A stretch of DNA of 64,000 bases from Kushneria phosphatilytica. GTDB lineage: Bacteria; Pseudomonadota; Gammaproteobacteria; Pseudomonadales; Halomonadaceae. Location of the stretch: the NCBI RefSeq assembly GCF_008247605.1, contig NZ_CP043420.1:3410001-3474000 (forward strand), written 5' to 3'. A program made the translations under genes and the position numbers. Positions 1 to 64,000 of the stretch are shown piece after piece; positions within the stretch are counted from its first letter, which is position 1, and each line of letters opens with the position of its first letter. The notes below the pieces were generated by a model. It was not told the origin of the DNA. It did not search any database and saw only the letters and a list, made by a program, of their open reading frames with translations.

Positions 1-258
1 ACCGGGTCTATCGCATCCATGAGCGCACCATGACCGATTGAACCCCTGGCCCATCGTGGCGCCCATGCCTGATACCTGCCTCTTCAAGTCAAAGGCCCCG
101 GGTGCCGATAGCGACTCCATGAAGAGCGCAGCGCGTGTTCGATTGGTATCGCTCGCTGAAGGCTCATTCGTCTGACCCGTCCACATTGGCACGATCGATC
201 CCGGCATCGAGCCATGACCGTGCCAATCGGCAGATCGCCTTTTCAGAGGAGCCATCCC

Positions 259-702
259 ATGAGCACGACCCAACCCGCCACGGTAGCGGATATCATGATT
301 CGCGACGTGGTGACCCTGCGTGCAGAGCAGTCGCTTCATGACGGCAACGAATTGATGCGCGAGCACCGGATACGTCATCTACCGGTGCTCAACGATCAGG
401 GTCAGCTGGTGGGGCTACTCAACCAGAAGGTCGTGCTGCGGGAGTCGTTGCGGATTGCCGATGGCTACGGCACAAGGCGCCTGAACCATCATCTCGACCA
501 GGTACCGCTCGAGGACGTTATCATCCGTGATGTCACCACGCTCCAGGCCGAGGTGCCATTGGCCGAAGCGGGAGCGCAACTGCTCACTTCCCGTCAGGGC
601 GCCATGCCGGTACTCGACAATGAAGGCCATCTGATCGGTATCGTGTCTTCCGTCGACTTCGTCAGGCTGGCCGTGCAACTGCTCGACACGGATCGAGTCT
701 GA
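259..702 (+). CDS. Tandem CBS-domain protein
   Basis: A 147-residue cytosolic protein made almost entirely of two CBS domains (about residues 9-60 and 84-140). Each carries the usual hydrophobic-Pro-Val strand followed by a D/N-x-x-G-x-L-[VI]-G turn (RHLPVL then QGQLVG; AMPVL then EGHLIG). CBS pairs bind adenine nucleotides and act as energy sensors; no catalytic domain is attached. The ATG at 259 is preferred over the in-frame ATG at 214 because AGAGGAG lies eight bases upstream. It stands alone, convergent with the biotin carboxylase gene, so its partner protein cannot be inferred from context. Confidence 0.88.
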   Translation: MSTTQPATVADIMIRDVVTLRAEQSLHDGNELMREHRIRHLPVLNDQGQLVGLLNQKVVLRESLRIADGYGTRRLNHHLDQVPLEDVIIRDVTTLQAEVPLAEAGAQLLTSRQGAMPVLDNEGHLIGIVSSVDFVRLAVQLLDTDRV

Positions 703-717
703 CCGCACGGTATGGCA

Positions 718-740
718 GCGGTCGCCTGAGAGGCGACCGC
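718..740. terminator. Hairpin between convergent genes
   Basis: A perfect 10-bp stem (GCGGTCGCCT / AGGCGACCGC) with a 3-base loop sits between the converging CBS gene and the biotin carboxylase gene. The T-run is weak on either strand, so it may be a bidirectional terminator or only a 3'-end-protecting hairpin. Confidence 0.5.
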
Positions 741-744
741 TCGT

Positions 745-2517
745 TCAATCGACATTGATTCGCGCCATCACTTCACCGGCACTCAGGGTACTGCCCTCCC
801 CTGCCACAATACTCAGGGTGCCCGTGCACTCCGCCATCACCTGGGTTTCCATCTTCATCGCCTCCATGATGGCAATGACATCGCCGGCCGCGACACGACT
901 GCCATCCTCGACCTGCCAGGCATAGAGGTTGCCACTGATGGGTGCCGTGACACTGCCTGCCTCGACTTCAGGCTGCGCCTCGGCGGTTGCGTCAGGGGCC
1001 TCGCGTCCAAGCCCCTGCAGCAGGGTCGCTGGCAGCCCGATATGATGGCGCCGACCATCGATATCGATCACGGTACGCAGCATGGCGGGATCATCAGCCA
1101 CTCGCTGCCGCTCGCCCCACTCCAGCGGTGTGTCGAATTCGGTTTCGATCCAGCGGGTATGAACGCCAAATCCGGGAGCGTCGGGATCATGCGTCTGCCC
1201 CGTGAAATCTCCATGCGTCATGACCGCTCGATGAAACGGCAGCACCGACGCCACGCCCTCGATATGAAATTCCGCCAACGCACGCCTGGCCCGAGCGATC
1301 GCCTGCTCCCGGTTGGCGCCGGTAACGATCAGCTTGGCCATCAGTGAGTCGAAGTGGCCCGAGACGGCATCACCGCTCTCGATGCCGGTATCCAGCCGAA
1401 CTCCCGGCCCGGCAGGAGCACCAAAGCGCTCGATACGCCCCGGCGTGGGCAGAAATCCCTTGGCGGCATCCTCGGCATTGATCCGGAACTCGAAGCCATG
1501 CCCGCGTGGTGTCGGTGTTTCGGACAACGATAACGGCAGGCCTTCGGCGATGCGCAGCTGCTCGATCACCAGGTCAACGCCGGTCGTCTCTTCGGTCACC
1601 GGATGCTCCACCTGGAGTCGCGTATTGACCTCGAGAAACGAGAGCGTGTCGTCACGTCCCAGCAGAAACTCCACCGTACCCGCGCCGACATAGTCGGCCC
1701 GGGCGCAGATATCCCGGGCGGCCTGATGAATACGGCTGCGCTGCTCATCGCTCAGAAAGGGGGCCGGTGCCTCCTCGACGAGCTTCTGGTTGCGCCGCTG
1801 CAGTGAGCAGTCACGGGTGCCGACCACCACCACATTGCCATGCCGATCCCCCAGCACCTGCGCCTCGATATGTCGCGGACGATCAAGAAACTGCTCGACG
1901 AAACACTCGCCTCTGCCAAAGGCCGCTTCGGCTTCGCGCACTGCTGAATGATAAAGTTCGGTCACCTCATCCATGCGCCAGGCCACCTTGAGACCGCGGC
2001 CGCCCCCGCCAAAAGCCGCCTTGATGGCGATCGGCAAGCCATGCTGTTCGGCGAAGGCCACGACCTCTTCGGCACTTTCCACGGGATTCTCGGTGCCGTG
2101 AACCAGTGGCGCGCCTACCGCCAGCGCCAGCCGGCGTGCCTCCACCTTGTCTCCCAGGGTATCGATGGTGTGCGGCTCAGGCCCAATCCAGACCAGCCCC
2201 GCGGCCTGTACGGCGCGGGCGAAATCGGCGCGCTCGGAGAGAAACCCGTAGCCGGGATGAATGGCGTCTGCGCCCGAGCGACGCGCTGCATCCAACAGCT
2301 TGTCGATCGAGAGATAGGTTTCTGCAGCGCGCTCGCCATCGAGCGCAAGGGCTTCATCGGCCAATCGGACATGCATGGCCTCCAGGTCGCCGTCGGCATA
2401 GACAGCCACCGAGTCGATCCCGTAATCGCGACAGGCATGGATCACACGCACCGCAATTTCACCGCGGTTGGCGATCAGCACCTTCTTCAGGGGCCGGTGA
2501 GGGAGGGAGCTGTTCAT
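745..2517 (-). CDS. Biotin carboxylase with C-terminal biotin carrier domain
   Basis: A 590-residue biotin carboxylase (about residues 10-455) joined to a biotinyl carrier domain (about 515-590). Seen: the N-terminal [11 protein letters not shown] strand, the ATP-grasp glycine loop GGGGRG at 170-175, the [14 protein letters not shown] segment, and the biotinylation motif EAMKMET with the lysine near 555. It charges biotin with CO2 from bicarbonate and ATP. No acyl-CoA carboxyltransferase is nearby; instead its ATG overlaps the stop of the AHS1-AHS2 gene by 4 bp (ATGA), implying translational coupling. AHS1/AHS2 domains are homologous to the carboxyltransferase domain of urea carboxylase, so the two proteins may form one enzyme. 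The acceptor substrate is unknown; 5-oxoproline or another amide is an inference. Confidence 0.9.
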
Positions 2518-4118
2518 GGAGAAACCTCGCTTGACTCCGAAAGGGCGTTATCAGCGGATGGCACAGGCTCGGGGATCGGATTGAAACGGATACCGGCGCC
2601 TACGGGGATCTGGCCGGCCAGATCGAGGTGATAGTCGGCCACACAGGCGATAACCGGATAACCACCGGTCAATGGGTGATCGGCAAGAAACAGTACCGGC
2701 TGGCCATTGGCGGGCACCTGCAGGGCGCCGGTGACCGTACCCTCGCTGGGCAGCTCGCCCTGCCGGGCGCGCTCGAGCGTTTCCTCGCCCGAGAGTCGCA
2801 GGCCGACCCGATCGGATTGTGGCGTGACCTGCCATACCTGCTGGCAGAGACGTTCGCGGGCAGCAGCATTAAACCAGTCGCTGCGCGGGCCGGGGACGAT
2901 ATCCAGCGTCACGGTATCTTTCGGCTGCGGGAGCTTGCAGGCCGGTGTCTCATCAAGCGATACCGCGCTCACCGGCAGGTGGGCCGTGTGCAGCGTATCG
3001 CCCTTCGCCAGCGGTGCCGGACCCAGCCGGGCCAGCGTATCGGTGGCCGAGCTGCCCAGTATCGGTGTTACGTCGAATCCACCGCGGAGCGCCAGATAAC
3101 TGCGCGCCCCGGCCGTCGGTGCGCCCAGGGTCAGGGTATCGCCCGGCGCCAGCTCGATCGGCCACCAGGTGCTGACGGCGTAAGCCGGGCCCGCTTCCGG
3201 GCGAATCGTCACGGAAAGTTCGGCGCCCGTGATCCCGATCAGTGCCGGGCGGTGACATCTGATTGTCACGCCGCCCTGGGCGATTTCGATGGCCGTCGCA
3301 TTCGAGGGGTTACCGACCAATCGGTTGGCCGCGCGAAAGGCATCCCGATCCATGGCGCCGGAAGCCGAAACGCCCTGATGGGTCTGTCCGCTGCGCCCGA
3401 GGTCCTGGTACAGGCTCTGTAGCCCGGCGTTGACGACCTCGAGCATCGGCGGCTCGTCCCTCGCCGAGCCCTGTGGCGCAGTCACGGGCCTGGCCTGGCG
3501 CTTCGGACGCTCACTGGTCGGGCTGAACCGTACTCGCATGCCGGGCTGCAACAGGGCAGCCGGCTCGCGATTGATATCCCACATGTCCAGCGGTGTGACG
3601 CCGATCAGTTGCCAGCCACCGGGGCTGTCGGTGGGATAAATACCGCTGAAGGGCCCGGCCAGGCCTACCGCGCCGGCCGGAATACGCGTGCGAGGCGTGC
3701 TTCGACGCGGCACATCGAAGCCGGCACCGCCGGTGAGGTAGGCAAAGCCCGGAGCAAAACCACAGAAGGCAACCTGATACTCGGCTTCACAATGACGGCG
3801 GATCACCTCATCGGTGGTGAGTTCCAGCAGCCGCGCGACCTCATCGAGATCTTCACCGTCGTAACAGACAGGAATTTCCACCAGCTCACCGGACGCCCGC
3901 TGACTACCGGTCAGCGGACACCGGCGCAGCGCTGCAGCCAGCGTTCGAGCGCTGATCCGCCCCGGATCGAAATGCATAAGCAAAGTGCGCGCCGCCGGAA
4001 TGATGGTGGTGACACCCTCGATCGGATGGGCCTTTAGATGTTCGAACAGGCCCAGCGTTTGCGACAGGTCGTCCAGCTCGACCAGCAGCGCACTCAGGCT
4101 AACGGGTAAAATGTTCAT
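2514..4118 (-). CDS. pxpBC: Fused PxpB-PxpC (KipI-KipA, AHS1-AHS2) protein
   Basis: A 534-residue fusion of two families that are usually separate genes. Residues 1 to about 200 are the KipI/PxpB (AHS1) domain with the signature [10 protein letters not shown] at 119-128. Residues about 225-525 are the KipA/PxpC (AHS2) domain, opening with [19 protein letters not shown] and containing GGYPVIACV near the end. The 114-residue spacer around 200-225 is short and Pro/Arg-rich. With PxpA these proteins form the ATP-dependent 5-oxoprolinase known in bacteria. The start is ATG 4118, preceded by AGGAGC; the frame stays open upstream but runs into pxpA. It lies 22 bp after pxpA and is coupled by overlap to the biotin carboxylase gene. 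Confidence 0.92.
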
Positions 4119-4140
4119 GAGAGCTCCTGAAAGTCGAGGC

Positions 4141-4911
4141 TCATGCAATACCGTCCACAAAGGCACGCAGTTCGATCCCTGCCGCGACCAATCGGCTGCG
4201 GACTGCCTGCGCCAGGGCCACGGCATCAGGGCTGTCCCCGTGCACACAGATCGAATCCGCCGCCACGGTGATGTCGATACCTTCGCGACTTTCAACCACA
4301 CCCTCGCGGACCAGACGCAGCATCCGCTCGGCGACCACCTCGGCATCATGCAGCATGGCATCGGGCTCGCGACGGGAGACCAGGCTGCCATCGCTTTCAT
4401 AGGCGCGATCGGCAAAAGCCTCGGCGGCCGTATTCAACCCCGCCTCTCTGGCCCAGCCGGTCAACGGCGTGCCTGCCAGCGTCATCAATACCAGTGAAGG
4501 ATCCACGGCGAGCATCGCCTCGATCACGGCACGTGCCTGACGCTCATCGCGAGCGATGGTGTTGTAGAGGGCGCCATGAGGCTTGACGTAGCTCACCCGG
4601 GTGCCGGCGGCTCGCGCCAGTCCCTGAAGCGCACCGATCTGATAGATCACATCGGCGCGCAGATCCTCACTGGCAATATCCATGGCGCGACGGCCAAAGC
4701 CCACCAGATCGGGATACGCCACGTGAGCCCCGATCGCCACGCCATTGTCGGCGGCGGCCTTCAGCGTACGCAGGATGCCGGCGGGATCGCCGGCATGAAA
4801 ACCGCAGGCCACATTGGCACTGGTGACAATGCTCAGCATGGTGTCGTCATCCCCCATGCGCCATTGGCCCAGGCTCTCTCCGAGATCGCTGTTGAGATCG
4901 ATATGTGCCAT
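4141..4911 (-). CDS. pxpA: 5-oxoprolinase subunit A (LamB/YcsF family)
   Basis: A 256-residue protein of the LamB/YcsF family, the usual size. The family start DLNSDLGES is at residues 5-13, followed by [13 protein letters not shown] and [11 protein letters not shown], which line the active site in this TIM-barrel-like fold. In bacteria PxpA acts with PxpB and PxpC to open 5-oxoproline to glutamate at the cost of ATP. It is the second gene of a leftward operon: 15 bp after the NRAMP-like transporter and 22 bp before the PxpB-PxpC fusion. This parallels the Bacillus ycsF-ycsG-kipI-kipA arrangement. Confidence 0.93.
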
Positions 4912-4926
4912 GTATGAACTCTCCTG

Positions 4927-6165
4927 TCAGGCACTCGGCGTCAGAAAGGCGAAAATGGGGCCAATGGACTCAAAGCCCATGTACCAGGTCATGAGGCTGA
5001 CGATGGCGCCCGCCACCAGCAGCCAGCGCGGATAGCGATAGCCCGCCATCAGATCCTGGCGCCGCCAGGCCACCCAGAGAAAGAGCGTCAGCCCCAGTGG
5101 CAGGATCAGTCCATTGAAGCCACCGGCGAACACCAGCAGTGCGGCAGGCGGCGTCCCGAGCAGCAAGAACACGATCAGCGACACCGCGATGAACACCACC
5201 GTGGCACGATTGCGCACGGTCTCCTCGATACCGGGGCGGAAGGCGCTCAGAAACGTCATGGAAGTATAGGCCGCACCAATGATGCTGGTGATGCCGGCAG
5301 CCCACAGAATCAGACCGAAGGCGCGCAGACCGAACTCGCCTGCCGCAACCTGGAAGGCCTGCGCTGCCGGATTGGCACTCTGGCTGGAGGTGTCGATCAC
5401 CACCCCGCTGGCGACGACGCCGAGAATCGCGAGAAACAGCACATAGCGCATCACGCCGGTCACCAGAATGCCTCTCAGCGCGGCCTTCGAGACGGTGTCG
5501 ACATGCTCCACGCCACCCGCACCCCGATCCAGAATACGGTGCGCCCCGGCATAGGTGATGTAGCCACCCACCGTGCCACCCACGATGGTGGTAATGGTGG
5601 CAAAGCTGATGTGATCGGGCATGACGGTCTGACGCAGCGCCTCGCCTACCGGCGGATGGGAGGCGAAGGCGACAAATACCGTCAGGACCAGCATCAAAAG
5701 ACCCAGCACCATCACGATGCGATCAATGGCGACCCCGGCGCGGCGCGACAGGAAGATACCAATGGCTATCAGCCCGCTGAGCAAGCCACCCCACTGTGGG
5801 TCGAGCCCCACCAGAGCGTTGACCCCCAGTCCGGCACCGGCAATGTTGCCTACATTGAAGACCAGCCCACCGAAGATCACCAGTACCGCCAGCAGGTAGC
5901 CGCTGCCGGGTAGCGCCGCATTGGCTACTTCGGGTGCACGCATGCCGGTGACGGTCACAATCCGCCATATATTCAACTGCACCACGAAGTCGATCACGAT
6001 CGAGGCTAGGATACCGAAGGCAAAGGCCGCCCCCATCAACGAGGTAAAGGTCGCCGTCTGGGTAATGAACCCCGGTCCGACCGCCGAGGTCGCCATCATG
6101 AAAACGGCGCCGATCAATGAGGCCTGCCTCGACTTTGCAAAGTTTTCTTCGGTGCTGGTCGCCAT
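4927..6165 (-). CDS. NRAMP-like (YcsG-type) membrane transporter
   Basis: A 412-residue integral membrane protein with about eleven hydrophobic helices. It starts with SAVGPGFI, the NRAMP-like helix-1 motif in which the metal-binding Asp-Pro-Gly of true manganese transporters is replaced by Gly-Pro-Gly. Loss of that aspartate, and linkage to pxpA as in Bacillus ycsG, argue against metal transport and for an organic substrate linked to the oxoprolinase genes; that is inference. It is first in the leftward operon, 275 bp from the divergent GntR gene, so the shared intergenic region is the likely control point. A GGAG lies 11 bases before the ATG. Confidence 0.87.
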   Translation of the reverse strand: MATSTEENFAKSRQASLIGAVFMMATSAVGPGFITQTATFTSLMGAAFAFGILASIVIDFVVQLNIWRIVTVTGMRAPEVANAALPGSGYLLAVLVIFGGLVFNVGNIAGAGLGVNALVGLDPQWGGLLSGLIAIGIFLSRRAGVAIDRIVMVLGLLMLVLTVFVAFASHPPVGEALRQTVMPDHISFATITTIVGGTVGGYITYAGAHRILDRGAGGVEHVDTVSKAALRGILVTGVMRYVLFLAILGVVASGVVIDTSSQSANPAAQAFQVAAGEFGLRAFGLILWAAGITSIIGAAYTSMTFLSAFRPGIEETVRNRATVVFIAVSLIVFLLLGTPPAALLVFAGGFNGLILPLGLTLFLWVAWRRQDLMAGYRYPRWLLVAGAIVSLMTWYMGFESIGPIFAFLTPSA

Positions 6166-6264
6166 ATCGGCTGGACTCCGAAATCGGGTGGATAGTGCTT
6201 CATCAAGGCAATTTGCATGCCAGAATGAACAAAGCCGCTGTTAATGCCGCCTCATTACAGCTTG

Positions 6265-6277
6265 ATTGTTCAACAAT
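6265..6277. promoter_or_regulatory. Candidate GntR/FCD operator
   Basis: A 13-bp inverted repeat, ATTGTTCAACAAT, lies between the divergent transporter and GntR genes. A related half-conserved copy, TGTTCAATAAT, follows at 6311-6321. Size, symmetry and position fit a GntR/FCD-family operator controlling both directions. Binding by the adjacent regulator is inferred. Confidence 0.5.
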
Positions 6278-6440
6278 AATTGCTGACTGACTGAATGTGC
6301 ATTCGACTTGTGTTCAATAATGGCGCATGGCCTACCCTGTGCGACCCACGGGAGTGCACCACTCACCCTTGCTGCCGGTCGCAGAAATCGGGGAACATCC
6401 GGATCGAAGTTCATGACACGCGAAGGGAAGCCGCACCGAA

Positions 6441-7139
6441 ATGACAAAGCCGAGCGCTGGAGAATCCGGCAGAACCCTGGGGGAAACCGTGACAAGCCGC
6501 GTGCGGCGCATGCTGGTAGAAGGGGAGCTGGTACCAGGACAGCGGCTATCGGAGGCCGGGCTGAGCGAGCAGCTGGGTGTTTCGCGCAACACCCTGCGAG
6601 AAGCGTTTCGCAGTCTGGCCCATGAGGGGCTGGTGACCCACCATCCCAATCGGGGCGTATTCGTCACCACGCCCAGCATGGCCTCCATCGTGGATATCTA
6701 CCGGCTGCGACGCTTCATCGAGTGCCGCGCCCTGGCAGAAGCCTGGCCCGGGCACCCGGGCGTCCGAGCCATGCGGACTGCTGTCGAAAGCGGCCTGACC
6801 CATCGCGAGGCGCAGGACTGGAACGCTGTCGGCACCGCCAACATGACCTTCCATGCCGCCATTGTATCGCTGGCGGACAGCGAAAGACTCAATGTCTTCT
6901 TTCGCCGGCTGGCGGCAGAGTTACGCCTCGCCTTTGGCCTGATTGCTGATCCGGAAATGCTGCATGGGCCCTATGTGGCGATGAACCAGCGTGTGCTCGA
7001 AGCGCTTGAGGCCGAACAGGCCCAGGAAGCCTCGCAACTGCTCGAGCACTACCTGGTACAGTCGGAACGTATCGTGCTGGCGGCCTATACGCGCTATGAA
7101 GCGGGCGCCAACATCGCGTCAACGCCCGGAATGGACTGA
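6441..7139 (+). CDS. GntR-family transcriptional regulator, FCD type
   Basis: A 232-residue regulator. Residues about 12-75 form the GntR winged helix-turn-helix, with LGVSRNTLREAF as the recognition region and the wing HPNRGVFV. Residues about 85-215 form an all-helical FCD ligand domain (MTFHAAIVSLADSERL, then the histidine-bearing EALEAEQAQEASQLLEHYL). FCD domains bind small carboxylates, often through a metal. It is divergent from the pxp operon, and the intergenic palindrome at 6265-6277 suggests it regulates that operon and itself. The B. subtilis pxp cluster uses an IclR-type regulator (KipR) instead, so this is a different regulatory arrangement. Confidence 0.9.
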   Translation: MTKPSAGESGRTLGETVTSRVRRMLVEGELVPGQRLSEAGLSEQLGVSRNTLREAFRSLAHEGLVTHHPNRGVFVTTPSMASIVDIYRLRRFIECRALAEAWPGHPGVRAMRTAVESGLTHREAQDWNAVGTANMTFHAAIVSLADSERLNVFFRRLAAELRLAFGLIADPEMLHGPYVAMNQRVLEALEAEQAQEASQLLEHYLVQSERIVLAAYTRYEAGANIASTPGMD

Positions 7140-7182
7140 GAAAAGCAAAGGCGCCGGCCCCGGGAAGCCGACTGCCGCGGAA

Positions 7183-7932
7183 TCAGCGCTGCATCAGCGG
7201 ACCGTTCATGCGCTCGAACCAGGCGTCGAGCTCTGCTCGGGAGGCGCGGCGGCGCTCTTCCGCCCCCCCGTAGCCGACTTCCACCTCACCCGCGGCGATC
7301 CGCTGCATCACCGAGTCGGCAAACGCATCGACCGGTTCACCATGGACGTGTACCCCCACGCCACCCAGGTCCGTATTGACCGCCGGGGGCGCAATCTCAA
7401 TGACCTCGATGGGCGTGTGGGCCAGCTCACCGCGCAGGGAGAGGGAGAAGGAGTGCAGAGCGGCCTTGGTCGCCGAATAGACCGGCGCGAACAGACCCGG
7501 CACAAAGGCCAGCCCCGACGAGACATTGATAACAGCAGCGCGTGGCTGGGCCCGAAAATGGTCCAGTACCAGCGATGCCAGATGCACTGGCGCTTCGAAA
7601 TTGATGGCGATCTCCTGCTGACGCTCCGACCAGGGCGCGTCATCCTCGGCAAAACGGTGGCGACGCTGCAGCCCGGCATTGTTGACCAGCACGTTGAAGT
7701 TCGGAAACTCCCGGGTGATCTGCTCGATCAGTGCCTCACGCCCCTGCTGATGCTCGACATCACCCACACGCACATGCAATGCCGGATGCTGCTGCTGTGC
7801 TTCACGCAGCCGGTCTTCGCGCCGCCCACAAATGATGACTTCACTGCCAGCGTCCAGAAAACGCTCGGCGATGGCCAGCCCAATGCCACTGCCACCCCCC
7901 GTCACCAGTACCGTGTTGCCTGAAAGATCCAT
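7183..7932 (-). CDS. Short-chain dehydrogenase/reductase (DltE-like)
   Basis: A 249-residue classical SDR. The NAD(P)-binding motif TGGGSGIG is at residues 11-18, NVLVNNAG follows mid-protein, and the catalytic Tyr-x-x-x-Lys appears as YSATKAAL. GRREDRL after the second strand suggests NADP(H) preference. ATG 7932 is preferred over ATG 7953 because GGAGCAGGT immediately precedes it. The sequence resembles the DltE/YdfG group of oxidoreductases with no assigned substrate. It is convergent with the GntR gene and followed by the UbiX-like gene further upstream, with no operon partner on its strand. Confidence 0.87.
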   Translation of the reverse strand: MDLSGNTVLVTGGGSGIGLAIAERFLDAGSEVIICGRREDRLREAQQQHPALHVRVGDVEHQQGREALIEQITREFPNFNVLVNNAGLQRRHRFAEDDAPWSERQQEIAINFEAPVHLASLVLDHFRAQPRAAVINVSSGLAFVPGLFAPVYSATKAALHSFSLSLRGELAHTPIEVIEIAPPAVNTDLGGVGVHVHGEPVDAFADSVMQRIAAGEVEVGYGGAEERRRASRAELDAWFERMNGPLMQR

Positions 7933-8004
7933 ACCTGCTCCATAGCCTGCCATTTCACCATAACGTCCAGGATAGCAAATACCCGGAAGCAGGCAGCAGG
8001 TCTT

Positions 8005-8613
8005 TCAGTCGTCGTTGCGCGGCTGTTGAACTTTCCCCGGCGGGTGCAGGTTTTCTCCCCAGCGCGGCATACCCTTGATGTCGATATCAAACAGATCCAG
8101 CGCCCGCGCCACGCTGTGATCAATCATCGTCTCCAGCGAGTCGGGCCGGGCGTAAAAGGCAGGGACCGGTGGAAACATGATCGCTCCCATTTCAGTCAGG
8201 GCGGTCATGGTGCGCAGATGCCCCAGATGCAGTGGCGTTTCACGCAACATCAGCACCAGCCGGCGACGCTCCTTGAGCACCACGTCAGCCGCCCGGGAGA
8301 TCAGATTGGTCGTGGCGCCGCTGGCGATCTCGGACATGGTCTTCACCGAACAGGGCGCCACCAGCATCCCCAGGGTACGAAACGAGCCTGAGGAGAGCGA
8401 GGCGCCTATATCGCCCACCGGATGCACCTCATCGGCCAGCTCAAACAGCGCCTCACGGCTGATCCCGGTCTCGTAGCGCCGGGTCAGATCGGCGGATTTC
8501 GACAGGATCAGATGAGTTTCTACCTCCAGTGGCCGCAGCATCTCCAGCGCTCTGGCGCCATAGACGAAGCCACTGGCCCCGGTGATGGCAACAATCAACC
8601 GACGACGACTCAT
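8005..8613 (-). CDS. ubiX: UbiX/Pad1-family flavin prenyltransferase
   Basis: A 202-residue flavoprotein of the UbiX family, standard length. Seen: ITGASG at residues 10-15 in the FMN-binding loop, PCSVKTMSEIASG, and the LMLRETPLH segment that contacts the prenyl donor. These enzymes attach a dimethylallyl group to FMN, making the prenyl-FMN cofactor of UbiD-type decarboxylases. ATG 8613 has GGGAGGGAG nine bases upstream; a longer frame to 8679 lacks that. No ubiD is in the window. It could serve ubiquinone synthesis or a phenolic-acid decarboxylase; the divergent neighbour resembles an enzyme making protocatechuate. Confidence 0.9.
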   Translation of the reverse strand: MSRRRLIVAITGASGFVYGARALEMLRPLEVETHLILSKSADLTRRYETGISREALFELADEVHPVGDIGASLSSGSFRTLGMLVAPCSVKTMSEIASGATTNLISRAADVVLKERRRLVLMLRETPLHLGHLRTMTALTEMGAIMFPPVPAFYARPDSLETMIDHSVARALDLFDIDIKGMPRWGENLHPPGKVQQPRNDD

Positions 8614-8836
8614 GGGCACGCTCCCTCCCCGACCAACCGAAGTGGCAACAGGCAAGGATCGTGGGATAGGCGCCTGCACTGTCTGAATGCATCTCTCATG
8701 GGCGTCGGGACCGTCCGATCGAAAGTGATCCTGCAGGATACACCCCTGGCAGGTGACTCGGGAGGGCCCAGTCCATTCTGTCGCTCACCGCTTGAGCCCG
8801 CTATGGTCACAGACATCAAACCATGGAGAAGCGCTG

Positions 8837-9640
8837 ATGAAAGCCATTGCCACCGTGTCGCTGAGCGGCCGCCTGGTCGACAAGCTCGAGGCCATTGCCG
8901 CGGCCGGTTTTGATGGCGTCGAACTGTTCGAACCGGATGTGCGCGAAGCCGAGGAGTCACCGCAGACCATTGCTGAACTGGCAACTCGGCTGGGCCTGGC
9001 CATCGTGGCGCTACAGCCGTGGCCGGATGTGCTGGGAGCACCGGATTTTGATGCATTTGCCATGGCCCGTCTCGACGGCCAGCTTGAGCTGATGGCCGAG
9101 CTGGGTACTGATCGACTGCTGATGTGCACCAGTACACGGAAGGATGCGCTGACCGACTTCACGCGTAATCGCGACCAGCTTGCCGTCATTACCGAACGGG
9201 TGCACGCCGCGGATGCCCGGGTCGGACTGGAAGCGCTGAGCTGGGGCCATCTGCCGGCTTATCATCAGGTCTGGCCATTGATCGAGGCCATCGCTCATCC
9301 CGCACTGGGTATCGTCATCGACAGCTTTCACATTCTGGCCCGACAGGAACCGCTTGAGCTGCTGGCGACCCTGCCTGCCGATCGGATCACCCTGGTCCAG
9401 CTGGCCGATGCTCACCCCCGCGCAGGACGCACGCTGCTCGACTGGAGCCGACATGGACGCTGTTTCCCGGGCGAAGGAGAGCTGCTGAACAGGGCCTTTC
9501 TCTCGGCACTGGAGCAAACCGGCTACAAGGGCGCCTGGTCGCTGGAGATCTTCAATGATGCCCCCCGTCCGGCCGAGGACGTCGCCCTCGAGGGCTACCG
9601 CTCGCTGGAGACCCTTGTTCCCCGTCTCCAGGAGCGCTGA
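8837..9640 (+). CDS. TIM-barrel isomerase/epimerase-fold protein, 3-dehydroshikimate dehydratase-like
   Basis: A 267-residue xylose-isomerase-like TIM barrel. Its start (MKAIATVSLSG, then KLEAIAAAGFDGVELFEPD) closely resembles the N-terminal half of bacterial QuiC, the 3-dehydroshikimate dehydratase that yields protocatechuate. Metal-ligand candidates include the Glu of GLEALSW, the Asp-x-x-His of IDSFHIL, Asp of QLADAHP and Glu of WSLEIF. QuiC is about 630 residues with a C-terminal dioxygenase-like domain; here only the barrel is present, as in single-domain AsbF. ATG 8837 follows GGAG. It diverges from the UbiX-like gene. The general family is certain; the dehydratase function is probable. 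Confidence 0.8.
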   Translation: MKAIATVSLSGRLVDKLEAIAAAGFDGVELFEPDVREAEESPQTIAELATRLGLAIVALQPWPDVLGAPDFDAFAMARLDGQLELMAELGTDRLLMCTSTRKDALTDFTRNRDQLAVITERVHAADARVGLEALSWGHLPAYHQVWPLIEAIAHPALGIVIDSFHILARQEPLELLATLPADRITLVQLADAHPRAGRTLLDWSRHGRCFPGEGELLNRAFLSALEQTGYKGAWSLEIFNDAPRPAEDVALEGYRSLETLVPRLQER

Positions 9641-9655
9641 CGTGCAGATGCGTGA

Positions 9656-10624
9656 TCATGCTGCAGCGATGATGAGTTCGCCTTCGCGCGACAGGACATA
9701 GGGCTGGAGATCTTCAGCCAGCGCCAGGCACCCCGTATAACGGTCGCGCGCTTCACGCTCGAGCTCTGCCATCGAGTTCTGCGCCCGGCGATCCCGGCCA
9801 TAGCGGGGGCTGAAGTGGGTTAGCAGCAGGTTGGGCACACCTTCGGCCTCGGCAAAGGCGGCAATACGCGCAGCACTGCAATGGCCATTGTCGGTGCCCA
9901 GGCGCTCGATGACCTCTTCGGTATAGGTTGCCTCGTGCACCAGCAGATCAGCGCCCTGACAGAGACCGGTCAGCCGCGCCGGCACATTGTTGTCTCCGGA
10001 GACCACCAGCCGGCGTGGCCGTCGCGCCATCAGTTGGTAATGCTCACCCTTCAGCTGACGACCCTGTGCGTCATATACCGTCTCGCCCTTCTGCAATCGA
10101 CCCCACAAGGGGCCGCGGGGTACCCCATCAGCTTCCAGCCGAGCTGTATCGAGCGAGGCCTCGATGCCCCGTTCCTCGAACGCATAGCCATGGCACTCGA
10201 TACCATGGGAGAGTGCCGCAGCGGTGATAGTAAATTCCGTTAGCACCAGCGATTCGGTCAGGGTCGCGGCGTCAATGAAATGCAGCGGGAAATCGAGATG
10301 CAATCCGGTAGTCTCACGCACCGCCGTCAGAAACGTCCACACGGCCTGCGGGCCGATCAGTGTCAGTGGCGTACGCCGACCAGCCATCGAAGCACTGGCC
10401 AGCAGCCCCGGCAGGCCATAGCAGTGATCGCCATGAACGTGGGTGATCAGCACGGCCTCCAGACGCGCCAGGCTCAGTGACATGCGCATCAGTTGGTGCT
10501 GAGTGCCCTCGCCGCAATCGATCAGATACCAGCGCCGACTGTGCTCAGGCTGCAGTGTCAGACCGCTGACATTACGCTGCCGGCTCGGCACGCCGGCGCA
10601 AGAGCCTGTAAAACGCAACCGCAT
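9656..10624 (-). CDS. rnz: Ribonuclease Z
   Basis: A 322-residue metallo-beta-lactamase-fold nuclease of the ElaC/RNase Z type. The N-terminus (FTGSCAGVPSRQRNVSG) matches the family, HVHGDHCYGLPG with the zinc ligands is at residues 62-73, and later ligands appear in SGDNNVPA, LVHEATY and LLTHFSPRY. It removes 3' trailers from tRNA precursors or acts as a phosphodiesterase. ATG 10624 is chosen over an in-frame TTG at 10630 because GGAG is eight bases before the ATG. It converges on the TIM-barrel gene with 15 bp between stops. Confidence 0.93.
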   Translation of the reverse strand: MRLRFTGSCAGVPSRQRNVSGLTLQPEHSRRWYLIDCGEGTQHQLMRMSLSLARLEAVLITHVHGDHCYGLPGLLASASMAGRRTPLTLIGPQAVWTFLTAVRETTGLHLDFPLHFIDAATLTESLVLTEFTITAAALSHGIECHGYAFEERGIEASLDTARLEADGVPRGPLWGRLQKGETVYDAQGRQLKGEHYQLMARRPRRLVVSGDNNVPARLTGLCQGADLLVHEATYTEEVIERLGTDNGHCSAARIAAFAEAEGVPNLLLTHFSPRYGRDRRAQNSMAELEREARDRYTGCLALAEDLQPYVLSREGELIIAAA

Positions 10625-10645
10625 GAGCAAGGCTCCGAACGAGTT

Positions 10646-11236
10646 TCAGGAGTGGCGGGAGGGTAAGGAAGGCTCGGGATGATCCGGATGACGCAGCACC
10701 CCGGAGTAGTCGCGCACATTACCGACTACCCAGTCTTGCGGGGAGAGCTCCCGTCCATGACCCTGCAACACATGTACGTTGCCGGTGCCCTCGATAATGA
10801 CTGCCTGAACACGGCTCGTATCCAGCACATTGGCCTGACGCAACTGCTGGCGCAGATCATCTTCCGTCACCCGCGCCACCGCCATGTTTTTCCACAGCAG
10901 CTGTCCGCCCTGTCCCATCACCAGAATGGGGGCATTATCCACCGCGGCCTGCAGTCGCCGGGAGCGCTGCCGCAGTCGCGACACCAGCAGCTGTAGTGCA
11001 TACAGGCCGAACAGGGCCGTCATACCCTGTAATAGTGAAGGATCAGCGGCGGCGATGGTCGTTGCGATGACCGAGCCGATGGCAATGGTGATGGCGATGT
11101 CGAACGCCGACATTTCAGCAAAGCTGCGTACTCCTGCCCATCGGGCCAGCAGCAGCGCCGTGATATACATGCCCACGGTACTGGCCAGCACAGCCAGTAG
11201 CGGACCGGGTGGGTCCAGAAACCATTCCATGCCCAT
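10646..11236 (-). CDS. YetF-like (DUF421) membrane protein
   Basis: A 196-residue protein with three N-terminal transmembrane helices (about residues 10-85) and a cytosolic YetF-type C-terminal domain. The family pattern SAFDIAITIAIGSVIATTI spans the second helix, and DNAPILVMGQGGQLL opens the soluble domain. The molecular function of the family is not established. ATG 11236 is preceded by GGGAGC. The gene runs 21 bp upstream of rnz on the same strand and could be cotranscribed with it. Confidence 0.88.
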   Translation of the reverse strand: MGMEWFLDPPGPLLAVLASTVGMYITALLLARWAGVRSFAEMSAFDIAITIAIGSVIATTIAAADPSLLQGMTALFGLYALQLLVSRLRQRSRRLQAAVDNAPILVMGQGGQLLWKNMAVARVTEDDLRQQLRQANVLDTSRVQAVIIEGTGNVHVLQGHGRELSPQDWVVGNVRDYSGVLRHPDHPEPSLPSRHS

Positions 11237-11420
11237 GCGTCATGCTCCCTTTCTGAAAATGAACTCCCGGATCATTGCACTGCCCGGGGGTGCTCGAACG
11301 GCAAGCCCCGCGGTCATCAACATCGCACGCCTGCCCGAGCGCACGCTGAAGTGAGACAGCGTACTTGCCACGAAGACTCTGCTAGAGTGGCAGCATGATG
11401 TCTCTGCGAGGCTGTTTCAC

Positions 11421-11861
11421 ATGAAACACTGGCTGTTGTGCGTAATGATGATGGCGGCAGGAATGGGGGCCGCCGGCAGTGCTGCGGCCGCTGATCCGGC
11501 CAATCCACTGATCGGTGACAAGTGGACCTTTCGGCCCCTGATTATCGTAACGCCTTCCGTGGACAACCCCGACTATCAGCGCATGCGCGGCATCATCGCC
11601 ACCCGGCGGGAGGCGTTCGAGGACCGCGACATGCTGCTCTACACCATCGAGAATGGTGAAGGCGAGCGTGGCGGCAAGCCCATGACCGAGGCTGAGACAA
11701 CGGCGCTGCTGAACGCACTCAAGCTTGACCCGCACGGTCCCCTGACCACGGTGCTGGTTGGCAAGGATGGCGGCAAGAAAGTCCAGCAAACCGGCTTTGT
11801 CGACCCGATGACGATCTTCGATACCATCGACCGGATGCCGATGCGCCAGGCCGGGAATTAG
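11421..11861 (+). CDS. Exported DUF4174-family protein
   Basis: A 146-residue protein with a cleavable signal peptide (hydrophobic core about residues 5-20, Ala-rich cleavage region near 24). The mature part is a DUF4174-like domain: WTFRPLIIVTP near its start, a YTIENG strand, and VLVGKDGGKK toward the end, reminiscent of a thioredoxin-like fold without a redox Cys pair (the only cysteine is in the signal peptide). No function is established. It faces the GFA gene with only five bases between stops. Confidence 0.78.
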   Translation: MKHWLLCVMMMAAGMGAAGSAAAADPANPLIGDKWTFRPLIIVTPSVDNPDYQRMRGIIATRREAFEDRDMLLYTIENGEGERGGKPMTEAETTALLNALKLDPHGPLTTVLVGKDGGKKVQQTGFVDPMTIFDTIDRMPMRQAGN

Positions 11862-11866
11862 GCCAG

Positions 11867-12262
11867 CTACTCCTCGTCCATCCTGCGAGTCTCGTTGGCC
11901 AGCTCATAGAACCCCGGTTTGGCGGACATCCAGATCTGCTCGGTCATCACCAGCCCTTCGGGATCATCAAGCATGCCAGCCGTTACCGCATAGGTGTCCG
12001 CTTTCAGATTATGAAAGAACAGCTGACTACCGCAGTGACGGCAGAAACCACGCTCGGCCTGTTCGGAGGAGCGATAACGCCCGACCGCGCTCTCATCCTC
12101 GAAACGGGGCCCCTCGACACACGCCACGGCGAACATCGGTCCGCCCGCCAGCCGCTGGCACATCCGACAGTGGCATACGCTCACTTCGCCCGAATGCTGT
12201 AGCGTATAGCGTACTGCGCCACACAGGCAGCCACCGCTGCCTTCGACTCCAGACTGACTCAT
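11867..12262 (-). CDS. GFA-family (CENP-V/formaldehyde-activating-like) zinc protein
   Basis: A 131-residue zinc-binding protein of the GFA fold. Its cysteine pattern is complete: CLCGAVRY near residue 13, CHCRMCQRLAGG near 35, and FCRHCGSQLFF near 80. Members of the family bind zinc structurally; one (Gfa) binds S-hydroxymethylglutathione, but most have no proven reaction. ATG 12262 is chosen because AAGGAG stands nine bases upstream; the ATG at 12271 would be too close to that site. Confidence 0.88.
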   Translation of the reverse strand: MSQSGVEGSGGCLCGAVRYTLQHSGEVSVCHCRMCQRLAGGPMFAVACVEGPRFEDESAVGRYRSSEQAERGFCRHCGSQLFFHNLKADTYAVTAGMLDDPEGLVMTEQIWMSAKPGFYELANETRRMDEE

Positions 12263-12442
12263 GATTGGCATCTCCTTCCCTGGCATTTCAGGTTTCAGTA
12301 TCGTCAATCCACAGGGCTCTCTGCCAGCGCAATGCCTGACGACTGTCTCTCGGCAGGGCCATGACAAGAGGTGTATCAGTGGTTAGTTTCAATTCGGGCT
12401 GCCAGGTTGAAAGACACCGAAACCACCCACGGAGCGTGCCTG

Positions 12443-12835
12443 ATGAGCCTTGAACTCTACCTGCTGGGCTGGACCCTGGTTCTTGCCATCGTTCAGATCC
12501 TGCTACCCGCGATGCTGCGCAACCAGGAAACCGGTATTGAATATAACACCGGGCCTCGCGATGAACCCGGCCCACCCATGGGGCGCATCACTGCCCGACT
12601 GACCCGGGCGCAAAAGAATCTGTTCGAAACCCTGCCGCTGTTCGTCGGCGCCGTTCTGATTGCCCATGTGGGTGGCCAGGAGGGGGCGCTCACCGCCTGG
12701 GGCGCGTGGCTCTATCTGCTGGCCCGGGTAGCCTATGTCCCCCTCTATGCCATGGGCATTCCATGGGTGCGCTCATTGGTGTGGGCCGTGTCGCTACTGG
12801 GATTGATACTGGTGCTACTGGCCGTGCTGTTCTAA
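12443..12835 (+). CDS. MAPEG-family membrane protein
   Basis: A 130-residue polytopic protein with four predicted helices (about residues 3-22, 55-75, 80-100 and 108-128). It carries the MAPEG pattern: RLTRAQKNLFETLPLF between helices 1 and 2 and LYLLARVAYVPLYAMG around helix 3. Eukaryotic relatives handle eicosanoids and glutathione; bacterial members are mostly uncharacterised. ATG 12443 has GGAG nine bases upstream and is preferred over the in-frame ATG at 12371, whose extra residues are not hydrophobic. Confidence 0.87.
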   Translation: MSLELYLLGWTLVLAIVQILLPAMLRNQETGIEYNTGPRDEPGPPMGRITARLTRAQKNLFETLPLFVGAVLIAHVGGQEGALTAWGAWLYLLARVAYVPLYAMGIPWVRSLVWAVSLLGLILVLLAVLF

Positions 12836-12968
12836 CAGCCCAGGGCAGCATGCCCCTCCTTCAGGGGCGCCATTCAGGGCGGGTTTCAGTCCATCAGGGC
12901 CACCTGGAACCCGCTATACTGATCAGTGTTGCAGCATCCGTCAGATACTGCCCTGAGAGGGTTCCGCC

Positions 12969-13172
12969 ATGAAGCATCTGCTGGTGGTTGCATTACTGAT
13001 GGTCCCACTTCCTGCTCCAACTGCATGGGCTGCCCCACAGCCCAATCAGCCACTCGTCTCACTCTCCGGCATTACCGCAAAAGCCAGCGTCGCGCATAAC
13101 CGTGAGTTCTGTACCGATAGCCGCAAGCCCGACTGGCAGAAAAGACACTGCATCCGACAGGGTAGGGGCTGA
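12969..13172 (+). CDS. Small secreted protein of unknown function
   Basis: A 67-residue product with a convincing signal peptide (Lys-containing start, hydrophobic core, AWAAP cleavage region near residue 22). The mature part is about 45 residues with two cysteines (in REFCTD and RHCIRQ) that could form one disulfide. A GAGAGGG precedes the ATG, and a strong terminator follows 33 bp after the stop, supporting a real transcription unit. I recognise no family. Confidence 0.5.
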   Translation: MKHLLVVALLMVPLPAPTAWAAPQPNQPLVSLSGITAKASVAHNREFCTDSRKPDWQKRHCIRQGRG

Positions 13173-13204
13173 ATTCAGCGCGAGCTGATCGCAGCTCTAT
13201 TATC

Positions 13205-13232
13205 AACCGCCTCGATAGAGGCGGTTATTTTT
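13205..13232 (+). terminator. Rho-independent terminator after small secreted protein gene
   Basis: A perfect 9-bp stem (AACCGCCTC / GAGGCGGTT) with loop GATA is followed by ATTTTTT. It ends the 67-residue gene's unit and insulates the repeat-protein gene. Confidence 0.88.
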
Positions 13233-13370
13233 TACTCTCCTTCCGCCTGATCTATCAATCCAGATGATATCCACCTTTGATGTGTTCGATTCGTCTCGAG
13301 CGCTTACGAGGATCAGACTATCACCATCAGCTCGACAAGAGCTTTCAACTATCAAGGGAAGGATATCTTC

Positions 13371-13838
13371 ATGTCTCGCATTACTCGTCCCCATACGCTG
13401 GCCGCCCTCATTATTGCCGCCGCCCTGCCCACTGCCGCACTGGCCAATCCGATTGACGCCGGACAGGGTGAAAGTGCTGCCATGGCCGCTCATTTCGAAC
13501 AGCAGAGCCAGGCTGTCAGCCTCAGCGACAACACACTGAGCGGCCCGCTTGCCGAGACCAGTGTCACGGCTCAGGTCGGTCAGGGGCAAAGCGCTGCCAT
13601 GACCGAAACCTATCGCCAGAACACCCAGCCGCTGAATCTCGGTCGGGAATCGGTGGCCGACATGGAAGGGCATTATCAAAGTACCTCTGAGCGGGCTATC
13701 AAGTTCAGCGGCCACGGAGAAAGCGCTGCCATGGCCAGGACCTATCGCAATATCAGCGAGCCGCTCAAGGTCAGTGATCACACCGTGGCCTATCAGGATC
13801 TGTACCAGCAGGACGTTCTGCATGGCACACATGCCTGA
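13371..13838 (+). CDS. Secreted protein with GxGESAAM-type repeats
   Basis: A 155-residue protein with a signal peptide (core about residues 9-22, cleavage near ALA-NP at 25-27). The mature region holds degenerate units of about 20 residues starting at 33, 72, 91 and 116. The motif is G-[EQ]-S-A-A-M, then an aromatic four positions on, then a Pro/Ala-Leu/Val ending; unit 3 is divergent (ESVADM). There are no cysteines and many Gln/Ser/Thr residues. The gene is isolated, has a strong AAGGATAT upstream of the ATG and lies between a terminator and two palindromes. I do not recognise a named family. An envelope or matrix role is only a guess. Confidence 0.7.
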   Translation: MSRITRPHTLAALIIAAALPTAALANPIDAGQGESAAMAAHFEQQSQAVSLSDNTLSGPLAETSVTAQVGQGQSAAMTETYRQNTQPLNLGRESVADMEGHYQSTSERAIKFSGHGESAAMARTYRNISEPLKVSDHTVAYQDLYQQDVLHGTHA

Positions 13839-13850
13839 AGCGATGTGATC

Positions 13851-13868
13851 ACCCGATCATGATCGGGT
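13851..13868. repeat. 18-bp perfect palindrome
   Basis: ACCCGATCATGATCGGGT is perfectly self-complementary and begins 13 bp after the repeat-protein stop. With no loop or T-run it is a poor terminator; it may be an operator or part of the 3' structure with the next hairpin. Confidence 0.6.
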
Positions 13869-13880
13869 CAGCGTTCTCTC

Positions 13881-13909
13881 GGGCCCGTTCGGTATTGCCG
13901 AACGGGCCC
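13881..13909. terminator. Strong hairpin between convergent genes
   Basis: A 12-bp perfect stem (GGGCCCGTTCGG / CCGAACGGGCCC) with a 5-base loop lies between the repeat-protein gene and the converging GH15 gene. On the minus strand it would be preceded, not followed, by T residues, so termination efficiency is uncertain in both directions. Confidence 0.6.
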
Positions 13910-13975
13910 AAAAGTTTGCCTATTGAAAAAGAACTTCGGTCTGCCAGCGGCGGAGGCAACGCCTGGTGAGGCATG

Positions 13976-15808
13976 TCAGCTCGAAGGCCTTGAGCGCGCC
14001 GGTCGCTCGCGGGACTCGCCATCATCAGAACGATCACGAGCCAGGTTGTGGGCACTGTTGATCAATCCCACGTGGGAGAAGGCCTGCGGGAAGTTGCCCA
14101 GCAGACACTGTGCATCGGGATGGTACTCCTCGGAGAGCAGACCGAGATCGTTGCGCACCCCGCTCAGCCGGTCGAACAGTTCACGCGCTTCATCGCGCCG
14201 ACCCAGCAGCAGCAGGTTATCGACCAGCCAGAAACCACAGACCAGAAAAGCGCCCTCCCCTCTGGTCAGATCTTCCTCTTTCTTATCCGTGACAAAGCGA
14301 TAGACAAAGCCATCCTTCATCAGATCCTGCTGGATGGCTTCGATGGTGCCGACCATGCGCGGATCATCAGCGGGCAGAAAACCGACCAGCGGGATCAGCA
14401 GCAGCGAAGCATCAAGGGCCTCCCCGCCGTAGTACTGCACGAAGGTATTGCGCTCCCGGTTGAAACCATGTTCGCAGATATCGTCATGAATCTGCTGGCG
14501 TAGCGCCTTCCAGCGCGCCACGTCACCTTCCAGCCCATAATCCTCGACCCCCTTGATGGCACGATCGAATGCCACCCAGGCCATCACCCTGGAATGGGTG
14601 TAATGCCGCTCTGGTCCGCGCAGCTCCCACAGGCTCGCGCCGGTATCCTGCCAATGATCTTCGAGATACTCCACCAGCTGGCACTGCACCTGCCAGAGGT
14701 CCTCATCAGGATCGAGGTCGTGAATACGCCCGACATGCAGCCCATCCATGACCTCACCATGAATATCAAGCTGTACCTGACGATAGGCCCCGTTACCGAT
14801 ACGCACCGGAGTGCAGCCATTGAAGCCCGAAAGCCAGGACAGCTTTTGCTCGGGCAACCGTCGCTCACCGGCGATACCATAAATCGGCTGCAGCTTGCCG
14901 GGCTCGCCGGCGGCCACCCGCAGCAGCCACTGCCGCCAGGCGTAAGCCTCTTCCTTGTAGCCGGAAGCCAGCAGGGCATAGAGCGTGAAAGTGGCATCAC
15001 GCAGCCAGGTATAGCGATAATCCCAGTTGGCCTCGCCGTGGATGCGCTCCGGCAGTGAGCAACTGGCCGCGCCCACCATGCCACCGGTCTGGGCATCGGT
15101 CAGCGCCTTCAGGGTGATCAGCGAGCGCACCACCGGTTCACGGAATTCATCATCTACATCACACCGGCTGGCCCAGTCACGCCACCACTGCTCGACCTCA
15201 TCCATCGCCTGAAATGCATCGCCGACTTCCGGCTCATCCTTGTGGGATTCATACCAGGTCAGCACAAAGGGGACTCGCTCACCTTCGCTGACCGTAAAGG
15301 TGGCCCGGGAGTGGCCATCACCATCTTTCAACGCAAAGGGCGCCCACAGGCGCAGGGCATTCGGGCCGGAGATGGCCGACATACCCTGCTCGCCATGATG
15401 GACCAGCGGCGTGACATCGCCATAATCGAAACGAAACAGGGTATCGCACAGCATCTCCACACTGCCGCTGCGGCCCTCGACGACCCGCATCAGATCGATG
15501 GTGGTTTCCCCGTCCTGACACACCGGCATGAAATCGATGACCGCCACGCGCCCATCGGCGGTTTCAAACTCCGTTTCCAGCACCAGCGTCTCACCTCGAT
15601 AGCGACGCGAGCGAGCGGTCACCTCGCCGGTCGGCACAATCTGCCAGTAACCGTTATCCCGGGTGCCCAGTAGTGAGGCACAGCAGGCATCGGAGTCGAA
15701 ACGAGGCATACACAGCCATTCGATCGAGGCATCACGATCGATGAGCGCACTGGTACGCATATTGCCGATAAAGCCGTAATCCTCGATGCGCTTGTCAGTG
15801 GCCGCCAT
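13976..15808 (-). CDS. Glycoside hydrolase family 15 protein (glucoamylase/trehalase-like)
   Basis: A 610-residue GH15 enzyme, typical for the bacterial cytosolic group. The family start IEDYGFIGNMRTSALI is at residues 8-23, followed by a beta-sandwich domain (to about 235) and an (alpha/alpha)6 barrel with the glucoamylase motif WDYRYTWLRDA at 262-272; WELRG is a candidate for the general-acid glutamate. Such enzymes hydrolyse alpha-glucosidic bonds; trehalose or glucans are possible substrates. There is no signal peptide. ATG 15808 has AAGGAG eight bases upstream, better than the longer frame to 15874. The C-terminal tail is Arg/Ser-rich. Confidence 0.9.
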   Translation of the reverse strand: MAATDKRIEDYGFIGNMRTSALIDRDASIEWLCMPRFDSDACCASLLGTRDNGYWQIVPTGEVTARSRRYRGETLVLETEFETADGRVAVIDFMPVCQDGETTIDLMRVVEGRSGSVEMLCDTLFRFDYGDVTPLVHHGEQGMSAISGPNALRLWAPFALKDGDGHSRATFTVSEGERVPFVLTWYESHKDEPEVGDAFQAMDEVEQWWRDWASRCDVDDEFREPVVRSLITLKALTDAQTGGMVGAASCSLPERIHGEANWDYRYTWLRDATFTLYALLASGYKEEAYAWRQWLLRVAAGEPGKLQPIYGIAGERRLPEQKLSWLSGFNGCTPVRIGNGAYRQVQLDIHGEVMDGLHVGRIHDLDPDEDLWQVQCQLVEYLEDHWQDTGASLWELRGPERHYTHSRVMAWVAFDRAIKGVEDYGLEGDVARWKALRQQIHDDICEHGFNRERNTFVQYYGGEALDASLLLIPLVGFLPADDPRMVGTIEAIQQDLMKDGFVYRFVTDKKEEDLTRGEGAFLVCGFWLVDNLLLLGRRDEARELFDRLSGVRNDLGLLSEEYHPDAQCLLGNFPQAFSHVGLINSAHNLARDRSDDGESRERPARSRPSS

Positions 15809-16288
15809 GCCGAATACTCCTTCAATAGTGAAGCGATCGATGCATTGAGTTGCATCCTGTTCATACCGAGCCACTGCAAATCTTCACCATGAAATACCTG
15901 CATGCCTCGGCGCTGCGGCTCGCTTCGCTTCTGAAACCGAAACGAATACCGAATCTACTGCTGGTATCCCTGCCACCCCGCTCTCCCGAATCGGCCCGCC
16001 CATGAGAAAACCATCTGTCATTTCACGGACGAAAAATTACATGCCGATACATCAGCCTTTAAAAGTGGTCAGTCGGCCCATTTTTCTCAACCAGTGGGTG
16101 GCGCCTTGCGGCTGAATTTTTTTCATTTCAACTCACGCGGAACCCTCAGCTTAAATGGGGTTTAAGTTTCACCCACTGTCTGGATCACCTGGTCAGGAGT
16201 GTACGCGCCGCTCTATGCGCTCCGGCGTTCCCCGACGCTACGGGCGAGCGGCATGCCTGTAGTCTTACCCATGAGGAAAGGAGTCCCC
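15809..16288. other. Divergent intergenic region, GH15 / SDR
   Basis: These 480 bases hold no convincing gene. The right half is AT-richer than its surroundings. An interrupted palindrome CTTAAA-N5-TTTAAG at 16150-16166 could be an operator for the SDR gene. Otherwise I see nothing specific. Confidence 0.45.
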
Positions 16289-17317
16289 ATGTCCGTCAGC
16301 AAGCGACAGGAAGTTGTCGTCATTACCGGCGCCGGTGCCGGTCTGGGTCGCGCCACCGCGCGAGAATTTGCCCGCCGCGGCGCCCATCTCGGGTTGATTT
16401 CACGCGATGAAACGCGCCTGGCGGCGGTGAAAAGCGAAGCCGAAGCCCTGGGCGCCCGCGTCGTCACCGTGGCCGCCGATGTCGCCGATGCCGCGCAGAT
16501 CGAAGCGGCAGCCGATCGCATCGAGAGCGAGCTCGGCCCCCTCGATATCTGGGTCAATGACGCCATGACCACTGTCTTCTCGCCGCTGCATGCAATGACT
16601 GCCGAGGAGTTCAAGCGCGTCACCGAAGTCACCTATCTGGGCAATGTCAACGGCACCATGGCCGCGCTCAAACGAATGCGCCCTCGCGATCACGGCACCA
16701 TCGTTCAGGTCGGTTCGGCGCTCGCCTACCGCCCTGTCCCCCTGCAGACTGCCTACTGCGGCGCCAAGCACGCCATCAAGGGCTATACGGAAGGATTGCG
16801 CTGCGAGCTGCTCAATGAGGGGAGCCGGGTGCACGTCACCATCGTCGAGATGCCGGGGCTCAATACGCCTCAGTTTGACTGGTGCCGCAGTCATCTCTCT
16901 CATCGTGCCCGTCCGGTGGCACCGGTTTATCAGCCTGAAGTCGGCGCCAGGGCCATCTACTGGGCAGCGCATCATCGCCGCCGTCAGCTCTACGTGGGCA
17001 TTCCCTCGGTGCTGACCATCTGGGGCAACAAGCTGATGCCCGGTCTGATGGATCGCTATCTCGCTCGCAATGCCGTTAGTGGTCAGCAGACGGCGACTCG
17101 GGAAGATCCGGATCGCGCCGACAACCTTTGGCAACCGGTACCCGGTGACAAGGGTGCACATGGTCGCTTCAACCGCGAATCACACGCCAGCAGCGCCCAG
17201 CTGTGGGCGGCGACCCATCGGCGTGAAATCGGTCTGGTGGCCGGTGCGGCAGTGGTACTGGGCGCGGTACTCGGCAGCACCGGTCGCGCACGCCGCCGCC
17301 GTGTGTCGCGACGCTGA
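16289..17317 (+). CDS. Short-chain dehydrogenase with C-terminal membrane anchor
   Basis: A 342-residue SDR. Residues 1-250 form the Rossmann enzyme: TGAGAGLG at 13-20, a modified NNAG site reading VNDAM, and catalytic Tyr/Lys in YCGAKHA. After about 60 further residues the protein ends with one hydrophobic helix (IGLVAGAAVVLGAVLG, about 312-328) and an Arg-rich tail, suggesting anchoring with the enzyme on the cytosolic side. AGGAAAGGAG precedes ATG 16289; the in-frame extension to 16199 has no such site. The substrate is unknown. Confidence 0.87.
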   Translation: MSVSKRQEVVVITGAGAGLGRATAREFARRGAHLGLISRDETRLAAVKSEAEALGARVVTVAADVADAAQIEAAADRIESELGPLDIWVNDAMTTVFSPLHAMTAEEFKRVTEVTYLGNVNGTMAALKRMRPRDHGTIVQVGSALAYRPVPLQTAYCGAKHAIKGYTEGLRCELLNEGSRVHVTIVEMPGLNTPQFDWCRSHLSHRARPVAPVYQPEVGARAIYWAAHHRRRQLYVGIPSVLTIWGNKLMPGLMDRYLARNAVSGQQTATREDPDRADNLWQPVPGDKGAHGRFNRESHASSAQLWAATHRREIGLVAGAAVVLGAVLGSTGRARRRRVSRR

Positions 17318-17418
17318 ACCGATAGCTCGTCGGTCGGTCACCGATTCGCCCAATGCCGGAAGACAGTATGCTGCATGCACGGTTATGCTGAAGATCACTT
17401 CCGACAGGAGCGAGCGCA

Positions 17419-18273
17419 GTGAGAGAACGAGACGTTGATTGCTGGCTGACCGACATGGACGGCGTGCTGGTGCACGAAAACAAGGCGTTGCCCGGAGCTG
17501 CGGAACTGATCGAACAGTGGCGCACTCAGGGCAAGCCCTTTCTGGTACTGACCAACAATTCCATCTATACCCCGCGCGATCTCAGCGCCCGGCTGGGTCG
17601 CAGCGGTATCGAAGTCCCCGAGGACCGCATCTGGACCTCGGCACTGGCTACCGCCACCTTTCTGCGTGATCAGTCACCCAATGGCTCGGCTTTTGTCATC
17701 GGCGAGGCCGGTATCACCACTGCCATGCACGAGGCCGGCTTCGTGATGACCGATGTGGCACCGGATTTTGTCGTGCTGGGCGAAACCCGCACCTACTCCT
17801 TCGAGGCGATTACCCGGGCGATCCGACTGATCAATGACGGTGCTCGCTTCATCGCCACCAATCCCGATGTCACCAGCCCCAGCGCCGATGGTCCGCTACC
17901 GGCGACGGGTGCCGTGGCAGCGCTGATCACCAGCGCGACCCGGCGCGAGCCCTATGTCATCGGCAAACCCAATCCGATGATGTTCCGCTCCGCCATGAAC
18001 CGGCTGGGCGCACATTCCGAGCGTACCGGCATGATCGGTGATCGCATGGATACGGATGTGGTGGCCGGCATCGAAGCGGGGCTGCATACCGTGCTGGTAC
18101 TGTCCGGCATTGCCGATCGCGCCGAGGTCGAGCGCTACCCCTTCCGGCCCAAGGAAATTCTGGATTCAGTGGCCGATCTGCTCGATGACTCCGGTAGCAG
18201 TAAAGGCAAAAATGACGGTCAGAGCCGAAAGGCTGCTTCAGGTGAGTCGAAGTCCGGCAAAAACGAGAAGTAG
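17419..18273 (+). CDS. HAD-IIA (NagD-like) phosphatase
   Basis: A 284-residue HAD-superfamily phosphatase. Motif I is LTDMDGVLVH (nucleophile Asp with acid/base Asp two positions on), motif II LTNNS, and the C-terminal motifs are GKPNPMMF and GDRMDTDV. The C2-type cap between motifs II and III places it in the NagD group that hydrolyses nucleoside or sugar phosphates. The start is GTG at 17419 with ACAGGAG nine bases upstream. The last 25 residues are a Ser/Lys/Gly-rich tail not typical of NagD. Confidence 0.9.
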   Translation: MRERDVDCWLTDMDGVLVHENKALPGAAELIEQWRTQGKPFLVLTNNSIYTPRDLSARLGRSGIEVPEDRIWTSALATATFLRDQSPNGSAFVIGEAGITTAMHEAGFVMTDVAPDFVVLGETRTYSFEAITRAIRLINDGARFIATNPDVTSPSADGPLPATGAVAALITSATRREPYVIGKPNPMMFRSAMNRLGAHSERTGMIGDRMDTDVVAGIEAGLHTVLVLSGIADRAEVERYPFRPKEILDSVADLLDDSGSSKGKNDGQSRKAASGESKSGKNEK

Positions 18274-18282
18274 TCCATGATG

Positions 18283-18309
18283 GTCGGGTCCGGGATTAAC
18301 GGGCCCGAC
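18283..18309 (+). terminator. Hairpin after the NagD-like gene
   Basis: A 10-bp stem with one G-T pair (GTCGGGTCCG / CGGGCCCGAC) and a 7-base loop begins 10 bp after the stop. There is no T-run, so it may stabilise the mRNA end rather than terminate. Confidence 0.4.
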
Positions 18310-18489
18310 ATCCGCGTCGGCTCGGATGCTTTGGGATAATAGGTGGTATGCCACAGCGCGGTCTGCACTGAAGTCAATTTGAAAAATCTGACGTTGTGAT
18401 GACACTCCCGAGTCACCAAAGTTCACGGATAGGCATGATTCAGCTAGGATAGTGAAACCCTGCACCTGGCGCTCCATCAACGGGCGGCA

Positions 18490-18730
18490 GGAAAAAGAAG
18501 CAGCGGCCGAACGCCCCCGGACCTGCCTGTCTGAAGCGTTGGCCGCTGCAAGGGTTTTGCATCACTCCCGATGCATGGACTTCCTGTCCGACACACTTCC
18601 CTGTGCGCCATAGCCTCGGCTTCCTGCCAGGCATCATGCGGCACTTCCCGTGCCTTGCCGACAATTCCTGTCGAAGAACAGCTCTCCCTGCTGCCTCATG
18701 GCGATCCCTGCCATGAATACCAATGATACG
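18490..18730 (-). ncRNA. csrB: CsrB/RsmZ-type CsrA-sequestering small RNA
   Basis: Reading leftward, this gene-free stretch has eight short stem-loops, each showing GGA in the loop: CATGGC-AGGGATC-GCCATG, CAGC-AGGGAGA-GCTG, CGACA-GGAAT-TGTCG, GGCAC-GGGAA-GTGCC, GGC-AGGAA-GCC, CACA-GGGAAG-TGTG, GGAC-AGGAA-GTCC and GCATC-GGGAGT-GATGC. It ends in a long GC-rich hairpin (arms at 18541-18549 and 18500-18508) followed by TTCTTTTT. Repeated GGA loops on hairpins are the hallmark of CsrB/CsrC/RsmY/RsmZ RNAs, which titrate the translational regulator CsrA/RsmA. The 5' end is estimated; TTGAAC and CATACT/TATCAT elements lie just upstream (18731-18755). No good coding frame is present. The call rests on structure, not on sequence homology. 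Confidence 0.85.
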
Positions 18731-19396
18731 ACAGTATGCCTCGTTCAATAATTAATGAATGTTATTAGTGAGAGTGAAGTTTTTTCATTGCGAACATCAT
18801 TTTTAAATCAAACCTTTCCGCCAAGGCCAACAATCTCATACAAAACCGGCATCAATGTTTAATACTGTTAATAACAGTAACCAATATTACCTGATGATGC
18901 CGCATCCAACCTGCACACACACTCGTTAAGCCATCCGCCAGCCCCTGGCCAGCCGGTACCAGGCGGGATCATCAGGCCAGCAGCAGCGTTTTGACCTATC
19001 TACTCAGCCCGCCATCTGCTATTGCCTACCATGATAAAATCGATGATTGAACAACGGCAAATAACTGCATCTCCCTCAGCAATGCCAATAATGGCTTCTG
19101 ATTTAAAAGCTGACTGTAGAATTTCCTTTTTATTATAACTTCATGACAAATTATTCTATTTTTTCACCACCCTGTTGCGGCACGGGCACAATACCTGCCT
19201 GACCGGAATGGTGGCTCGGTCACTTCATGCGAATATCCTTTTATCTGGCCTGTCTGACCACGTACGACACCGCAACACTATTCGCAAAAATCGAATATCA
19301 ACAGCCTTTTTTTGCGCTGGCATTCGTTCGAATCGGTTGGAATGATAAGCCTCATGATTCCGGCATTAATGGCCGGCTATAGACAGGAGCACCTTC
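18731..19396. other. AT-rich intergenic region upstream of the small RNA and pirin gene
   Basis: About 670 bases without a gene, clearly AT-richer than the rest of the window. It contains the leftward small-RNA promoter region and, at 18863-18879, a 17-bp palindrome (TACTGTTA-A-TAACAGTA) some 135-150 bases upstream of the inferred RNA start. That is about where GacA/UvrY-type activator sites lie for csr/rsm RNAs, although the sequence differs from the GacA box. The rightward half must hold the pirin promoter; I cannot define it. Confidence 0.5.
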
Positions 19397-20095
19397 ATGA
19401 TAACCCTGCGTCCCGCTGAAGAACGTGGTCATGCCGATCATGGCTGGCTCGAGAGCTACCACTCGTTTTCATTCGCCAATTACCATGACCCCGAACACAT
19501 GCAATTCAGTGTGTTGCGTGTCATCAACGAGGATCGCGTCGCGCCGGGAGGCGGGTTCGGCCTGCACGGTCATCGCGACATGGAAATCTTCTCCTATGTC
19601 CTCTCAGGCGAACTCGCCCACCGCGATACCCTGGGCAATGGCTCGGCGATCGGCCCGGGACGCGTACAGCTGATGACTACTGGCACCGGCGTTCAGCACA
19701 GTGAGTACAATCACTCTGAAAGCGAACCGGTACACTTTCTGCAGATCTGGCTGTTTCCACGTGAGCGCGGCCTGACACCACGCTACAGCGAGGCCGATTT
19801 TTCTCCGGCGGACAAACGTGGCCGCCTTTGCCCGATCGTTTCTTTTGATGGTCGTGAGGGCTCGCTGATCCTGCAACAGGATGCCGTGGTCTACGCCACC
19901 CTGCTTGATGGCGACGAAACGGTAACGCACAAACTCGCTACCGGCCGGCAAGGCTATGTCCACGTGATTCGCGGACAGGTCAGCGTCAATGGGCAGCCGC
20001 TCGCGGGTGGCGACGCCCTGATGCTCAGTGACGAGCCGAATATTCGACTGATGGCCGGTGAGGACGCCGAAGTACTGGTGTTCGATCTGCCCTGA
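19397..20095 (+). CDS. Pirin-family protein (YhhW-like quercetinase)
   Basis: A 232-residue bicupin of standard pirin length. The four metal ligands of the YhhW type are at the expected positions: His57 and His59 (HGHRDME) and His101 and Glu103 (HSEYNHS). E. coli YhhW opens quercetin in vitro; physiological roles remain unclear. AGGAGC lies ten bases before the ATG. It is a single-gene unit closed by the terminator at 20116-20144. Confidence 0.93.
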   Translation: MITLRPAEERGHADHGWLESYHSFSFANYHDPEHMQFSVLRVINEDRVAPGGGFGLHGHRDMEIFSYVLSGELAHRDTLGNGSAIGPGRVQLMTTGTGVQHSEYNHSESEPVHFLQIWLFPRERGLTPRYSEADFSPADKRGRLCPIVSFDGREGSLILQQDAVVYATLLDGDETVTHKLATGRQGYVHVIRGQVSVNGQPLAGGDALMLSDEPNIRLMAGEDAEVLVFDLP

Positions 20096-20115
20096 GTGCA
20101 TGGTCCGATCCATCA

Positions 20116-20144
20116 GCGGCGATCATTCCGTGATCGCCGCTTTT
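20116..20144 (+). terminator. Rho-independent terminator after pirin gene
   Basis: A perfect 10-bp stem (GCGGCGATCA / TGATCGCCGC), 5-base loop, then TTTT. Confidence 0.83.
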
Positions 20145-20247
20145 CCCGGCACAGACGGGGCAAACCAACGCTACTGAACCAAAGCGCAATCGCACCTGAC
20201 GCTTTTTACCGCCATGCTGGCCGTTCATTTTTTGCGGAACGACACCA

Positions 20248-20658
20248 GTGAAGAACGCCGGCCTGCTCAATGCCCCGCTGAACGCCCTGATCGCCGAACT
20301 CGGCCATACCGATACTCTGGTCATCGCCGATGCCGGGCTGCCCATCCCGCTCCATGTGCCCCGAATCGATCTGGCCATCACACCCGGCTTTCCCGATTTC
20401 CGTGGTGTCCTCGACGCCGTGCTCGCCGAACTCTGCATTGAAGGTGCCACTCTCGCCGAGGAGATCACTACGCATAATGCGGCGTTGGAGAAGCAGATTC
20501 ATCATCGTCTCAACCAGCTCATGCCGGCAGCCATTGCCCCTGCATATCTCTCCCACGAGCACTTCAAGGCTCGCTTGCAGAAGGTACGCGGCGTGGTACG
20601 CACCGGCGAATGTACGCCCTATGCCAATATCCTGTTGCACTGCGGCGTGCCCTTTTGA
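20248..20658 (+). CDS. rbsD: D-ribose pyranase
   Basis: A 136-residue RbsD-family mutarotase, normal length. It begins MKNAGLLNAPLNALIAELGH with the catalytic His at position 20, followed by DAGLPIP and the ribose-site tail GECTPYANILL. It converts the pyranose form of ribose to the furanose form used by ribokinase. The start is GTG at 20248, with only a weak GGAAC upstream. It is 70 bp before rbsK on the same strand; the matching ABC importer is on the opposite strand 2.7 kb away. Confidence 0.92.
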   Translation: MKNAGLLNAPLNALIAELGHTDTLVIADAGLPIPLHVPRIDLAITPGFPDFRGVLDAVLAELCIEGATLAEEITTHNAALEKQIHHRLNQLMPAAIAPAYLSHEHFKARLQKVRGVVRTGECTPYANILLHCGVPF

Positions 20659-20728
20659 AACATTGCCGGTCACATCCACTTGTATATCCCCGACATTGAC
20701 CGCCACCCGACAGCCTTCAGGTAATTTC

Positions 20729-21655
20729 ATGACCACCCGCTTTCGCCTGCACAATTATGGCTCGATCAACATCGACCACGTTTATCGCGTACCTCATCTG
20801 GTGCGCCCCGGCGAGACCCTCGCCAGTCGGGAATATCGCCCGGTACTGGGGGGCAAGGGGGCCAACCAGAGTCTGGCGATGGCGCGCGCCGGTGGTGATG
20901 TTACCCACTGGGGCAGACTCGGGGAGAGCGACCGCTGGGCGCTGGCCCCTCTTCGGGAGGCCGGTGTCAGCAGCGAACAGATCGAGCTCATCGAGGGGCC
21001 CAGCGGCCATACCGTGATCCAGGTCGATGATGAAGGGGAGAACGCCATCGTATTATTCGGTGGCGCCAATCAGGGGTTCGACGCCACACGGCTGGATACC
21101 CTGTTTGCCACCACAACACCGGGTGACTGGCTGCTGTTGCAAAATGAGTGCAACGACACCGCCACCGTGATCGAGCACGCCCTCGAGGCCGGGCTGCATG
21201 TGGCTTTCAATCCTGCCCCCATGGTCGAGGCCATTCGCCAACTGCCACTGGAACGATTGGCCCTGTTGTTTCTCAACCGGGTAGAAGCGGCCACGCTGGC
21301 CGAATGCGACGAGAAAGCACCCACCGAGCAACTGATCCAGGCACTGACCGAGCGCTACCCCGGCCCGGATATCGTGCTCACTCTGGGTCGCGACGGCGCC
21401 CACTTCCTGCCGGGCAGAGCCAGCAATGAGAGTGTCCTTTTCGAGCCGGCCCTGAAAGTCAGGGCGGTTGATACCACCGGCGCCGGCGACACCTTCATCG
21501 GCTACTTTCTTGCGGCCCTGCAGGCCAATCGTACCATCAGCGAGTGTCTGGCCCGCGCCAGCGCCGCGGCCGCACTTGGCGTCCAGCGCTCCGGCGCGGC
21601 CGACAGCATTCCGCTCAAGGAAGAGGTCGAACGCCTGTTGGCCGAATCGTCATGA
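20729..21655 (+). CDS. rbsK: Ribokinase
   Basis: A 308-residue PfkB-family sugar kinase. The start GSINIDHVYRV, the substrate motif GGKGANQS and the C-terminal anion-hole/catalytic motif DTTGAGDTFIGYF are all intact. It phosphorylates ribose at O5. ATG 20729 is chosen by homology, as the frame remains open upstream through rbsD; a CAGGT lies ten bases before it. It is the second gene of an rbsDK unit that ends at the hairpin shared with the converging peptidase gene. Confidence 0.92.
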   Translation: MTTRFRLHNYGSINIDHVYRVPHLVRPGETLASREYRPVLGGKGANQSLAMARAGGDVTHWGRLGESDRWALAPLREAGVSSEQIELIEGPSGHTVIQVDDEGENAIVLFGGANQGFDATRLDTLFATTTPGDWLLLQNECNDTATVIEHALEAGLHVAFNPAPMVEAIRQLPLERLALLFLNRVEAATLAECDEKAPTEQLIQALTERYPGPDIVLTLGRDGAHFLPGRASNESVLFEPALKVRAVDTTGAGDTFIGYFLAALQANRTISECLARASAAAALGVQRSGAADSIPLKEEVERLLAESS

Positions 21656-21680
21656 AAACGGCCGCCCCGAAGGGCGGCCG
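21655..21680 (-). terminator. Shared hairpin, terminator of the C69 peptidase gene
   Basis: A perfect 9-bp stem (CGGCCGCCC / GGGCGGCCG, loop CGAA). Read leftward it is followed by TTTT, so it terminates the peptidase gene; it also closes rbsK from the other side, where only CTCTCTCT follows. Confidence 0.78.
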
Positions 21681-21705
21681 CTCTCTCTGACAAGCGCTGG
21701 TGGCA

Positions 21706-23235
21706 TTACTGAGCGTTCTTCGGCTTATCGGGATCGGCACCTGCCAGACAGTTCACTGTCTCGCCGCCCTGATCGTTGATCTGATCGCCACTCGGCCGGC
21801 GCTCGCCGGTTACCAGGCGGGTATACGCTGCCAGCCCATCGACCATGGTACGCCCGAGCTGCATGGCGTCATTGGCCCGGGTGGTCGAATAGAAAGTCAG
21901 CAGCGATTCGGCGCGCTCACGCTTGCCCTGCCTGATCAGTGTGCGGGCCGAATCCTCTACCCAGCCGATATCGTTGAAGCTCTGCTGCTCGAAACCGCGC
22001 AGCATACGCTGCACCATCGGCCGGTAAATATCAGGCTTCTCACACATGTAATACATCACCTGCTTGAAGCGACGCCCGGCGAAATCGCTGGCTTCCTGGA
22101 GTTCATGGTCGGGATTGAGAAAGTGCGAACCTGCCCCCTTGGTGAGATAACGGTGCTGGGCAAAGGAGAGCGGCACCTGCTGTACTCCCAGCCACCAGGG
22201 AATATAGGGTGCGGCTACCGAACCGGTGGGCGCCACCCAGATGCGCACCATGTCGGGATCAATGCCTTTTTCAAGTGTCACGACCTGACCGTAGCCGGCC
22301 TCGTCGTCGGAAATCCGATAGTCACGGACCCGCTCGATCATGTCCTGCTCGCTGACTGGTGCCATCTCCCGAGTGGCCTTTTCCAGCTCAGCCTGGGTCA
22401 TGTACTTGTAACCACCGGTACGGGCCTTCGTATCCTGCCGACCATAGACCTGAAAGACATTGAAGGGCTGCCCACTGTCAGGGTCGAACCAGCCCTGCTG
22501 TTCGGCAAACGAGATCAGGTTCTTCGATCCCATGTAGTCAGGGTTATTACGATAATCCTGTGGAAAATCCTGAATGTAGCCGGGATAGAGGACACGCACA
22601 TCATCCGGTCCCAGTCGTTCGGCGGCCCACAATCCTTGCCCCCCGGGAAATTCCCAGACGACCCAGGCTTCATTGGGGTCAGCGATCAGATGGGTGTTGC
22701 CGCCATAGGTGGCATAACCATATCTCGCGATCAGATCGCCGATCAGCTCGACCCCTTCCCGAGCCGTTTTTGCCCGCTCCAGCACCAGTCGCGCCAGGTC
22801 GCTGTACTGCACGCCCCGTTGCGGCGTGGGTGTCATGTCGATCAGCTCCTTGCGCGCTGTCGCCCAGACATCGCGCACGGCTACCTGATGTTCGTTGACG
22901 CCGCCATTGGTCAGCGGTGCCGGAAAGCCCTCGTAGTCCGAATAGGACATCGAGAGATAGCGATACGTATGGCGGACCTGAGGAATCTCGATCAGCCGGC
23001 CTGGTATCCAGGCCGCCTCGGTCACGCCCACCTTGAGCGTTTCATCGGGCTTGTGATCAGCACCAGGCACGATCTCCAGCCAGTGACTGGAGACTTCTTC
23101 GCCGGTACCACCGACCAGCACCCCGCCGCTTTCGGTGAGATTTTTACCCACATAAAAGGCATGGCTGGCCCAGCCCGACGGGCTGAGCGTCATCAGTGCG
23201 GTCGCCAGAGCGGCGATGAGCGGTTGTCGTTTCAT
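21706..23235 (-). CDS. C69-family dipeptidase-like protein, exported, with Ser in place of the Cys nucleophile
   Basis: A 509-residue protein of the peptidase C69 (PepD) family. A signal peptide covers residues 1-23 (cleavage after GWA). The family's N-terminal nucleophile segment follows: SHAFYVGKNLTESG. In this Ntn-hydrolase family the first mature residue is normally Cys; here it is Ser24, codon AGC (TGC would be Cys). Downstream conserved blocks (SSHWLEIVPG, PLTNGGVNEHQVAVRD, YGNTHL-type YGGNTHLIAD, EFPGGQGLWAAERL) are intact. It probably cleaves dipeptides in the periplasm if Ser can serve. It is convergent with rbsK and not part of the ribose genes. Confidence 0.9.
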   Translation of the reverse strand: MKRQPLIAALATALMTLSPSGWASHAFYVGKNLTESGGVLVGGTGEEVSSHWLEIVPGADHKPDETLKVGVTEAAWIPGRLIEIPQVRHTYRYLSMSYSDYEGFPAPLTNGGVNEHQVAVRDVWATARKELIDMTPTPQRGVQYSDLARLVLERAKTAREGVELIGDLIARYGYATYGGNTHLIADPNEAWVVWEFPGGQGLWAAERLGPDDVRVLYPGYIQDFPQDYRNNPDYMGSKNLISFAEQQGWFDPDSGQPFNVFQVYGRQDTKARTGGYKYMTQAELEKATREMAPVSEQDMIERVRDYRISDDEAGYGQVVTLEKGIDPDMVRIWVAPTGSVAAPYIPWWLGVQQVPLSFAQHRYLTKGAGSHFLNPDHELQEASDFAGRRFKQVMYYMCEKPDIYRPMVQRMLRGFEQQSFNDIGWVEDSARTLIRQGKRERAESLLTFYSTTRANDAMQLGRTMVDGLAAYTRLVTGERRPSGDQINDQGGETVNCLAGADPDKPKNAQ

Positions 23236-23269
23236 GAGTTCCCTTGTTTTTACTGATCAGGAACCCTGC

Positions 23270-23299
23270 AGTATAGATAAATAATTACTGTTATTTATC
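23270..23299 (-). promoter_or_regulatory. AT-rich palindrome and -10 element upstream of the peptidase gene
   Basis: On the minus strand a 24-bp interrupted palindrome (GATAAATAA-N6-TTATTTATC, 23276-23299) abuts TATACT (23270-23275), 35 bp before the peptidase ATG. TATACT is a good -10 hexamer; the palindrome could be an operator covering the -35 region. Confidence 0.42.
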
Positions 23300-23335
23300 C
23301 TTGAAACAAATATCCATAACCGGGAATTAAGAAAC

Positions 23336-24307
23336 TCACCCCGACAACCGTTTCTCACGGCCATACAACAGCAGCAACAGGATGATGATCACACCGAAGA
23401 CGATGTTCTTGCCCGCCTGCTGAATCTGGATCGTCGATAGCACCGACTGCAGCAGCACCACAATCAGCGAACCGGAAATGGAGCCCAGATACCCCCCGGC
23501 CCCGCCCATGATGTTGGTGCCGCCGATGATCACCGCGGCAATCGGCACCAGCAGATAGTCATTGCCCATGCCGAGATAGGTTTGCGAGGAGTAGCCGGTC
23601 AGCAGGATACCGGCGATGGCCGCACATAACCCGGAAGTAGCGAAAGCACCGAGATAGACCCGACGGCTGTCTACACCGGAGAGAAACAGCGCGGCCTCGT
23701 TATTGCCGGTGGCATAGAGATAGCGTCCGAAGCGCGAGCGGTGCAGCACCAGCAGCGCAATCCCGCCGAGCACGATCCACAACAGCAGCGGCACCGGCAT
23801 GCCGGCCAGTGTGCCCGAGCCCAGGGTGCGCACCAGCGACGGAATCTCGACCTTGGGTGGCTGGGCGTGGGTGTAAACCAGCGTCACCCCCTCCAGAAAG
23901 GCATTCATGCCCAACGTCCAGACCAGCGAATGAATACGAAAGATCGCCGTACCGATACAGTTGAACATGCCCACCAGCGTACCGCTGAGCAGTGCCGCCC
24001 CCATGGCCACCGGAGTGCTGTAACCCTGGGAGCACAGCGTGGCCATGAGAATCGCCGAAAAGGTCAGATTCCATGGGACCGACAGATCAATCTGGCCGGT
24101 GATGATCACCATGGTCTGGCCGATGGCAATGATGCCGATGAAGGCACCGATCTGCAGCAGATTGCGCACATTGGCCCACGAGGCATAGTGCGGGTTGATC
24201 AGTGCCGCCACCACGAAAAGCACGATCAACAGTACATAGGAGATCACCACACCCTGACGCAGCCAGGCGGGAACGGTCGGCCATTGCCGGGTACCGGTCA
24301 GTGCCAT
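23336..24307 (-). CDS. Sugar ABC transporter permease, RbsC family (second)
   Basis: A 323-residue inner-membrane permease with about nine hydrophobic helices. The family signatures are ANVRNLLQIGAFIGIIAIGQT and the loop AVIIGGTNIMGGAG near residue 250. It forms the channel together with the other permease. It is the last gene of a four-gene leftward operon (binding protein, ATPase, permease, permease), starting only three bases after the preceding stop with GAGGAGC as its ribosome-binding site. Confidence 0.92.
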   Translation of the reverse strand: MALTGTRQWPTVPAWLRQGVVISYVLLIVLFVVAALINPHYASWANVRNLLQIGAFIGIIAIGQTMVIITGQIDLSVPWNLTFSAILMATLCSQGYSTPVAMGAALLSGTLVGMFNCIGTAIFRIHSLVWTLGMNAFLEGVTLVYTHAQPPKVEIPSLVRTLGSGTLAGMPVPLLLWIVLGGIALLVLHRSRFGRYLYATGNNEAALFLSGVDSRRVYLGAFATSGLCAAIAGILLTGYSSQTYLGMGNDYLLVPIAAVIIGGTNIMGGAGGYLGSISGSLIVVLLQSVLSTIQIQQAGKNIVFGVIIILLLLLYGREKRLSG

Positions 24308-24310
24308 CGC

Positions 24311-25270
24311 TTAGCTCCTCAATACATGTAGCCAGTTGCGGGTACGCAGCCGCCACAGATTGGCCACGCTCAGCACGACCACCAGAATCGCGCCCTGCAG
24401 CAGGTTCTGATAGAAGGGTGAAATACCGGTAGCAAACAGCACGCTGATCAACAGCGACAGGAAATAGGCACCGAACAGCGGCCCCAGCGCCACACCGCGC
24501 CCGCCCCCCAGGACAGCGCCGCCGAACACCACGGCAGCCACCGAATTGAGCGTGTAGGTGGTGCCGATGGTGGCATCCCCCGAGGTGGTCTGAGCCGTCA
24601 GAAAGAGCCCGGCACAGGCGGCCAGTAATCCGCCGGCGGTATAGGCCCACATGGTCGTGCGCTGGACATTGATGCCCGAGACCCGGGCTCCTTCGCGATT
24701 GTCACCGATGGCCTGGATGGCCCGCCCCAGCCGTGAACGCCTCAGGGGCAGCCAGACCAGTATGATCACCGCCAGCAGAAACAGCAGCGCAAAGGGCAGA
24801 TAGCCCCAGCTGCCGGTCAGGGCATTGGCAAACCAGCCCGGCACCTCGCCGCCGGGCTGTGGGCGTACCATCAGCCCCACGCCGGTGTAGATGTAAAGCG
24901 TGGCCAGGGTCACGATGATCGGCTGGATGCGCCCGTAGGCAACGATCACGCCATTGAGCCAGCCTGCCAGCGTTCCCGCTGCCAGACTGAGCAGCAGTAC
25001 CCCCACTGCACCGGCCGGATGAGTGCCCATATAGGTCGCGGCAATGGCATTGGTCAGCGCGACGATCGCGCCCACCGAAAGATCCACGCCCCCGGTCAGC
25101 ACCACGATCAACTGCGCCAGCGTGGCGATGGCCAGGGTGGTGCCCTGATTGACCGACAGGGTCACCCCGAACGGCGAGAGAATCAGCGGCTGCTGCCAGG
25201 CGAAATATCCGAACAGCACGATCAGGCCCACGATGGCTGTCAGTGAACTGCGATAGCGCTCGCCAATCAT
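24311..25270 (-). CDS. Sugar ABC transporter permease, RbsC family (first)
   Basis: A 319-residue permease of the same family, with about nine to ten helices. Seen: VVLTGGVDLSVGAIVALTNAI, GWLNGVIVAYGRIQPIIVTLATL and SVAAVVFGGAVLGGGRG, the standard RbsC-type landmarks. Its ATG overlaps the ATPase stop by four bases (ATGA), so translation is coupled. Two different permeases imply a heterodimeric channel, as in AraH/YtfT-YjfF-type importers rather than the homodimer of E. coli RbsC. Confidence 0.92.
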   Translation of the reverse strand: MIGERYRSSLTAIVGLIVLFGYFAWQQPLILSPFGVTLSVNQGTTLAIATLAQLIVVLTGGVDLSVGAIVALTNAIAATYMGTHPAGAVGVLLLSLAAGTLAGWLNGVIVAYGRIQPIIVTLATLYIYTGVGLMVRPQPGGEVPGWFANALTGSWGYLPFALLFLLAVIILVWLPLRRSRLGRAIQAIGDNREGARVSGINVQRTTMWAYTAGGLLAACAGLFLTAQTTSGDATIGTTYTLNSVAAVVFGGAVLGGGRGVALGPLFGAYFLSLLISVLFATGISPFYQNLLQGAILVVVLSVANLWRLRTRNWLHVLRS

Positions 25271-26862
25271 GGGCGTTCCTCCTGCCGCGATGACTCGTCA
25301 CCCGTCTCAGCATCCTGTCCGCCCAGCGAGGCCGCCAGAATGGCATTTTCACTGATCGCCTCACCTTCCAGTTCACATGTGATGCGGTGATCGTTCATCA
25401 CCAGCACCCGATGGCAGAGCCCCACCAGCTCGGAAAGTTCGGTGGTATAGAGCAGCACCGTTTTGCCGGCACCGGCCAGCTCCTCGATCAGGGCGTAGAA
25501 GGCGCGCTTGGTTCCCACATCCACACCCCGAGTGGGGTCGTAGAAGAGAAAGATGTCACCGCCGGCCTCGAGCCATTTGGCGATCACTACCTTCTGCTGG
25601 TTCCCACCACTGAGCGCATGCACCGGCAGCTCCATGCTGGCAGCGCGAATTTCCATGCGCTGCATGCCACGTTCGGCAGTGGCGCGTTCGCGCCGGCGCT
25701 CGACCCAGCCCAGCCGGGTCAGTCCGCCCAGACTCGCCATGACAATGTTCTCGCGCAGTGAGAGTGGCTGTAGCAGCCCCTCGGTCTTGCGATCCTCGGG
25801 GATCAGTGCAAAGCCGGCACGGGTCGCCCGCCACGGGGTCCCCAGCCGCACACTTCTGCCATGAACCCGGACCTGCCCTGTCATCCGACGCAACATGCCG
25901 AACAGCGCCAGCAGCAGATCGCCCTGCCCCTGACCTTCCAGCCCGGCAATACCCAGCACCTCGCCGGCACGAGCTGAAAAGGATACATCGCGCAGTATCT
26001 CACCGGCCCCCAGCCCTTCGACCTGCAATACCGTGGGCGCATCGGCGGCCAGCTCGGCGCGCGGCGGGAAGGACTGCTCGATCCGCTCACCCAGCATCAT
26101 CTCGATCAGACGCCCCTCATCCATCTCGCGTGCTTCCACGGTGCCCACGTTGCGACCGTTGCGAAACACGGTCAGACGGTCAGCCAGTTCGCGCACTTCT
26201 GCCATGCGATGCGAGATGAACAGGATCGAGCGGCCCTCGTCACGCAGCCGATTGAGTAGTGCAAACAGTCGCCGGACCTCCTCATGACCCAGTGCCGAAG
26301 TGCCTTCATCGACAATCAGGATGCGTGGATCATGAGAAAGTGCCTTGACGATTTCGACCAGCTGGCGATCGGCCAGGGGAAGACGGGTCACCAGACGGGT
26401 CGGGGGGATATGGCGGATATCGAGCCGCTCGAACAGGGCACGCACCCGCTCGTTGAGCGCCCGGCTGCGAATCTGCCCCAGCCGGCCGACCGGCTCATGG
26501 GCCAGCATGATGTTCTCGGCCACACTCAGGTGCGGACACAGCGAGAGTTCCTGAAAGACCGCCGCGATACCGGCACTGGCGGCCTCAAGCGGATTATGCA
26601 ACCTGACCGTCCGGCCCTCCACGCGCAGCTCGCCCTCATCCGGCAGTTGCACACCGCAGAGAATCTTGACCAGGGTACTCTTGCCGGCACCATTGGCACC
26701 CAGCAGTACATGAATCTCGCCCCGCCGACAGCTGAAATCAGCGCCATCGAGCGCCGTGGTGCCACCGAAACGCCTGGTGATGCCAACCGCCTCCAGTGAC
26801 AGTGCGGCCTCATCCGGCGCCGTGCCGGAAGGCGTCTGTCTTGTTGATGCCGAGGTCTGCAT
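25267..26862 (-). CDS. Sugar ABC transporter ATP-binding protein (RbsA-like, two ABC domains)
   Basis: A 531-residue ATPase with two fused nucleotide-binding domains. Domain 1 has an intact Walker A (GANGAGKST, near residue 55) but an unusual Walker B region reading VDEGTSALG where DEPTxAL is typical. Domain 2 has the degenerate Walker A of this family (GLEGQGQGDLL), with signature ALSGGNQQKV and Walker B FYDPTRGVDVG. It powers sugar uptake. CAGGAG lies ten bases before ATG 26862. It follows the binding-protein gene by 51 bp. Confidence 0.92.
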   Translation of the reverse strand: MQTSASTRQTPSGTAPDEAALSLEAVGITRRFGGTTALDGADFSCRRGEIHVLLGANGAGKSTLVKILCGVQLPDEGELRVEGRTVRLHNPLEAASAGIAAVFQELSLCPHLSVAENIMLAHEPVGRLGQIRSRALNERVRALFERLDIRHIPPTRLVTRLPLADRQLVEIVKALSHDPRILIVDEGTSALGHEEVRRLFALLNRLRDEGRSILFISHRMAEVRELADRLTVFRNGRNVGTVEAREMDEGRLIEMMLGERIEQSFPPRAELAADAPTVLQVEGLGAGEILRDVSFSARAGEVLGIAGLEGQGQGDLLLALFGMLRRMTGQVRVHGRSVRLGTPWRATRAGFALIPEDRKTEGLLQPLSLRENIVMASLGGLTRLGWVERRRERATAERGMQRMEIRAASMELPVHALSGGNQQKVVIAKWLEAGGDIFLFYDPTRGVDVGTKRAFYALIEELAGAGKTVLLYTTELSELVGLCHRVLVMNDHRITCELEGEAISENAILAASLGGQDAETGDESSRQEERP

Positions 26863-26913
26863 GCTTCACACGCTCCTGTCGAGGTCCCGGCCAGCAGCCG
26901 GGAACCCCGTGCT

Positions 26914-28008
26914 TCAGATCTGCTGATTCAGAATGGCCTGGGCATCGAAGTTGAGATCGCAGGCCGGAATGCTGATGGCGGCATAGAAGCTGTCCGGCAC
27001 GTTGCTGAAGTAGTTCACTCCCTCCTTGAGATTGGCACTGGCTACCTCGTTGAAAGGCACACTGATCGCCTGCGGCATCTGCTCACCCTGCAGCATCTGG
27101 AGTGCCACCTTGATCGACATCGCCGACAGGGCCGCCGACTGGCCGATCGAGAGAATGGGGAAGCCATCCTGCGCGGCCTGCTGGCGGAAGCCGTTGACCC
27201 CCTCGCCGCCAATGGGCGGCACCTTCGCCCCGGCCTGCTTGAAGGCCCGCACAATGCCGCTCTCGCCACCTTCACTCCATACCGCGTCGAAACCCGAGCT
27301 CGACGCCAGGGCATCCGCCGTCACCTTCTGGGCCGTACCGTTGTCCCAGTTACCGTACACATCGGTAGTACGAATCTGCGGATGCTTGTCGAAAACCGAG
27401 CGGCCCCCCTTGTAGCGTTCGTTGTCGACGAAGGTCCCGGCCACACCACGGACCATCAGAACATTGCCGCTATCGCCGATCTGCTTGACGATGAACTCGG
27501 CCCAGCGCCGTCCCATCTCGAACTGGTCCTGGTTGACGGTCACGGCCTTCGGGGTGGTTACCACGTTGTCGAATGACACCACCAGAATGCCGGCATTGAC
27601 GGCGCGATCGATGGTGGAATTGAGTCCGGTGGGGCTGGCGGCATTGAGCACGATGGCGTCTACACCGCTGAGAATCATCTGATTGATCTGGGCAATCTGA
27701 GCGTTGACGTCATTACCGGCGCTGGAAATGGTCAGCTTTTTGATCAGTGGTTTGACCGCATCGCGCTCACTGTAGAGGCGCGCAATCTTGACCATCTCGC
27801 TGCGCCACTCATTGCCGATGTAGGAATTGCTCAGGGCGATGTTATAAGGCGGGTTCTTCTTCGGCCAGGAGATCATCCTTGTCTGATCGTCCCACGGTCG
27901 AAAACAGCTGGCATCCGTCTCTGCCCATGCCAGCGATCCAATCGAACCCATGAGCCAGCTGGCTCCGATGGTCCCTGCTGCCCCCACCAGGAAGTCTCTC
28001 CGACGCAT
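26914..28008 (-). CDS. Sugar ABC transporter substrate-binding protein, Tat-type signal
   Basis: A 364-residue periplasmic binding protein of the ribose/galactose (type I) fold. The signal contains twin arginines (RRRDFLVG at residues 2-9), a hydrophobic stretch and SLAWAE cleavage region, so Tat export is likely, uncommon for this family. Family landmarks include NAQIAQINQMILSGVDAIVLNAAS and ILVVSFDN. Ligand identity cannot be read from sequence; the presence of rbsD-rbsK nearby suggests ribose or a related sugar. It is the first gene of the importer operon. Confidence 0.92.
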   Translation of the reverse strand: MRRRDFLVGAAGTIGASWLMGSIGSLAWAETDASCFRPWDDQTRMISWPKKNPPYNIALSNSYIGNEWRSEMVKIARLYSERDAVKPLIKKLTISSAGNDVNAQIAQINQMILSGVDAIVLNAASPTGLNSTIDRAVNAGILVVSFDNVVTTPKAVTVNQDQFEMGRRWAEFIVKQIGDSGNVLMVRGVAGTFVDNERYKGGRSVFDKHPQIRTTDVYGNWDNGTAQKVTADALASSSGFDAVWSEGGESGIVRAFKQAGAKVPPIGGEGVNGFRQQAAQDGFPILSIGQSAALSAMSIKVALQMLQGEQMPQAISVPFNEVASANLKEGVNYFSNVPDSFYAAISIPACDLNFDAQAILNQQI

Positions 28009-28406
28009 GATGATCCCCCTTGTTCCGGCCGTTGGCTTCCCACAGGTGGTTGGTGCTATCAGGAAAGCCCTCTTTCTTCTCTACTGCACGGATCAGGGTT
28101 GCACCAGTCATCCATATGTCGAACAAACCATGGTTTATGGCTGCAAAAGACGCCGAAACCATACGTAGATGATTGATTTCCTGAAGGATCGCTTTTCAAC
28201 ACCGCTGACGCTCGGCCTTGCGCTCATTACCGGAAAGTCGAGGTTGAAGAGAAGTAAAATGATACGACCCTGCCTCGATCCCGGCAGATGAGACCCATTA
28301 CGGCACCGGGTCATCGCACCGCATACCAACAGGCGTATCCGGATGGCTTCCCCCGGAACCTGCAGAATGCGACGATCACATTCCCCCTGCCCTTTCCGGA
28401 GTCGTC
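28009..28406. promoter_or_regulatory. Divergent control region, sugar importer / aroQ
   Basis: About 400 bases with no gene, between the importer operon and aroQ. It contains a 12-bp perfect palindrome AAACCATGGTTT at 28125-28136, about 115 bp upstream of the binding-protein ATG, plausible as a repressor operator. No regulator gene adjoins it. CGGAG before the aroQ start is the only other clear signal. Confidence 0.42.
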
Positions 28407-28829
28407 ATGAAACTGCTGGTGCTCAACGGTCCCAATCTCAACCTGCTCGGACAACGTGAACCCGATCTCTACGGTCATGAAACGCTGGCCGACATTGAAA
28501 ACACCCTGCGCCGGCAAGCGCTCGACAACGGCATCGAGATCGATTTCCTGCAGACCAACCACGAAGGGGAACTGATCGAGCGCATTCATGCTGCCCGGCA
28601 GGAGAGTGACGCCATCATCATCAATCCGGCTGCCTGGTCGCATACCTCAGTGGCCCTGCTGGATGCACTGAACGCTTTTGAAGGTCAGGTCGTGGAAGTG
28701 CATCTCTCCAACATCCACAAGCGCGAGGCGTTTCGTCATCACTCTTACATCTCCGCCCGCGCCGATGGCGTCATCGCGGGGCTGGGCAGTTTCGGCTACC
28801 AGGCAGCGATGGAATTTCTGCTGCGATAG
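28407..28829 (+). CDS. aroQ: Type II 3-dehydroquinate dehydratase
   Basis: A 140-residue type II dehydroquinase, normal size. Seen: [17 protein letters not shown] with the catalytic Arg and Tyr, the [13 protein letters not shown] block, [16 protein letters not shown] and the C-terminal [19 protein letters not shown] substrate site. It dehydrates 3-dehydroquinate to 3-dehydroshikimate, in chorismate biosynthesis or in quinate catabolism. CGGAG is six bases before the ATG. It converges on shiA, a shikimate permease gene, which favours a catabolic role, though many genomes use AroQ biosynthetically. Confidence 0.95.
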
Positions 28830-28845
28830 CGGTTATCGCCCCCGA

Positions 28846-29041
28846 ATCGCGACTGAAGTCGCTCCTACACGGATCGGCCCGGTGAATGTGGCAAAACCAG
28901 AACCGGCTCCGGTAATCGGTCATCCCCCGGCAGCCTCCCCCGGTCTCCGCTGGCCAATGGTGTTGCAGGAGCGACTTCAGTCGAACTCACCCTGCAGCCG
29001 ATGTGAGCCTGGGGTGCCGTAGGAGCGACTTCAGTCGCGAT
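28846..29041. repeat. REP-like palindrome cluster A (3 copies)
   Basis: Three copies of a 23-bp element with palindromic core GCGACTTCAGTCGC: 28846-28868 (minus orientation), 28965-28986 (plus, with a degenerate 3' end reading GTCGAAC) and 29019-29041 (plus). The flank next to the core reads GTAGGAG. They lie in the aroQ-shiA intergenic space. The sequence resembles REP elements known in Pseudomonas and Xanthomonas. Four more copies occur at 31999-32376. Confidence 0.85.
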
Positions 29042-29115
29042 GGCTTTCTTCTCGGCTGTATTGCCACAACACTGATCGTTATCTACTCGCCCACAAGCTT
29101 GATCGGCTCACACCG

Positions 29116-29147
29116 CGACAGCCGCCCCGGGTGGCTGTCGTTTCTCT
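29116..29147 (+). terminator. Terminator between aroQ and shiA
   Basis: An 8-bp stem (CGACAGCC / GGCTGTCG) with a 9-base loop followed by TTTCTCT, just before the converging shiA stop. Confidence 0.5.
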
Positions 29148-29148
29148 A

Positions 29149-30456
29149 TCACCCCGAGCGATGCTTCATCCACACCGCGCCAAGTACCGAGAGCGCACAG
29201 CCGCCGGCCAGATAGATGGCCACCGGGACCCAACTGCCACCGGCCAGATCCACCAGCGCTGCAGCGATAAACGGCGTGAAGCCACCGCCGACCACACTCG
29301 CCACCTGATAACCCACCCCGGCGCCGCTGTAGCGATAGGCAGTACCGAACAGCTCAGCGAAGATCGGCTGCTGCACGCAGACCACCATATCGTGTGCCAG
29401 GTTGGCGAGCATGACGGCAAACAGCACGATCCATAACACCGAGCGCGCTTCCAGGGCCAGAAAGAACGGGAAGGCCGCCAGCACGCCGATACAGGCACCG
29501 GTGAGATAGACCCGGCGGCGACCGAAACGATCCGCCAGCCACGCAAAGCAGGGGATCGTCACGCAGCTGATCGCGCCCACCAGCAGACCGATGTTGAGAA
29601 ACAGCTCACGCGACAGCCCCAGATTGACCGTCGAATAGCTCAGCGCAAAGGTGGTCACGATATACATGGTGAACAGCTCCGCCAGGCGCATGGCGATAAT
29701 CACCACGAACGCCTGAGGATGGCGACGTAGCGCCTCGAGCACCGGTGGCCGGGCCGGCTTCTCCCGCTGCTGCGCTGCCTTGATAAACTCCGGCGACTCC
29801 TCGAGCCGGGTACGGATCAGCAGCGCTATTCCGACCAGCACCAGACTGAACAGGAATGGCAGCCGCCAGCCCCAGCTCTCAAAGGCGGCGTCACTGAGCA
29901 GATGACTGAGCAGCGACACACTGCCGGTCGCCAGGATCAGCCCCACGCCGTAGCCCACCTGTACACCGCTGCTGTAGAAGGCCCGCCGGCCGGCGGGGGC
30001 GCTCTCCACCGCCATCAGCGCTGCACCACCCCACTCACCACCCACGGCAAAGCCCTGAATGGCACGCAACAGCACCAGTGCCACAGGGGCCCACAGCCCA
30101 ATGGCGTCATAGGTGGGCAGTACGCCGATCAACGCCGTGGCAACGCCCATCATCATCACGGTAAGCATCAGCATTCGCTTGCGACCGAGGCGGTCACCAA
30201 AGTGACCGAACACGACGCCGCCCAGCGGGCGAAACAGGAAGCCCACGCCGAAGGTCGCCAGCGACGCCAGGGTACCGGCCGCAGGACTGACATTGGGAAA
30301 GAACTGCGAATGAAAGATCAGTGCGGCCACGATGCCGTAGAGCAGGAAGTCATACCAGTCCACGACCGCCCCAATGAAACTGCCCAGCGCCGCCCGGCGC
30401 GCCTGACGGGTTGGCGACAGGCACACCCCGGTGGATACTTCTGCACTCACGTTCAC
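29149..30456 (-). CDS. shiA: Shikimate:H+ symporter, MHS family
   Basis: A 435-residue major facilitator of the metabolite:H+ symporter family. It resembles E. coli ShiA along its whole length as I recall it: the start RRAALGSFIGAVVDWYDFLL, the loop GHFGDRLGRKRML after helix 2, GGEWGGAALMAVESAP, FAVGGEW, and the half-way loop CFAWLADRFGRRRVYLTG. About twelve helices. It should import shikimate, possibly dehydroshikimate or quinate. The start is GTG 30456 with AAAGGATGAT upstream. It is convergent with aroQ and divergent from guaD, with REP clusters on both outer sides of the shiA-guaD pair. Confidence 0.9.
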   Translation of the reverse strand: MNVSAEVSTGVCLSPTRQARRAALGSFIGAVVDWYDFLLYGIVAALIFHSQFFPNVSPAAGTLASLATFGVGFLFRPLGGVVFGHFGDRLGRKRMLMLTVMMMGVATALIGVLPTYDAIGLWAPVALVLLRAIQGFAVGGEWGGAALMAVESAPAGRRAFYSSGVQVGYGVGLILATGSVSLLSHLLSDAAFESWGWRLPFLFSLVLVGIALLIRTRLEESPEFIKAAQQREKPARPPVLEALRRHPQAFVVIIAMRLAELFTMYIVTTFALSYSTVNLGLSRELFLNIGLLVGAISCVTIPCFAWLADRFGRRRVYLTGACIGVLAAFPFFLALEARSVLWIVLFAVMLANLAHDMVVCVQQPIFAELFGTAYRYSGAGVGYQVASVVGGGFTPFIAAALVDLAGGSWVPVAIYLAGGCALSVLGAVWMKHRSG

Positions 30457-30657
30457 ATCATCCTTTCGGCCGTTTTATGCTCAACTTCGCATGTGCGAAG
30501 AGCGGCAACCATGCCATCGGCACTGGTCGGCGTCCATCAGGGAGCACCGGGATCGCAAAAGGCAACAGGCCCCGCTCGCCAGGATGACCACAGTGATCAG
30601 CGTCACTACGCTCCTCGAGGACTACAGGGCGCACCTATAACGTACACAGGAGTCGAC

Positions 30658-31968
30658 ATGACCCAATGGCAGGCCCTGCGCGGCGAGCTGCTCGGCTTTC
30701 ATCGCGATCCCGGCGACAGCGAACAGCCCCGCGCCAACTCGCTCACTCACTACCCCGATGGCGTGGTACTGATCCGCGACGGCGTGATCGAGGCTGTCGA
30801 TCATTACGCCGCGATGGCACCCCATCTCGATCACACGGTAGCTATCGCACACTATCCGGGTCAGTTGATCATGCCGGGGTTCATCGACCCGCACCTGCAC
30901 TTCAGCCAGCTCGACATCATTGCCTCACATGGGCGCCAGCTGATCGACTGGCTCAACACCTATACCTTTCCCGAGGAGATCCGCCTCAACGACCGCGATT
31001 ATGCCGAGGCACTGGCAGAGGGGTTTATCCAGCAGCTGCTGGCGCACGGCACCACCACGGCACTGGCCTTCTGCACCAGTCATCCGAACTCGGTGAATGC
31101 GCTGTTCGAACGGGCCGAGCGCGAACGGATGCGACTGATCGCTGGCAAGGTGATGATGGATCGCAACGCCCCTGAGGCGCTGTGCGACACGGTCGACAGC
31201 AGCATACGCGATAGCCGTGCGCTGATGCGCCACTGGCACGGTCGCGGCCGGCTGGAGTACGCCGTCACCCCACGCTTTGCACCGACCTCGACCCCGGAGC
31301 AGCTTACCGCAGCCGGAAGGTTATGGCGGGAAGATCCGGGGATGGTGATGCAGACCCACCTGTGCGAAAACCGCGCCGAAATCGAGTGGGTGGCCGAACT
31401 CTATCCCGAAGCGAAGGATTATCTTGACGTCTATCAGCGTGCCGGACTGCTGGGACCACGCAGCGTGTTCGCCCACGCCATTCACATCGACGATGACATG
31501 CGTACCCGGCTGCGCGACGGTGGCGGCGCAATTGCCTTTTGTCCCAGCTCCAACACCTTTCTCGGCAGCGGCCTGTTCGATCGCCGCGCTGCACGAGCGG
31601 CCGGCGTGCCGGTAGGGCTCGCCACCGATATCGGTGCCGGCACCAGCCTATCGCAACTGACCACGCTCTCGGATGCCTACAAGGTCTGTCAGCTACAGGG
31701 CGATGCCCTTACGCCCTGGCAGGCCTTTGATGCGCTGACCCGCGGCAATGCGCAGATGCTGGGACTGGCGGATCGCATCGGGCGGCTGGCCCCCGGTCTG
31801 GAGGCCGATCTGGTGGTGCTCGACCCCGCCTCGACACCGCTCATGGCGCGCAAGCAGGCGCATGGGCCAACGCTGGCCGAGAAGCTCTTCAATCTGATGA
31901 TGCTGGGCGACGATCGCACCATCCGCGCCACCTGGGTCATGGGTCGGCTGGCGTATGAACGGGCATAA
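30658..31968 (+). CDS. guaD: Guanine deaminase
   Basis: A 436-residue amidohydrolase. Zinc ligands and active-site blocks are visible: GFIDPHLHFSQLD (first His pair), PRFAPTS, MQTHLCENRAEIEWV, HAIHIDDD, and the late Asp in LATDIGAGTS. CPSSNTFLGSGLF is diagnostic of the guanine deaminase subgroup. It converts guanine to xanthine. ACAGGAG precedes ATG 30658; the same frame is open far upstream but only opposite shiA. Hydroxyisourate hydrolase lies just downstream, so the region contributes to purine breakdown. Confidence 0.93.
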   Translation: MTQWQALRGELLGFHRDPGDSEQPRANSLTHYPDGVVLIRDGVIEAVDHYAAMAPHLDHTVAIAHYPGQLIMPGFIDPHLHFSQLDIIASHGRQLIDWLNTYTFPEEIRLNDRDYAEALAEGFIQQLLAHGTTTALAFCTSHPNSVNALFERAERERMRLIAGKVMMDRNAPEALCDTVDSSIRDSRALMRHWHGRGRLEYAVTPRFAPTSTPEQLTAAGRLWREDPGMVMQTHLCENRAEIEWVAELYPEAKDYLDVYQRAGLLGPRSVFAHAIHIDDDMRTRLRDGGGAIAFCPSSNTFLGSGLFDRRAARAAGVPVGLATDIGAGTSLSQLTTLSDAYKVCQLQGDALTPWQAFDALTRGNAQMLGLADRIGRLAPGLEADLVVLDPASTPLMARKQAHGPTLAEKLFNLMMLGDDRTIRATWVMGRLAYERA

Positions 31969-31998
31969 GATGCGGGAATTTCGTGGCTGAAGCCGCCT

Positions 31999-32376
31999 AT
32001 CGCGACTGAAGTCGCTCCTACAGCCCCTTGGAACATATCGAATGCAGGGGTGAATTCGACTGTGATCGCAGCTGAGCCCGATCCTGCAACCCCACTGGAG
32101 TGGATTCAATGGTAATCGCCACTGAAGTCGCTCCTACAACCCCCCTGGAGCAACCAGATACCCGGGAAATTGGACCGGCAGGTTATCGTGGCTGAACCAT
32201 GCTCATCCCTATGCCGGGCCAACGCATGTAGGAGCGACTTCAGTCGCGATTCGGGAGGCGGCGGCCATCAGATGGCAGGTCGAATCATCCATGATCAGGC
32301 CGCACGGACATCGTGGTTGACCGGAGGTTGTCCTTTCCACCGAGGGAACAAGTGCAGGAGCGACTTCAGTCGCGAT
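31999..32376. repeat. REP-like palindrome cluster B (4 copies)
   Basis: Four copies of the same 23-bp element: 31999-32021 and 32115-32137 (minus orientation; the second has one mismatch in the core) and 32228-32250 and 32354-32376 (plus). Two inverted pairs result. They fill the 433-base guaD-uraH intergenic space, which otherwise holds no gene. Confidence 0.87.
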
Positions 32377-32401
32377 TGTCACAAGAAGGAAATCCTACCG
32401 A

Positions 32402-32731
32402 TCAGCTGCCGCGATAGACACTGTACGCCCACGGCGTTATCAGCAGCCCCACGTGAGCACACTGCCCATGGGTCAGCGTTATCGTGACCGGCACCCGATC
32501 CAGAAAGGGAGAGTCCACGCCCCGGGCAAGAAAATAGTCGCGCACATGAAAACGCAGCGTATAGTGCCCGCCTTCGCCCGCTTCGAGCAGCGGCGCGGCC
32601 AGCCCGCCGGAGGTATCGGTCACGGCATGTGCACAGGGTGTAGTCGCCTCATGCGCGAACAGATCGATGTGCAGTCCGGCTGCCGGCAGGCCACCGTGCT
32701 GATCGAGCACATGCGTGGTCAGGGTCGCCAT
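32402..32731 (-). CDS. uraH: 5-hydroxyisourate hydrolase (transthyretin-like)
   Basis: A 109-residue transthyretin-like protein of the HIU hydrolase type. It begins TLTTHVLDQHGGLPAAGL with the catalytic His, contains RFHVRDYF, and ends with the diagnostic C-terminus YSVYRGS. It hydrolyses 5-hydroxyisourate in uric-acid degradation. No signal peptide. ATG 32731 matches family length; AGAGGTGG precedes it. OHCU decarboxylase and urate oxidase genes, its usual neighbours, are absent from this window. Confidence 0.93.
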   Translation of the reverse strand: MATLTTHVLDQHGGLPAAGLHIDLFAHEATTPCAHAVTDTSGGLAAPLLEAGEGGHYTLRFHVRDYFLARGVDSPFLDRVPVTITLTHGQCAHVGLLITPWAYSVYRGS

Positions 32732-32876
32732 GATGGCCACCTCTCTGTAGTCGGTTACACTCATCGGCGAACATGATCACGTCCGTGAGCGTGCCAGACC
32801 CCATCAACAGAGGGAAGATACCCTTCGACTGGCGCCTGCACGAACAGTGCCCTTTTTCAACCTGCAGGAGAGCCCC

Positions 32877-33521
32877 ATGCACGATGAACGCCTCTCCAGT
32901 CCGGCGGTGGCGCGCAATCGCGAACCCCTGCGCGAAGTGCTGGCTCGCGTACTGCCAACCTCCGCACGAGTACTGGAAATCGCCAGTGGCAGCGGCGAGC
33001 ATGCCTGCTACTTCACCACCCGGCTACCGGGTCTGATCTGGCAGCCCACCGATCCCGATCCACAGGCGCTGGCCTCGATCCAGGCATGGCGCGCCGATCA
33101 ACCGGGTGTGGATAACCCGGGTGCTGTGGACAACGCCGCGAGCCACCTGCTGGCACCGCTTAAGCTGGATGTCACTCAGCGCCCCTGGCCGGACACAGTG
33201 GGCAAGATCGACGCCCTGGTCTGCATCAACATGATCCACATCGCCCCGTGGGCCGCGGCCCAGGCACTGTTCGCCGAAGCGGGCGAGCGCCTGCCACAGC
33301 ACGGACCACTGGTGCTTTACGGTCCCTTCCGGCGCCATGGGGAGCATACCGCGCCGAGCAATACAGCGTTCGATCACAGCCTGCAGGCGCGTGACTCCCG
33401 CTGGGGCATTCGCGATCTGGAGAGCGACGTCGTACCGCTGGCCGAACAACATGGCCTGACACTCGACGAAGTGATCATCATGCCAGCCAATAATCTGAGC
33501 GTGGTGCTGCGCCGGCGCTGA
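32877..33521 (+). CDS. DUF938 SAM-dependent methyltransferase-like protein
   Basis: A 214-residue protein of the DUF938 family, with a class I methyltransferase Rossmann core: motif I VLEIASGSGEHACYF near residue 32, the acidic loop PTDPDP, INMIHIAPW, and YGPFRRHGEHTAPSN. A real methyl acceptor is not known for the family. CAGGAG lies six bases before ATG 32877, preferred to the in-frame ATG at 32847. The gene diverges from uraH and converges with the App1-type gene. Confidence 0.88.
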   Translation: MHDERLSSPAVARNREPLREVLARVLPTSARVLEIASGSGEHACYFTTRLPGLIWQPTDPDPQALASIQAWRADQPGVDNPGAVDNAASHLLAPLKLDVTQRPWPDTVGKIDALVCINMIHIAPWAAAQALFAEAGERLPQHGPLVLYGPFRRHGEHTAPSNTAFDHSLQARDSRWGIRDLESDVVPLAEQHGLTLDEVIIMPANNLSVVLRRR

Positions 33522-33535
33522 CCCGAAGCAGAGGA

Positions 33536-34708
33536 TCAGTCCTCCGGATGACGCCGACGCTGCTGCTCACCCTCGGCGCGGGTCTGCTCTACACAGGATT
33601 TCGACACCAGACCATGCTGATGGGCATGCTCGGCCAGGGTCGCACTGTCCTCGGCGAGCGTCAGGGTACAGTCGGAGCGCGATACCTCATCGGCCAGCTC
33701 CCGAATGGCATCGCTGCGCCGGCCATCCCGGCTGACATCGCGAATGTAGATATTGCTGATCCGCCCCGGATGATCACGCACAATCTGGGCATAGACTTCC
33801 GGATCATGCTGACCACTGTCACCGATCAACACGAACGGCATGTCCTCATAAAGTGACAGCATCTTTTCGATCAGCGTCTGCTTGTGATCCTCGGCCTTCT
33901 GCGGCATCGGATGTTGCAGGGTCAGGCCCCATTCGCGCAGAAACAGGACCGGCCCCACCGGAATACGGTTGATCTGGAAGAAGGTCTCGAGCACCTCATA
34001 GATGCTCCAGGGACCTCGGGAAACGTAGAGCATTGGCCGCTGACGCTGGCCGTCTGCACCTTCGTGCAGTCCCTGATAGAAGCTCGCCACACCGGGAAAG
34101 GCCGTGCGCCGCTCGGCCTTCTCGAAGAACAGCCGATAGAACATGGTCAGCTTGTTGGCGACCCCGGTGTGCATCACGGTGTCATCGATATCGCTGATGA
34201 CTACCCGGTCAACATCCGGCGGTGGCACATAAATATCGGTACTGGCCGTGGCCCCCGCCGTCGCGCGGGCGCGTCGGCTGCCGGGGTCCCCACTGCCGGT
34301 CAGTAGCCGAAAATCGGCCTGATGCCAGACACGATCGGCCGGCAGTGGTTCATCCAGTTCAATGTTGGCATGAAAATACCCGTAGCGATCGGTCGTCACG
34401 ACACAGCGGGTATCATTGACCCGAATTTCGACTTCGACATCGTGAATGCCCCAGCGAATGCTGCGTCGCACCAGATCGACCAGATCACTCATCAGGGAAT
34501 CCTGGCGAGTGGGCAAATTAAGGCCGGGCTGTCGAAATACCCGGCCAATCAGAAAGACTTCGGTACGTGAGCCATAGCCACGATAGGAGTGGATGACGCG
34601 CCCGCCATGGGCGCGCTCCGATTTCATCGGGCGCACGGCCACCTTCAGCAGCCGGCGCAATCCACGCTTCATGGCACGGGACATGGTGTCGATTCCGGAA
34701 AGCAGCAT
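33536..34708 (-). CDS. App1-family (DUF2183) phosphatase
   Basis: A 390-residue protein with a beta-rich N-terminal half and a HAD-like App1 phosphatase catalytic half. The DxDxT motif reads SDIDDTVMHT at about residue 170, followed by LYVSRGPWSIYEVLETFF and GDSGQHDPEVY. The yeast relative App1 is a phosphatidate phosphatase; bacterial substrates are unknown. Several ATGs (34708, 34684, 34672) could start it; none has a strong ribosome-binding site. The C-terminus is Arg/Gln/Glu-rich. It lies 91 bp downstream of rhlE on the same strand. Confidence 0.87.
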   Translation of the reverse strand: MLLSGIDTMSRAMKRGLRRLLKVAVRPMKSERAHGGRVIHSYRGYGSRTEVFLIGRVFRQPGLNLPTRQDSLMSDLVDLVRRSIRWGIHDVEVEIRVNDTRCVVTTDRYGYFHANIELDEPLPADRVWHQADFRLLTGSGDPGSRRARATAGATASTDIYVPPPDVDRVVISDIDDTVMHTGVANKLTMFYRLFFEKAERRTAFPGVASFYQGLHEGADGQRQRPMLYVSRGPWSIYEVLETFFQINRIPVGPVLFLREWGLTLQHPMPQKAEDHKQTLIEKMLSLYEDMPFVLIGDSGQHDPEVYAQIVRDHPGRISNIYIRDVSRDGRRSDAIRELADEVSRSDCTLTLAEDSATLAEHAHQHGLVSKSCVEQTRAEGEQQRRRHPED

Positions 34709-34799
34709 GCAGCCTGCGAGAGTTGGTCAATATGCAACGAGCTGACGATAAACGTAGTCGTTTGCTGCGCTGACTGCATGATGAATCCGTGTTACCGGA

Positions 34800-36164
34800 C
34801 TACTGGTTACCGGATGCCTGATTGCCGCGCCCCCGGCCACCACGACGCCGACGCCGTGCCGGACGCTCGCCTTCCTTGCGTGGCGACTGCTCGTTGCGCT
34901 CACGACCGCCCTGTCCCCGGGAACGCTGCTGACGCTGACCGCCAGCGGGGCGGGCATTGCGCCGCTGGCCGGGAGGCCCGGGATCCTCGGTCTGACCGCC
35001 AGCGCTGGACAGTTCTTCCTGTACCGCCCGGGCATCGAAGTTTTTGCTTTCGTGCACGGGTACCGGCTTGCCGATCAGTCGTTCGATACCCTTGAGCTGA
35101 TCACGTTCATCCGGCGCCACCAGTGACATCGCGCTGCCACTGGCACCGGCACGGCCGGTGCGGCCGATGCGGTGAACATAGTCCGCCGGCACATTCGGCA
35201 GTTCGAAGTTGATGACGTGGGGCAGATGGGCAATATCGATGCCACGGGCCGCGACATCGGTGGCCACCAGGATGCGCACTTCGCCCGACTTGAAGCCGTT
35301 GAGCGCCGAAGTACGCGCATTCTGGCTCTTGTTGCCATGAATCGCCGCCGCGGTAATACCGGCCTTCTGCAGGTTCTTTGTCACCCGATTGGCCATGTGC
35401 TTGGTCGCCGTGAAGACCAGCGCCTGCTCGAGCTGTTGCTGCCGGATCAGGTGCACCAGCAACGCGGTCTTCGAAGGCTTGTCGATCTTGTAGACCGACT
35501 GGTCGACTGTTTCGGCCGCCGTATTGCGCGGCGCCACATCAATGCTGACCGGCTGATCGAGCAGCTTGTCCGCCAGCTGGCGAATTTCGCTGGAGAAGGT
35601 CGCCGAGAACAGCAGGGTCTGACGCTGCTGCGGCACCAGTTTGAGAATCTTGCGAATGTCGTGAATGAAGCCCATATCGAGCATGCGATCGGCTTCATCA
35701 AGCACCAGCGTCTCGACCTGATCGAGGCGCACAGCCTTCTGGGAGACCAGATCCAGCAGCCGTCCCGGACAGGCCACAAGGATATCGACCCCTTCACGCA
35801 GGCGATTGATCTGCGGGTTGATCTTCACGCCGCCATAGACGACGTCGCTCTCCAGCCGAGGCGACAGGGCAGCGCCATATTTTTCCACGGATTCGTGGAC
35901 CTGAGCGGCCAGTTCACGGGTCGGCGTCAGGATCAGGGCCCGCACCGCGCGCCGGCCAGTGACCGGTTGACGGGACAGCCGCTGCAGGATCGGCAGTGTG
36001 AATCCGGCGGTCTTGCCGGTGCCGGTCTGGGCAGCGGCGAGCACGTCGCGCCCTTCAAGACAGGCGGGAATGGCCTTCGCCTGAATGGGGGAAGGGGTAT
36101 GGTAGCCGGCAGCCTCGACGGCACGCAGCAGCTCGGGCGCCAGCCCGAGTTCGGAAAAGGACAT
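34800..36164 (-). CDS. rhlE: DEAD-box RNA helicase, RhlE type
   Basis: A 454-residue ATP-dependent RNA helicase. Motifs in order: F..LGL Q-region with PSPIQ at 24-28, motif [10 protein letters not shown] at 44-52, [13 protein letters not shown] box [13 protein letters not shown] (LLFSATF), [11 protein letters not shown] and [10 protein letters not shown]. The last 80 residues are basic, Arg/Gly/Gln-rich and disordered, ending [13 protein letters not shown], typical of RNA-binding tails in this group. It likely works in ribosome assembly or RNA turnover at low temperature. It is transcribed toward the App1 gene. Confidence 0.94.
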
Positions 36165-36376
36165 CAGTGAGCTTCTCGCAGCAGTCGGGAAGCCGAATGG
36201 CGCCTCTTCGCCGGCGCCCTGCGGTCACGGACTGCATGGGGGATTCGAAAGGACGGGGGCGAGGGCACTGTGACGACAATGGCATTGACTGCCCGGCCTC
36301 ACCCCGTGCGAAGAGGTCGCTAACATAGGGCATTCCGGAGGCGATTACCAGCACCAATGCCCTGCGCTGTTCATGA

Positions 36377-36652
36377 TCAGCGCCAGATGATCTCCAGCGT
36401 CTCTCCGGAAGCCATGCGCTGCAGATGCTCGGCCACCACGCCCTGCATGCGTTCGAGTTCATCCTCGCCGGCGTGCACGGTGACCACCAGCTGCTCGGCA
36501 TGCGCGCTCATGGAACACTGCGACGCGCCGAAATCGATATGGCCGTGCGTCTCGTCATACTCGACCTCAAAACGATGCGACCAGTGCTTGCAGAGTCGGT
36601 TGATCAGACGACTGCCAGACTCGGTCGTCATGATGGCGGTAGCATCAGCCAT
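36377..36652 (-). CDS. DUF2218-family protein
   Basis: A 91-residue soluble protein of the DUF2218 family: SGSRLINRLCKHWSHRFEVE near the start and HIDFG, LVVTVHAGEDELERMQGVV, HLQRMASGE later. In other bacteria this domain accompanies siderophore or iron-uptake genes, but no function is proven. ATG 36652 has CCGGAG seven bases upstream; the ATG two codons earlier would be too close. It stands alone, between rhlE and the membrane protein. Confidence 0.87.
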   Translation of the reverse strand: MADATAIMTTESGSRLINRLCKHWSHRFEVEYDETHGHIDFGASQCSMSAHAEQLVVTVHAGEDELERMQGVVAEHLQRMASGETLEIIWR

Positions 36653-36727
36653 GGTCATTCTCCGGAAGTTAAAACAGGGAGTATCCCATACTCCAGTGCC
36701 CCTCGTCCGAGGCTAACAGATGACCGA

Positions 36728-38341
36728 TCATTCATGACCGACACTGTGCTGTCGCCTTATCAGCCATGGCACCAGAATCAGCAACACGATCAGACTGATG
36801 CCCCATCCCAGCAGAGTCGGCCAAAGCGGTCTGACCACACGGGCCATGAGCCGATGCTCCCCGGCCGCTACGTCGACCGTCAACAGACCCTGCCCATTGT
36901 GACCATATGCGATCCGCTGGCCATCGATATAGAGATGCCAGAACGGGAAAGCATAGCGTGCCAGCGTATAACTACACTGCGTCTCGCCACGAGTAGTGGC
37001 CTCGAGCACGCCATGAATCATGCTCGTCACTCTGGCATGACAGCCCTCAGACGCCCTGATATCCCACGCCGGACGCTGTGACGCATGCTCGATGACCCTG
37101 CTTTCGGTATGCGGATTGAGATATTCCGGGTAGCCCGCAAAGCCCTGCTCATGACGACTCAGCACCTCTGTTGTGGGTGCATGGAGATCGGGATTGCCAG
37201 CACCGTCATGGTGACTTGCCTGGAAATTCAGCAGCCCGACCCCGGCGTAGAACATGACGTAGGCCAGCACAATAAACCCATGCAGCAGGCGGCTGCGAAA
37301 CAGGGTGAACGCCACCACCGGCAATGTCAGCGACACGAAGAAATAGAAGCGAAACCAGAAGCCCACCATATCAGCCACGGGCAACTGCCCGAACAGCCAT
37401 ACTGCACCGGGCAATTGTACGACGATCGCCACTACGCCGAGAGCTGCCATGATCTCTAGACGCTGATCCAGCTGGCGCCGCCGCAGGCCAAGTGCCAGCA
37501 GGAACACCACCATGGCTACACTGGAGATGACCAGCGCCAGCATGTTACGGCCGATCAATGAAGGCACATCCAGCAGTGTCATGTGCGAAAAGCCTGTCGG
37601 CCCTACCGCCGAAGGCGAGATGGTCGACTCGGCCAGTATCGCCGGCACCAGATACCAGGCGATCGCCAGCACGGACAGAACATAGCCCATCAGATAGTGT
37701 TTCAGCAGCGTCAGCGAGCTATCCCGCAGACAGCAGTAAAGCGTTACCGCACCCAACAGATAGGTCGAGGCGATCGCCATCGGCATATTGGTCAGCCACA
37801 TCAGTGCGGCCATGCCGGCAAAGCGTAACACCCCATGGATATCCGCACGCTGTCGCATGGTGACAAAGCATGACAGCAACAGCGGAATCAGTGCACTCGC
37901 CATCATTTCCGCCATGGCATAGCGCACGATACCACTGTTGAGCATACCGAAACCGAGTGCCACCAACAGTGCCACGACCTGTCGACGGCTTCTGTCGAGC
38001 GACGCCGGCGTCAAGTGCCAGGTCGTCAGCGCACACACCCCGGTCAACAGCCAGATCATGGCCCCCGGCAACAGCACCGGCGGCAATACCCAGGACAATA
38101 CCCCACCCACCATCAGGGAAAGCGGTGGATAAAAAAGATAGCGTGGCTCACCCAGCCCGAAGTTGGCCAGACTGCTCCAGATCGGCAGCAGATTGCCCTG
38201 CGCCATTGACTGCCCGTACTCCTGCCAGCTGGTGAAGTGAAAAATGAAGTCGTACTGTTCCCACGAGTAACCCAACAGGACGAGGGGAATGATCGCCAGC
38301 AGTGCGCCTCCGGCAAAGCCAGGCCATGGCACCTTGGACAT
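36728..38341 (-). CDS. Polytopic membrane protein, PTPS-related / GT-C-like
   Basis: A 537-residue protein with about eleven transmembrane helices and one periplasmic domain near the C-terminus (about 390-490) before a final helix. The first loop (FHFTSWQEYGQSMAQG, then FYPPLSLM) resembles the substrate loop of the 6-pyruvoyl-tetrahydropterin-synthase-related membrane family (PF10131) and GT-C glycosyltransferases. An acidic DxD-type motif is not obvious, so catalytic activity is uncertain. It is a single gene. Confidence 0.72.
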   Translation of the reverse strand: MSKVPWPGFAGGALLAIIPLVLLGYSWEQYDFIFHFTSWQEYGQSMAQGNLLPIWSSLANFGLGEPRYLFYPPLSLMVGGVLSWVLPPVLLPGAMIWLLTGVCALTTWHLTPASLDRSRRQVVALLVALGFGMLNSGIVRYAMAEMMASALIPLLLSCFVTMRQRADIHGVLRFAGMAALMWLTNMPMAIASTYLLGAVTLYCCLRDSSLTLLKHYLMGYVLSVLAIAWYLVPAILAESTISPSAVGPTGFSHMTLLDVPSLIGRNMLALVISSVAMVVFLLALGLRRRQLDQRLEIMAALGVVAIVVQLPGAVWLFGQLPVADMVGFWFRFYFFVSLTLPVVAFTLFRSRLLHGFIVLAYVMFYAGVGLLNFQASHHDGAGNPDLHAPTTEVLSRHEQGFAGYPEYLNPHTESRVIEHASQRPAWDIRASEGCHARVTSMIHGVLEATTRGETQCSYTLARYAFPFWHLYIDGQRIAYGHNGQGLLTVDVAAGEHRLMARVVRPLWPTLLGWGISLIVLLILVPWLIRRQHSVGHE

Positions 38342-38588
38342 GGGAGGATCCTTGCAATAGATCTTGCGAATGGTTTTTCACGGTCGAGGGGATCCGGACG
38401 AATGGATGCGGCATGCCTGCCCCCACCAAACCGTTTTGCCACTATCGGTTTATTCCCGATGCTTCTGTACCGATTGTCGAACATGGCATAACGAGACCGG
38501 ACTGTCAGACTGACCAGGGCACCCGTCATGTTGTTCCGATAAGCTGGATAGCGAGTTACCGAGCCGAACGAACCATATTGCCACATCC

Positions 38589-39875
38589 ATGACCGATGAG
38601 ATTGCCTTGCAGAACGCCATACCAAATCGCCGGAGAATCGCCACACTTTCCCTGCTTGCGGCGCTGATACTGTATATCACCAGTCTCTGGCTGGAAGCGC
38701 GCTGGCCGGCCATGAGCTACCTGGCGGCCTTCGCCGAAGCGGCGATGATCGGCGGCATCGCCGATTGGTTCGCGGTCACCGCACTGTTTCGTCATCCGCT
38801 GGGACTGAAGATTCCGCATACAGCCATCATTCCGCGCAATCGTCAGCGCATCGGGCGCAGCCTCTCCGGCTTCATTCGCGAGAACTTCCTCTCCGAACGC
38901 TACGTGCGCGACTCGGTACGCCGCTTCGATCTTGCCGGGGCGCTGGTGGATTGGCTCGATCGTCCTGACCGACGCGCGCTGGTCAGTGCCAATGTGGCAC
39001 GTTTCGCAGTGGCATCACTGTCGGCGCTGCGCCAGGAGGCCGCGCGGGACTTTCTCACCCAGACCCTGCGCTATCACCTGGGGCGACTGGATACTGCCCG
39101 CATGCTCGGCGCCGGACTGTCGGTACTGGCTTCCGAGGGGCGCCATCAGGCGCTGCTCGATGACTCACTGGCAAAGCTCTCACGCTGGCTGGAGGACGAA
39201 GATCATCAGGAGCAGGTCAAGACCTTCATTACCGATACCGTCTTCAAATTGTTCAATCCGCGCATCCTGGGGCGCGAGGTCAGTTTCCACCGGCTTGCCG
39301 GCTGGGTGGTCAACGAGCGCATTGTCGAGCAAAGCGCCCGGCTGATCAGCGAGGTCAGCGCCGATCCCGAGCACCCGCTGCGTCGCCATCTGGATGAGCA
39401 GTTTCAGGCGCTGATCGAGCGCACCCGCAATGATCAGAGACTGGCTCGCAAGCTCGACGGACTACGCGATGAGCTGCTCGACAACGAACGTCTGACCCGT
39501 TACCTGGGGGCGGTCTGGGAAGATGTCGTGACCTGGCTTGAGCGCGACCTGGCCCGCGACGACTCCGAGATACGCGCCCATTTCGAAAACTTTCTGGCCC
39601 ACTATACCCGTTCGCTGCGCCAGGATGACGCCGCCCGCCACTGGCTCAACGAGCAGGCCGAAACCCTGCTACCGGCACTGGTCGAGCGCAATGGCCCGCG
39701 TATCGATGCCTATATTCAGCGCTATCTCGACAGCCTCGATACCGGCGAAATCGTCGAGCAGATCGAGAAAAATGTCGGCAACGATCTGCAGTACATCCGC
39801 ATCAATGGCACGCTGGTAGGTGGCCTGATCGGACTGGGGATTCATGTACTGACCCAGTTGTTGCCATTCAGTTGA
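38589..39875 (+). CDS. DUF445-family membrane-associated protein
   Basis: A 428-residue protein of the DUF445 family. A hydrophobic segment near residues 18-35 is followed by the family signature EAAMIGGIADWFAVTALFRHPLG and IPHTAIIPRNRQRIG. A long helical, charged middle follows, and a last hydrophobic segment (GTLVGGLIGLGIHVLTQLL) anchors the C-terminus. The family is structural or of unknown function. Its 3' end overlaps the converging mmuM gene by 8 bp. Confidence 0.9.
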   Translation: MTDEIALQNAIPNRRRIATLSLLAALILYITSLWLEARWPAMSYLAAFAEAAMIGGIADWFAVTALFRHPLGLKIPHTAIIPRNRQRIGRSLSGFIRENFLSERYVRDSVRRFDLAGALVDWLDRPDRRALVSANVARFAVASLSALRQEAARDFLTQTLRYHLGRLDTARMLGAGLSVLASEGRHQALLDDSLAKLSRWLEDEDHQEQVKTFITDTVFKLFNPRILGREVSFHRLAGWVVNERIVEQSARLISEVSADPEHPLRRHLDEQFQALIERTRNDQRLARKLDGLRDELLDNERLTRYLGAVWEDVVTWLERDLARDDSEIRAHFENFLAHYTRSLRQDDAARHWLNEQAETLLPALVERNGPRIDAYIQRYLDSLDTGEIVEQIEKNVGNDLQYIRINGTLVGGLIGLGIHVLTQLLPFS

Positions 39876-40836
39876 GTCTCCGGCGCTGCTCGGCAATGGC
39901 GGCGATATCCCGGGGCGTGGTCCGACAACAGCCACCGATGATTGCCGCGCCTGCCATCCGCCACTGGTGGATCATATCGCCAAAGGCCGAACTGCCGACG
40001 TCAGAACTCTCCTGCGGCTGCCAGCCACCCTGTTGCGGATCGTAGCGCTCTCCGGAGTTGGGATAGACGATGACTCGGCGTTCACTAACCGCGCGGATCT
40101 CATCGATCAGTCCGCTGATATGCCGCGGAGCGGTACAGTTGACCCCGATCGCCACCACCTGCGGGCACTCCGAAAGCAGCGCCGCACACTCCCGCATCGG
40201 TGTACCATCACTGATATGGGCCGCATCCCGGGCCGTGAAGCTTACCCAGGCACGCGCCTCGGGGAATTCCGGGAGCAGTCGGATCAGCGCCCGCGCTTCG
40301 CTCAGCGAGGGCAAGGTTTCAATCGCCAGCAGATCAGGGCGTTCACTCAGTAGCGCCGCCAGGCGCGGTCGGTGAAAGGCCTGCAGCACCACTTCATCGT
40401 CGGTATAGTCGCCCCGATATTCGGAACCATCGGCCAGCGTGGCCCCGTAGGGCCCCACCGAGGCAGCCACCAGTGGCCAGGGGCGGCTGTCATCGGCATG
40501 CATCTGCCAGAACGCCTCGCGCGCTCGGCAGGCGAGTTGTACCGAGCGGCGGATCAGCGCCAGCGCTTCCTCCTCGCTCATTCCGTAGCGACGAAAACCC
40601 TCGACCGATGCCTGATAACTGGCCGTGATGGCGCAATCCGCGCCGGCCTCGAACCACGCCTGATGTACCCGGACAATGGCCTCGGGCGCTTCATGCAACA
40701 GCCGGGCCGACCATAATGCGTCATTGAGCTCGAAGCCGGTGCGTTCGAGCTCGGTCGCCAGCGCGCCATCGAGCACCATGAAATCAAAACGTGCGAGCAC
40801 GTCATCCAGTGCACTCGGCAAGGGGGGTTGTGCCAT
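39868..40836 (-). CDS. mmuM: Homocysteine S-methyltransferase
   Basis: A 322-residue zinc-dependent methyltransferase. Zinc cysteines are the one in GVNCTAP (mid-protein) and the pair in IGGCCRTTP at about 303-304. It begins with FMVLDGALATELER, the family's opening. It methylates homocysteine from S-methylmethionine or SAM. No mmuP permease is adjacent, but the neighbouring POT transporter is divergent. Its ATG is the one at 40836. Confidence 0.92.
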   Translation of the reverse strand: MAQPPLPSALDDVLARFDFMVLDGALATELERTGFELNDALWSARLLHEAPEAIVRVHQAWFEAGADCAITASYQASVEGFRRYGMSEEEALALIRRSVQLACRAREAFWQMHADDSRPWPLVAASVGPYGATLADGSEYRGDYTDDEVVLQAFHRPRLAALLSERPDLLAIETLPSLSEARALIRLLPEFPEARAWVSFTARDAAHISDGTPMRECAALLSECPQVVAIGVNCTAPRHISGLIDEIRAVSERRVIVYPNSGERYDPQQGGWQPQESSDVGSSAFGDMIHQWRMAGAAIIGGCCRTTPRDIAAIAEQRRRLN

Positions 40837-41059
40837 GCGCTACGTCTCCTGATCGGTTCTTCGATCACGGTTTTTCCCATTCACCAGAGTGCCACGCTTA
40901 CCGCAAGGCGACCATGGTCCGGGTGTTACAGCGCTGCTGCCTTCGTCAGGCTGGTGTGTTGTCGCTCGGCTCGGGCATCATCCCCCCGGCTCACAAGGCC
41001 AATGCAGCCGATGCTTCAGGCATCCCCTGACTGACAGGTACACCAAGGGCTATACGCTT

Positions 41060-42646
41060 ATGCACTCCCCCGCTGACGCCCCCGATTCTACCCGGGATCG
41101 GGGCTTTCTCGGCCATCCCCGCGCGCTGGGGCCGCTGTTTTTCACCGAAATGTGGGAGCGATTCTCCTACTACGGTATCCGCCCGTTGCTGGTGCTGTTC
41201 ATGGCTGCTGCACTGCACGACGGTGGTCTGGGCTTCGAGCGCGATACCGCTTCGGCCATCGTCGGCATCTATGCCGGTGCCATCTATCTCTCGGCCCTGC
41301 CCGGCGGCTGGCTTGCCGACAACTGGCTGGGCCAGCGCCGGGCGGTCTGGTACGGCTCGATCCTGATCGCTCTGGGCCATCTGTCGATTGCCCTCTCCGC
41401 CGCCTGGGGCGCGACGATGTTTTTCATCGGGCTGCTGTTCATCGTACTCGGCTCGGGGCTGTTCAAGACCTGCATGTCGGTGATGGTCGGTACCCTCTAT
41501 GACGAGGGTGACGCGCGCCGCGATGGCGGCTTCGCCATCTTCTACATGGGCATCAACCTGGGCGCTCTGTTGGCGCCGCTGTTCACCGGATTGCTGATGC
41601 GTCACTACGGCTGGCACTGGGGCTTCGGTATCGGCGGGTTGGGTATGCTGGTGGCGCTGCTGATCTTCCGGCTATGGGCCATTCCCGGTCTCAGACGCGC
41701 CGATGAACTGCGCGGCCGGGCTGCCAGCTGGGATGCACCCGCCGTGGCACGCCGTGGCGTGGGCTACTGGATCAGTGGCCTGGCGATTGCCCTGTCCGCC
41801 TTTGTGGCCCTGGTCGCCATGGGCGCGATCAGCCTCGACCCGGTCGCCATCGCCGAAGCCATGACCAGTGTGATTATCGTCTGTGCGCTGGGCTATTTCG
41901 TTTACCTGTTCGCCTTCAGCGGGCTGGATCGCAACGAGCGCATCCGGGTGGCCGTCTGCTTTCTGCTGATCATGGCAGCCGCCTGTTTCTGGGCCTCGTT
42001 CGAACAGCAGCCCACCTCGTACAACCTGTTTGCTCGCGACTACACCGATCGCATGTTGTTCGGCTGGGAGATCCCCACGGTGTGGTTCCAGTCCTTCAAT
42101 CCGCTGTTCATCATCCTGTTCGGCCCGCTGTTCGGCTGGCTGTGGCCGGCCCTGGGGCGGCGCGGGCGGGAACCCGGCAGCCCGGCCAAGTTCGTCCTCG
42201 GCCTGCTGTTGGCAGCCGGTGGTTTCGGTCTGATGATGCTCGCCGCCGAACGGGTACTGAGCAGCGGCGGCGCCGTCAGTGCCGGCTGGATCACACTCAG
42301 CCTGCTGTTGCTGACCCTCGGCGAGCTCTGCCTGAGTCCGGTGGGACTATCGACCATGAGCGCGCTGGCGCCCCGCCAGATGCGCGGTCAGGTGATGGGC
42401 CTGTGGTTTACCGCTTCGGCACTGGGCAATCTGGTCGCCGGTCTGATCGGCGGCCACGTCAACGCCGGCGAGCTGCAGCAATTGCCCGAACTGTTCGGCC
42501 GCTGTGCGGTGGCACTGGTCATCTGTGCCATCATCCTGTCGCTGCTGATTCGACCGATCCAGCGTATGCTGAAGGGCAATCCGATCGTCGACCCGGCCGC
42601 TGTTCAACAGAGCGCGCCCGACTCGTCATCGACGACCCGTCACTGA
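41060..42646 (+). CDS. POT-family proton-dependent peptide transporter
   Basis: A 528-residue major facilitator of the POT/PTR family with about fourteen helices. The proton-coupling motif ExxERF appears as EMWERFSYYG in helix 1, and FYMGINLGALLAP is the PTR signature in helix 5. ASFEQQPTSYNLFARDYTD is the family's helix 7 region. It imports di- and tripeptides. ATG 41060 is set by homology; no clear ribosome-binding site precedes it. A peptidase gene follows after 19 bp, which fits uptake and cleavage of peptides in one unit. Confidence 0.93.
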   Translation: MHSPADAPDSTRDRGFLGHPRALGPLFFTEMWERFSYYGIRPLLVLFMAAALHDGGLGFERDTASAIVGIYAGAIYLSALPGGWLADNWLGQRRAVWYGSILIALGHLSIALSAAWGATMFFIGLLFIVLGSGLFKTCMSVMVGTLYDEGDARRDGGFAIFYMGINLGALLAPLFTGLLMRHYGWHWGFGIGGLGMLVALLIFRLWAIPGLRRADELRGRAASWDAPAVARRGVGYWISGLAIALSAFVALVAMGAISLDPVAIAEAMTSVIIVCALGYFVYLFAFSGLDRNERIRVAVCFLLIMAAACFWASFEQQPTSYNLFARDYTDRMLFGWEIPTVWFQSFNPLFIILFGPLFGWLWPALGRRGREPGSPAKFVLGLLLAAGGFGLMMLAAERVLSSGGAVSAGWITLSLLLLTLGELCLSPVGLSTMSALAPRQMRGQVMGLWFTASALGNLVAGLIGGHVNAGELQQLPELFGRCAVALVICAIILSLLIRPIQRMLKGNPIVDPAAVQQSAPDSSSTTRH

Positions 42647-42665
42647 ATCACCGGAGCCGACCGAT

Positions 42666-44486
42666 ATGCCACTGACCGAGACGCCCGCGACCCCCGCAGA
42701 ACGCCTTGCCGCCCTGCGTGACGCCATGCATGCGCATGGCTTCGATGGCTGGTGGATTCCCTCTTCGGACCCCCATATTTCGGAGTATCTGCCCGAGCAC
42801 TGGCAGGGTCGTGCCTGGCTCTCCGGCTTCGATGGTTCGGTCGGTACCCTGGTGGTGACGCAACACGCGGCCGGCCTCTGGGTCGATAGCCGCTACTGGG
42901 TACAGGCCGAAGCACAGCTCGCCGGCAGCGGCATTGAGCTGATGAAGCTGCAGCCCGGTCAGGCGCAGGCGCCGATGCACTGGCTCGCCGGCGAACTGGA
43001 GCGGGGCACCACGGTCGGTTGCGATGCCGCCGTGGTATCGCTGACCCAGGCCCGCCAGCTGGAGGCGACACTGGGTGGGCGTGGGATCAGGCTGCGTACC
43101 GATCGCGATCTGCTCGATGAGATCTGGCCCGATCGCCCGGCACTGCCGCAGGCGCCGGTCTACGCTCATCCCGAGCAATACGTCAGTACCTCCCGGCGTG
43201 ACAAGCTCACCGAACTGCGTGAGGCCATGCGCGCTCATGGTGCCGACTGGCATCTGCTCTCCACGGTGGATGACATTGCCTGGCTGACCAATCTGCGCGG
43301 TGCCGATGTCGACTATAACCCGGTCTTTCTCGCCCATATGGTCATCGGTCGGGATCGCGCGACCCTGTTCATTGCCCCCGGCAAGCTCGACGAGCCGCTG
43401 CGCCGGGGACTGGTCGATGATGGCATCGAGGTGGCCGACTATCAGGCGGTCAGCGGCTACATCGCTGCCCTGTCGACCGACACCCGGGTTCTGTTCGACC
43501 CGGATCGCGTCACCCTCGCACTGACTCGGGCACTGCCCGAAGGCGTTGCACCCATCGAAGCGTATCAGCCCACCAGTCTGGCCAAGGGGCGCAAATCCGA
43601 CGCCGACCTTGAGCATGTGCGCCACTTCATGGCCCAGGATGGTGCAGCGCTGTGCGAGTTCTTTGCCTGGCTGGACGACGCCCTGGCACGGGGCGAGTCG
43701 CTGACCGAGCTGACCATTGATGAACGTCTGACGGCTGCCCGAGCAGCACGCGAGGGCTTCGTCTCACGCAGCTTCCCCACCATTGCCGGGTTCAACGCGA
43801 ATGGTGCCCTGCCGCACTATCGCGCTACCGAAGAGACACACTCGGCGATCACCGGCAATGGCCTTTTGTTGATCGATTCCGGCGCCCAGTATCTCGGCGG
43901 GACGACCGACATCACCCGGGTAGTGCCGATCGGCGAGATCACCGCCGAGCAGCGCGCCGACTTTACCCGGGTACTCAAGGGCACCATCGCGCTGTCGCGA
44001 GCGCACTTCCCCCGCGGTATTCCCGCGCCGCAGCTCGATGCCATCGCGCGCGCGCCGCTGTGGGCCGCCGGGCTGGATTACGGGCATGGCACCGGCCATG
44101 GTGTGGGCTACTTTCTCAATGTTCATGAGGGTCCCCAGGTGATCGCCTGGCAAGCCCCGAACCGAGCCCAGACCGCGATGCAGCCAGGCATGATCACCTC
44201 GATCGAGCCCGGGCTGTATCGTCCCGGGCACTGGGGCATTCGCATCGAGAACCTGGTCGCCAACCGGCCCGCTGACGCAAGCGAATTCGGCGATTTTCTG
44301 CAGTTCGAGACGCTCACTCTCTGCCCGATCGATACCCGCTGCATTGACTGCTCGCTGCTCACCCGGGAGGAAATCGTCTGGCTGGATGCCTATCACGCTA
44401 CGGTGTGGGAGCGGCTCTCACCACTGCTTGATGGCGCTGCCCGTGCCTGGCTGGAAGAGAGCACTCAGGCCATCGGCCGGGAATAG
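42666..44486 (+). CDS. Aminopeptidase P family (M24) metallopeptidase
   Basis: A 606-residue M24 peptidase of the longer three-domain type (two creatinase-like N-terminal domains, then catalytic domain from about residue 320). Metal ligands: the two Asp of LIDSGAQYLGGTTDITR, His of HGTGHGVGYFLNVHEGP, and Glu residues in SIEPGLY and GIRIENL. It removes an N-terminal residue preceding proline. It sits 19 bp after the peptide transporter with GGAG before the ATG, likely forming a peptide-utilisation operon. Confidence 0.94.
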   Translation: MPLTETPATPAERLAALRDAMHAHGFDGWWIPSSDPHISEYLPEHWQGRAWLSGFDGSVGTLVVTQHAAGLWVDSRYWVQAEAQLAGSGIELMKLQPGQAQAPMHWLAGELERGTTVGCDAAVVSLTQARQLEATLGGRGIRLRTDRDLLDEIWPDRPALPQAPVYAHPEQYVSTSRRDKLTELREAMRAHGADWHLLSTVDDIAWLTNLRGADVDYNPVFLAHMVIGRDRATLFIAPGKLDEPLRRGLVDDGIEVADYQAVSGYIAALSTDTRVLFDPDRVTLALTRALPEGVAPIEAYQPTSLAKGRKSDADLEHVRHFMAQDGAALCEFFAWLDDALARGESLTELTIDERLTAARAAREGFVSRSFPTIAGFNANGALPHYRATEETHSAITGNGLLLIDSGAQYLGGTTDITRVVPIGEITAEQRADFTRVLKGTIALSRAHFPRGIPAPQLDAIARAPLWAAGLDYGHGTGHGVGYFLNVHEGPQVIAWQAPNRAQTAMQPGMITSIEPGLYRPGHWGIRIENLVANRPADASEFGDFLQFETLTLCPIDTRCIDCSLLTREEIVWLDAYHATVWERLSPLLDGAARAWLEESTQAIGRE

Positions 44487-44642
44487 AACCGACCTGCAGC
44501 AAGGCGCCTGCCATGAAGGAAACTCATATGGCAGGCGCATGATCTTCACTCTCCTGTGGGGCCGGGTCGCTTATCCTGATGCCACTTTCCGAGCTCGGCA
44601 GGGATGTCGAGGCGCTCACCCCATTTTGACAGGCCATTACCC

Positions 44643-45827
44643 ATGCAATACAGCGGCAGCCGTATCCTGACCACGCATACCGGCAGTCTTCCGCGCCCCC
44701 GTTCACTCTCCGAGTTATTGGTTCGACGCGAACAACACAAACCGTTCGATCAGGCAGTGCTGGAGCGCGAAATCGAGCAGGGCGTCATCCAGGCGGTGAG
44801 AGGCCAGCTCGATGCCGGCCTGGATATCATCAACGACGGCGAAGCGCCGCGGGTCGGGTTTTCCACCTATGTCATCGAGCGCATGTCCGGCTTTGGTGGC
44901 GAGCAGCGTCGCAAGCCGGCACTGGATATGCAGCGTTTCCCCGGTTACGCCGACCACATGGCCCGTCAGATTGGCGTGGCAGAAGACCTGGCACGGGTCT
45001 GGGACACTGCCGAGGCGCAGCGGGCGGTGCATTACGAGGACTCGCTGGCCGGCGTCACTGCCGAGCTGGCCGCGTTCGGCAATGGGCTGAAGCAGCAACA
45101 CGCCCAGCCGATGGAAACCTTCATGACAGCCGCTTCACCGGGCGTGGTCACGACCACCATGCTGCGTGCTGCCGACAACCCGGATTACCCCACCGATCGT
45201 GACTATGTGCTGGCCGTCGCCCGGGAGATGAAAAAGGAATACGACGCCATCATCGCCGCGGGCCATCTGCTGCAGCTCGATGCGCCCGATCTGGCCATGG
45301 AACGGGTAATCATGTTCGGTGATCAACCGCTGGGCAGCTTTCTCGAACGCGTTGAACTGCATGTCGAGGCGATCAACCTCGCGCTGGCCGATATTCCGCC
45401 GGAAAAGGTGCGCCTGCATGTCTGCTGGGGCAACTGGCAGGGGCCGCACCAGGATGATGTACCGGTCGCCGAGCTGCTGCCACTGCTTTATCAGGCGCAA
45501 GTCGGGGCACTCAGCATTCCGCTCGGCAACCCGCGTCACGAACATGAGAGTGTCTCCTTCCGCTCGCATCCGCTGCCCGATCACATGCTGCTGATTCCCG
45601 GCGTCATCGATGTCACCACCAACTACCTCGAGCATCCCGAGGTCGTTGCCAATCGTCTCTGCGCCGCGGTCGATGCCGTCGGCGACCGAGAGCGGATCAT
45701 AGCCGGGACCGACTGTGGCTTCGGCACCTTTGCCAGTTACGAGTTCGTGGCCCCCGATGTCGCCTGGGCCAAGCTGGGAGCGCTCAGCGAGGGTGCCGCG
45801 CTGGCCTCGCAACGGTTGTGGGGATGA
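44643..45827 (+). CDS. MetE C-terminal-core-like methyltransferase
   Basis: A 394-residue protein homologous to the catalytic half of cobalamin-independent methionine synthase, lacking its N-terminal domain. It begins ILTTHTGSLPRP, and the metal-site regions are LHVCWGNW (His/Cys) and AGTDCGFGTF (second Cys). Such core-only proteins transfer methyl groups from various donors or are of unknown role. ATG 44643 is favoured; an in-frame ATG at 44604 gives 13 extra residues. The following small gene is on the same strand. Confidence 0.85.
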   Translation: MQYSGSRILTTHTGSLPRPRSLSELLVRREQHKPFDQAVLEREIEQGVIQAVRGQLDAGLDIINDGEAPRVGFSTYVIERMSGFGGEQRRKPALDMQRFPGYADHMARQIGVAEDLARVWDTAEAQRAVHYEDSLAGVTAELAAFGNGLKQQHAQPMETFMTAASPGVVTTTMLRAADNPDYPTDRDYVLAVAREMKKEYDAIIAAGHLLQLDAPDLAMERVIMFGDQPLGSFLERVELHVEAINLALADIPPEKVRLHVCWGNWQGPHQDDVPVAELLPLLYQAQVGALSIPLGNPRHEHESVSFRSHPLPDHMLLIPGVIDVTTNYLEHPEVVANRLCAAVDAVGDRERIIAGTDCGFGTFASYEFVAPDVAWAKLGALSEGAALASQRLWG

Positions 45828-45902
45828 GCGCTTGTGTCCTGCGAGCAGGGCCATGATGCTCGCAGGACACACATCTGCTGAAATCAACCGGAGCATGACC
45901 GC

Positions 45903-46247
45903 ATGATCCACAATCCTGAAGGACGTATCACGCTACACCCGCATACCCGGCGCGTTCGCGTCTGGCTCGATGATGTGCTGCTCGCTGACAGCCGCCGCGC
46001 CATCGAACTGCGCGAGACGAACTATCCACCCCGGCAGTATCTACCGCAGGAAGACGTTGAGCTCTCCCGTCTTTCGAATTCGGCCACCGTCACCTACTGT
46101 CCGTTCAAGGGCCATGCCCGCTATTTTGCCGATCACGATGGCACGGATATCGCCTGGAGCTACGAGACACCGCTTGAGTTCGTCGCCGATATCCGGGAGC
46201 GGCTGGCCTTCGATGGTGAGCGAATAACGGAAACCATCGACGACTGA
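45903..46247 (+). CDS. DUF427-family small protein
   Basis: A 114-residue protein of the DUF427 family. It has the beta-strand pattern VRVWLDDVLLADSRRAIELRE, then PPRQYLPQEDV, TVTYCPFKGHARYF (with conserved Cys) and WSYETPLEFVADIRERLAF, all typical of the fold. Its function is not established. CGGAG precedes the ATG. It is 75 bp after the MetE-core gene and converges on the sugar dehydrogenase gene with 7 bp between stops. Confidence 0.9.
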   Translation: MIHNPEGRITLHPHTRRVRVWLDDVLLADSRRAIELRETNYPPRQYLPQEDVELSRLSNSATVTYCPFKGHARYFADHDGTDIAWSYETPLEFVADIRERLAFDGERITETIDD

Positions 46248-46254
46248 GTCGCTC

Positions 46255-47460
46255 TCAGGGCGTTTCGGGCGTGATTCGAACCAGCCGGCCATCTCGCTGA
46301 TCGGTCAGTACCCAGAGTGCACCATCCGGCCCCTGGGCGACATCGCGTACCCGGCCGAGGTCTTCCAGCAGCCGCTCTTCACCGCTGACCCGATCGCCCT
46401 CCAGCGCCAGGCGCACCACTCCGCCGGGCCTGAGCGAGGCGATCAGCAGATTGCCCTGCCACCCCGCAAAGCGATTGCCGGTATAGAAGGTCATGCCACC
46501 GGGCGCGATCACCGGGTCCCAGTAGTAAATCGGCTGTTCCATGCCCTCGTGTTTTGTAATGCCCTCACCGATCGGCGCACCGGAGTAGTCCTCGCCATAG
46601 GTGATTACCGGCCAACCGTAGTTGTGCCCCGCCTCGGGCCGATTGAGCTCATCGCCGCCCTGAGGGCCGTGCTCGATGGTCCAGAGCGCGCCGCTTCCGG
46701 GGCGCAGAGCCGCCCCCTGAATATTGCGATGGCCGTAGGACCAGATCTCCGGACGAGCCTCGTCGCGACCGACAAAGGGATTATCGTCGGGAATCGAGCC
46801 ATCGCGATTGATACGCACCACCTTGCCGAGGTCACTTTCCAGTGACTGTGCCTGCTGACGCGGTTCGGGCAGCGAACGTTCACCGAGGGTAATGAAGAGA
46901 TGCCCCTCGCCATCGGGAATAACCCGGGAGCCAAAGTGTTTGGTGGAGTCCCAATCAGGCTGCTGATGAAAGATCGGTTGTACATCGGTCAATCGACTGC
47001 CGTCGGTAGAGAGCGTCGCCCGCACCACTGCCGTGCCGTTCTTGCCATGCTCGCGCGGCTCGGAGTAGCTCAGATAGAGCCGCCGATTGTCGGCAAAGCC
47101 CGGATCGAGTACGACATCGAGCAACCCACCCTGGCCGCGCGCATCGACCTCGGGCACGCCCGTGATCGGCTCGGAGATATCGCCTTCGGCAGTGATCACA
47201 CGCAGCCGCCCCGGGCGCTCGGTCACCAGCATGCCGCCCTGGGGCAGAAATGCCAGCGCCCATGGATGCACCAGACCATCCGCCACCACTTCGACCTGCA
47301 GTTCAACCGTCGACTGCATGGCAGGCGCCCGGGTCTGGGCAGGGAAGGCGGGCTGCTGATCGGGCGCATTGGGGGGCGGTGCCTCCATCGGCGCGCCGTG
47401 GGCAGCCAGTGAGGGGGCCAACAGCAGGCTCAGGGTAGTGGCGAACAGGGCAACACGCAT
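46255..47460 (-). CDS. Periplasmic PQQ-type sugar dehydrogenase
   Basis: A 401-residue protein with a signal peptide (cleavage near AAHGAP) and a six-bladed beta-propeller of the soluble glucose/sorbosone dehydrogenase family (YliI-like). Family blocks: LVHPWALAFLPQGGMLVTERPGRL, LVDVVLDPGF-type LLDVVLDPGFADNRRLYLSY, SYGHRNIQG, EHGPQGGDELN, and the late RVRDVAQGPDGALWVLTD. It oxidises aldoses in the periplasm with PQQ. ATG 47460 has GGAGGAG eight bases upstream. The residues after the signal are Pro-rich (about 25-40). Confidence 0.92.
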   Translation of the reverse strand: MRVALFATTLSLLLAPSLAAHGAPMEAPPPNAPDQQPAFPAQTRAPAMQSTVELQVEVVADGLVHPWALAFLPQGGMLVTERPGRLRVITAEGDISEPITGVPEVDARGQGGLLDVVLDPGFADNRRLYLSYSEPREHGKNGTAVVRATLSTDGSRLTDVQPIFHQQPDWDSTKHFGSRVIPDGEGHLFITLGERSLPEPRQQAQSLESDLGKVVRINRDGSIPDDNPFVGRDEARPEIWSYGHRNIQGAALRPGSGALWTIEHGPQGGDELNRPEAGHNYGWPVITYGEDYSGAPIGEGITKHEGMEQPIYYWDPVIAPGGMTFYTGNRFAGWQGNLLIASLRPGGVVRLALEGDRVSGEERLLEDLGRVRDVAQGPDGALWVLTDQRDGRLVRITPETP

Positions 47461-47599
47461 GGGCAAGGCTCCTCCGGGGATCACGTGGCTTCTACGCTAG
47501 CACCCCCATCGCCGACGCGAGTGACAGGCCAGGGCTGGCTTCAGCTGCACGTCGCGTGAGAATGCGATGAAGCCCTGCAGCAATATTTTTTGGCTCGCT

Positions 47600-47627
47600 C
47601 TTGAATTTCTTCAACGCGCCACTATTT
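47600..47627 (+). promoter_or_regulatory. Candidate sigma-32 heat-shock promoter of the first Hsp20 gene
   Basis: CTTGAA (47600-47605) is separated by 13 bp from CCACTATTT (47619-47627), close to the sigma-32 consensus CTTGAA-N13/14-CCCCATNT. It lies about 110 bases before the Hsp20 start codon, leaving a structured leader. Confidence 0.6.
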
Positions 47628-47709
47628 AACATAATGTCTGAAGCGGGATGCTCACCGGAGGTCCTGCGATAGACCACCGAATGCCGCGAATGCGGGTCGG
47701 TGTCGACAG

Positions 47710-47734
47710 AACTTCGCTGATATTTCGGGAGGTT
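47710..47734 (+). promoter_or_regulatory. Candidate RNA thermometer of the first Hsp20 gene
   Basis: In the leader, AACTTC (47710-47715) can pair with GAGGTT (47729-47734), masking the Shine-Dalgarno GGGAGG five bases before the ATG. The stem includes one U-G pair and its upper part reads UUCGCU, near the U(U/C)GCU of ROSE elements. Melting on heat would free translation. Confidence 0.5.
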
Positions 47735-47739
47735 GAATC

Positions 47740-48258
47740 ATGTCTACCATGTCTCTGAGCCCACTGTTTCGTCGCAGCATCGGCTTTGATCGACTCAACG
47801 ATCTGTTTGAATACGCCATGCACAACGACGTACCCAGCTACCCGCCCTACAACGTCGAAAAACACGGCGATAACGACTATCGCATTGTGGTGGCGGCTGC
47901 CGGGTTCAATGAACAGGAACTGGCCATCGATGTCGAAAACCGGGTGCTGACCATCAGCGGCGGGCGTGACAGCGAAGGCGAGAACAGCGATCAGGAGCCG
48001 ATGACATACCTGCATCGCGGTATCGCCAAGCGCTCGTTCCGACTGGCCTTCCGACTCGATGAAAACATCGAGATCCGTGGCGCCCGGTTCGAGAATGGTC
48101 TGCTGATGATCGATCTGCTACGGGTTGTCCCCGAGCAGCAACGCGCCCGCCGCATTCCGATCAACGGCGATGAGACGCAATCGCTGAGCGATCAGTCGTC
48201 CTCACTGTCGGGATCGCAGACCGGCGTCAGCCGCAATGAGGCAGAAGTCACTGCCTGA
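47740..48258 (+). CDS. Small heat-shock protein (Hsp20/alpha-crystallin), first copy
   Basis: A 172-residue IbpA-like chaperone. The alpha-crystallin domain spans about residues 35-125: YPPYNVEKHGDNDYRIVVAAAGF, VLTISGG and FENGLLMIDLLR. The C-terminal I-x-I-type anchor appears as RRIPING near 138. A long Ser/Gln-rich tail follows. It holds unfolded proteins. CGGGAGG precedes the ATG. It forms a tandem pair with the second Hsp20 gene at 48693, separated by a terminator. Confidence 0.93.
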   Translation: MSTMSLSPLFRRSIGFDRLNDLFEYAMHNDVPSYPPYNVEKHGDNDYRIVVAAAGFNEQELAIDVENRVLTISGGRDSEGENSDQEPMTYLHRGIAKRSFRLAFRLDENIEIRGARFENGLLMIDLLRVVPEQQRARRIPINGDETQSLSDQSSSLSGSQTGVSRNEAEVTA

Positions 48259-48299
48259 TGCCTGAAGGGGGCCATTTTGCTCCCTCGGGACCATGACAA

Positions 48300-48336
48300 A
48301 AAGGCTCCGCCCTCTTCGGCGGAGCCTTTCGCTTTT
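48300..48336 (+). terminator. Rho-independent terminator after first Hsp20 gene
   Basis: A perfect 12-bp stem (AAAGGCTCCGCC / GGCGGAGCCTTT) with a 6-base loop, then CGCTTTT. Confidence 0.85.
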
Positions 48337-48444
48337 CGGGACAGGTCAAAAAATGGCCGTCACCCAGCGTCAGTGCATTTTTCTATCCGGTCAATAAATA
48401 CCATTAATATCCACTGGCTTATTGCTTTATGGCAGGAAAGAGGC

Positions 48445-48473
48445 TTTCAACAGACCTGTCGACGTATTATACT
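48445..48473 (+). promoter_or_regulatory. Candidate promoter of the second Hsp20 gene
   Basis: TTTCAA (48445-48450), 17-bp spacer, TATACT (48468-48473) resemble a vegetative promoter with a weak -35. It is about 220 bases before the second Hsp20 start, implying a long leader. No clear sigma-32 site was found here. The rest of 48337-48692 holds no gene. Confidence 0.4.
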
Positions 48474-48669
48474 AATGGTGTATTGAACAACCCCTTCTTG
48501 CCTGTCGTAACCGTTAGCGCAGCGCAATGCATCCCCGAACTGAGGTGTGTCACGTCAGCGACAGGATCTTTCGGTACCAGCGCTGCTCTCGGAAGAAGTT
48601 CTTGCCGGCTCTCCCGAGCGCTGATACCGATGCAGCACGGTCAAGCAGGTCAACGATGTTCCGGGTCAC

Positions 48670-48687
48670 ACTTTTGATTCGAGAGGT
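48670..48687 (+). promoter_or_regulatory. Candidate fourU RNA thermometer of the second Hsp20 gene
   Basis: ACUUUU (48670-48675) pairs with AGAGGU (48682-48687) across a six-base loop GAUUCG, six pairs including two U-G. The pairing places four uridines opposite the Shine-Dalgarno GAGAGG, which ends six bases before the ATG at 48693. This is the architecture of fourU thermometers. Confidence 0.62.
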
Positions 48688-48692
48688 CTTTC

Positions 48693-49211
48693 ATGGCATC
48701 GCTTGCTCACACTTCGCCGCTGTCTCACGACAACACTGCTGCTCTTCTGCCCGATCCGATTGCATCTGCTCAGCGAGGCGAAACACCGAGTTCGCTTCCC
48801 TGTGATATCGAACAGTACACGGACAATGATTATCGCCTGACGGTCCCTGCGACCGGTCTGAGTGGCCGGGATCTGTCGGTTCGGGTTGACGATCATGTCC
48901 TTACCATCAGCGCCCGAGCCGATGATGATCAGCGCGATCAGTCGGCCATCCGGCTCTATCGCGGCATCGAGCGTCAGCCGCTTGAACTCGCCTTCCAGCT
49001 GGATGACCACGTCAGCGTGCGTCGGGCACGACTGGCCAACGGGCTGCTGAGCGTCGACCTTCATCGCAGCGCAACCGAGGCCCGCCGGGCCCAGCGGGTG
49101 GTAGTCAACTCGGAAGCCGAAACCACCGTGCGTCAGCGGCTCTCCCGCATTCGTCCGCTGCGAGGCACGCGGCGCAGTCGTTCGGCCTATCTGAGCGCAA
49201 TCGACGAGTAA
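48693..49211 (+). CDS. Small heat-shock protein (Hsp20/alpha-crystallin), second copy
   Basis: A 172-residue paralogue of the first Hsp20, diverged. The alpha-crystallin core covers about residues 36-125: CDIEQYTDNDYRLTVPATGL, VLTISAR, YRGIERQPLELAFQL and LANGLLSVDL. Its anchor motif reads QRVVVNS. The C-terminus is strongly basic (RQRLSRIRPLRGTRRSRS), unlike the first copy's acidic tail, so the two products could have different partners or form hetero-oligomers. The initiation site is predicted to be temperature-gated by the hairpin at 48670-48687. Confidence 0.9.
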   Translation: MASLAHTSPLSHDNTAALLPDPIASAQRGETPSSLPCDIEQYTDNDYRLTVPATGLSGRDLSVRVDDHVLTISARADDDQRDQSAIRLYRGIERQPLELAFQLDDHVSVRRARLANGLLSVDLHRSATEARRAQRVVVNSEAETTVRQRLSRIRPLRGTRRSRSAYLSAIDE

Positions 49212-49239
49212 ACAGCCGCTGTTCATGACAGCATCCATC

Positions 49240-49271
49240 AAAAGGCCCCGCCGAATGGCGGGGCCTTTTTC
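49240..49271 (+). terminator. Rho-independent terminator after second Hsp20 gene
   Basis: A perfect 13-bp stem (AAAAGGCCCCGCC / GGCGGGGCCTTTT) with loop GAAT and T-run on the plus strand; the 5' A-run also gives TTTT on the minus strand, so it can act bidirectionally. Confidence 0.92.
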
Positions 49272-49293
49272 ATGGCATGCCGAGTGTCGACAC

Positions 49294-50436
49294 TTATCCC
49301 GGCGTAGGCGCTGATTCGGCAATCAGTCCTTCGCTCTTGAGGGTCTGCCAGAATTCGGCCGGGATATCGGCCTGCATCGACTGATGGTTCGCCTTCGCCT
49401 GTTCAGCGGTACGGGCACCGGGAATGGTCGCCGCGACCACATCCGGCGCCGCGGTAAACTGCAGCGCCGCAGTGCGCAAATCGGTGCCATGCTCGTGGGC
49501 GATGCGGCTGATCCGATCCCGCTGTTGACGATAACCCTGTGGGATATCGGTGCTGTACATCCAGTGATTGCTACCGGCGAGAAAGCCCGACCCCAGGGGG
49601 GCACCGATGACCAGCGGTACTTCGGCCCGGCGGGATTGCGGGAACAGCCGGCTCAGGGCATCCTGGTGGTTGAGCAGGGTGTACCGGGTGGCCTGCAGAA
49701 TGACATCCGGATCAGCATGTTCAATGGCTGCCAGCGAAGGCTCGATATCATTGACGCCCATGCCCCAGCCCCCGATGATGCCCTCTTCGCGCATCCGGGT
49801 CAGCTCCGGCATGGCGCCCTTGAGGGCCGTATCAAGATATTGTTTCCAGTCATCGCCCAGGTCCTTGTTACTGGGTGCCAGATCATGGATATACACCAGA
49901 TCGATCTTGGAGACCCCCAGGCGCTGCAGACTGTCCTCCAGCGAACGGCGCACCCCTGCAGCGGTATAGTCGTAGCGATAATTGAAGTTGAGATTGCCCT
50001 TCCAGATGCCGAGCTCGTCCACCGAAGCATCGGGCATCAGCAGTCGACCCACCTTGGTCGACAGCACATACTCCTCCAGCGGCTTGTCATCGAGGAAGTG
50101 GCCCAGTCGACGCTCCGAGAGCCCCAGCCCATACCAGGGCGAAGTATCGAAATAGCGCGTCCCACTCTTCCAGGCCGCTTCCAGCATCGCTTCGGCCTGA
50201 TCGTCGGGCGTGACCCGGAACATGTTGCCGAGCTGGGTTCCGCCGGCGCCATAATGATGTTGCGGCGGAAACAGATCCATCGCCAGCGGCGGCTTACCCG
50301 GAAGTGCCGGGTTGCCACTTCCGGGCGCCTGGCCGGCGGGATGGTGGCCATTGCCCGCGGCCAGTGCTCTGGTGCCGACGGTCGTGGCAGCGGCAGCGAC
50401 GGCTGCCTGAGTCAGAAATTCACGACGGTTGCTCAT
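49294..50436 (-). CDS. Tat-exported aldo/keto reductase
   Basis: A 380-residue AKR with a twin-arginine signal (NRREFLTQAAVAAAATTVG, residues 3-21) and ALAAG cleavage region. The (beta/alpha)8 core has the tetrad elements: Asp and Tyr in FDTSPWYG, Lys in VLSTKVGR, and His in LVYIHDLAP. The family resembles D-threo-aldose/pyridoxal-type dehydrogenases. Tat export would place a nucleotide-dependent enzyme in the periplasm after cytosolic folding with cofactor. AAGGGAGAG precedes ATG 50436. The frame extends to 50589 without a better start. Confidence 0.87.
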   Translation of the reverse strand: MSNRREFLTQAAVAAAATTVGTRALAAGNGHHPAGQAPGSGNPALPGKPPLAMDLFPPQHHYGAGGTQLGNMFRVTPDDQAEAMLEAAWKSGTRYFDTSPWYGLGLSERRLGHFLDDKPLEEYVLSTKVGRLLMPDASVDELGIWKGNLNFNYRYDYTAAGVRRSLEDSLQRLGVSKIDLVYIHDLAPSNKDLGDDWKQYLDTALKGAMPELTRMREEGIIGGWGMGVNDIEPSLAAIEHADPDVILQATRYTLLNHQDALSRLFPQSRRAEVPLVIGAPLGSGFLAGSNHWMYSTDIPQGYRQQRDRISRIAHEHGTDLRTAALQFTAAPDVVAATIPGARTAEQAKANHQSMQADIPAEFWQTLKSEGLIAESAPTPG

Positions 50437-50648
50437 GCACTCTCCCTTCTGCACGGCTTCCGGCTCTCCCGGATCACCGTGACTACGCCAGTCATCCAAT
50501 GAAAGATGCCCCCAGCCTGGCTGACCCGGCGTGGTCCGACCAGTCATGCACTCGCCCGCCTCGGGCTGGTGTCTGATGAGGCTCGTCACCGGGATAAAAG
50601 TGGCTTAAAGTAGTGCGCATTTGTCACACCTTCGACCCAGAGCAACCG

Positions 50649-52070
50649 ATGGCCTCTTCTGTCCTGTCTGCCGCGCCCTGTACTTCTCCCGATGATGCCC
50701 TTGATGACCGGACGCTGCTCGACCGGGTACTGGCGATCCACGACCAGCGACAGATCGCTGCCTTTCTCAATGAGGTCACGCCTGAACGCTGGTGCCGCGA
50801 GACCATCAACCGCTGGGTCAAGGGCCGCGCCACACCGCGCCTGTCGCATGCCGAGCATCGCCGCCTGCAGCGTCTGCTGCCCACCCCACCGACCTCCAGG
50901 CCGGCCTTCCGCTTCATCGACCTGTTTGCCGGCATTGGCGGTATCCGGCGGGGCTTCGACGCCATCGGTGGCGAGTGCGTATTCACCTCCGAGCGCGACC
51001 GCTTTGCCGTGCGTACCTATCGCGCCAACCATTACTGCCATCCCGACCGTCACCGCTTCAATCTCGATATTCGCGATATCACGCTCTCCACACGCGAGGA
51101 TATCGATGAAGAGACCGCCTACCGCCACATCAACGATGCCATCCCCGACCACGAGGTACTGCTGGCCGGTTTCCCCTGCCAGCCATTCTCGCTGGCCGGG
51201 GTCTCGAAAAAGAATTCACTGGGGCGCAAACACGGTTTCGAGTGTGATGCCCAGGGCACGCTGTTTTTCGATGTCGCCAGAATCATTGCTGCCAAGCGGC
51301 CACCGGCGTTTCTGCTCGAGAACGTCAAGAACCTCAAGAGTCACGATGGCGGCAAAACCTTTCGGGTGATCGTCGAGGCACTCGATGAGCTCGGCTATGA
51401 AGTGGCTGACGTCGAGGCGCCAAAGGGACGCGACCCCAAGGTGATCGATGCGCGCCACTTCCTGCCCCAGCATCGCGAGCGCATTGTGCTGGTCGGCTTC
51501 CGGCGCGATCTTGACGTCCATCAGGGCTTTACCCTGCGCGATCTCGAGCAGGTCATGCCCGAGCACCGCGCCAGCTTTGGTGAACTGCTCGATGAATATG
51601 TCGAGGAGCGCTATATCCTTTCCCCGAAGCTGTGGCGCTATCTGCACGATTACGCCCGCAAGCATCGCGAGAAGGGCAATGGCTTCGGCTTCGGACTGAC
51701 CGGGCCACAGGATGTCGCCCGTACCCTGTCGGCGCGTTATCACAAGGATGGCTCGGAAATTCTGGTCGATCGCGGCCTCGACCCGGCGCAGGCGTTCGAC
51801 AGTCCCCACAATCAGGCCCATCGCCCGCGACGGCTCACACCCCGCGAGTGCGCCCGACTGATGGGCTTCGACGGCCCCGGAGAGGCGAGCTTCGTGATTC
51901 CGGTCTCTGATACCCAGGCCTACCGGCAGTTCGGCAACTCGGTGGCCGTGCCGGTCTTCGAAGCCGTAGCCCGGTTGATGGCGCCGCGTATAGAAAGAAT
52001 CGTGAGCGCCAGCGCGGCGCCCACTGTGCCATCGCATCAGAGCGGTGACCGGTCAGCTCAGGTGCGATAG
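50649..52070 (+). CDS. dcm: DNA (cytosine-5)-methyltransferase, Dcm-like
   Basis: A 473-residue C5-methyltransferase, almost the same length as E. coli Dcm (472). After an N-terminal helical region (about 1-80, [16 protein letters not shown]) come motif [17 protein letters not shown] at 89-104, motif [13 protein letters not shown] with the catalytic Cys at 177 (the same number as in E. coli Dcm), motif VI LLENVKN, motif [15 protein letters not shown] and motif [11 protein letters not shown]. It probably methylates CCWGG. ATG 50649 matches Dcm; an in-frame GTG at 50613 is less likely. No restriction enzyme or vsr gene adjoins. Confidence 0.92.
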
Positions 52071-52681
52071 CTGGCCAACAGCCCCGCAACAAAGATGAAA
52101 AGGCCACCGAAAATACGATTGAGCAGGCGCTGCTGGCGTGGCGAGCGCAGCCAGCCGGCAATCACGGTGGCCAGCCCGGCAAAGCCGCACATGACCAGGA
52201 TATCGACGCCAATCATGGTCACGCCCATCACGGTAAACTGCAGGGGGCGTGGCAGGCTCGGGTCGAGAAACTGTGGCAGCAGGGCGATCAGAAAGATGGT
52301 CGCCTTGGGATTGGTCACATTGACCAGCACGCTGGTGGCAAAGCGCCTGAAGGCCGGCTCGTCAGGCCCTGCAATTTCACCCTCATCAGGCGACACCGCC
52401 CGCTCGCGCCATTTGGCCACCCCCAGATAGATCAGATAGGCCACCCCGATCCATTTGATCAGCGCAAACGCCAGCTCCGAGGAGGCCAGCAGCGTGCCCA
52501 GCCCCACGCCCACTACCAGCAGTTGAAGCCCCAGCCCGACCTGCAGACCGAGAATGGCTGGCAGCGTCCGCTTCAGGCCGTAGCGCAGGCCATTGGACAT
52601 GGTATTGATCGCCCCTGCGCCGGGGGTAATGCTGATCAGCAGCGTGGCGGCCAGAAAGGCCCAGAAGAGTTCCGGTGACAT
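52058..52681 (-). CDS. LysE/RhtB-family exporter
   Basis: A 207-residue inner-membrane exporter with about six helices. The family start [27 protein letters not shown] (GxGxINT-type pocket) and [15 protein letters not shown] are present. Members export amino acids such as homoserine, threonine or lysine. Its end overlaps the converging dcm by 13 bp. It is a single gene. Confidence 0.92.
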
Positions 52682-52817
52682 GGTGGCGTGCTCGGACCGG
52701 GAGATTTGGAAGCTCCATCATACGCTCGCTCACGTGACGGTGGAATGACCCTGCCGCCGATGGCACCGGCCCGTCGCCCATTCGCGCCAGCGGTCATCAT
52801 CCCTGCCCCACGCGCAG

Positions 52818-52851
52818 CAAAACGCCCGCCCGGAATAGCCCGGGCGGGCGT
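52818..52851 (-). terminator. Terminator of the AraD1-KGSADH gene
   Basis: A perfect 12-bp stem (ACGCCCGCCCGG / CCGGGCGGGCGT, loop of six) which, read leftward, is followed by TTTTGC. Confidence 0.8.
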
Positions 52852-52891
52852 CCTCATGACCCCATGCGGGATCATGCCATGGCAGTCTCGA

Positions 52892-55513
52892 TCAGCCCTC
52901 GCGCTTGCCGTCGACCAGCCGGTTGAGCCCCAGCGGGTTGGCTTCACGGGTCGCTTCCGGCTGCAGTGCATCGGGGATGTTCTGATAGCACACCGGACGC
53001 AGGAAGCGATAAATCGCTGCGGTGCCCACCGAGGTGGTACGGCTGTCGGAGGTACTGGGATAAGGGCCGCCATGCACCATGGCATCGCAGACCTCGACCC
53101 CGGTCGGCCAGCCATTGGCAAGAATACGACCTGCCTTGCGCTCGAGAATCGGCAGCAACCGACGCGCCTGGTCGTAATCGGCCTCTTCCATCTGCAGGCT
53201 GGCGGTCAGCTGGCCCTCGAGCTGCTCGGCCACCTGCTGCATTTCGGTGGTGTCGTTACACTCGATGACCAACGAGGTCGCCCCGAACACCTCTTCCTGC
53301 AGGCTGCGATCAGCCAGAAAATCCTGTGCCGTGGTCTGAAACAGCGCCGGCTGACAGGTGTGCGGACCACTCCCCTGCGGGCCACGAGCAATTTCGCGCA
53401 CCTTGCTGTTGCCGGCCAGCCGCGACATGCTCTGGCCATAAGCTTCATGAATGCCCGGGGTCAGCATGGTCTGTGCGCTGGTGTCCCTGAGCGCCTCGGC
53501 CGCAGTCTGCACGAAACGATCCAGTGCCGGCCCTTTCTCGGCGATCAGCAGCCCGGGGTTGGTGCAGAACTGGCCAGCGCCAAGATTGAGCGAGTTGATG
53601 AAGGCACGGCCCAGATCTTCGCCCTGGCCTTCCAGCGCCTTCGGCAGGGCAAACACCGGATTGATGCTGCTCATTTCAGCGTAGAACGGAATCGGTTCAT
53701 CACGCTGTTGGGCGATCTGCCACAGGGCATGGCCCCCCTTGCGCGAACCGGTGAAGCCGACTGCCTTGATCCTGGCATCGGAGACCAGCGCCTGGCCGAC
53801 TTCGAAGCCCGAGTCATACAGCAGTGAAAAGACCCCTTCGGGCAGGCCGCACTTGCCGACAGCCCGCTGAATGGCGCGACCTACCAGCTCCGAGGTGCCG
53901 GGATGAGCAGGGTGCGCCTTGGCCACCACCGGGCAACCGGCGGCCAGTGCCGAAGCGGTATCCCCCCCGGCGACCGAGAAGGCCAGCGGGAAGTTGCTGG
54001 CGCCAAATACCGCAACCGGGCCCAGCGCGACATGACGCTGTCGGTGATCAGCACGCGGCATCGGTGAGCGATCGGGCAGGGCCGGATCGACCCGGACATC
54101 GAGCCACTCACCATCGCGCACCACACGGGCAAACAGACGCAGCTGATTGCAGGTACGACCCCGTTCCCCGGTGATACGGCCTTCGGCCAGGCCGGATTCG
54201 GCCACGGCGCGCTCGATCAGTTCGTCACCGATCGCCTCGATCTCATCGGCACAGGTTTCCAGAAAGCGGGCGCGCTCCTCGAGACCGGTCTCGCGGTAGC
54301 GGTCAAATGCCTCCCAAGCGAGCCGGCAGGCCTTGTCGACATCTTCCCGAGTGCCGCCCGGCCAGCTCGGCTCAAGGGTCTTCCCGGTGGCCGGATTGAC
54401 CGCCGCGATGGGTGACTGGCTGCCACGAATGGCCTGCTGGCCAATGAGTTGGGTACCTTCCAGTGCCATGACTCCTCCTTCCTGCGGGACCCGATCATGG
54501 AGCGCATCTCCATGACGGGCACTCAGTGAGTGGATGTGCAACGAAGACGACTCGCGGACAAATGCCAGCGGATTACGCAGCATTCGTCCCAGAGCCGGCA
54601 GTTCGATTTCGAAGCGATCGCCATCCCGGGTCTCGATACCCTCGGCAAAACTCAGCGTGGCCGTGCCGAAGAAATGCAGGTTGAGGTCACCGGGACGACG
54701 GAACAGGTCATACTTGAAGTGGTGATACTCGAGATTGGCGAAACTGTGCGACATGTTGGCTTCGCCGGTCGCGAACGGCTTTTCCCAGAGAGTAAGACCG
54801 TCGCGCACAATGCGACTGGTGCCGGTGAGACTGGCAGGCAGCTCGCCGACGAACAGCTCGGGACCGAAACTGCAGTGGCGCAGCTTGGAGTGCGCCAGCC
54901 AAAGATAATTGTGCCGCTCGGTCACGTGATCGGAACACTCGTTGCCGATGGCATAACCGATCCGCCACGGCTGACCCTGCTCATCGTTGAGATAGATACC
55001 GACCAGCTCGGGCTCCTCGCCGGCATCCCGAGCGAAAAACGGGACCGGAATGGGCTGTTCGGGCGCAATCACACAGCGGCCATCGCCCTTGTAGAACCAT
55101 TCCGGCTGAACGCCAACGGCACCTGCCTCCGGTTTGCCGCCCTCGACGCCCATTCTGAACATGCGCATCGAATCGGTGAGGTGCTCCTCGGCCGTTTCAA
55201 GCGCACTGTGCATCGCCGAGCGGGTATCGGCACTGCCCAGATGCGTCAGGCCGGTTCCGGTGACCAGACAATGGGCCGGGTCGGGATGCATGATTGGCGG
55301 CAGCAGCTGACCGCCAGCCACCAGGGTGTCGTAATCGAGCAGTTCATCACCGAGCAGCCCCTCGATGACACTCGCCAGCGACTGACCGGTCGCAACGGCC
55401 TGCCGGGCCAGCGCCAGGGTACCGCCCTCGAGATCGATCGGTCTTACCCGGGTTTCGCTCTCCACCAGTGCGGCCCGCGGGCCATGAACGCTCTGGTACT
55501 GGATCAGTCTCAT
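52892..55513 (-). CDS. AraD1-family / alpha-ketoglutarate-semialdehyde dehydrogenase fusion protein
   Basis: One 873-residue frame encodes two enzymes usually made separately. Residues 1 to about 328 are a fumarylacetoacetase-fold AraD1 protein (NECSDHVTERHNYLWLAHSK, TLWEKPFATGEANMSHSFAN, FFGTATLSF), linked to sugar-acid dehydration. From residue 349 comes an aldehyde dehydrogenase of the KGSADH type with AVFGASNFPLAFS, Glu613 (FYAEMSSINP) and nucleophile Cys650 (GAGQFCTNPG). The joint (about 329-348, SARHGDALHDRVPQEGG) is a hydrophilic linker. Codon 349 is ATG (54469) preceded by GGAAGGAGGAG, an excellent ribosome-binding site, and the dehydrogenase alone (525 residues) is the normal length. 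Either a read-through fusion, internal initiation, or both. Confidence 0.9.
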   Translation of the reverse strand: MRLIQYQSVHGPRAALVESETRVRPIDLEGGTLALARQAVATGQSLASVIEGLLGDELLDYDTLVAGGQLLPPIMHPDPAHCLVTGTGLTHLGSADTRSAMHSALETAEEHLTDSMRMFRMGVEGGKPEAGAVGVQPEWFYKGDGRCVIAPEQPIPVPFFARDAGEEPELVGIYLNDEQGQPWRIGYAIGNECSDHVTERHNYLWLAHSKLRHCSFGPELFVGELPASLTGTSRIVRDGLTLWEKPFATGEANMSHSFANLEYHHFKYDLFRRPGDLNLHFFGTATLSFAEGIETRDGDRFEIELPALGRMLRNPLAFVRESSSLHIHSLSARHGDALHDRVPQEGGVMALEGTQLIGQQAIRGSQSPIAAVNPATGKTLEPSWPGGTREDVDKACRLAWEAFDRYRETGLEERARFLETCADEIEAIGDELIERAVAESGLAEGRITGERGRTCNQLRLFARVVRDGEWLDVRVDPALPDRSPMPRADHRQRHVALGPVAVFGASNFPLAFSVAGGDTASALAAGCPVVAKAHPAHPGTSELVGRAIQRAVGKCGLPEGVFSLLYDSGFEVGQALVSDARIKAVGFTGSRKGGHALWQIAQQRDEPIPFYAEMSSINPVFALPKALEGQGEDLGRAFINSLNLGAGQFCTNPGLLIAEKGPALDRFVQTAAEALRDTSAQTMLTPGIHEAYGQSMSRLAGNSKVREIARGPQGSGPHTCQPALFQTTAQDFLADRSLQEEVFGATSLVIECNDTTEMQQVAEQLEGQLTASLQMEEADYDQARRLLPILERKAGRILANGWPTGVEVCDAMVHGGPYPSTSDSRTTSVGTAAIYRFLRPVCYQNIPDALQPEATREANPLGLNRLVDGKREG

Positions 55514-55839
55514 GCGCTTCTCCGTGGTGATCGGGCCCAGCCGCCGCTACCGACTGCACCCTGAAGTGCCACCGGACGCGGGATGGCGTCGCGTACCGGA
55601 GGCATTCATACGGTAGCCGTTGTAGCGGTCAGTTGTCATACAACATCGCCAACAGCCCACCATCATAGTAGAACTCTGGCACCGGATAGCGATTGAAAGG
55701 CCGGATATCGACCAAGGTCGCAGAGGATGTGTTGTCTTTACGCTTCCGATCACATCCCTCTGATCATACGAGTACTCCGGCTGACGGAACCTTGACCCAT
55801 CAACCGGAGCAGCAGGATCGACACGCTCACTGGTGCTCG
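55514..55839 (-). promoter_or_regulatory. Control region of the AraD1-KGSADH gene
   Basis: About 326 bases without a gene. A 13-bp palindrome GTTGT-CAT-ACAAC at 55632-55644 lies some 120 bp upstream of the start and resembles operators of GntR/FCD-type sugar-acid regulators. No such regulator is adjacent. No clear terminator for the gntP gene upstream was seen. Confidence 0.42.
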
Positions 55840-57243
55840 TCAGGTGAGCAGCGTGAAGATCACCCAGACCAGTCCAAACGCCATCAGCGAAATGCCGGTT
55901 GAGACCACTGTCCAGGTCTTGAGCATGGTCTGGGTACTGACGCCCAGGAAGCGCCCCACCAGCCAGAAGCCGGAGTCGTTGACGTGCGAGTAACCAATGG
56001 CACCCGCCACGATCGCCACCGTAATGCAGGCGGCCGGGAAGCCGGCGAGCTCGGGCGCCGCCAGCACCGCCGGTGCCATGATGCTGGCAGCCGTGGTACC
56101 GGCCACGGTGGCCGACCCCTGAGCGACACGGATCACGGCGGCAATCACATAGCCGGCCACGATCAGCGGCATGCCCATCGACTGCAGGCTGCCAGCCAGT
56201 GCTTCACCGATGCCACTGGCCTTGAGCACCCCACCGAACATGCCGCCGGCCCCTGTAATCAGGATAATGCTGCAAACCGGTGCCACGGCCTGTTCGACAA
56301 TGTCGTTAATGGCATCCATGGCCTTTTCACGCTGACGTCGCAGCACCAGCAGCCACATGGCTACACAGGTGCTGATCAGCAGCGCAATCGGTGTTTCACC
56401 AATCAGCAACAGGGTGTTCAGCAGGGTATTGCCCTCGGGCAGGACGCCGCTGGAGATCAGCGTCGAGATCCCGGTATTCATGAAGATCAGGCCCAGCGGC
56501 AACAGCAACACCAGCAGGACAATGCCGAAGGGAGGCAGCTCGCCCGTCTCGTCGGCCTGACTGTCGCCCATCATGTCAGGCACCGGCTGGAAAGGCGTAT
56601 GCTCGGCGCGGGAAACCGACAGCCGATAGCCCATGACATACCAGGTCGGGATGGCAACTACCAGTGCCACCAGCAATACCTGACCCACATCGGCATGCAG
56701 GAACACCGCCGCTGCTACCGGGCCGGGATGCGGCGGCATCAGCGCATGCATGACCAGAAAGGCTCCCGCCGCCGGCAGGCCGTAGAGCAGCAGCGAGCCT
56801 TTCAGCTCGCGGGCGATCGAATAGATGATCGGCAACATCACCACGAAGGCGGCATCGAGAAAGATCGGGAAACCGAACAGCAGGCAGGCGATCGACAGAC
56901 CCAGCGGCGCACGCTCCCGCCCGAACAGTCGGATCAGGGTATCGGCCAGCACCCGAGCGCCGCCGGAAACCGCCACGATACGCCCGAGTACGGCGCCAAA
57001 GCCGATCAGCAGGGCCACATTGCCCAGGGTGCTGCCGAAACCGGAGAGCAGGGTCGGCATCAGGTCAGAGACACCAATGCCGGTGGCCAGTGCCGTCGCA
57101 ATACTGACAATGACCAGCGAAAAGAAGGGATGTAGCCGCACCCGAATAATCAGCAGCAGCAATACCGCGATGGCAACGGCTGCAACGGCCAGCAGGCCGA
57201 GCGTCGACATCCCGGAAGCGGCCGCGTCCTGAGCCCCTTGCAT
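55840..57243 (-). CDS. GntP-family gluconate:H+ symporter
   Basis: A 467-residue transporter with about twelve helices. Family landmarks: SLVIVSIATALATGIGV, FGAVLGRIVAVSGGARVLADTLI, FGFPIFLDAAFVVMLPI, and MPPHPGPVAAA. The C-terminal third has the ISHVNDSGFW-type signature, here GYSHVNDSGFWLVGRF. It imports gluconate or related sugar acids. ATG 57243 is preferred to 57249, since GGGAG is seven bases upstream of it but almost touching the other. It is 316 bp downstream of the dehydrogenase gene, same strand. Confidence 0.93.
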   Translation of the reverse strand: MQGAQDAAASGMSTLGLLAVAAVAIAVLLLLIIRVRLHPFFSLVIVSIATALATGIGVSDLMPTLLSGFGSTLGNVALLIGFGAVLGRIVAVSGGARVLADTLIRLFGRERAPLGLSIACLLFGFPIFLDAAFVVMLPIIYSIARELKGSLLLYGLPAAGAFLVMHALMPPHPGPVAAAVFLHADVGQVLLVALVVAIPTWYVMGYRLSVSRAEHTPFQPVPDMMGDSQADETGELPPFGIVLLVLLLPLGLIFMNTGISTLISSGVLPEGNTLLNTLLLIGETPIALLISTCVAMWLLVLRRQREKAMDAINDIVEQAVAPVCSIILITGAGGMFGGVLKASGIGEALAGSLQSMGMPLIVAGYVIAAVIRVAQGSATVAGTTAASIMAPAVLAAPELAGFPAACITVAIVAGAIGYSHVNDSGFWLVGRFLGVSTQTMLKTWTVVSTGISLMAFGLVWVIFTLLT

Positions 57244-57249
57244 AGTCAT

Positions 57250-57558
57250 TCTCCCTGGCGGGCCACCACCGCAGCCACGGTGGCTATATCTTTAATGGAA
57301 ATCGGATAAGGCGTTGGCCCGGTCATCATTCGGGCAGGACCACAAAGGACGCCTGATGCACAACACCCTCTGCGACGTACGAATGAGTGGCCATCCGTAC
57401 ACACGCTGAAGACAGCAAACAGGACCCCGGCACATCGCCCTTGCGGTCGACGCGCTTCATGAGCCGGGTCCCGTTATTCGGTCACTCGGCAGCCGGAACC
57501 GCCTGAGCATCCATCGGCCGAGGCTCGGCATCGCCGTCGCCGAGCCCCGGGTAATGGC
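57250..57558. other. Intergenic region upstream of the gntP-type gene
   Basis: About 310 bases without a gene. It holds a 13-bp palindrome AGCCAC-G-GTGGCT at 57273-57285 (about 30 bp upstream of the transporter start) and a stem GGCTCGGC / GCCGAGCC around 57521-57545 just past the dehydrogenase stop, lacking a T-run. The length suggests an independent promoter for the transporter. Confidence 0.38.
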
Positions 57559-58509
57559 TCAGGACAGCGGCGGCGGACCGAGTTCTTCGAGCAGCTTCTG
57601 CAGCTTCACATAGGCCCGATTGCGATAAGCGATCAGTTCCGGAATGCGCTCGGCCGGTACATCGGTGAAGCCACCGCCACTCTTGGTCCCCAGCTTGCCC
57701 TGCTCAACCAGTTCACTGAGTACCCGAGGGGTGGCGAAGCGCTCGGGGAAATCCTTCTGCAGCGACTGATAGCAGAAGTTGTAGACATCCAGGCCGGCCA
57801 TATCGGCAATCGCGAAGGGGCCGAAGAACGGCAGGCGGAAGCCGAAGGTCGTCCGCACCAGGGTGTCGATGTCCTCGGCGCTGGCAACCCCTTCCTCGAG
57901 CAACTGTGTAGCCTCGTGGAACAGCGCATACTGCAGGCGATTGAGCACAAAGCCGGTCACGTCGCTGACGGTCGCGGTCTCCTTGCCGGTCTCATGCACG
58001 ATGGCACAGGCCGATTCCACTACATCGGAACGGGTGCCCGCATGCGGAATGATTTCCACACCCGGGACAAAGGGCGACGGATTGGAGAAGTGTACGCCCA
58101 AAAACCGACCCGACTCGGTCACGGCCTCGGCCAGTGAAGCGATCGAGATGGTGGACGTATTGGACCCGATGATCGCATCCTTCGGCGCCGCCGCGCATAT
58201 CCGGCGCAGGGTCTCGTGCTTGATATCGAGTTTTTCGGGGACCGCTTCCTCGATGAAATCGACACCCTCGACGGCCGCTTCGATGGATTCGGCGGCGGTG
58301 ACATTGCGCTCGATTCGTTCGACCGCATCTGCCGGGAACAGCTCATCGGCCACATACTGTCGCGCTTCGTCGATCAGCCGCTGGCGGTTCTTCTCGGTGA
58401 CTTCGAACGAAACATCGCTGATGCGCACCTCGGCACCGGCCAGCGCCATCACCTGAGCGATGCCGCCACCCATGTAGCCGGAGCCGACGATAGCTACCTT
58501 GCGTGTCAT
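57559..58509 (-). CDS. 3-hydroxyacyl-CoA-dehydrogenase-fold hydroxyacid dehydrogenase
   Basis: A 316-residue NAD-dependent enzyme of the HAD/L-gulonate-dehydrogenase group. Rossmann motif GSGYMGGGIA at residues 9-18, then GSNTSTISIASLA, HFSNPSPFVPGVEIIP (catalytic His and Glu), and the helical C-terminal dimerisation domain with GFVLNRLQYALFHEA and GGGFTDV. The family includes L-gulonate and L-carnitine dehydrogenases and fatty-acid enzymes. Here sugar-acid genes on both sides argue for a sugar-acid substrate. CAGGAGAG precedes the ATG. It is 32 bp downstream of the TIM-barrel gene. Confidence 0.9.
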   Translation of the reverse strand: MTRKVAIVGSGYMGGGIAQVMALAGAEVRISDVSFEVTEKNRQRLIDEARQYVADELFPADAVERIERNVTAAESIEAAVEGVDFIEEAVPEKLDIKHETLRRICAAAPKDAIIGSNTSTISIASLAEAVTESGRFLGVHFSNPSPFVPGVEIIPHAGTRSDVVESACAIVHETGKETATVSDVTGFVLNRLQYALFHEATQLLEEGVASAEDIDTLVRTTFGFRLPFFGPFAIADMAGLDVYNFCYQSLQKDFPERFATPRVLSELVEQGKLGTKSGGGFTDVPAERIPELIAYRNRAYVKLQKLLEELGPPPLS

Positions 58510-58541
58510 GGAACTCTCCTGATGAAGTTGAAAACGGTTAT

Positions 58542-59519
58542 TCAGCGCTTGCCGCCCTGACGGACCCGGCTCTGACCGAGTTCATAATCGGATGTGCGCG
58601 GCAGAATCTGCTCACGCAGGTAGCGCTGATTGGTGTTCGAAACACTCAGGCCATCACCCCCGTAATGCTCGGTGCAGATGACGCCCTGGAAGCCATGGGC
58701 CAGCGCGATTTCAAACGCCTTGCGATAGCTGATCAGCCCGAACTCCAGCGGAGCCGGCATGGCGATATACTGATCGCGCGCCACATCCTCGTCGCGGCTG
58801 TAGTTCTTGACGTGCCAGTAATTGGCATATGGCAGGGTCTTTTCCATCATCTGCTGCCAGGGCTCGATCGGGCGATGCAGGCGAATCAGATTACCGATAT
58901 CGGGATTGAGGCCCACGTTCGGCAGGCCGATATCCTCGACCAGCGCCACAGCAGAGTCCGCAGTCCCCAGATAGGTGTCCTCATACATTTCCAGCGACAT
59001 CAGCAGACCCAGCTCTTCCGCACGCCGACCCAGCTCCTGTAGCCGCTTCACCGCCAGATTCCAGGTATCACGATCGCCGGTCGGGTCCTTGTGGCCTTCG
59101 ACAGTCCAGAACCACAGCTGCTTCTGCTGCTCCGGGGTCAGCGCCTGGTGCAAGCCCACGGAAACTACCTCGCAGCCCAGTTCGGCAGCGGCTTCCAGCG
59201 TGCGGTGGCTGTAGGCCAGGTTGTCCTCGCCGTGTTCGGTATCGATCACACTACGACGGATGGCCGACAGCGAAGGCATGCCGAGACCGACGTCCCGCGC
59301 CGTCCGCTTGAACTCATCCAGACGCGCTGCCGACAGATCACCGGGTTTCACCCAGCCATCGGTCAGATCGACATCACGGAATCCGGCATCACGAACTTCG
59401 GTAAATACCCGATGCCAGTGGGAAGCGTCGGCATCATTGACATGCCGCCCCTGGGAATCGGTTGCGGAAAACTGCAACAGAGCGGCCGCGATCGGCCATT
59501 CTTCAGCACTGTAGGGCAT
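58542..59519 (-). CDS. Sugar isomerase/epimerase-fold TIM-barrel protein
   Basis: A 325-residue xylose-isomerase-like TIM barrel. Metal-ligand candidates: Glu of SLEMYEDTYLG, Asp/Asn of LNPDIGNLIRLH, His of YWHVKNY, and Glu of VICTEHYGGDG. The product is longer than simple epimerases (about 280). It could isomerise a keto-sugar acid. ATG 59519 has AGAGGAGCG; the frame is open to 59621 without a better site. It is the first gene of the leftward sugar-acid operon, facing the divergent LysR gene across an intergenic palindrome. Confidence 0.87.
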   Translation of the reverse strand: MPYSAEEWPIAAALLQFSATDSQGRHVNDADASHWHRVFTEVRDAGFRDVDLTDGWVKPGDLSAARLDEFKRTARDVGLGMPSLSAIRRSVIDTEHGEDNLAYSHRTLEAAAELGCEVVSVGLHQALTPEQQKQLWFWTVEGHKDPTGDRDTWNLAVKRLQELGRRAEELGLLMSLEMYEDTYLGTADSAVALVEDIGLPNVGLNPDIGNLIRLHRPIEPWQQMMEKTLPYANYWHVKNYSRDEDVARDQYIAMPAPLEFGLISYRKAFEIALAHGFQGVICTEHYGGDGLSVSNTNQRYLREQILPRTSDYELGQSRVRQGGKR

Positions 59520-59855
59520 TGCAACGCTCCTCTTGTGTGGTCGCTCATCGGTGACAGGGGCCGTATGGCTGTCGAACACCGCCCGGTATTCGACAGGGCG
59601 CCCTGTCACGGGTTGGATCATGGAGAGGCACTGACTCCCGGAGTTTCAATGCTTCCCCAAAACCTCTTGAATTCAGGGATGGGCATGCGCCGAATGCTTT
59701 TGCAGTCGGAGGATCGGCCGGAGAGGCCGTTGCCATGGCCAGGCCGGTCTCCGGAAAGTACCGGCCAGCTTCACGCCGTGGTGATCGGGCATGCCGCAGC
59801 AATTACCATAGCGCTGATGGGCAATAACCAGACAATGCCGACAGCACGTCATTCT

Positions 59856-59873
59856 GATAACCTTTTGGTTATC
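59856..59873. promoter_or_regulatory. Candidate LysR-type operator
   Basis: A perfect 7-4-7 inverted repeat, GATAACC-TTTT-GGTTATC, lies 24 bp before the LysR gene, within the 377-base divergent space from 59520. It contains the T-N11-A pattern expected of LysR binding sites. The remaining part of the space holds no gene. Confidence 0.7.
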
Positions 59874-59896
59874 GAAACGGCCACGGATCATATGTC

Positions 59897-60844
59897 ATGG
59901 GGACTCTGGCGAAAGACTGGTTCTCCCGGGTTCGACTAAAGTTGCGCCACCTCGAGCTTTTCATTGCCCTTGATGAGCAACGCAACCTGCATCGCGCCGC
60001 GGCCCAGCTGGGTATCAGCCAACCGGCGGCTTCCAAACTGCTGGGTGAGCTGGAGGAGCGACTGGGAACGGCACTCTTCGAGCGTCACAGCCGTGGGCTG
60101 ACCCCCAACTGGTATGGCGAACTGATGGTGCGTCGCGCTCGTTCGGTGCTGGATGAACTCGGTCAGGCGGGCGAGGAGTTCAACGCCCTGCAGACCGGGC
60201 ATACCGGACTGGTGCGCGTAGGAACGGTCATGGCAGCAGCCGTCTCGCTGCTGACTCGAGCTGTCGAAAGACTGCACAGCGAGCGCCCGGGACTGCATGT
60301 CAGCATCAACGTCGATGTGAGCCATCAGCTGATCCAGGGACTGCTCGATGGCGACTACGATTTCGTGCTCTCGCGCATCCCGGCCGGTTTTTCCGGCGAG
60401 CACTTCGTGTTCGAGGAGATCGGTGAGGAGGAAATCTGCTTCGTCTGCAGTGTCCGACATCCGCTGGCCCAGGCCTCGGCCCCGAATCTGAAGGCTTTGA
60501 GCCAGTGGCCCTGGGCACTGCAACCCCGCGGTAGCCTGATGCGTCAGCGTGTCGAGGAACTGATGCATCGGGAGCGACTCGAGCTGCCCTGCTGGGTGGT
60601 GGACACACCGGATCCGATGGTCTCGCTGGCGCTGGTCGACAATTCGGAGTTCATCACCGTCGCTACCCGGGACGTCATCGAGCGGCTTTTCGATCCGGCC
60701 CGGTTTCATATCCTGCCCTACCCCCGACGACTCGGCATTCAGCCCTATGGCCTGGTCAGCCTTCGCCACCAGCGCCTCTCGCCGGGGACCGGTGCGCTGA
60801 TGTCGACCCTGCGCAAGCTGATGCGGGAAGCCTCTGTCTCCTGA
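59897..60844 (+). CDS. LysR-family transcriptional regulator (GbpR-like)
   Basis: A 315-residue LTTR. The N-terminal HTH (about residues 15-75) reads RHLELFIALDEQRNLHRAAAQLG, ISQPAASKLLGELEERLG, LFERHSRGLTP. The effector domain (about 100-310) resembles the GbpR/galactose-binding-protein-regulator subgroup. It diverges from the sugar-acid operon (58542-59519 onward) and should control it, through the palindrome at 59856-59873. The ATG is 12-16 bases from the repeat's end, so autoregulation is likely. Confidence 0.9.
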   Translation: MGTLAKDWFSRVRLKLRHLELFIALDEQRNLHRAAAQLGISQPAASKLLGELEERLGTALFERHSRGLTPNWYGELMVRRARSVLDELGQAGEEFNALQTGHTGLVRVGTVMAAAVSLLTRAVERLHSERPGLHVSINVDVSHQLIQGLLDGDYDFVLSRIPAGFSGEHFVFEEIGEEEICFVCSVRHPLAQASAPNLKALSQWPWALQPRGSLMRQRVEELMHRERLELPCWVVDTPDPMVSLALVDNSEFITVATRDVIERLFDPARFHILPYPRRLGIQPYGLVSLRHQRLSPGTGALMSTLRKLMREASVS

Positions 60845-60924
60845 GCCGGTAGCCCACCCCCAGGCAACGGCGTGCGCGCCTTCGCCGTTACCTCTTGCCG
60901 AGCGCCATCCAAAATGCGATACCT

Positions 60925-60947
60925 GAAAATGAGTGAGTCTCATTACC
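60925..60947 (+). promoter_or_regulatory. Candidate Fur box upstream of the AraC gene
   Basis: AATGAG-TGAGT-CTCATT (60928-60944) within GAAAATGAGTGAGTCTCAT is close to the 19-bp Fur consensus of inverted AATGA/TCATT. It lies 26-45 bp before the AraC-family start codon. Confidence 0.7.
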
Positions 60948-60972
60948 ATTCGAGTGTCGGAATTTTCATCGC

Positions 60973-61929
60973 ATGACGCTTTCTACTTCTACCGCGCTCG
61001 GCCCACCACCTGTTCGGGCCCATACTTTCGGCGACCTGGAAGCGCTGGGAGAGCATTATGGTATCGATTATCACTTTCCCCGCTCGGGCTGCGCTGCACG
61101 CAGCTCAATCGTGCTGCGCGGGCGGGTACAGGAACTGGCACCCGCGCCCGGCCTGCAGCTGGTGACGTCCGATATCGAAGTACTCAAGCGCTATGACTCC
61201 TGTTCCCGAGCCCCCACGCCCCTGTCGATCATCGTCATGCTGGCAGGCGAGGCGGAAGTGGGTCTGGCTGGCAAGCGCCTCACCCTGCGCCCCGGCATGG
61301 CGCTCAGCGTCCGTCTGGATCAGCACTGCGGACTGACTGCCATTCAGGGCGCCGGCCAGCGTATTCGTGCCCTAACCCTGAGTCTTGATGACACCCGGTT
61401 GGCGGAGCTGACCGGTGAAACAGCGCAGACGCAGGAATCATCCATGCACGCATGGCGTTTGCCCGGCGTACTCCAGAGTGCACTCGAAGAGGCGGTGACC
61501 GCCCCGCTTGCGGGTATGGCACAACAGTTACAGCTGCAGGGACTGAGCCTGCAGCTGCTGGCTTACAGTCTGTCGGATACCAGGCGACCAACACCCTCAT
61601 CATCGTTAACGGGCGAGCGTCAGCGTCTTGAACGGGTGCGCGAAACGCTGCGCAGCAACCCCGCCCATGAGCACCGTCTGGATACGCTGGCGCAGCTCGC
61701 GGCCATGAGTCCGGCCAGCCTGCGCCGCAAGTACCATGCCGCCTTTGGGCGCAGCGTCTTCGATGAGCTGCGCCACTTCCGACTCTCCCTGGCCCGTGAC
61801 TATCTGTACAGGGGACTGAGCGTGCAGCAGGCCGCTCACTTCTGCGGCTACCGTCATGCCGGCAACTTCTCGACCGCCTTTCGTCGGCACTACGGCATTT
61901 CACCCGGTACGCTGACGCATCACAGCTGA
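60973..61929 (+). CDS. AraC-family regulator, PchR-like
   Basis: A 318-residue regulator. The C-terminal two-HTH domain (about 220-316) is classical: LDTLAQLAAMSPASLRRKYHAAFGRSVFDELRHFRL, then AAHFCGYRHAGNFSTAFRRHYG. The N-terminal 200 residues resemble the siderophore-sensing part of PchR, with no typical cupin motif. A Fur box precedes it and a siderophore receptor gene follows, so it probably activates the receptor when siderophore is present and iron is low. The start lacks a strong ribosome-binding site. Confidence 0.9.
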   Translation: MTLSTSTALGPPPVRAHTFGDLEALGEHYGIDYHFPRSGCAARSSIVLRGRVQELAPAPGLQLVTSDIEVLKRYDSCSRAPTPLSIIVMLAGEAEVGLAGKRLTLRPGMALSVRLDQHCGLTAIQGAGQRIRALTLSLDDTRLAELTGETAQTQESSMHAWRLPGVLQSALEEAVTAPLAGMAQQLQLQGLSLQLLAYSLSDTRRPTPSSSLTGERQRLERVRETLRSNPAHEHRLDTLAQLAAMSPASLRRKYHAAFGRSVFDELRHFRLSLARDYLYRGLSVQQAAHFCGYRHAGNFSTAFRRHYGISPGTLTHHS

Positions 61930-61981
61930 TCACCCTGCAAAACGACCTGAGCATTGCGCATAATCACGGCCGCCCTTGAAA

Positions 61982-61999
61982 GAGAATAATTCTCATTTC
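61982..61999 (+). promoter_or_regulatory. Candidate Fur box upstream of the receptor gene
   Basis: GAGAAT-A-ATTCTC (61982-61994) continued by ATTTC matches a Fur-type inverted repeat. It lies 30-45 bp before the TonB-receptor ATG and 53 bp after the AraC stop. Confidence 0.68.
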
Positions 62000-62027
62000 A
62001 TAACGATAGGCGCAAGGATCAGGGAAC

Positions 62028-64000
62028 ATGCCACATCAATACACCCGCTATCGGCTCCGCCGCCATGCCATTGGTCAGCCACTGCTCTGCGGTGTCCTGC
62101 TGGTGGGTACGCTACCGGCCACCAACACCTACGCCGAGGAGATTGGCAGCCAGTCACAGGTCGTGGTGTCCGCGTCCTCTCTGGTGGATATCACCGGCCC
62201 CACCGAGGGGTATCGGGTCTCGGCCAGCGACGCCGCAACCAAAACCGCCACGCCGCTGATCGAGACGGCACGCACAGTCGATGTGATTACCCGGGCGCAG
62301 CTTGATGATCAGAACGTGCAGAACATGAACGATGCCCTGCTCTATACCCCCGGTGCCTTTACCGGCCTGGCCGGCGCCTCCAAACGCTCCGATGTAGTCG
62401 CACTGAGGGGCTTTCACGGCGGTGATGTCTCCAACACCTTTCTCGACGGCATGCGGCTGCAGAGCGACCCGGGCGCCTATTCGGCGATCCAGATCGACCC
62501 CTTCTTCCTGGAGCGCATTGATGTTCTCAAGGGCCCGGCCGCCAGCCTCTACGGGCGCAGCATGCCGGGCGGGTTGGTCGATTTCACTACCAAACGACCC
62601 CGCAGCGAGCAGCAGGGATTGCTGCGGATGAGCTACGGCAGCTTCGACAACCGCTTGCTCGGGCTCGATCTTACCGGCCCGGTGGGCGATGGTGACTGGG
62701 CCGATTATCGCTTCACTGCCCTGGGCAGCGCGTCCAACACCCAGTTCGATGTCGCCGGGCGTGAGCGCTATGCCGTCATGCCGCAGGTTGAGCTGCATCC
62801 CTCGGAGGATACCGATCTGCTGCTGCAGGCCTACCTGCAGCACGATCCGGCCGGTGACTTCCACGGTGCAGTCCCCTATGACCTGAGCGTTGATGACGCG
62901 CGCTTCGGACGTACCGTTGATCCCGACTTCTCCGATGCCGACCCCGCTCATGACGTGTTCAAGCGTGATCAGCGCATTTTCTCCGCGCAGCTCGAGCATC
63001 GCATCAGCGACAACCTGACCGTCAACTCGCAGCTGCGCTACATCAACATGGATGTAGAGCTCGAACAGGTCTATCAGGGCGGTTTCAGCGGCAATGGTGC
63101 CGAGCTTTTGCGCTACTACTCCGGCGCCAGCGAAGACCTCGAAGCGCTCTCCACCGATAACCGGCTGACCTGGGAGATCGACACCGGCGCGCTGTCCCAC
63201 ACGCTGCTGGCCGGAGTGGACTATCAGTGGCGCCACAACGATGCCGATTTCTCGAGTGCCGGCGCCACCCCGCTGGACCCTTTCAACCCTGATTACTCGG
63301 ACGACTCGCTGACCAGCGAACCAGCCGTTTACAGCCGTCAGGCGCGGGAGGTGCAGCAGGCTGGTGTCTATCTCCAGGATCAGATTCAACTGGGCGGCTG
63401 GCGACTGACACTGGGTGGGCGTCAGGATTATCTTGATCGCGACTACCACTCGAAACTGACCGGGGCTACGGACAGCCGCAGCGATCATCACTTTTCCGGC
63501 CAGGCCTCGTTGCTCTATCGTTTCGACTCCGGTATCGCGCCCTATTACAGCTACAGTGAATCCTTCAATCCGAGTGCCGATTCCAGCGTTGACGGCGTGG
63601 TACCCGCCCCGGTAGAGAGCTTCCAGCATGAGATCGGCATCAAGTATCAACCGCCGGGCACCCGGGATCTCTATTCGATTGCCTTTTACGACCTGACCCA
63701 ACAGAACGTCCAGCAGCGCGCCAGCGTGACGCCGGTGCGCTACATCGGGGTCGGCGATATTCGCTCACGGGGCGTTGAGCTTTCCGCGCGGGCCGCTCTC
63801 ACCGAGCGACTCCGGGTGATCGCCGGCTACAGCTACAACAACATCGAGTACCGGGATGACAACAACAGCGTCAGCCCTGCCATCGAAGCGGGCAATACGC
63901 CGGTGCTGTCGCCGAAACAGATGGCTTCGCTGTGGCTGGCCTATGACTTTCCGCGCGGCGTGCGTGGCGGCGTGGGAACGCGCTGGGTGGATGAAAGCCA
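62028..64000 (+). CDS. TonB-dependent siderophore receptor, partial at window end
   Basis: At least 657 residues; the 3' end lies beyond the window. A signal peptide (hydrophobic core about residues 16-30, cleavage near TYAEE at 35-37) is followed by a plug domain: TATPLIETARTVDVITRAQL, ALLYTPGAF, VALRGFHGGDVSNTFLDGMRL, ERIDVLKGPAASLYGRSMPGGLVDF. Beta-barrel strands rich in aromatic and Tyr/Asp residues follow. These proteins import ferric siderophores through the outer membrane using TonB energy. The plug resembles the FhuA/FhuE/ferrioxamine group (inference). CAGGGAAC precedes ATG 62028; Fur-box-like site and AraC regulator are just upstream. Confidence 0.93.
   Translation, partial: MPHQYTRYRLRRHAIGQPLLCGVLLVGTLPATNTYAEEIGSQSQVVVSASSLVDITGPTEGYRVSASDAATKTATPLIETARTVDVITRAQLDDQNVQNMNDALLYTPGAFTGLAGASKRSDVVALRGFHGGDVSNTFLDGMRLQSDPGAYSAIQIDPFFLERIDVLKGPAASLYGRSMPGGLVDFTTKRPRSEQQGLLRMSYGSFDNRLLGLDLTGPVGDGDWADYRFTALGSASNTQFDVAGRERYAVMPQVELHPSEDTDLLLQAYLQHDPAGDFHGAVPYDLSVDDARFGRTVDPDFSDADPAHDVFKRDQRIFSAQLEHRISDNLTVNSQLRYINMDVELEQVYQGGFSGNGAELLRYYSGASEDLEALSTDNRLTWEIDTGALSHTLLAGVDYQWRHNDADFSSAGATPLDPFNPDYSDDSLTSEPAVYSRQAREVQQAGVYLQDQIQLGGWRLTLGGRQDYLDRDYHSKLTGATDSRSDHHFSGQASLLYRFDSGIAPYYSYSESFNPSADSSVDGVVPAPVESFQHEIGIKYQPPGTRDLYSIAFYDLTQQNVQQRASVTPVRYIGVGDIRSRGVELSARAALTERLRVIAGYSYNNIEYRDDNNSVSPAIEAGNTPVLSPKQMASLWLAYDFPRGVRGGVGTRWVDES

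Follow-up and report, generated by a model that had tools for sequence, protein, structure and literature searches.

The window, the whole 64-kb stretch of DNA that was analyzed from the salt-loving bacterium Kushneria phosphatilytica, contains a 1.1-kb gap between a gene for a NagD-like HAD hydrolase and a gene for pirin. On the minus strand of this gap, between positions 18715 and 18558, eight successive hairpins with GGA in the loop are seen in the sequence and on folding (Table 1). The stem sequences differ from hairpin to hairpin, while the loop is common to all. The array is closed by a predicted intrinsic terminator, which a simple terminator scan of 18280-19396 did not report, probably because its long stem contains bulges. 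Besides a 102-aa frame with a TTG start that lies over the array, the gap holds no open frame of >103 codons.

Table 1. Features of the nagD-pirin gap and further GGA-hairpin loci (window positions unless a genome and contig are given; G000 is the K. phosphatilytica genome)
Feature	Position	Strand	Basis or remark
NagD-like HAD hydrolase gene	17419..18273	+	convergent neighbor
Predicted CsrB/RsmZ-type small RNA gene (window RNA)	18492..18722	-	sequence, folding, scan, homologue
Predicted intrinsic terminator	18492..18549	-	GC-rich 20-pair stem 18549-18500, then TTCTTTTT 18499-18492; sequence, fold
GGA hairpin 8, loop GGAG	18558..18575	-	fold, scan, comparison with K. sinocarnis
GGA hairpin 7, loop AGGAA	18577..18589	-	stem identical in K. 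sinocarnis
GGA hairpin 6, loop AGGGAA	18591..18608	-	one compensatory change in K. sinocarnis
GGA hairpin 5 (core), loop AGGAA	18617..18629	-	one compensatory change, one outer pair lost in K. sinocarnis
GGA hairpin 4, loop GGGAA	18640..18654	-	one compensatory change in K. sinocarnis
GGA hairpin 3, loop GGAAT	18658..18674	-	one compensatory change in K. sinocarnis
GGA hairpin 2, loop AGGGAGA	18677..18695	-	fold, scan, comparison with K. sinocarnis
GGA hairpin 1 (core), loop AGGGATC	18697..18715	-	fold, scan, comparison with K. sinocarnis
Probable 5' end of window RNA	~18716-18722	-	from first hairpin and -10-like TATCAT
-10-like TATCAT	18723..18728	-	read by eye
Conserved upstream block, includes TGTTCGCnATGAAAAAACTTCA	18762..18842	-	58/81 positions the same in K. 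sinocarnis
Pirin gene	19397..20095	+	divergent neighbor
Candidate second Csr/Rsm-type RNA, L111	G000:C1:3067967-3068032	-	R2 match, E 0.0087
Zinc-ribbon locus, L054 (others among L047-L076)	G000:C1:912580-912822		

The fold of 18490-18730 has an energy of -106.8 kcal/mol (z = -3.97), and none of 200 shuffled sequences is equally stable. Across the base-pairing ensemble, each of the eight loop GGAs is 85 to 100% unpaired; a ninth GGA sits inside a stem. The minimum-energy fold shows eight hairpin loops with GGA for the 229-nt unit and seven when a 251-nt cut with longer flanks is folded, and 500 shuffles of that cut give at most three. A direct scan that counts GGA hairpins in 250-nt windows, moved 25 nt at a time, gives eight at the array and no more than four in every non-overlapping window on both strands of the 64 kb, and 2,000 dinucleotide shuffles of the 251-nt stretch likewise never exceed four. 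The preliminary description, made from the sequence alone, had read eight minus-strand GGA hairpins here, with loops mostly of the AGGA or GGGA type, a GC-rich terminator closing the array, and pirin and NagD-like genes as neighbors. The hairpins are confirmed by sequence, fold, and direct scan, and the loop types and neighbors were correctly named. Folding, which it had proposed as a check with at least six predicted GGA loops, bears out the array in both the unit and the longer cut.

Upstream of the -10-like element no good -35 element is apparent by eye, and a sigma-70 scan that found two promoters against 1.5 expected did not report one for this RNA. We infer that the promoter may be of the activator type. 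The -10-like element and the conserved block further upstream would suit a promoter of the RNA's own.

Conservation in Kushneria sinocarnis and origin of the locus

A DNA search of 58 genomes (that of K. phosphatilytica and those of 57 relatives) finds the window RNA elsewhere only in Kushneria sinocarnis DSM 23229 (genome G007, locus L123), at 80% identity. The gene order short-chain dehydrogenase, NagD-like, RNA, pirin, pfkB is common to the two species, and the K. sinocarnis homologue (L101) retains all eight GGA loops. Between the two sequences, 99.3% of pair cells form pairs, against 30 to 44% when the partners are slid. Changes on both sides of a pair occur in hairpins 3, 4, 5, and 6, and one outer pair of hairpin 5 is lost. 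This covariation is thin, with 41 of 500 shuffles of the pairs reaching the observed value, as only two sequences carry the RNA. The terminator stem is also kept, followed in K. sinocarnis by a poor U-run (GCATCTTG).

Identity with K. sinocarnis is distributed unevenly, at 134/170 in the array, 50/59 in the terminator, 24/39 next to the start, 58/81 in the upstream block (40 to 119 nt upstream), 45/118 further upstream, and 61/93 downstream. The 102-aa frame over the array meets stops and frameshifts or indels in K. sinocarnis, and the protein-coding reading of the array was rejected on this ground. With the structure kept and the frame broken, it is the RNA and not a protein that is conserved. 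In the K. sinocarnis gap, a gene for a Crp-family regulator (L123:5475-6218) lies directly upstream of the RNA and on its strand; the counterpart region in the window has no open frame of >103 codons.

A model built from the window RNA and its K. sinocarnis homologue (R1) was run on 36 genomes, including 10 Kushneria genomes, and gave strong matches only in these two species. Ten weaker matches range in E from 7.9e-7 to 3.15. One, in genome G043, is a GGA array in another family, and the other nine loci hold no array of more than four hairpins. The plasmid collection searched gave no match. In G043 (C77:71053-71498; L004/L008), from another family of the order, an RNA beside tRNA genes reaches 11 GGA hairpins within a single window of 250 nt and scores 52 to 55.3 bits with the Rfam CsrB model (RF00018), below its threshold.

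Four other named Kushneria species also have these genes in the order NagD-like, pirin, pfkB. Between the first two genes, the window has a gap of 1.1 kb and K. sinocarnis one of 1.9 kb, compared with about 150 to 200 nt in K. pakistanensis, K. indalinina, and K. avicenniae. In K. phyllosphaerae the gap is 1.5 kb long, without a GGA array and without similarity to the other two long gaps; the best array in the 8.8-kb locus of that species, with four hairpins, precedes the NagD-like gene. The simplest reading of the enlarged gap with its RNA is a gain by insertion in this lineage, though a loss of the locus in the other Kushneria species is conceivable instead.

Class assignment and predicted role in CsrA titration

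At the gathering threshold, Rfam reports no family over the whole 64-kb window. Over 18400-18950, CsrB is the best match, at 19.1 bits against a threshold of 71 (E = 0.003), so that the Rfam covariance search suggested in the preliminary description falls short of the gathering score. When RF00018 was run over the 58 genomes, four had a match at E ≤ 10 and none was above the cut-off; the K. phosphatilytica locus itself was missed by the strict filters. Among six GGA-hairpin loci compared with Rfam at E up to 0.1, Csr-family matches appeared only for L047, a zinc-ribbon leader of Kushneria (27.3 bits with RF00018, below threshold), and for L004. The K. sinocarnis homologue L101, the candidate second RNA (L111 and L106), and L113 gave none. 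Since the architecture fits and the Rfam score fails, the window RNA belongs to the class by architecture and not to RF00018 by score.

The window RNA shares with CsrB and CsrC of Escherichia coli the long row of GGA-loop hairpins, a predicted intrinsic terminator, and the presence of CsrA in the genome. It differs in size, at about 230 nt with eight GGA loops against the 356 positions of the CsrB model. The review PMC7652899 gives CsrB 22 GGA motifs and a dependence on BarA-UvrY; UvrY was not found in the genus Kushneria. The hairpin unit resembles that of arrays found in the leaders of zinc-ribbon genes of Halomonadaceae, but those arrays end at a ribosome-binding site in a 5' leader, while the window RNA is a terminated RNA. 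In size and number of GGA hairpins, RsmX, RsmY, and RsmZ of Pseudomonas are similar to the window RNA. However, among the matches listed for 18400-18950 at E up to 10, from which one overlapping hit to a family of that clan was left out, none of the three appears, and no GacA box was found ahead of the window RNA.

A GGA in an exposed hairpin loop is the site bound by CsrA/RsmA, and the K. phosphatilytica genome has one csrA gene (Pfam CsrA, 92.7 bits). We consider it very probable that the minus strand from 18722 to 18492 holds a real RNA gene of the CsrB/RsmZ type, ordinary in kind, whose predicted transcript would bind and titrate the global regulator CsrA. The reading of the locus as a CsrA-sequestering RNA, put forward in the preliminary description, gains support from the accessible loops, the compensatory changes, the lack of a conserved frame, the predicted terminator, and the csrA gene. 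That description also took it for a global regulatory RNA of this organism, which is a putative role. The untranslated RNA would be some 225 to 230 nt long. Since each CsrA dimer offers two surfaces for RNA binding, the eight GGA stem-loops could take up about four dimers per RNA. Such sequestration would free the mRNA targets of CsrA, in the mode of CsrB and RsmZ.

The same array might instead be the leader or another untranslated part of a longer mRNA, as the strongest arrays found in related Kushneria immediately precede an open reading frame, and no terminator is seen to separate the two. In the window, however, the array is followed by a strong terminator stem and U-run and then by the convergent NagD-like gene, and the overlapping frame lacks conservation, which makes a leader improbable.

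The post-transcriptional network that Csr/Rsm RNAs adjust is among the largest in Gammaproteobacteria. The window RNA is a concrete candidate for such an RNA in the family of Halomonas anticariensis, and one that the Rfam model misses. A 2020 review (PMC7366521) gives the RNA of the H. anticariensis Gac/Csr system as "Unknown," and passages of PMC12889724 and PMC13414033 name no Csr RNA for Halomonas. In the open-access literature we found nothing linking Kushneria with CsrA, or CsrB with Halomonadaceae or Chromohalobacter, although predictions may exist in subscription journals; within the same literature, CSRNA_FIND appears for another genus only. We found the window RNA in no record. Its added interest lies in the missing GacA and in the zinc-ribbon leaders.

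GacA/UvrY and the drive of the window RNA

GacA/UvrY is the usual activator of Csr/Rsm RNAs. The best match of K. phosphatilytica to the GacA/UvrY family NF007018 scores 110 bits against a cut-off of 280, and NCBIfam identifies the protein concerned as NarL (258.9 bits, cut-off 250). In a survey of the family with at most 26 candidates scored per genome, 83 of 101 genomes had an NF007018 match at E ≤ 1e-50, 57 of them above the cut-off. The 18 genomes without a match comprise all nine Kushneria genomes sampled and nine of other genera. With the GacA of a relative as query and all candidates scored, the best match in the 10 Kushneria genomes, K. sinocarnis included, reaches 75.6 bits, with identities of 25 to 38%. 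GacA/UvrY has apparently been lost in Kushneria, as judged from these searches. CsrA and GGA-array RNAs appear to persist in the genus without this two-component activator, which raises the question of what else drives them.

The GacA box has the consensus TGTAAG-N6-CTTACA. Scored against this consensus, the best site upstream of the window RNA agrees in 8 of 12 letters and is equalled in 155 of 300 shuffles; the best upstream of the K. sinocarnis homologue agrees in 7 of 12 (297 of 300 shuffles). The Kushneria candidates L111, L106, and L113 have no box either. The power of this comparison is low, as among five loci from GacA-bearing relatives (L203, L204, L205, L211, and L212) only L204 shows a box (10 of 12 letters, with 5 of 300 shuffles as good). 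In one such relative, the GGA-hairpin RNA candidate L212 (G027:C10:131162-131209, minus strand) adjoins the GacA gene itself (131640-132269).

An RNA that was once under GacA control could survive as a decaying relic after the loss of GacA. The lack of a GacA orthologue in all 10 Kushneria genomes would be in keeping with this, as would a 1.1-kb gap with no other open frame of >103 codons. Nonetheless, all eight loops and nearly all pairs have been kept through the sequence divergence of the array, and the upstream block is conserved, so that a relic seems slightly less probable still than a leader. That the hairpins have no regulatory meaning, for instance within a protein gene on this strand covered by the TTG frame, is very nearly negligible, given that K. 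sinocarnis has not kept the frame intact, that differing stems share one loop, and that shuffles stay below the observed count. For the CsrA-titrating RNA, the block at 18762-18842 is likely to be the binding place of a regulator other than GacA, and this other regulator would drive the RNA.

Other GGA arrays in Kushneria

A second model, R2, consists of three generic GGA hairpins drawn from 37 source hairpins (6 from the window array and its homologue, 19 from zinc-ribbon leaders, and 12 from G043). It was run on 10 Kushneria genomes, with 150 of 2325 to 3632 first-look candidates scored per genome. The best match among those scored is the window RNA in K. phosphatilytica and K. sinocarnis and a zinc-ribbon leader in the other eight, a ranking that is partly by construction, since most hairpins of the model come from these arrays.

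R2 also yielded a candidate for a second Csr/Rsm-type RNA in K. phosphatilytica, L111, located between a tyrosyl-tRNA-synthetase-type gene (tyrS; Pfam class I W/Y) and a 16S gene. It has four GGA hairpins by scan and three in the minimum-energy fold (z = -3.32), together with a terminator-like stem and a T-run. Among the 10 Kushneria genomes it is common only to K. phosphatilytica and K. sinocarnis; its further matches are to a stretch (query 304-391) that also occurs at other places. We abandoned the notion that free Csr RNAs are absent from all other Kushneria, given the limited share of candidates scored per genome and the candidate L113 in genome G001, which has three GGA hairpins and, by eye, a terminator-like stem.

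The zinc-ribbon gene, from an unnamed family, encodes an 83-aa protein that matches nothing in Pfam or NCBIfam at E 0.001 and has only a weak match in the PDB (E = 0.011), to an entry called transcriptional regulatory protein. Of 151 Halomonadaceae genomes, 35 contain it at E ≤ 1e-6. In all 30 loci read from a longer list of matches, the 260-nt leader carries three to seven GGA hairpins, close to the ribosome-binding site; only 10 of 3,000 leader shuffles have three or more. In the open-access literature we found nothing joining CsrA, a zinc ribbon, and GGA. These leaders are probably strong CsrA targets or CsrA sponges.

The leaders of the eight Kushneria genomes without the window RNA have five to seven GGA hairpins. 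That of K. sinocarnis has three and that of K. phosphatilytica four, of which one is situated upstream of the probable promoter. These counts suggest that the task of titrating CsrA changed hands between leader and free RNA, with free RNAs elsewhere possibly missed. A tentative scenario, which we regard as possible and on balance rather doubtful, is that Kushneria lost GacA/UvrY and rewired CsrA titration; the 19 of 37 R2 hairpins that stem from zinc-ribbon leaders make it slightly less probable. The strongest array found would then reside in the zinc-ribbon 5' leader in eight of ten species, where it may act as a sponge, and in K. phosphatilytica and K. sinocarnis, with three or four leader hairpins, two free RNAs (the window RNA and the one beside tyrS) would have taken over under other regulators.

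By eye, a similar word near TTGTACAAGnCTTG that is partly palindromic (TGTACAAGGCTTGTACA) and is not seen upstream of the window RNA occurs upstream of L111, of L106, and of the zinc-ribbon leaders L047, L054, and L057.
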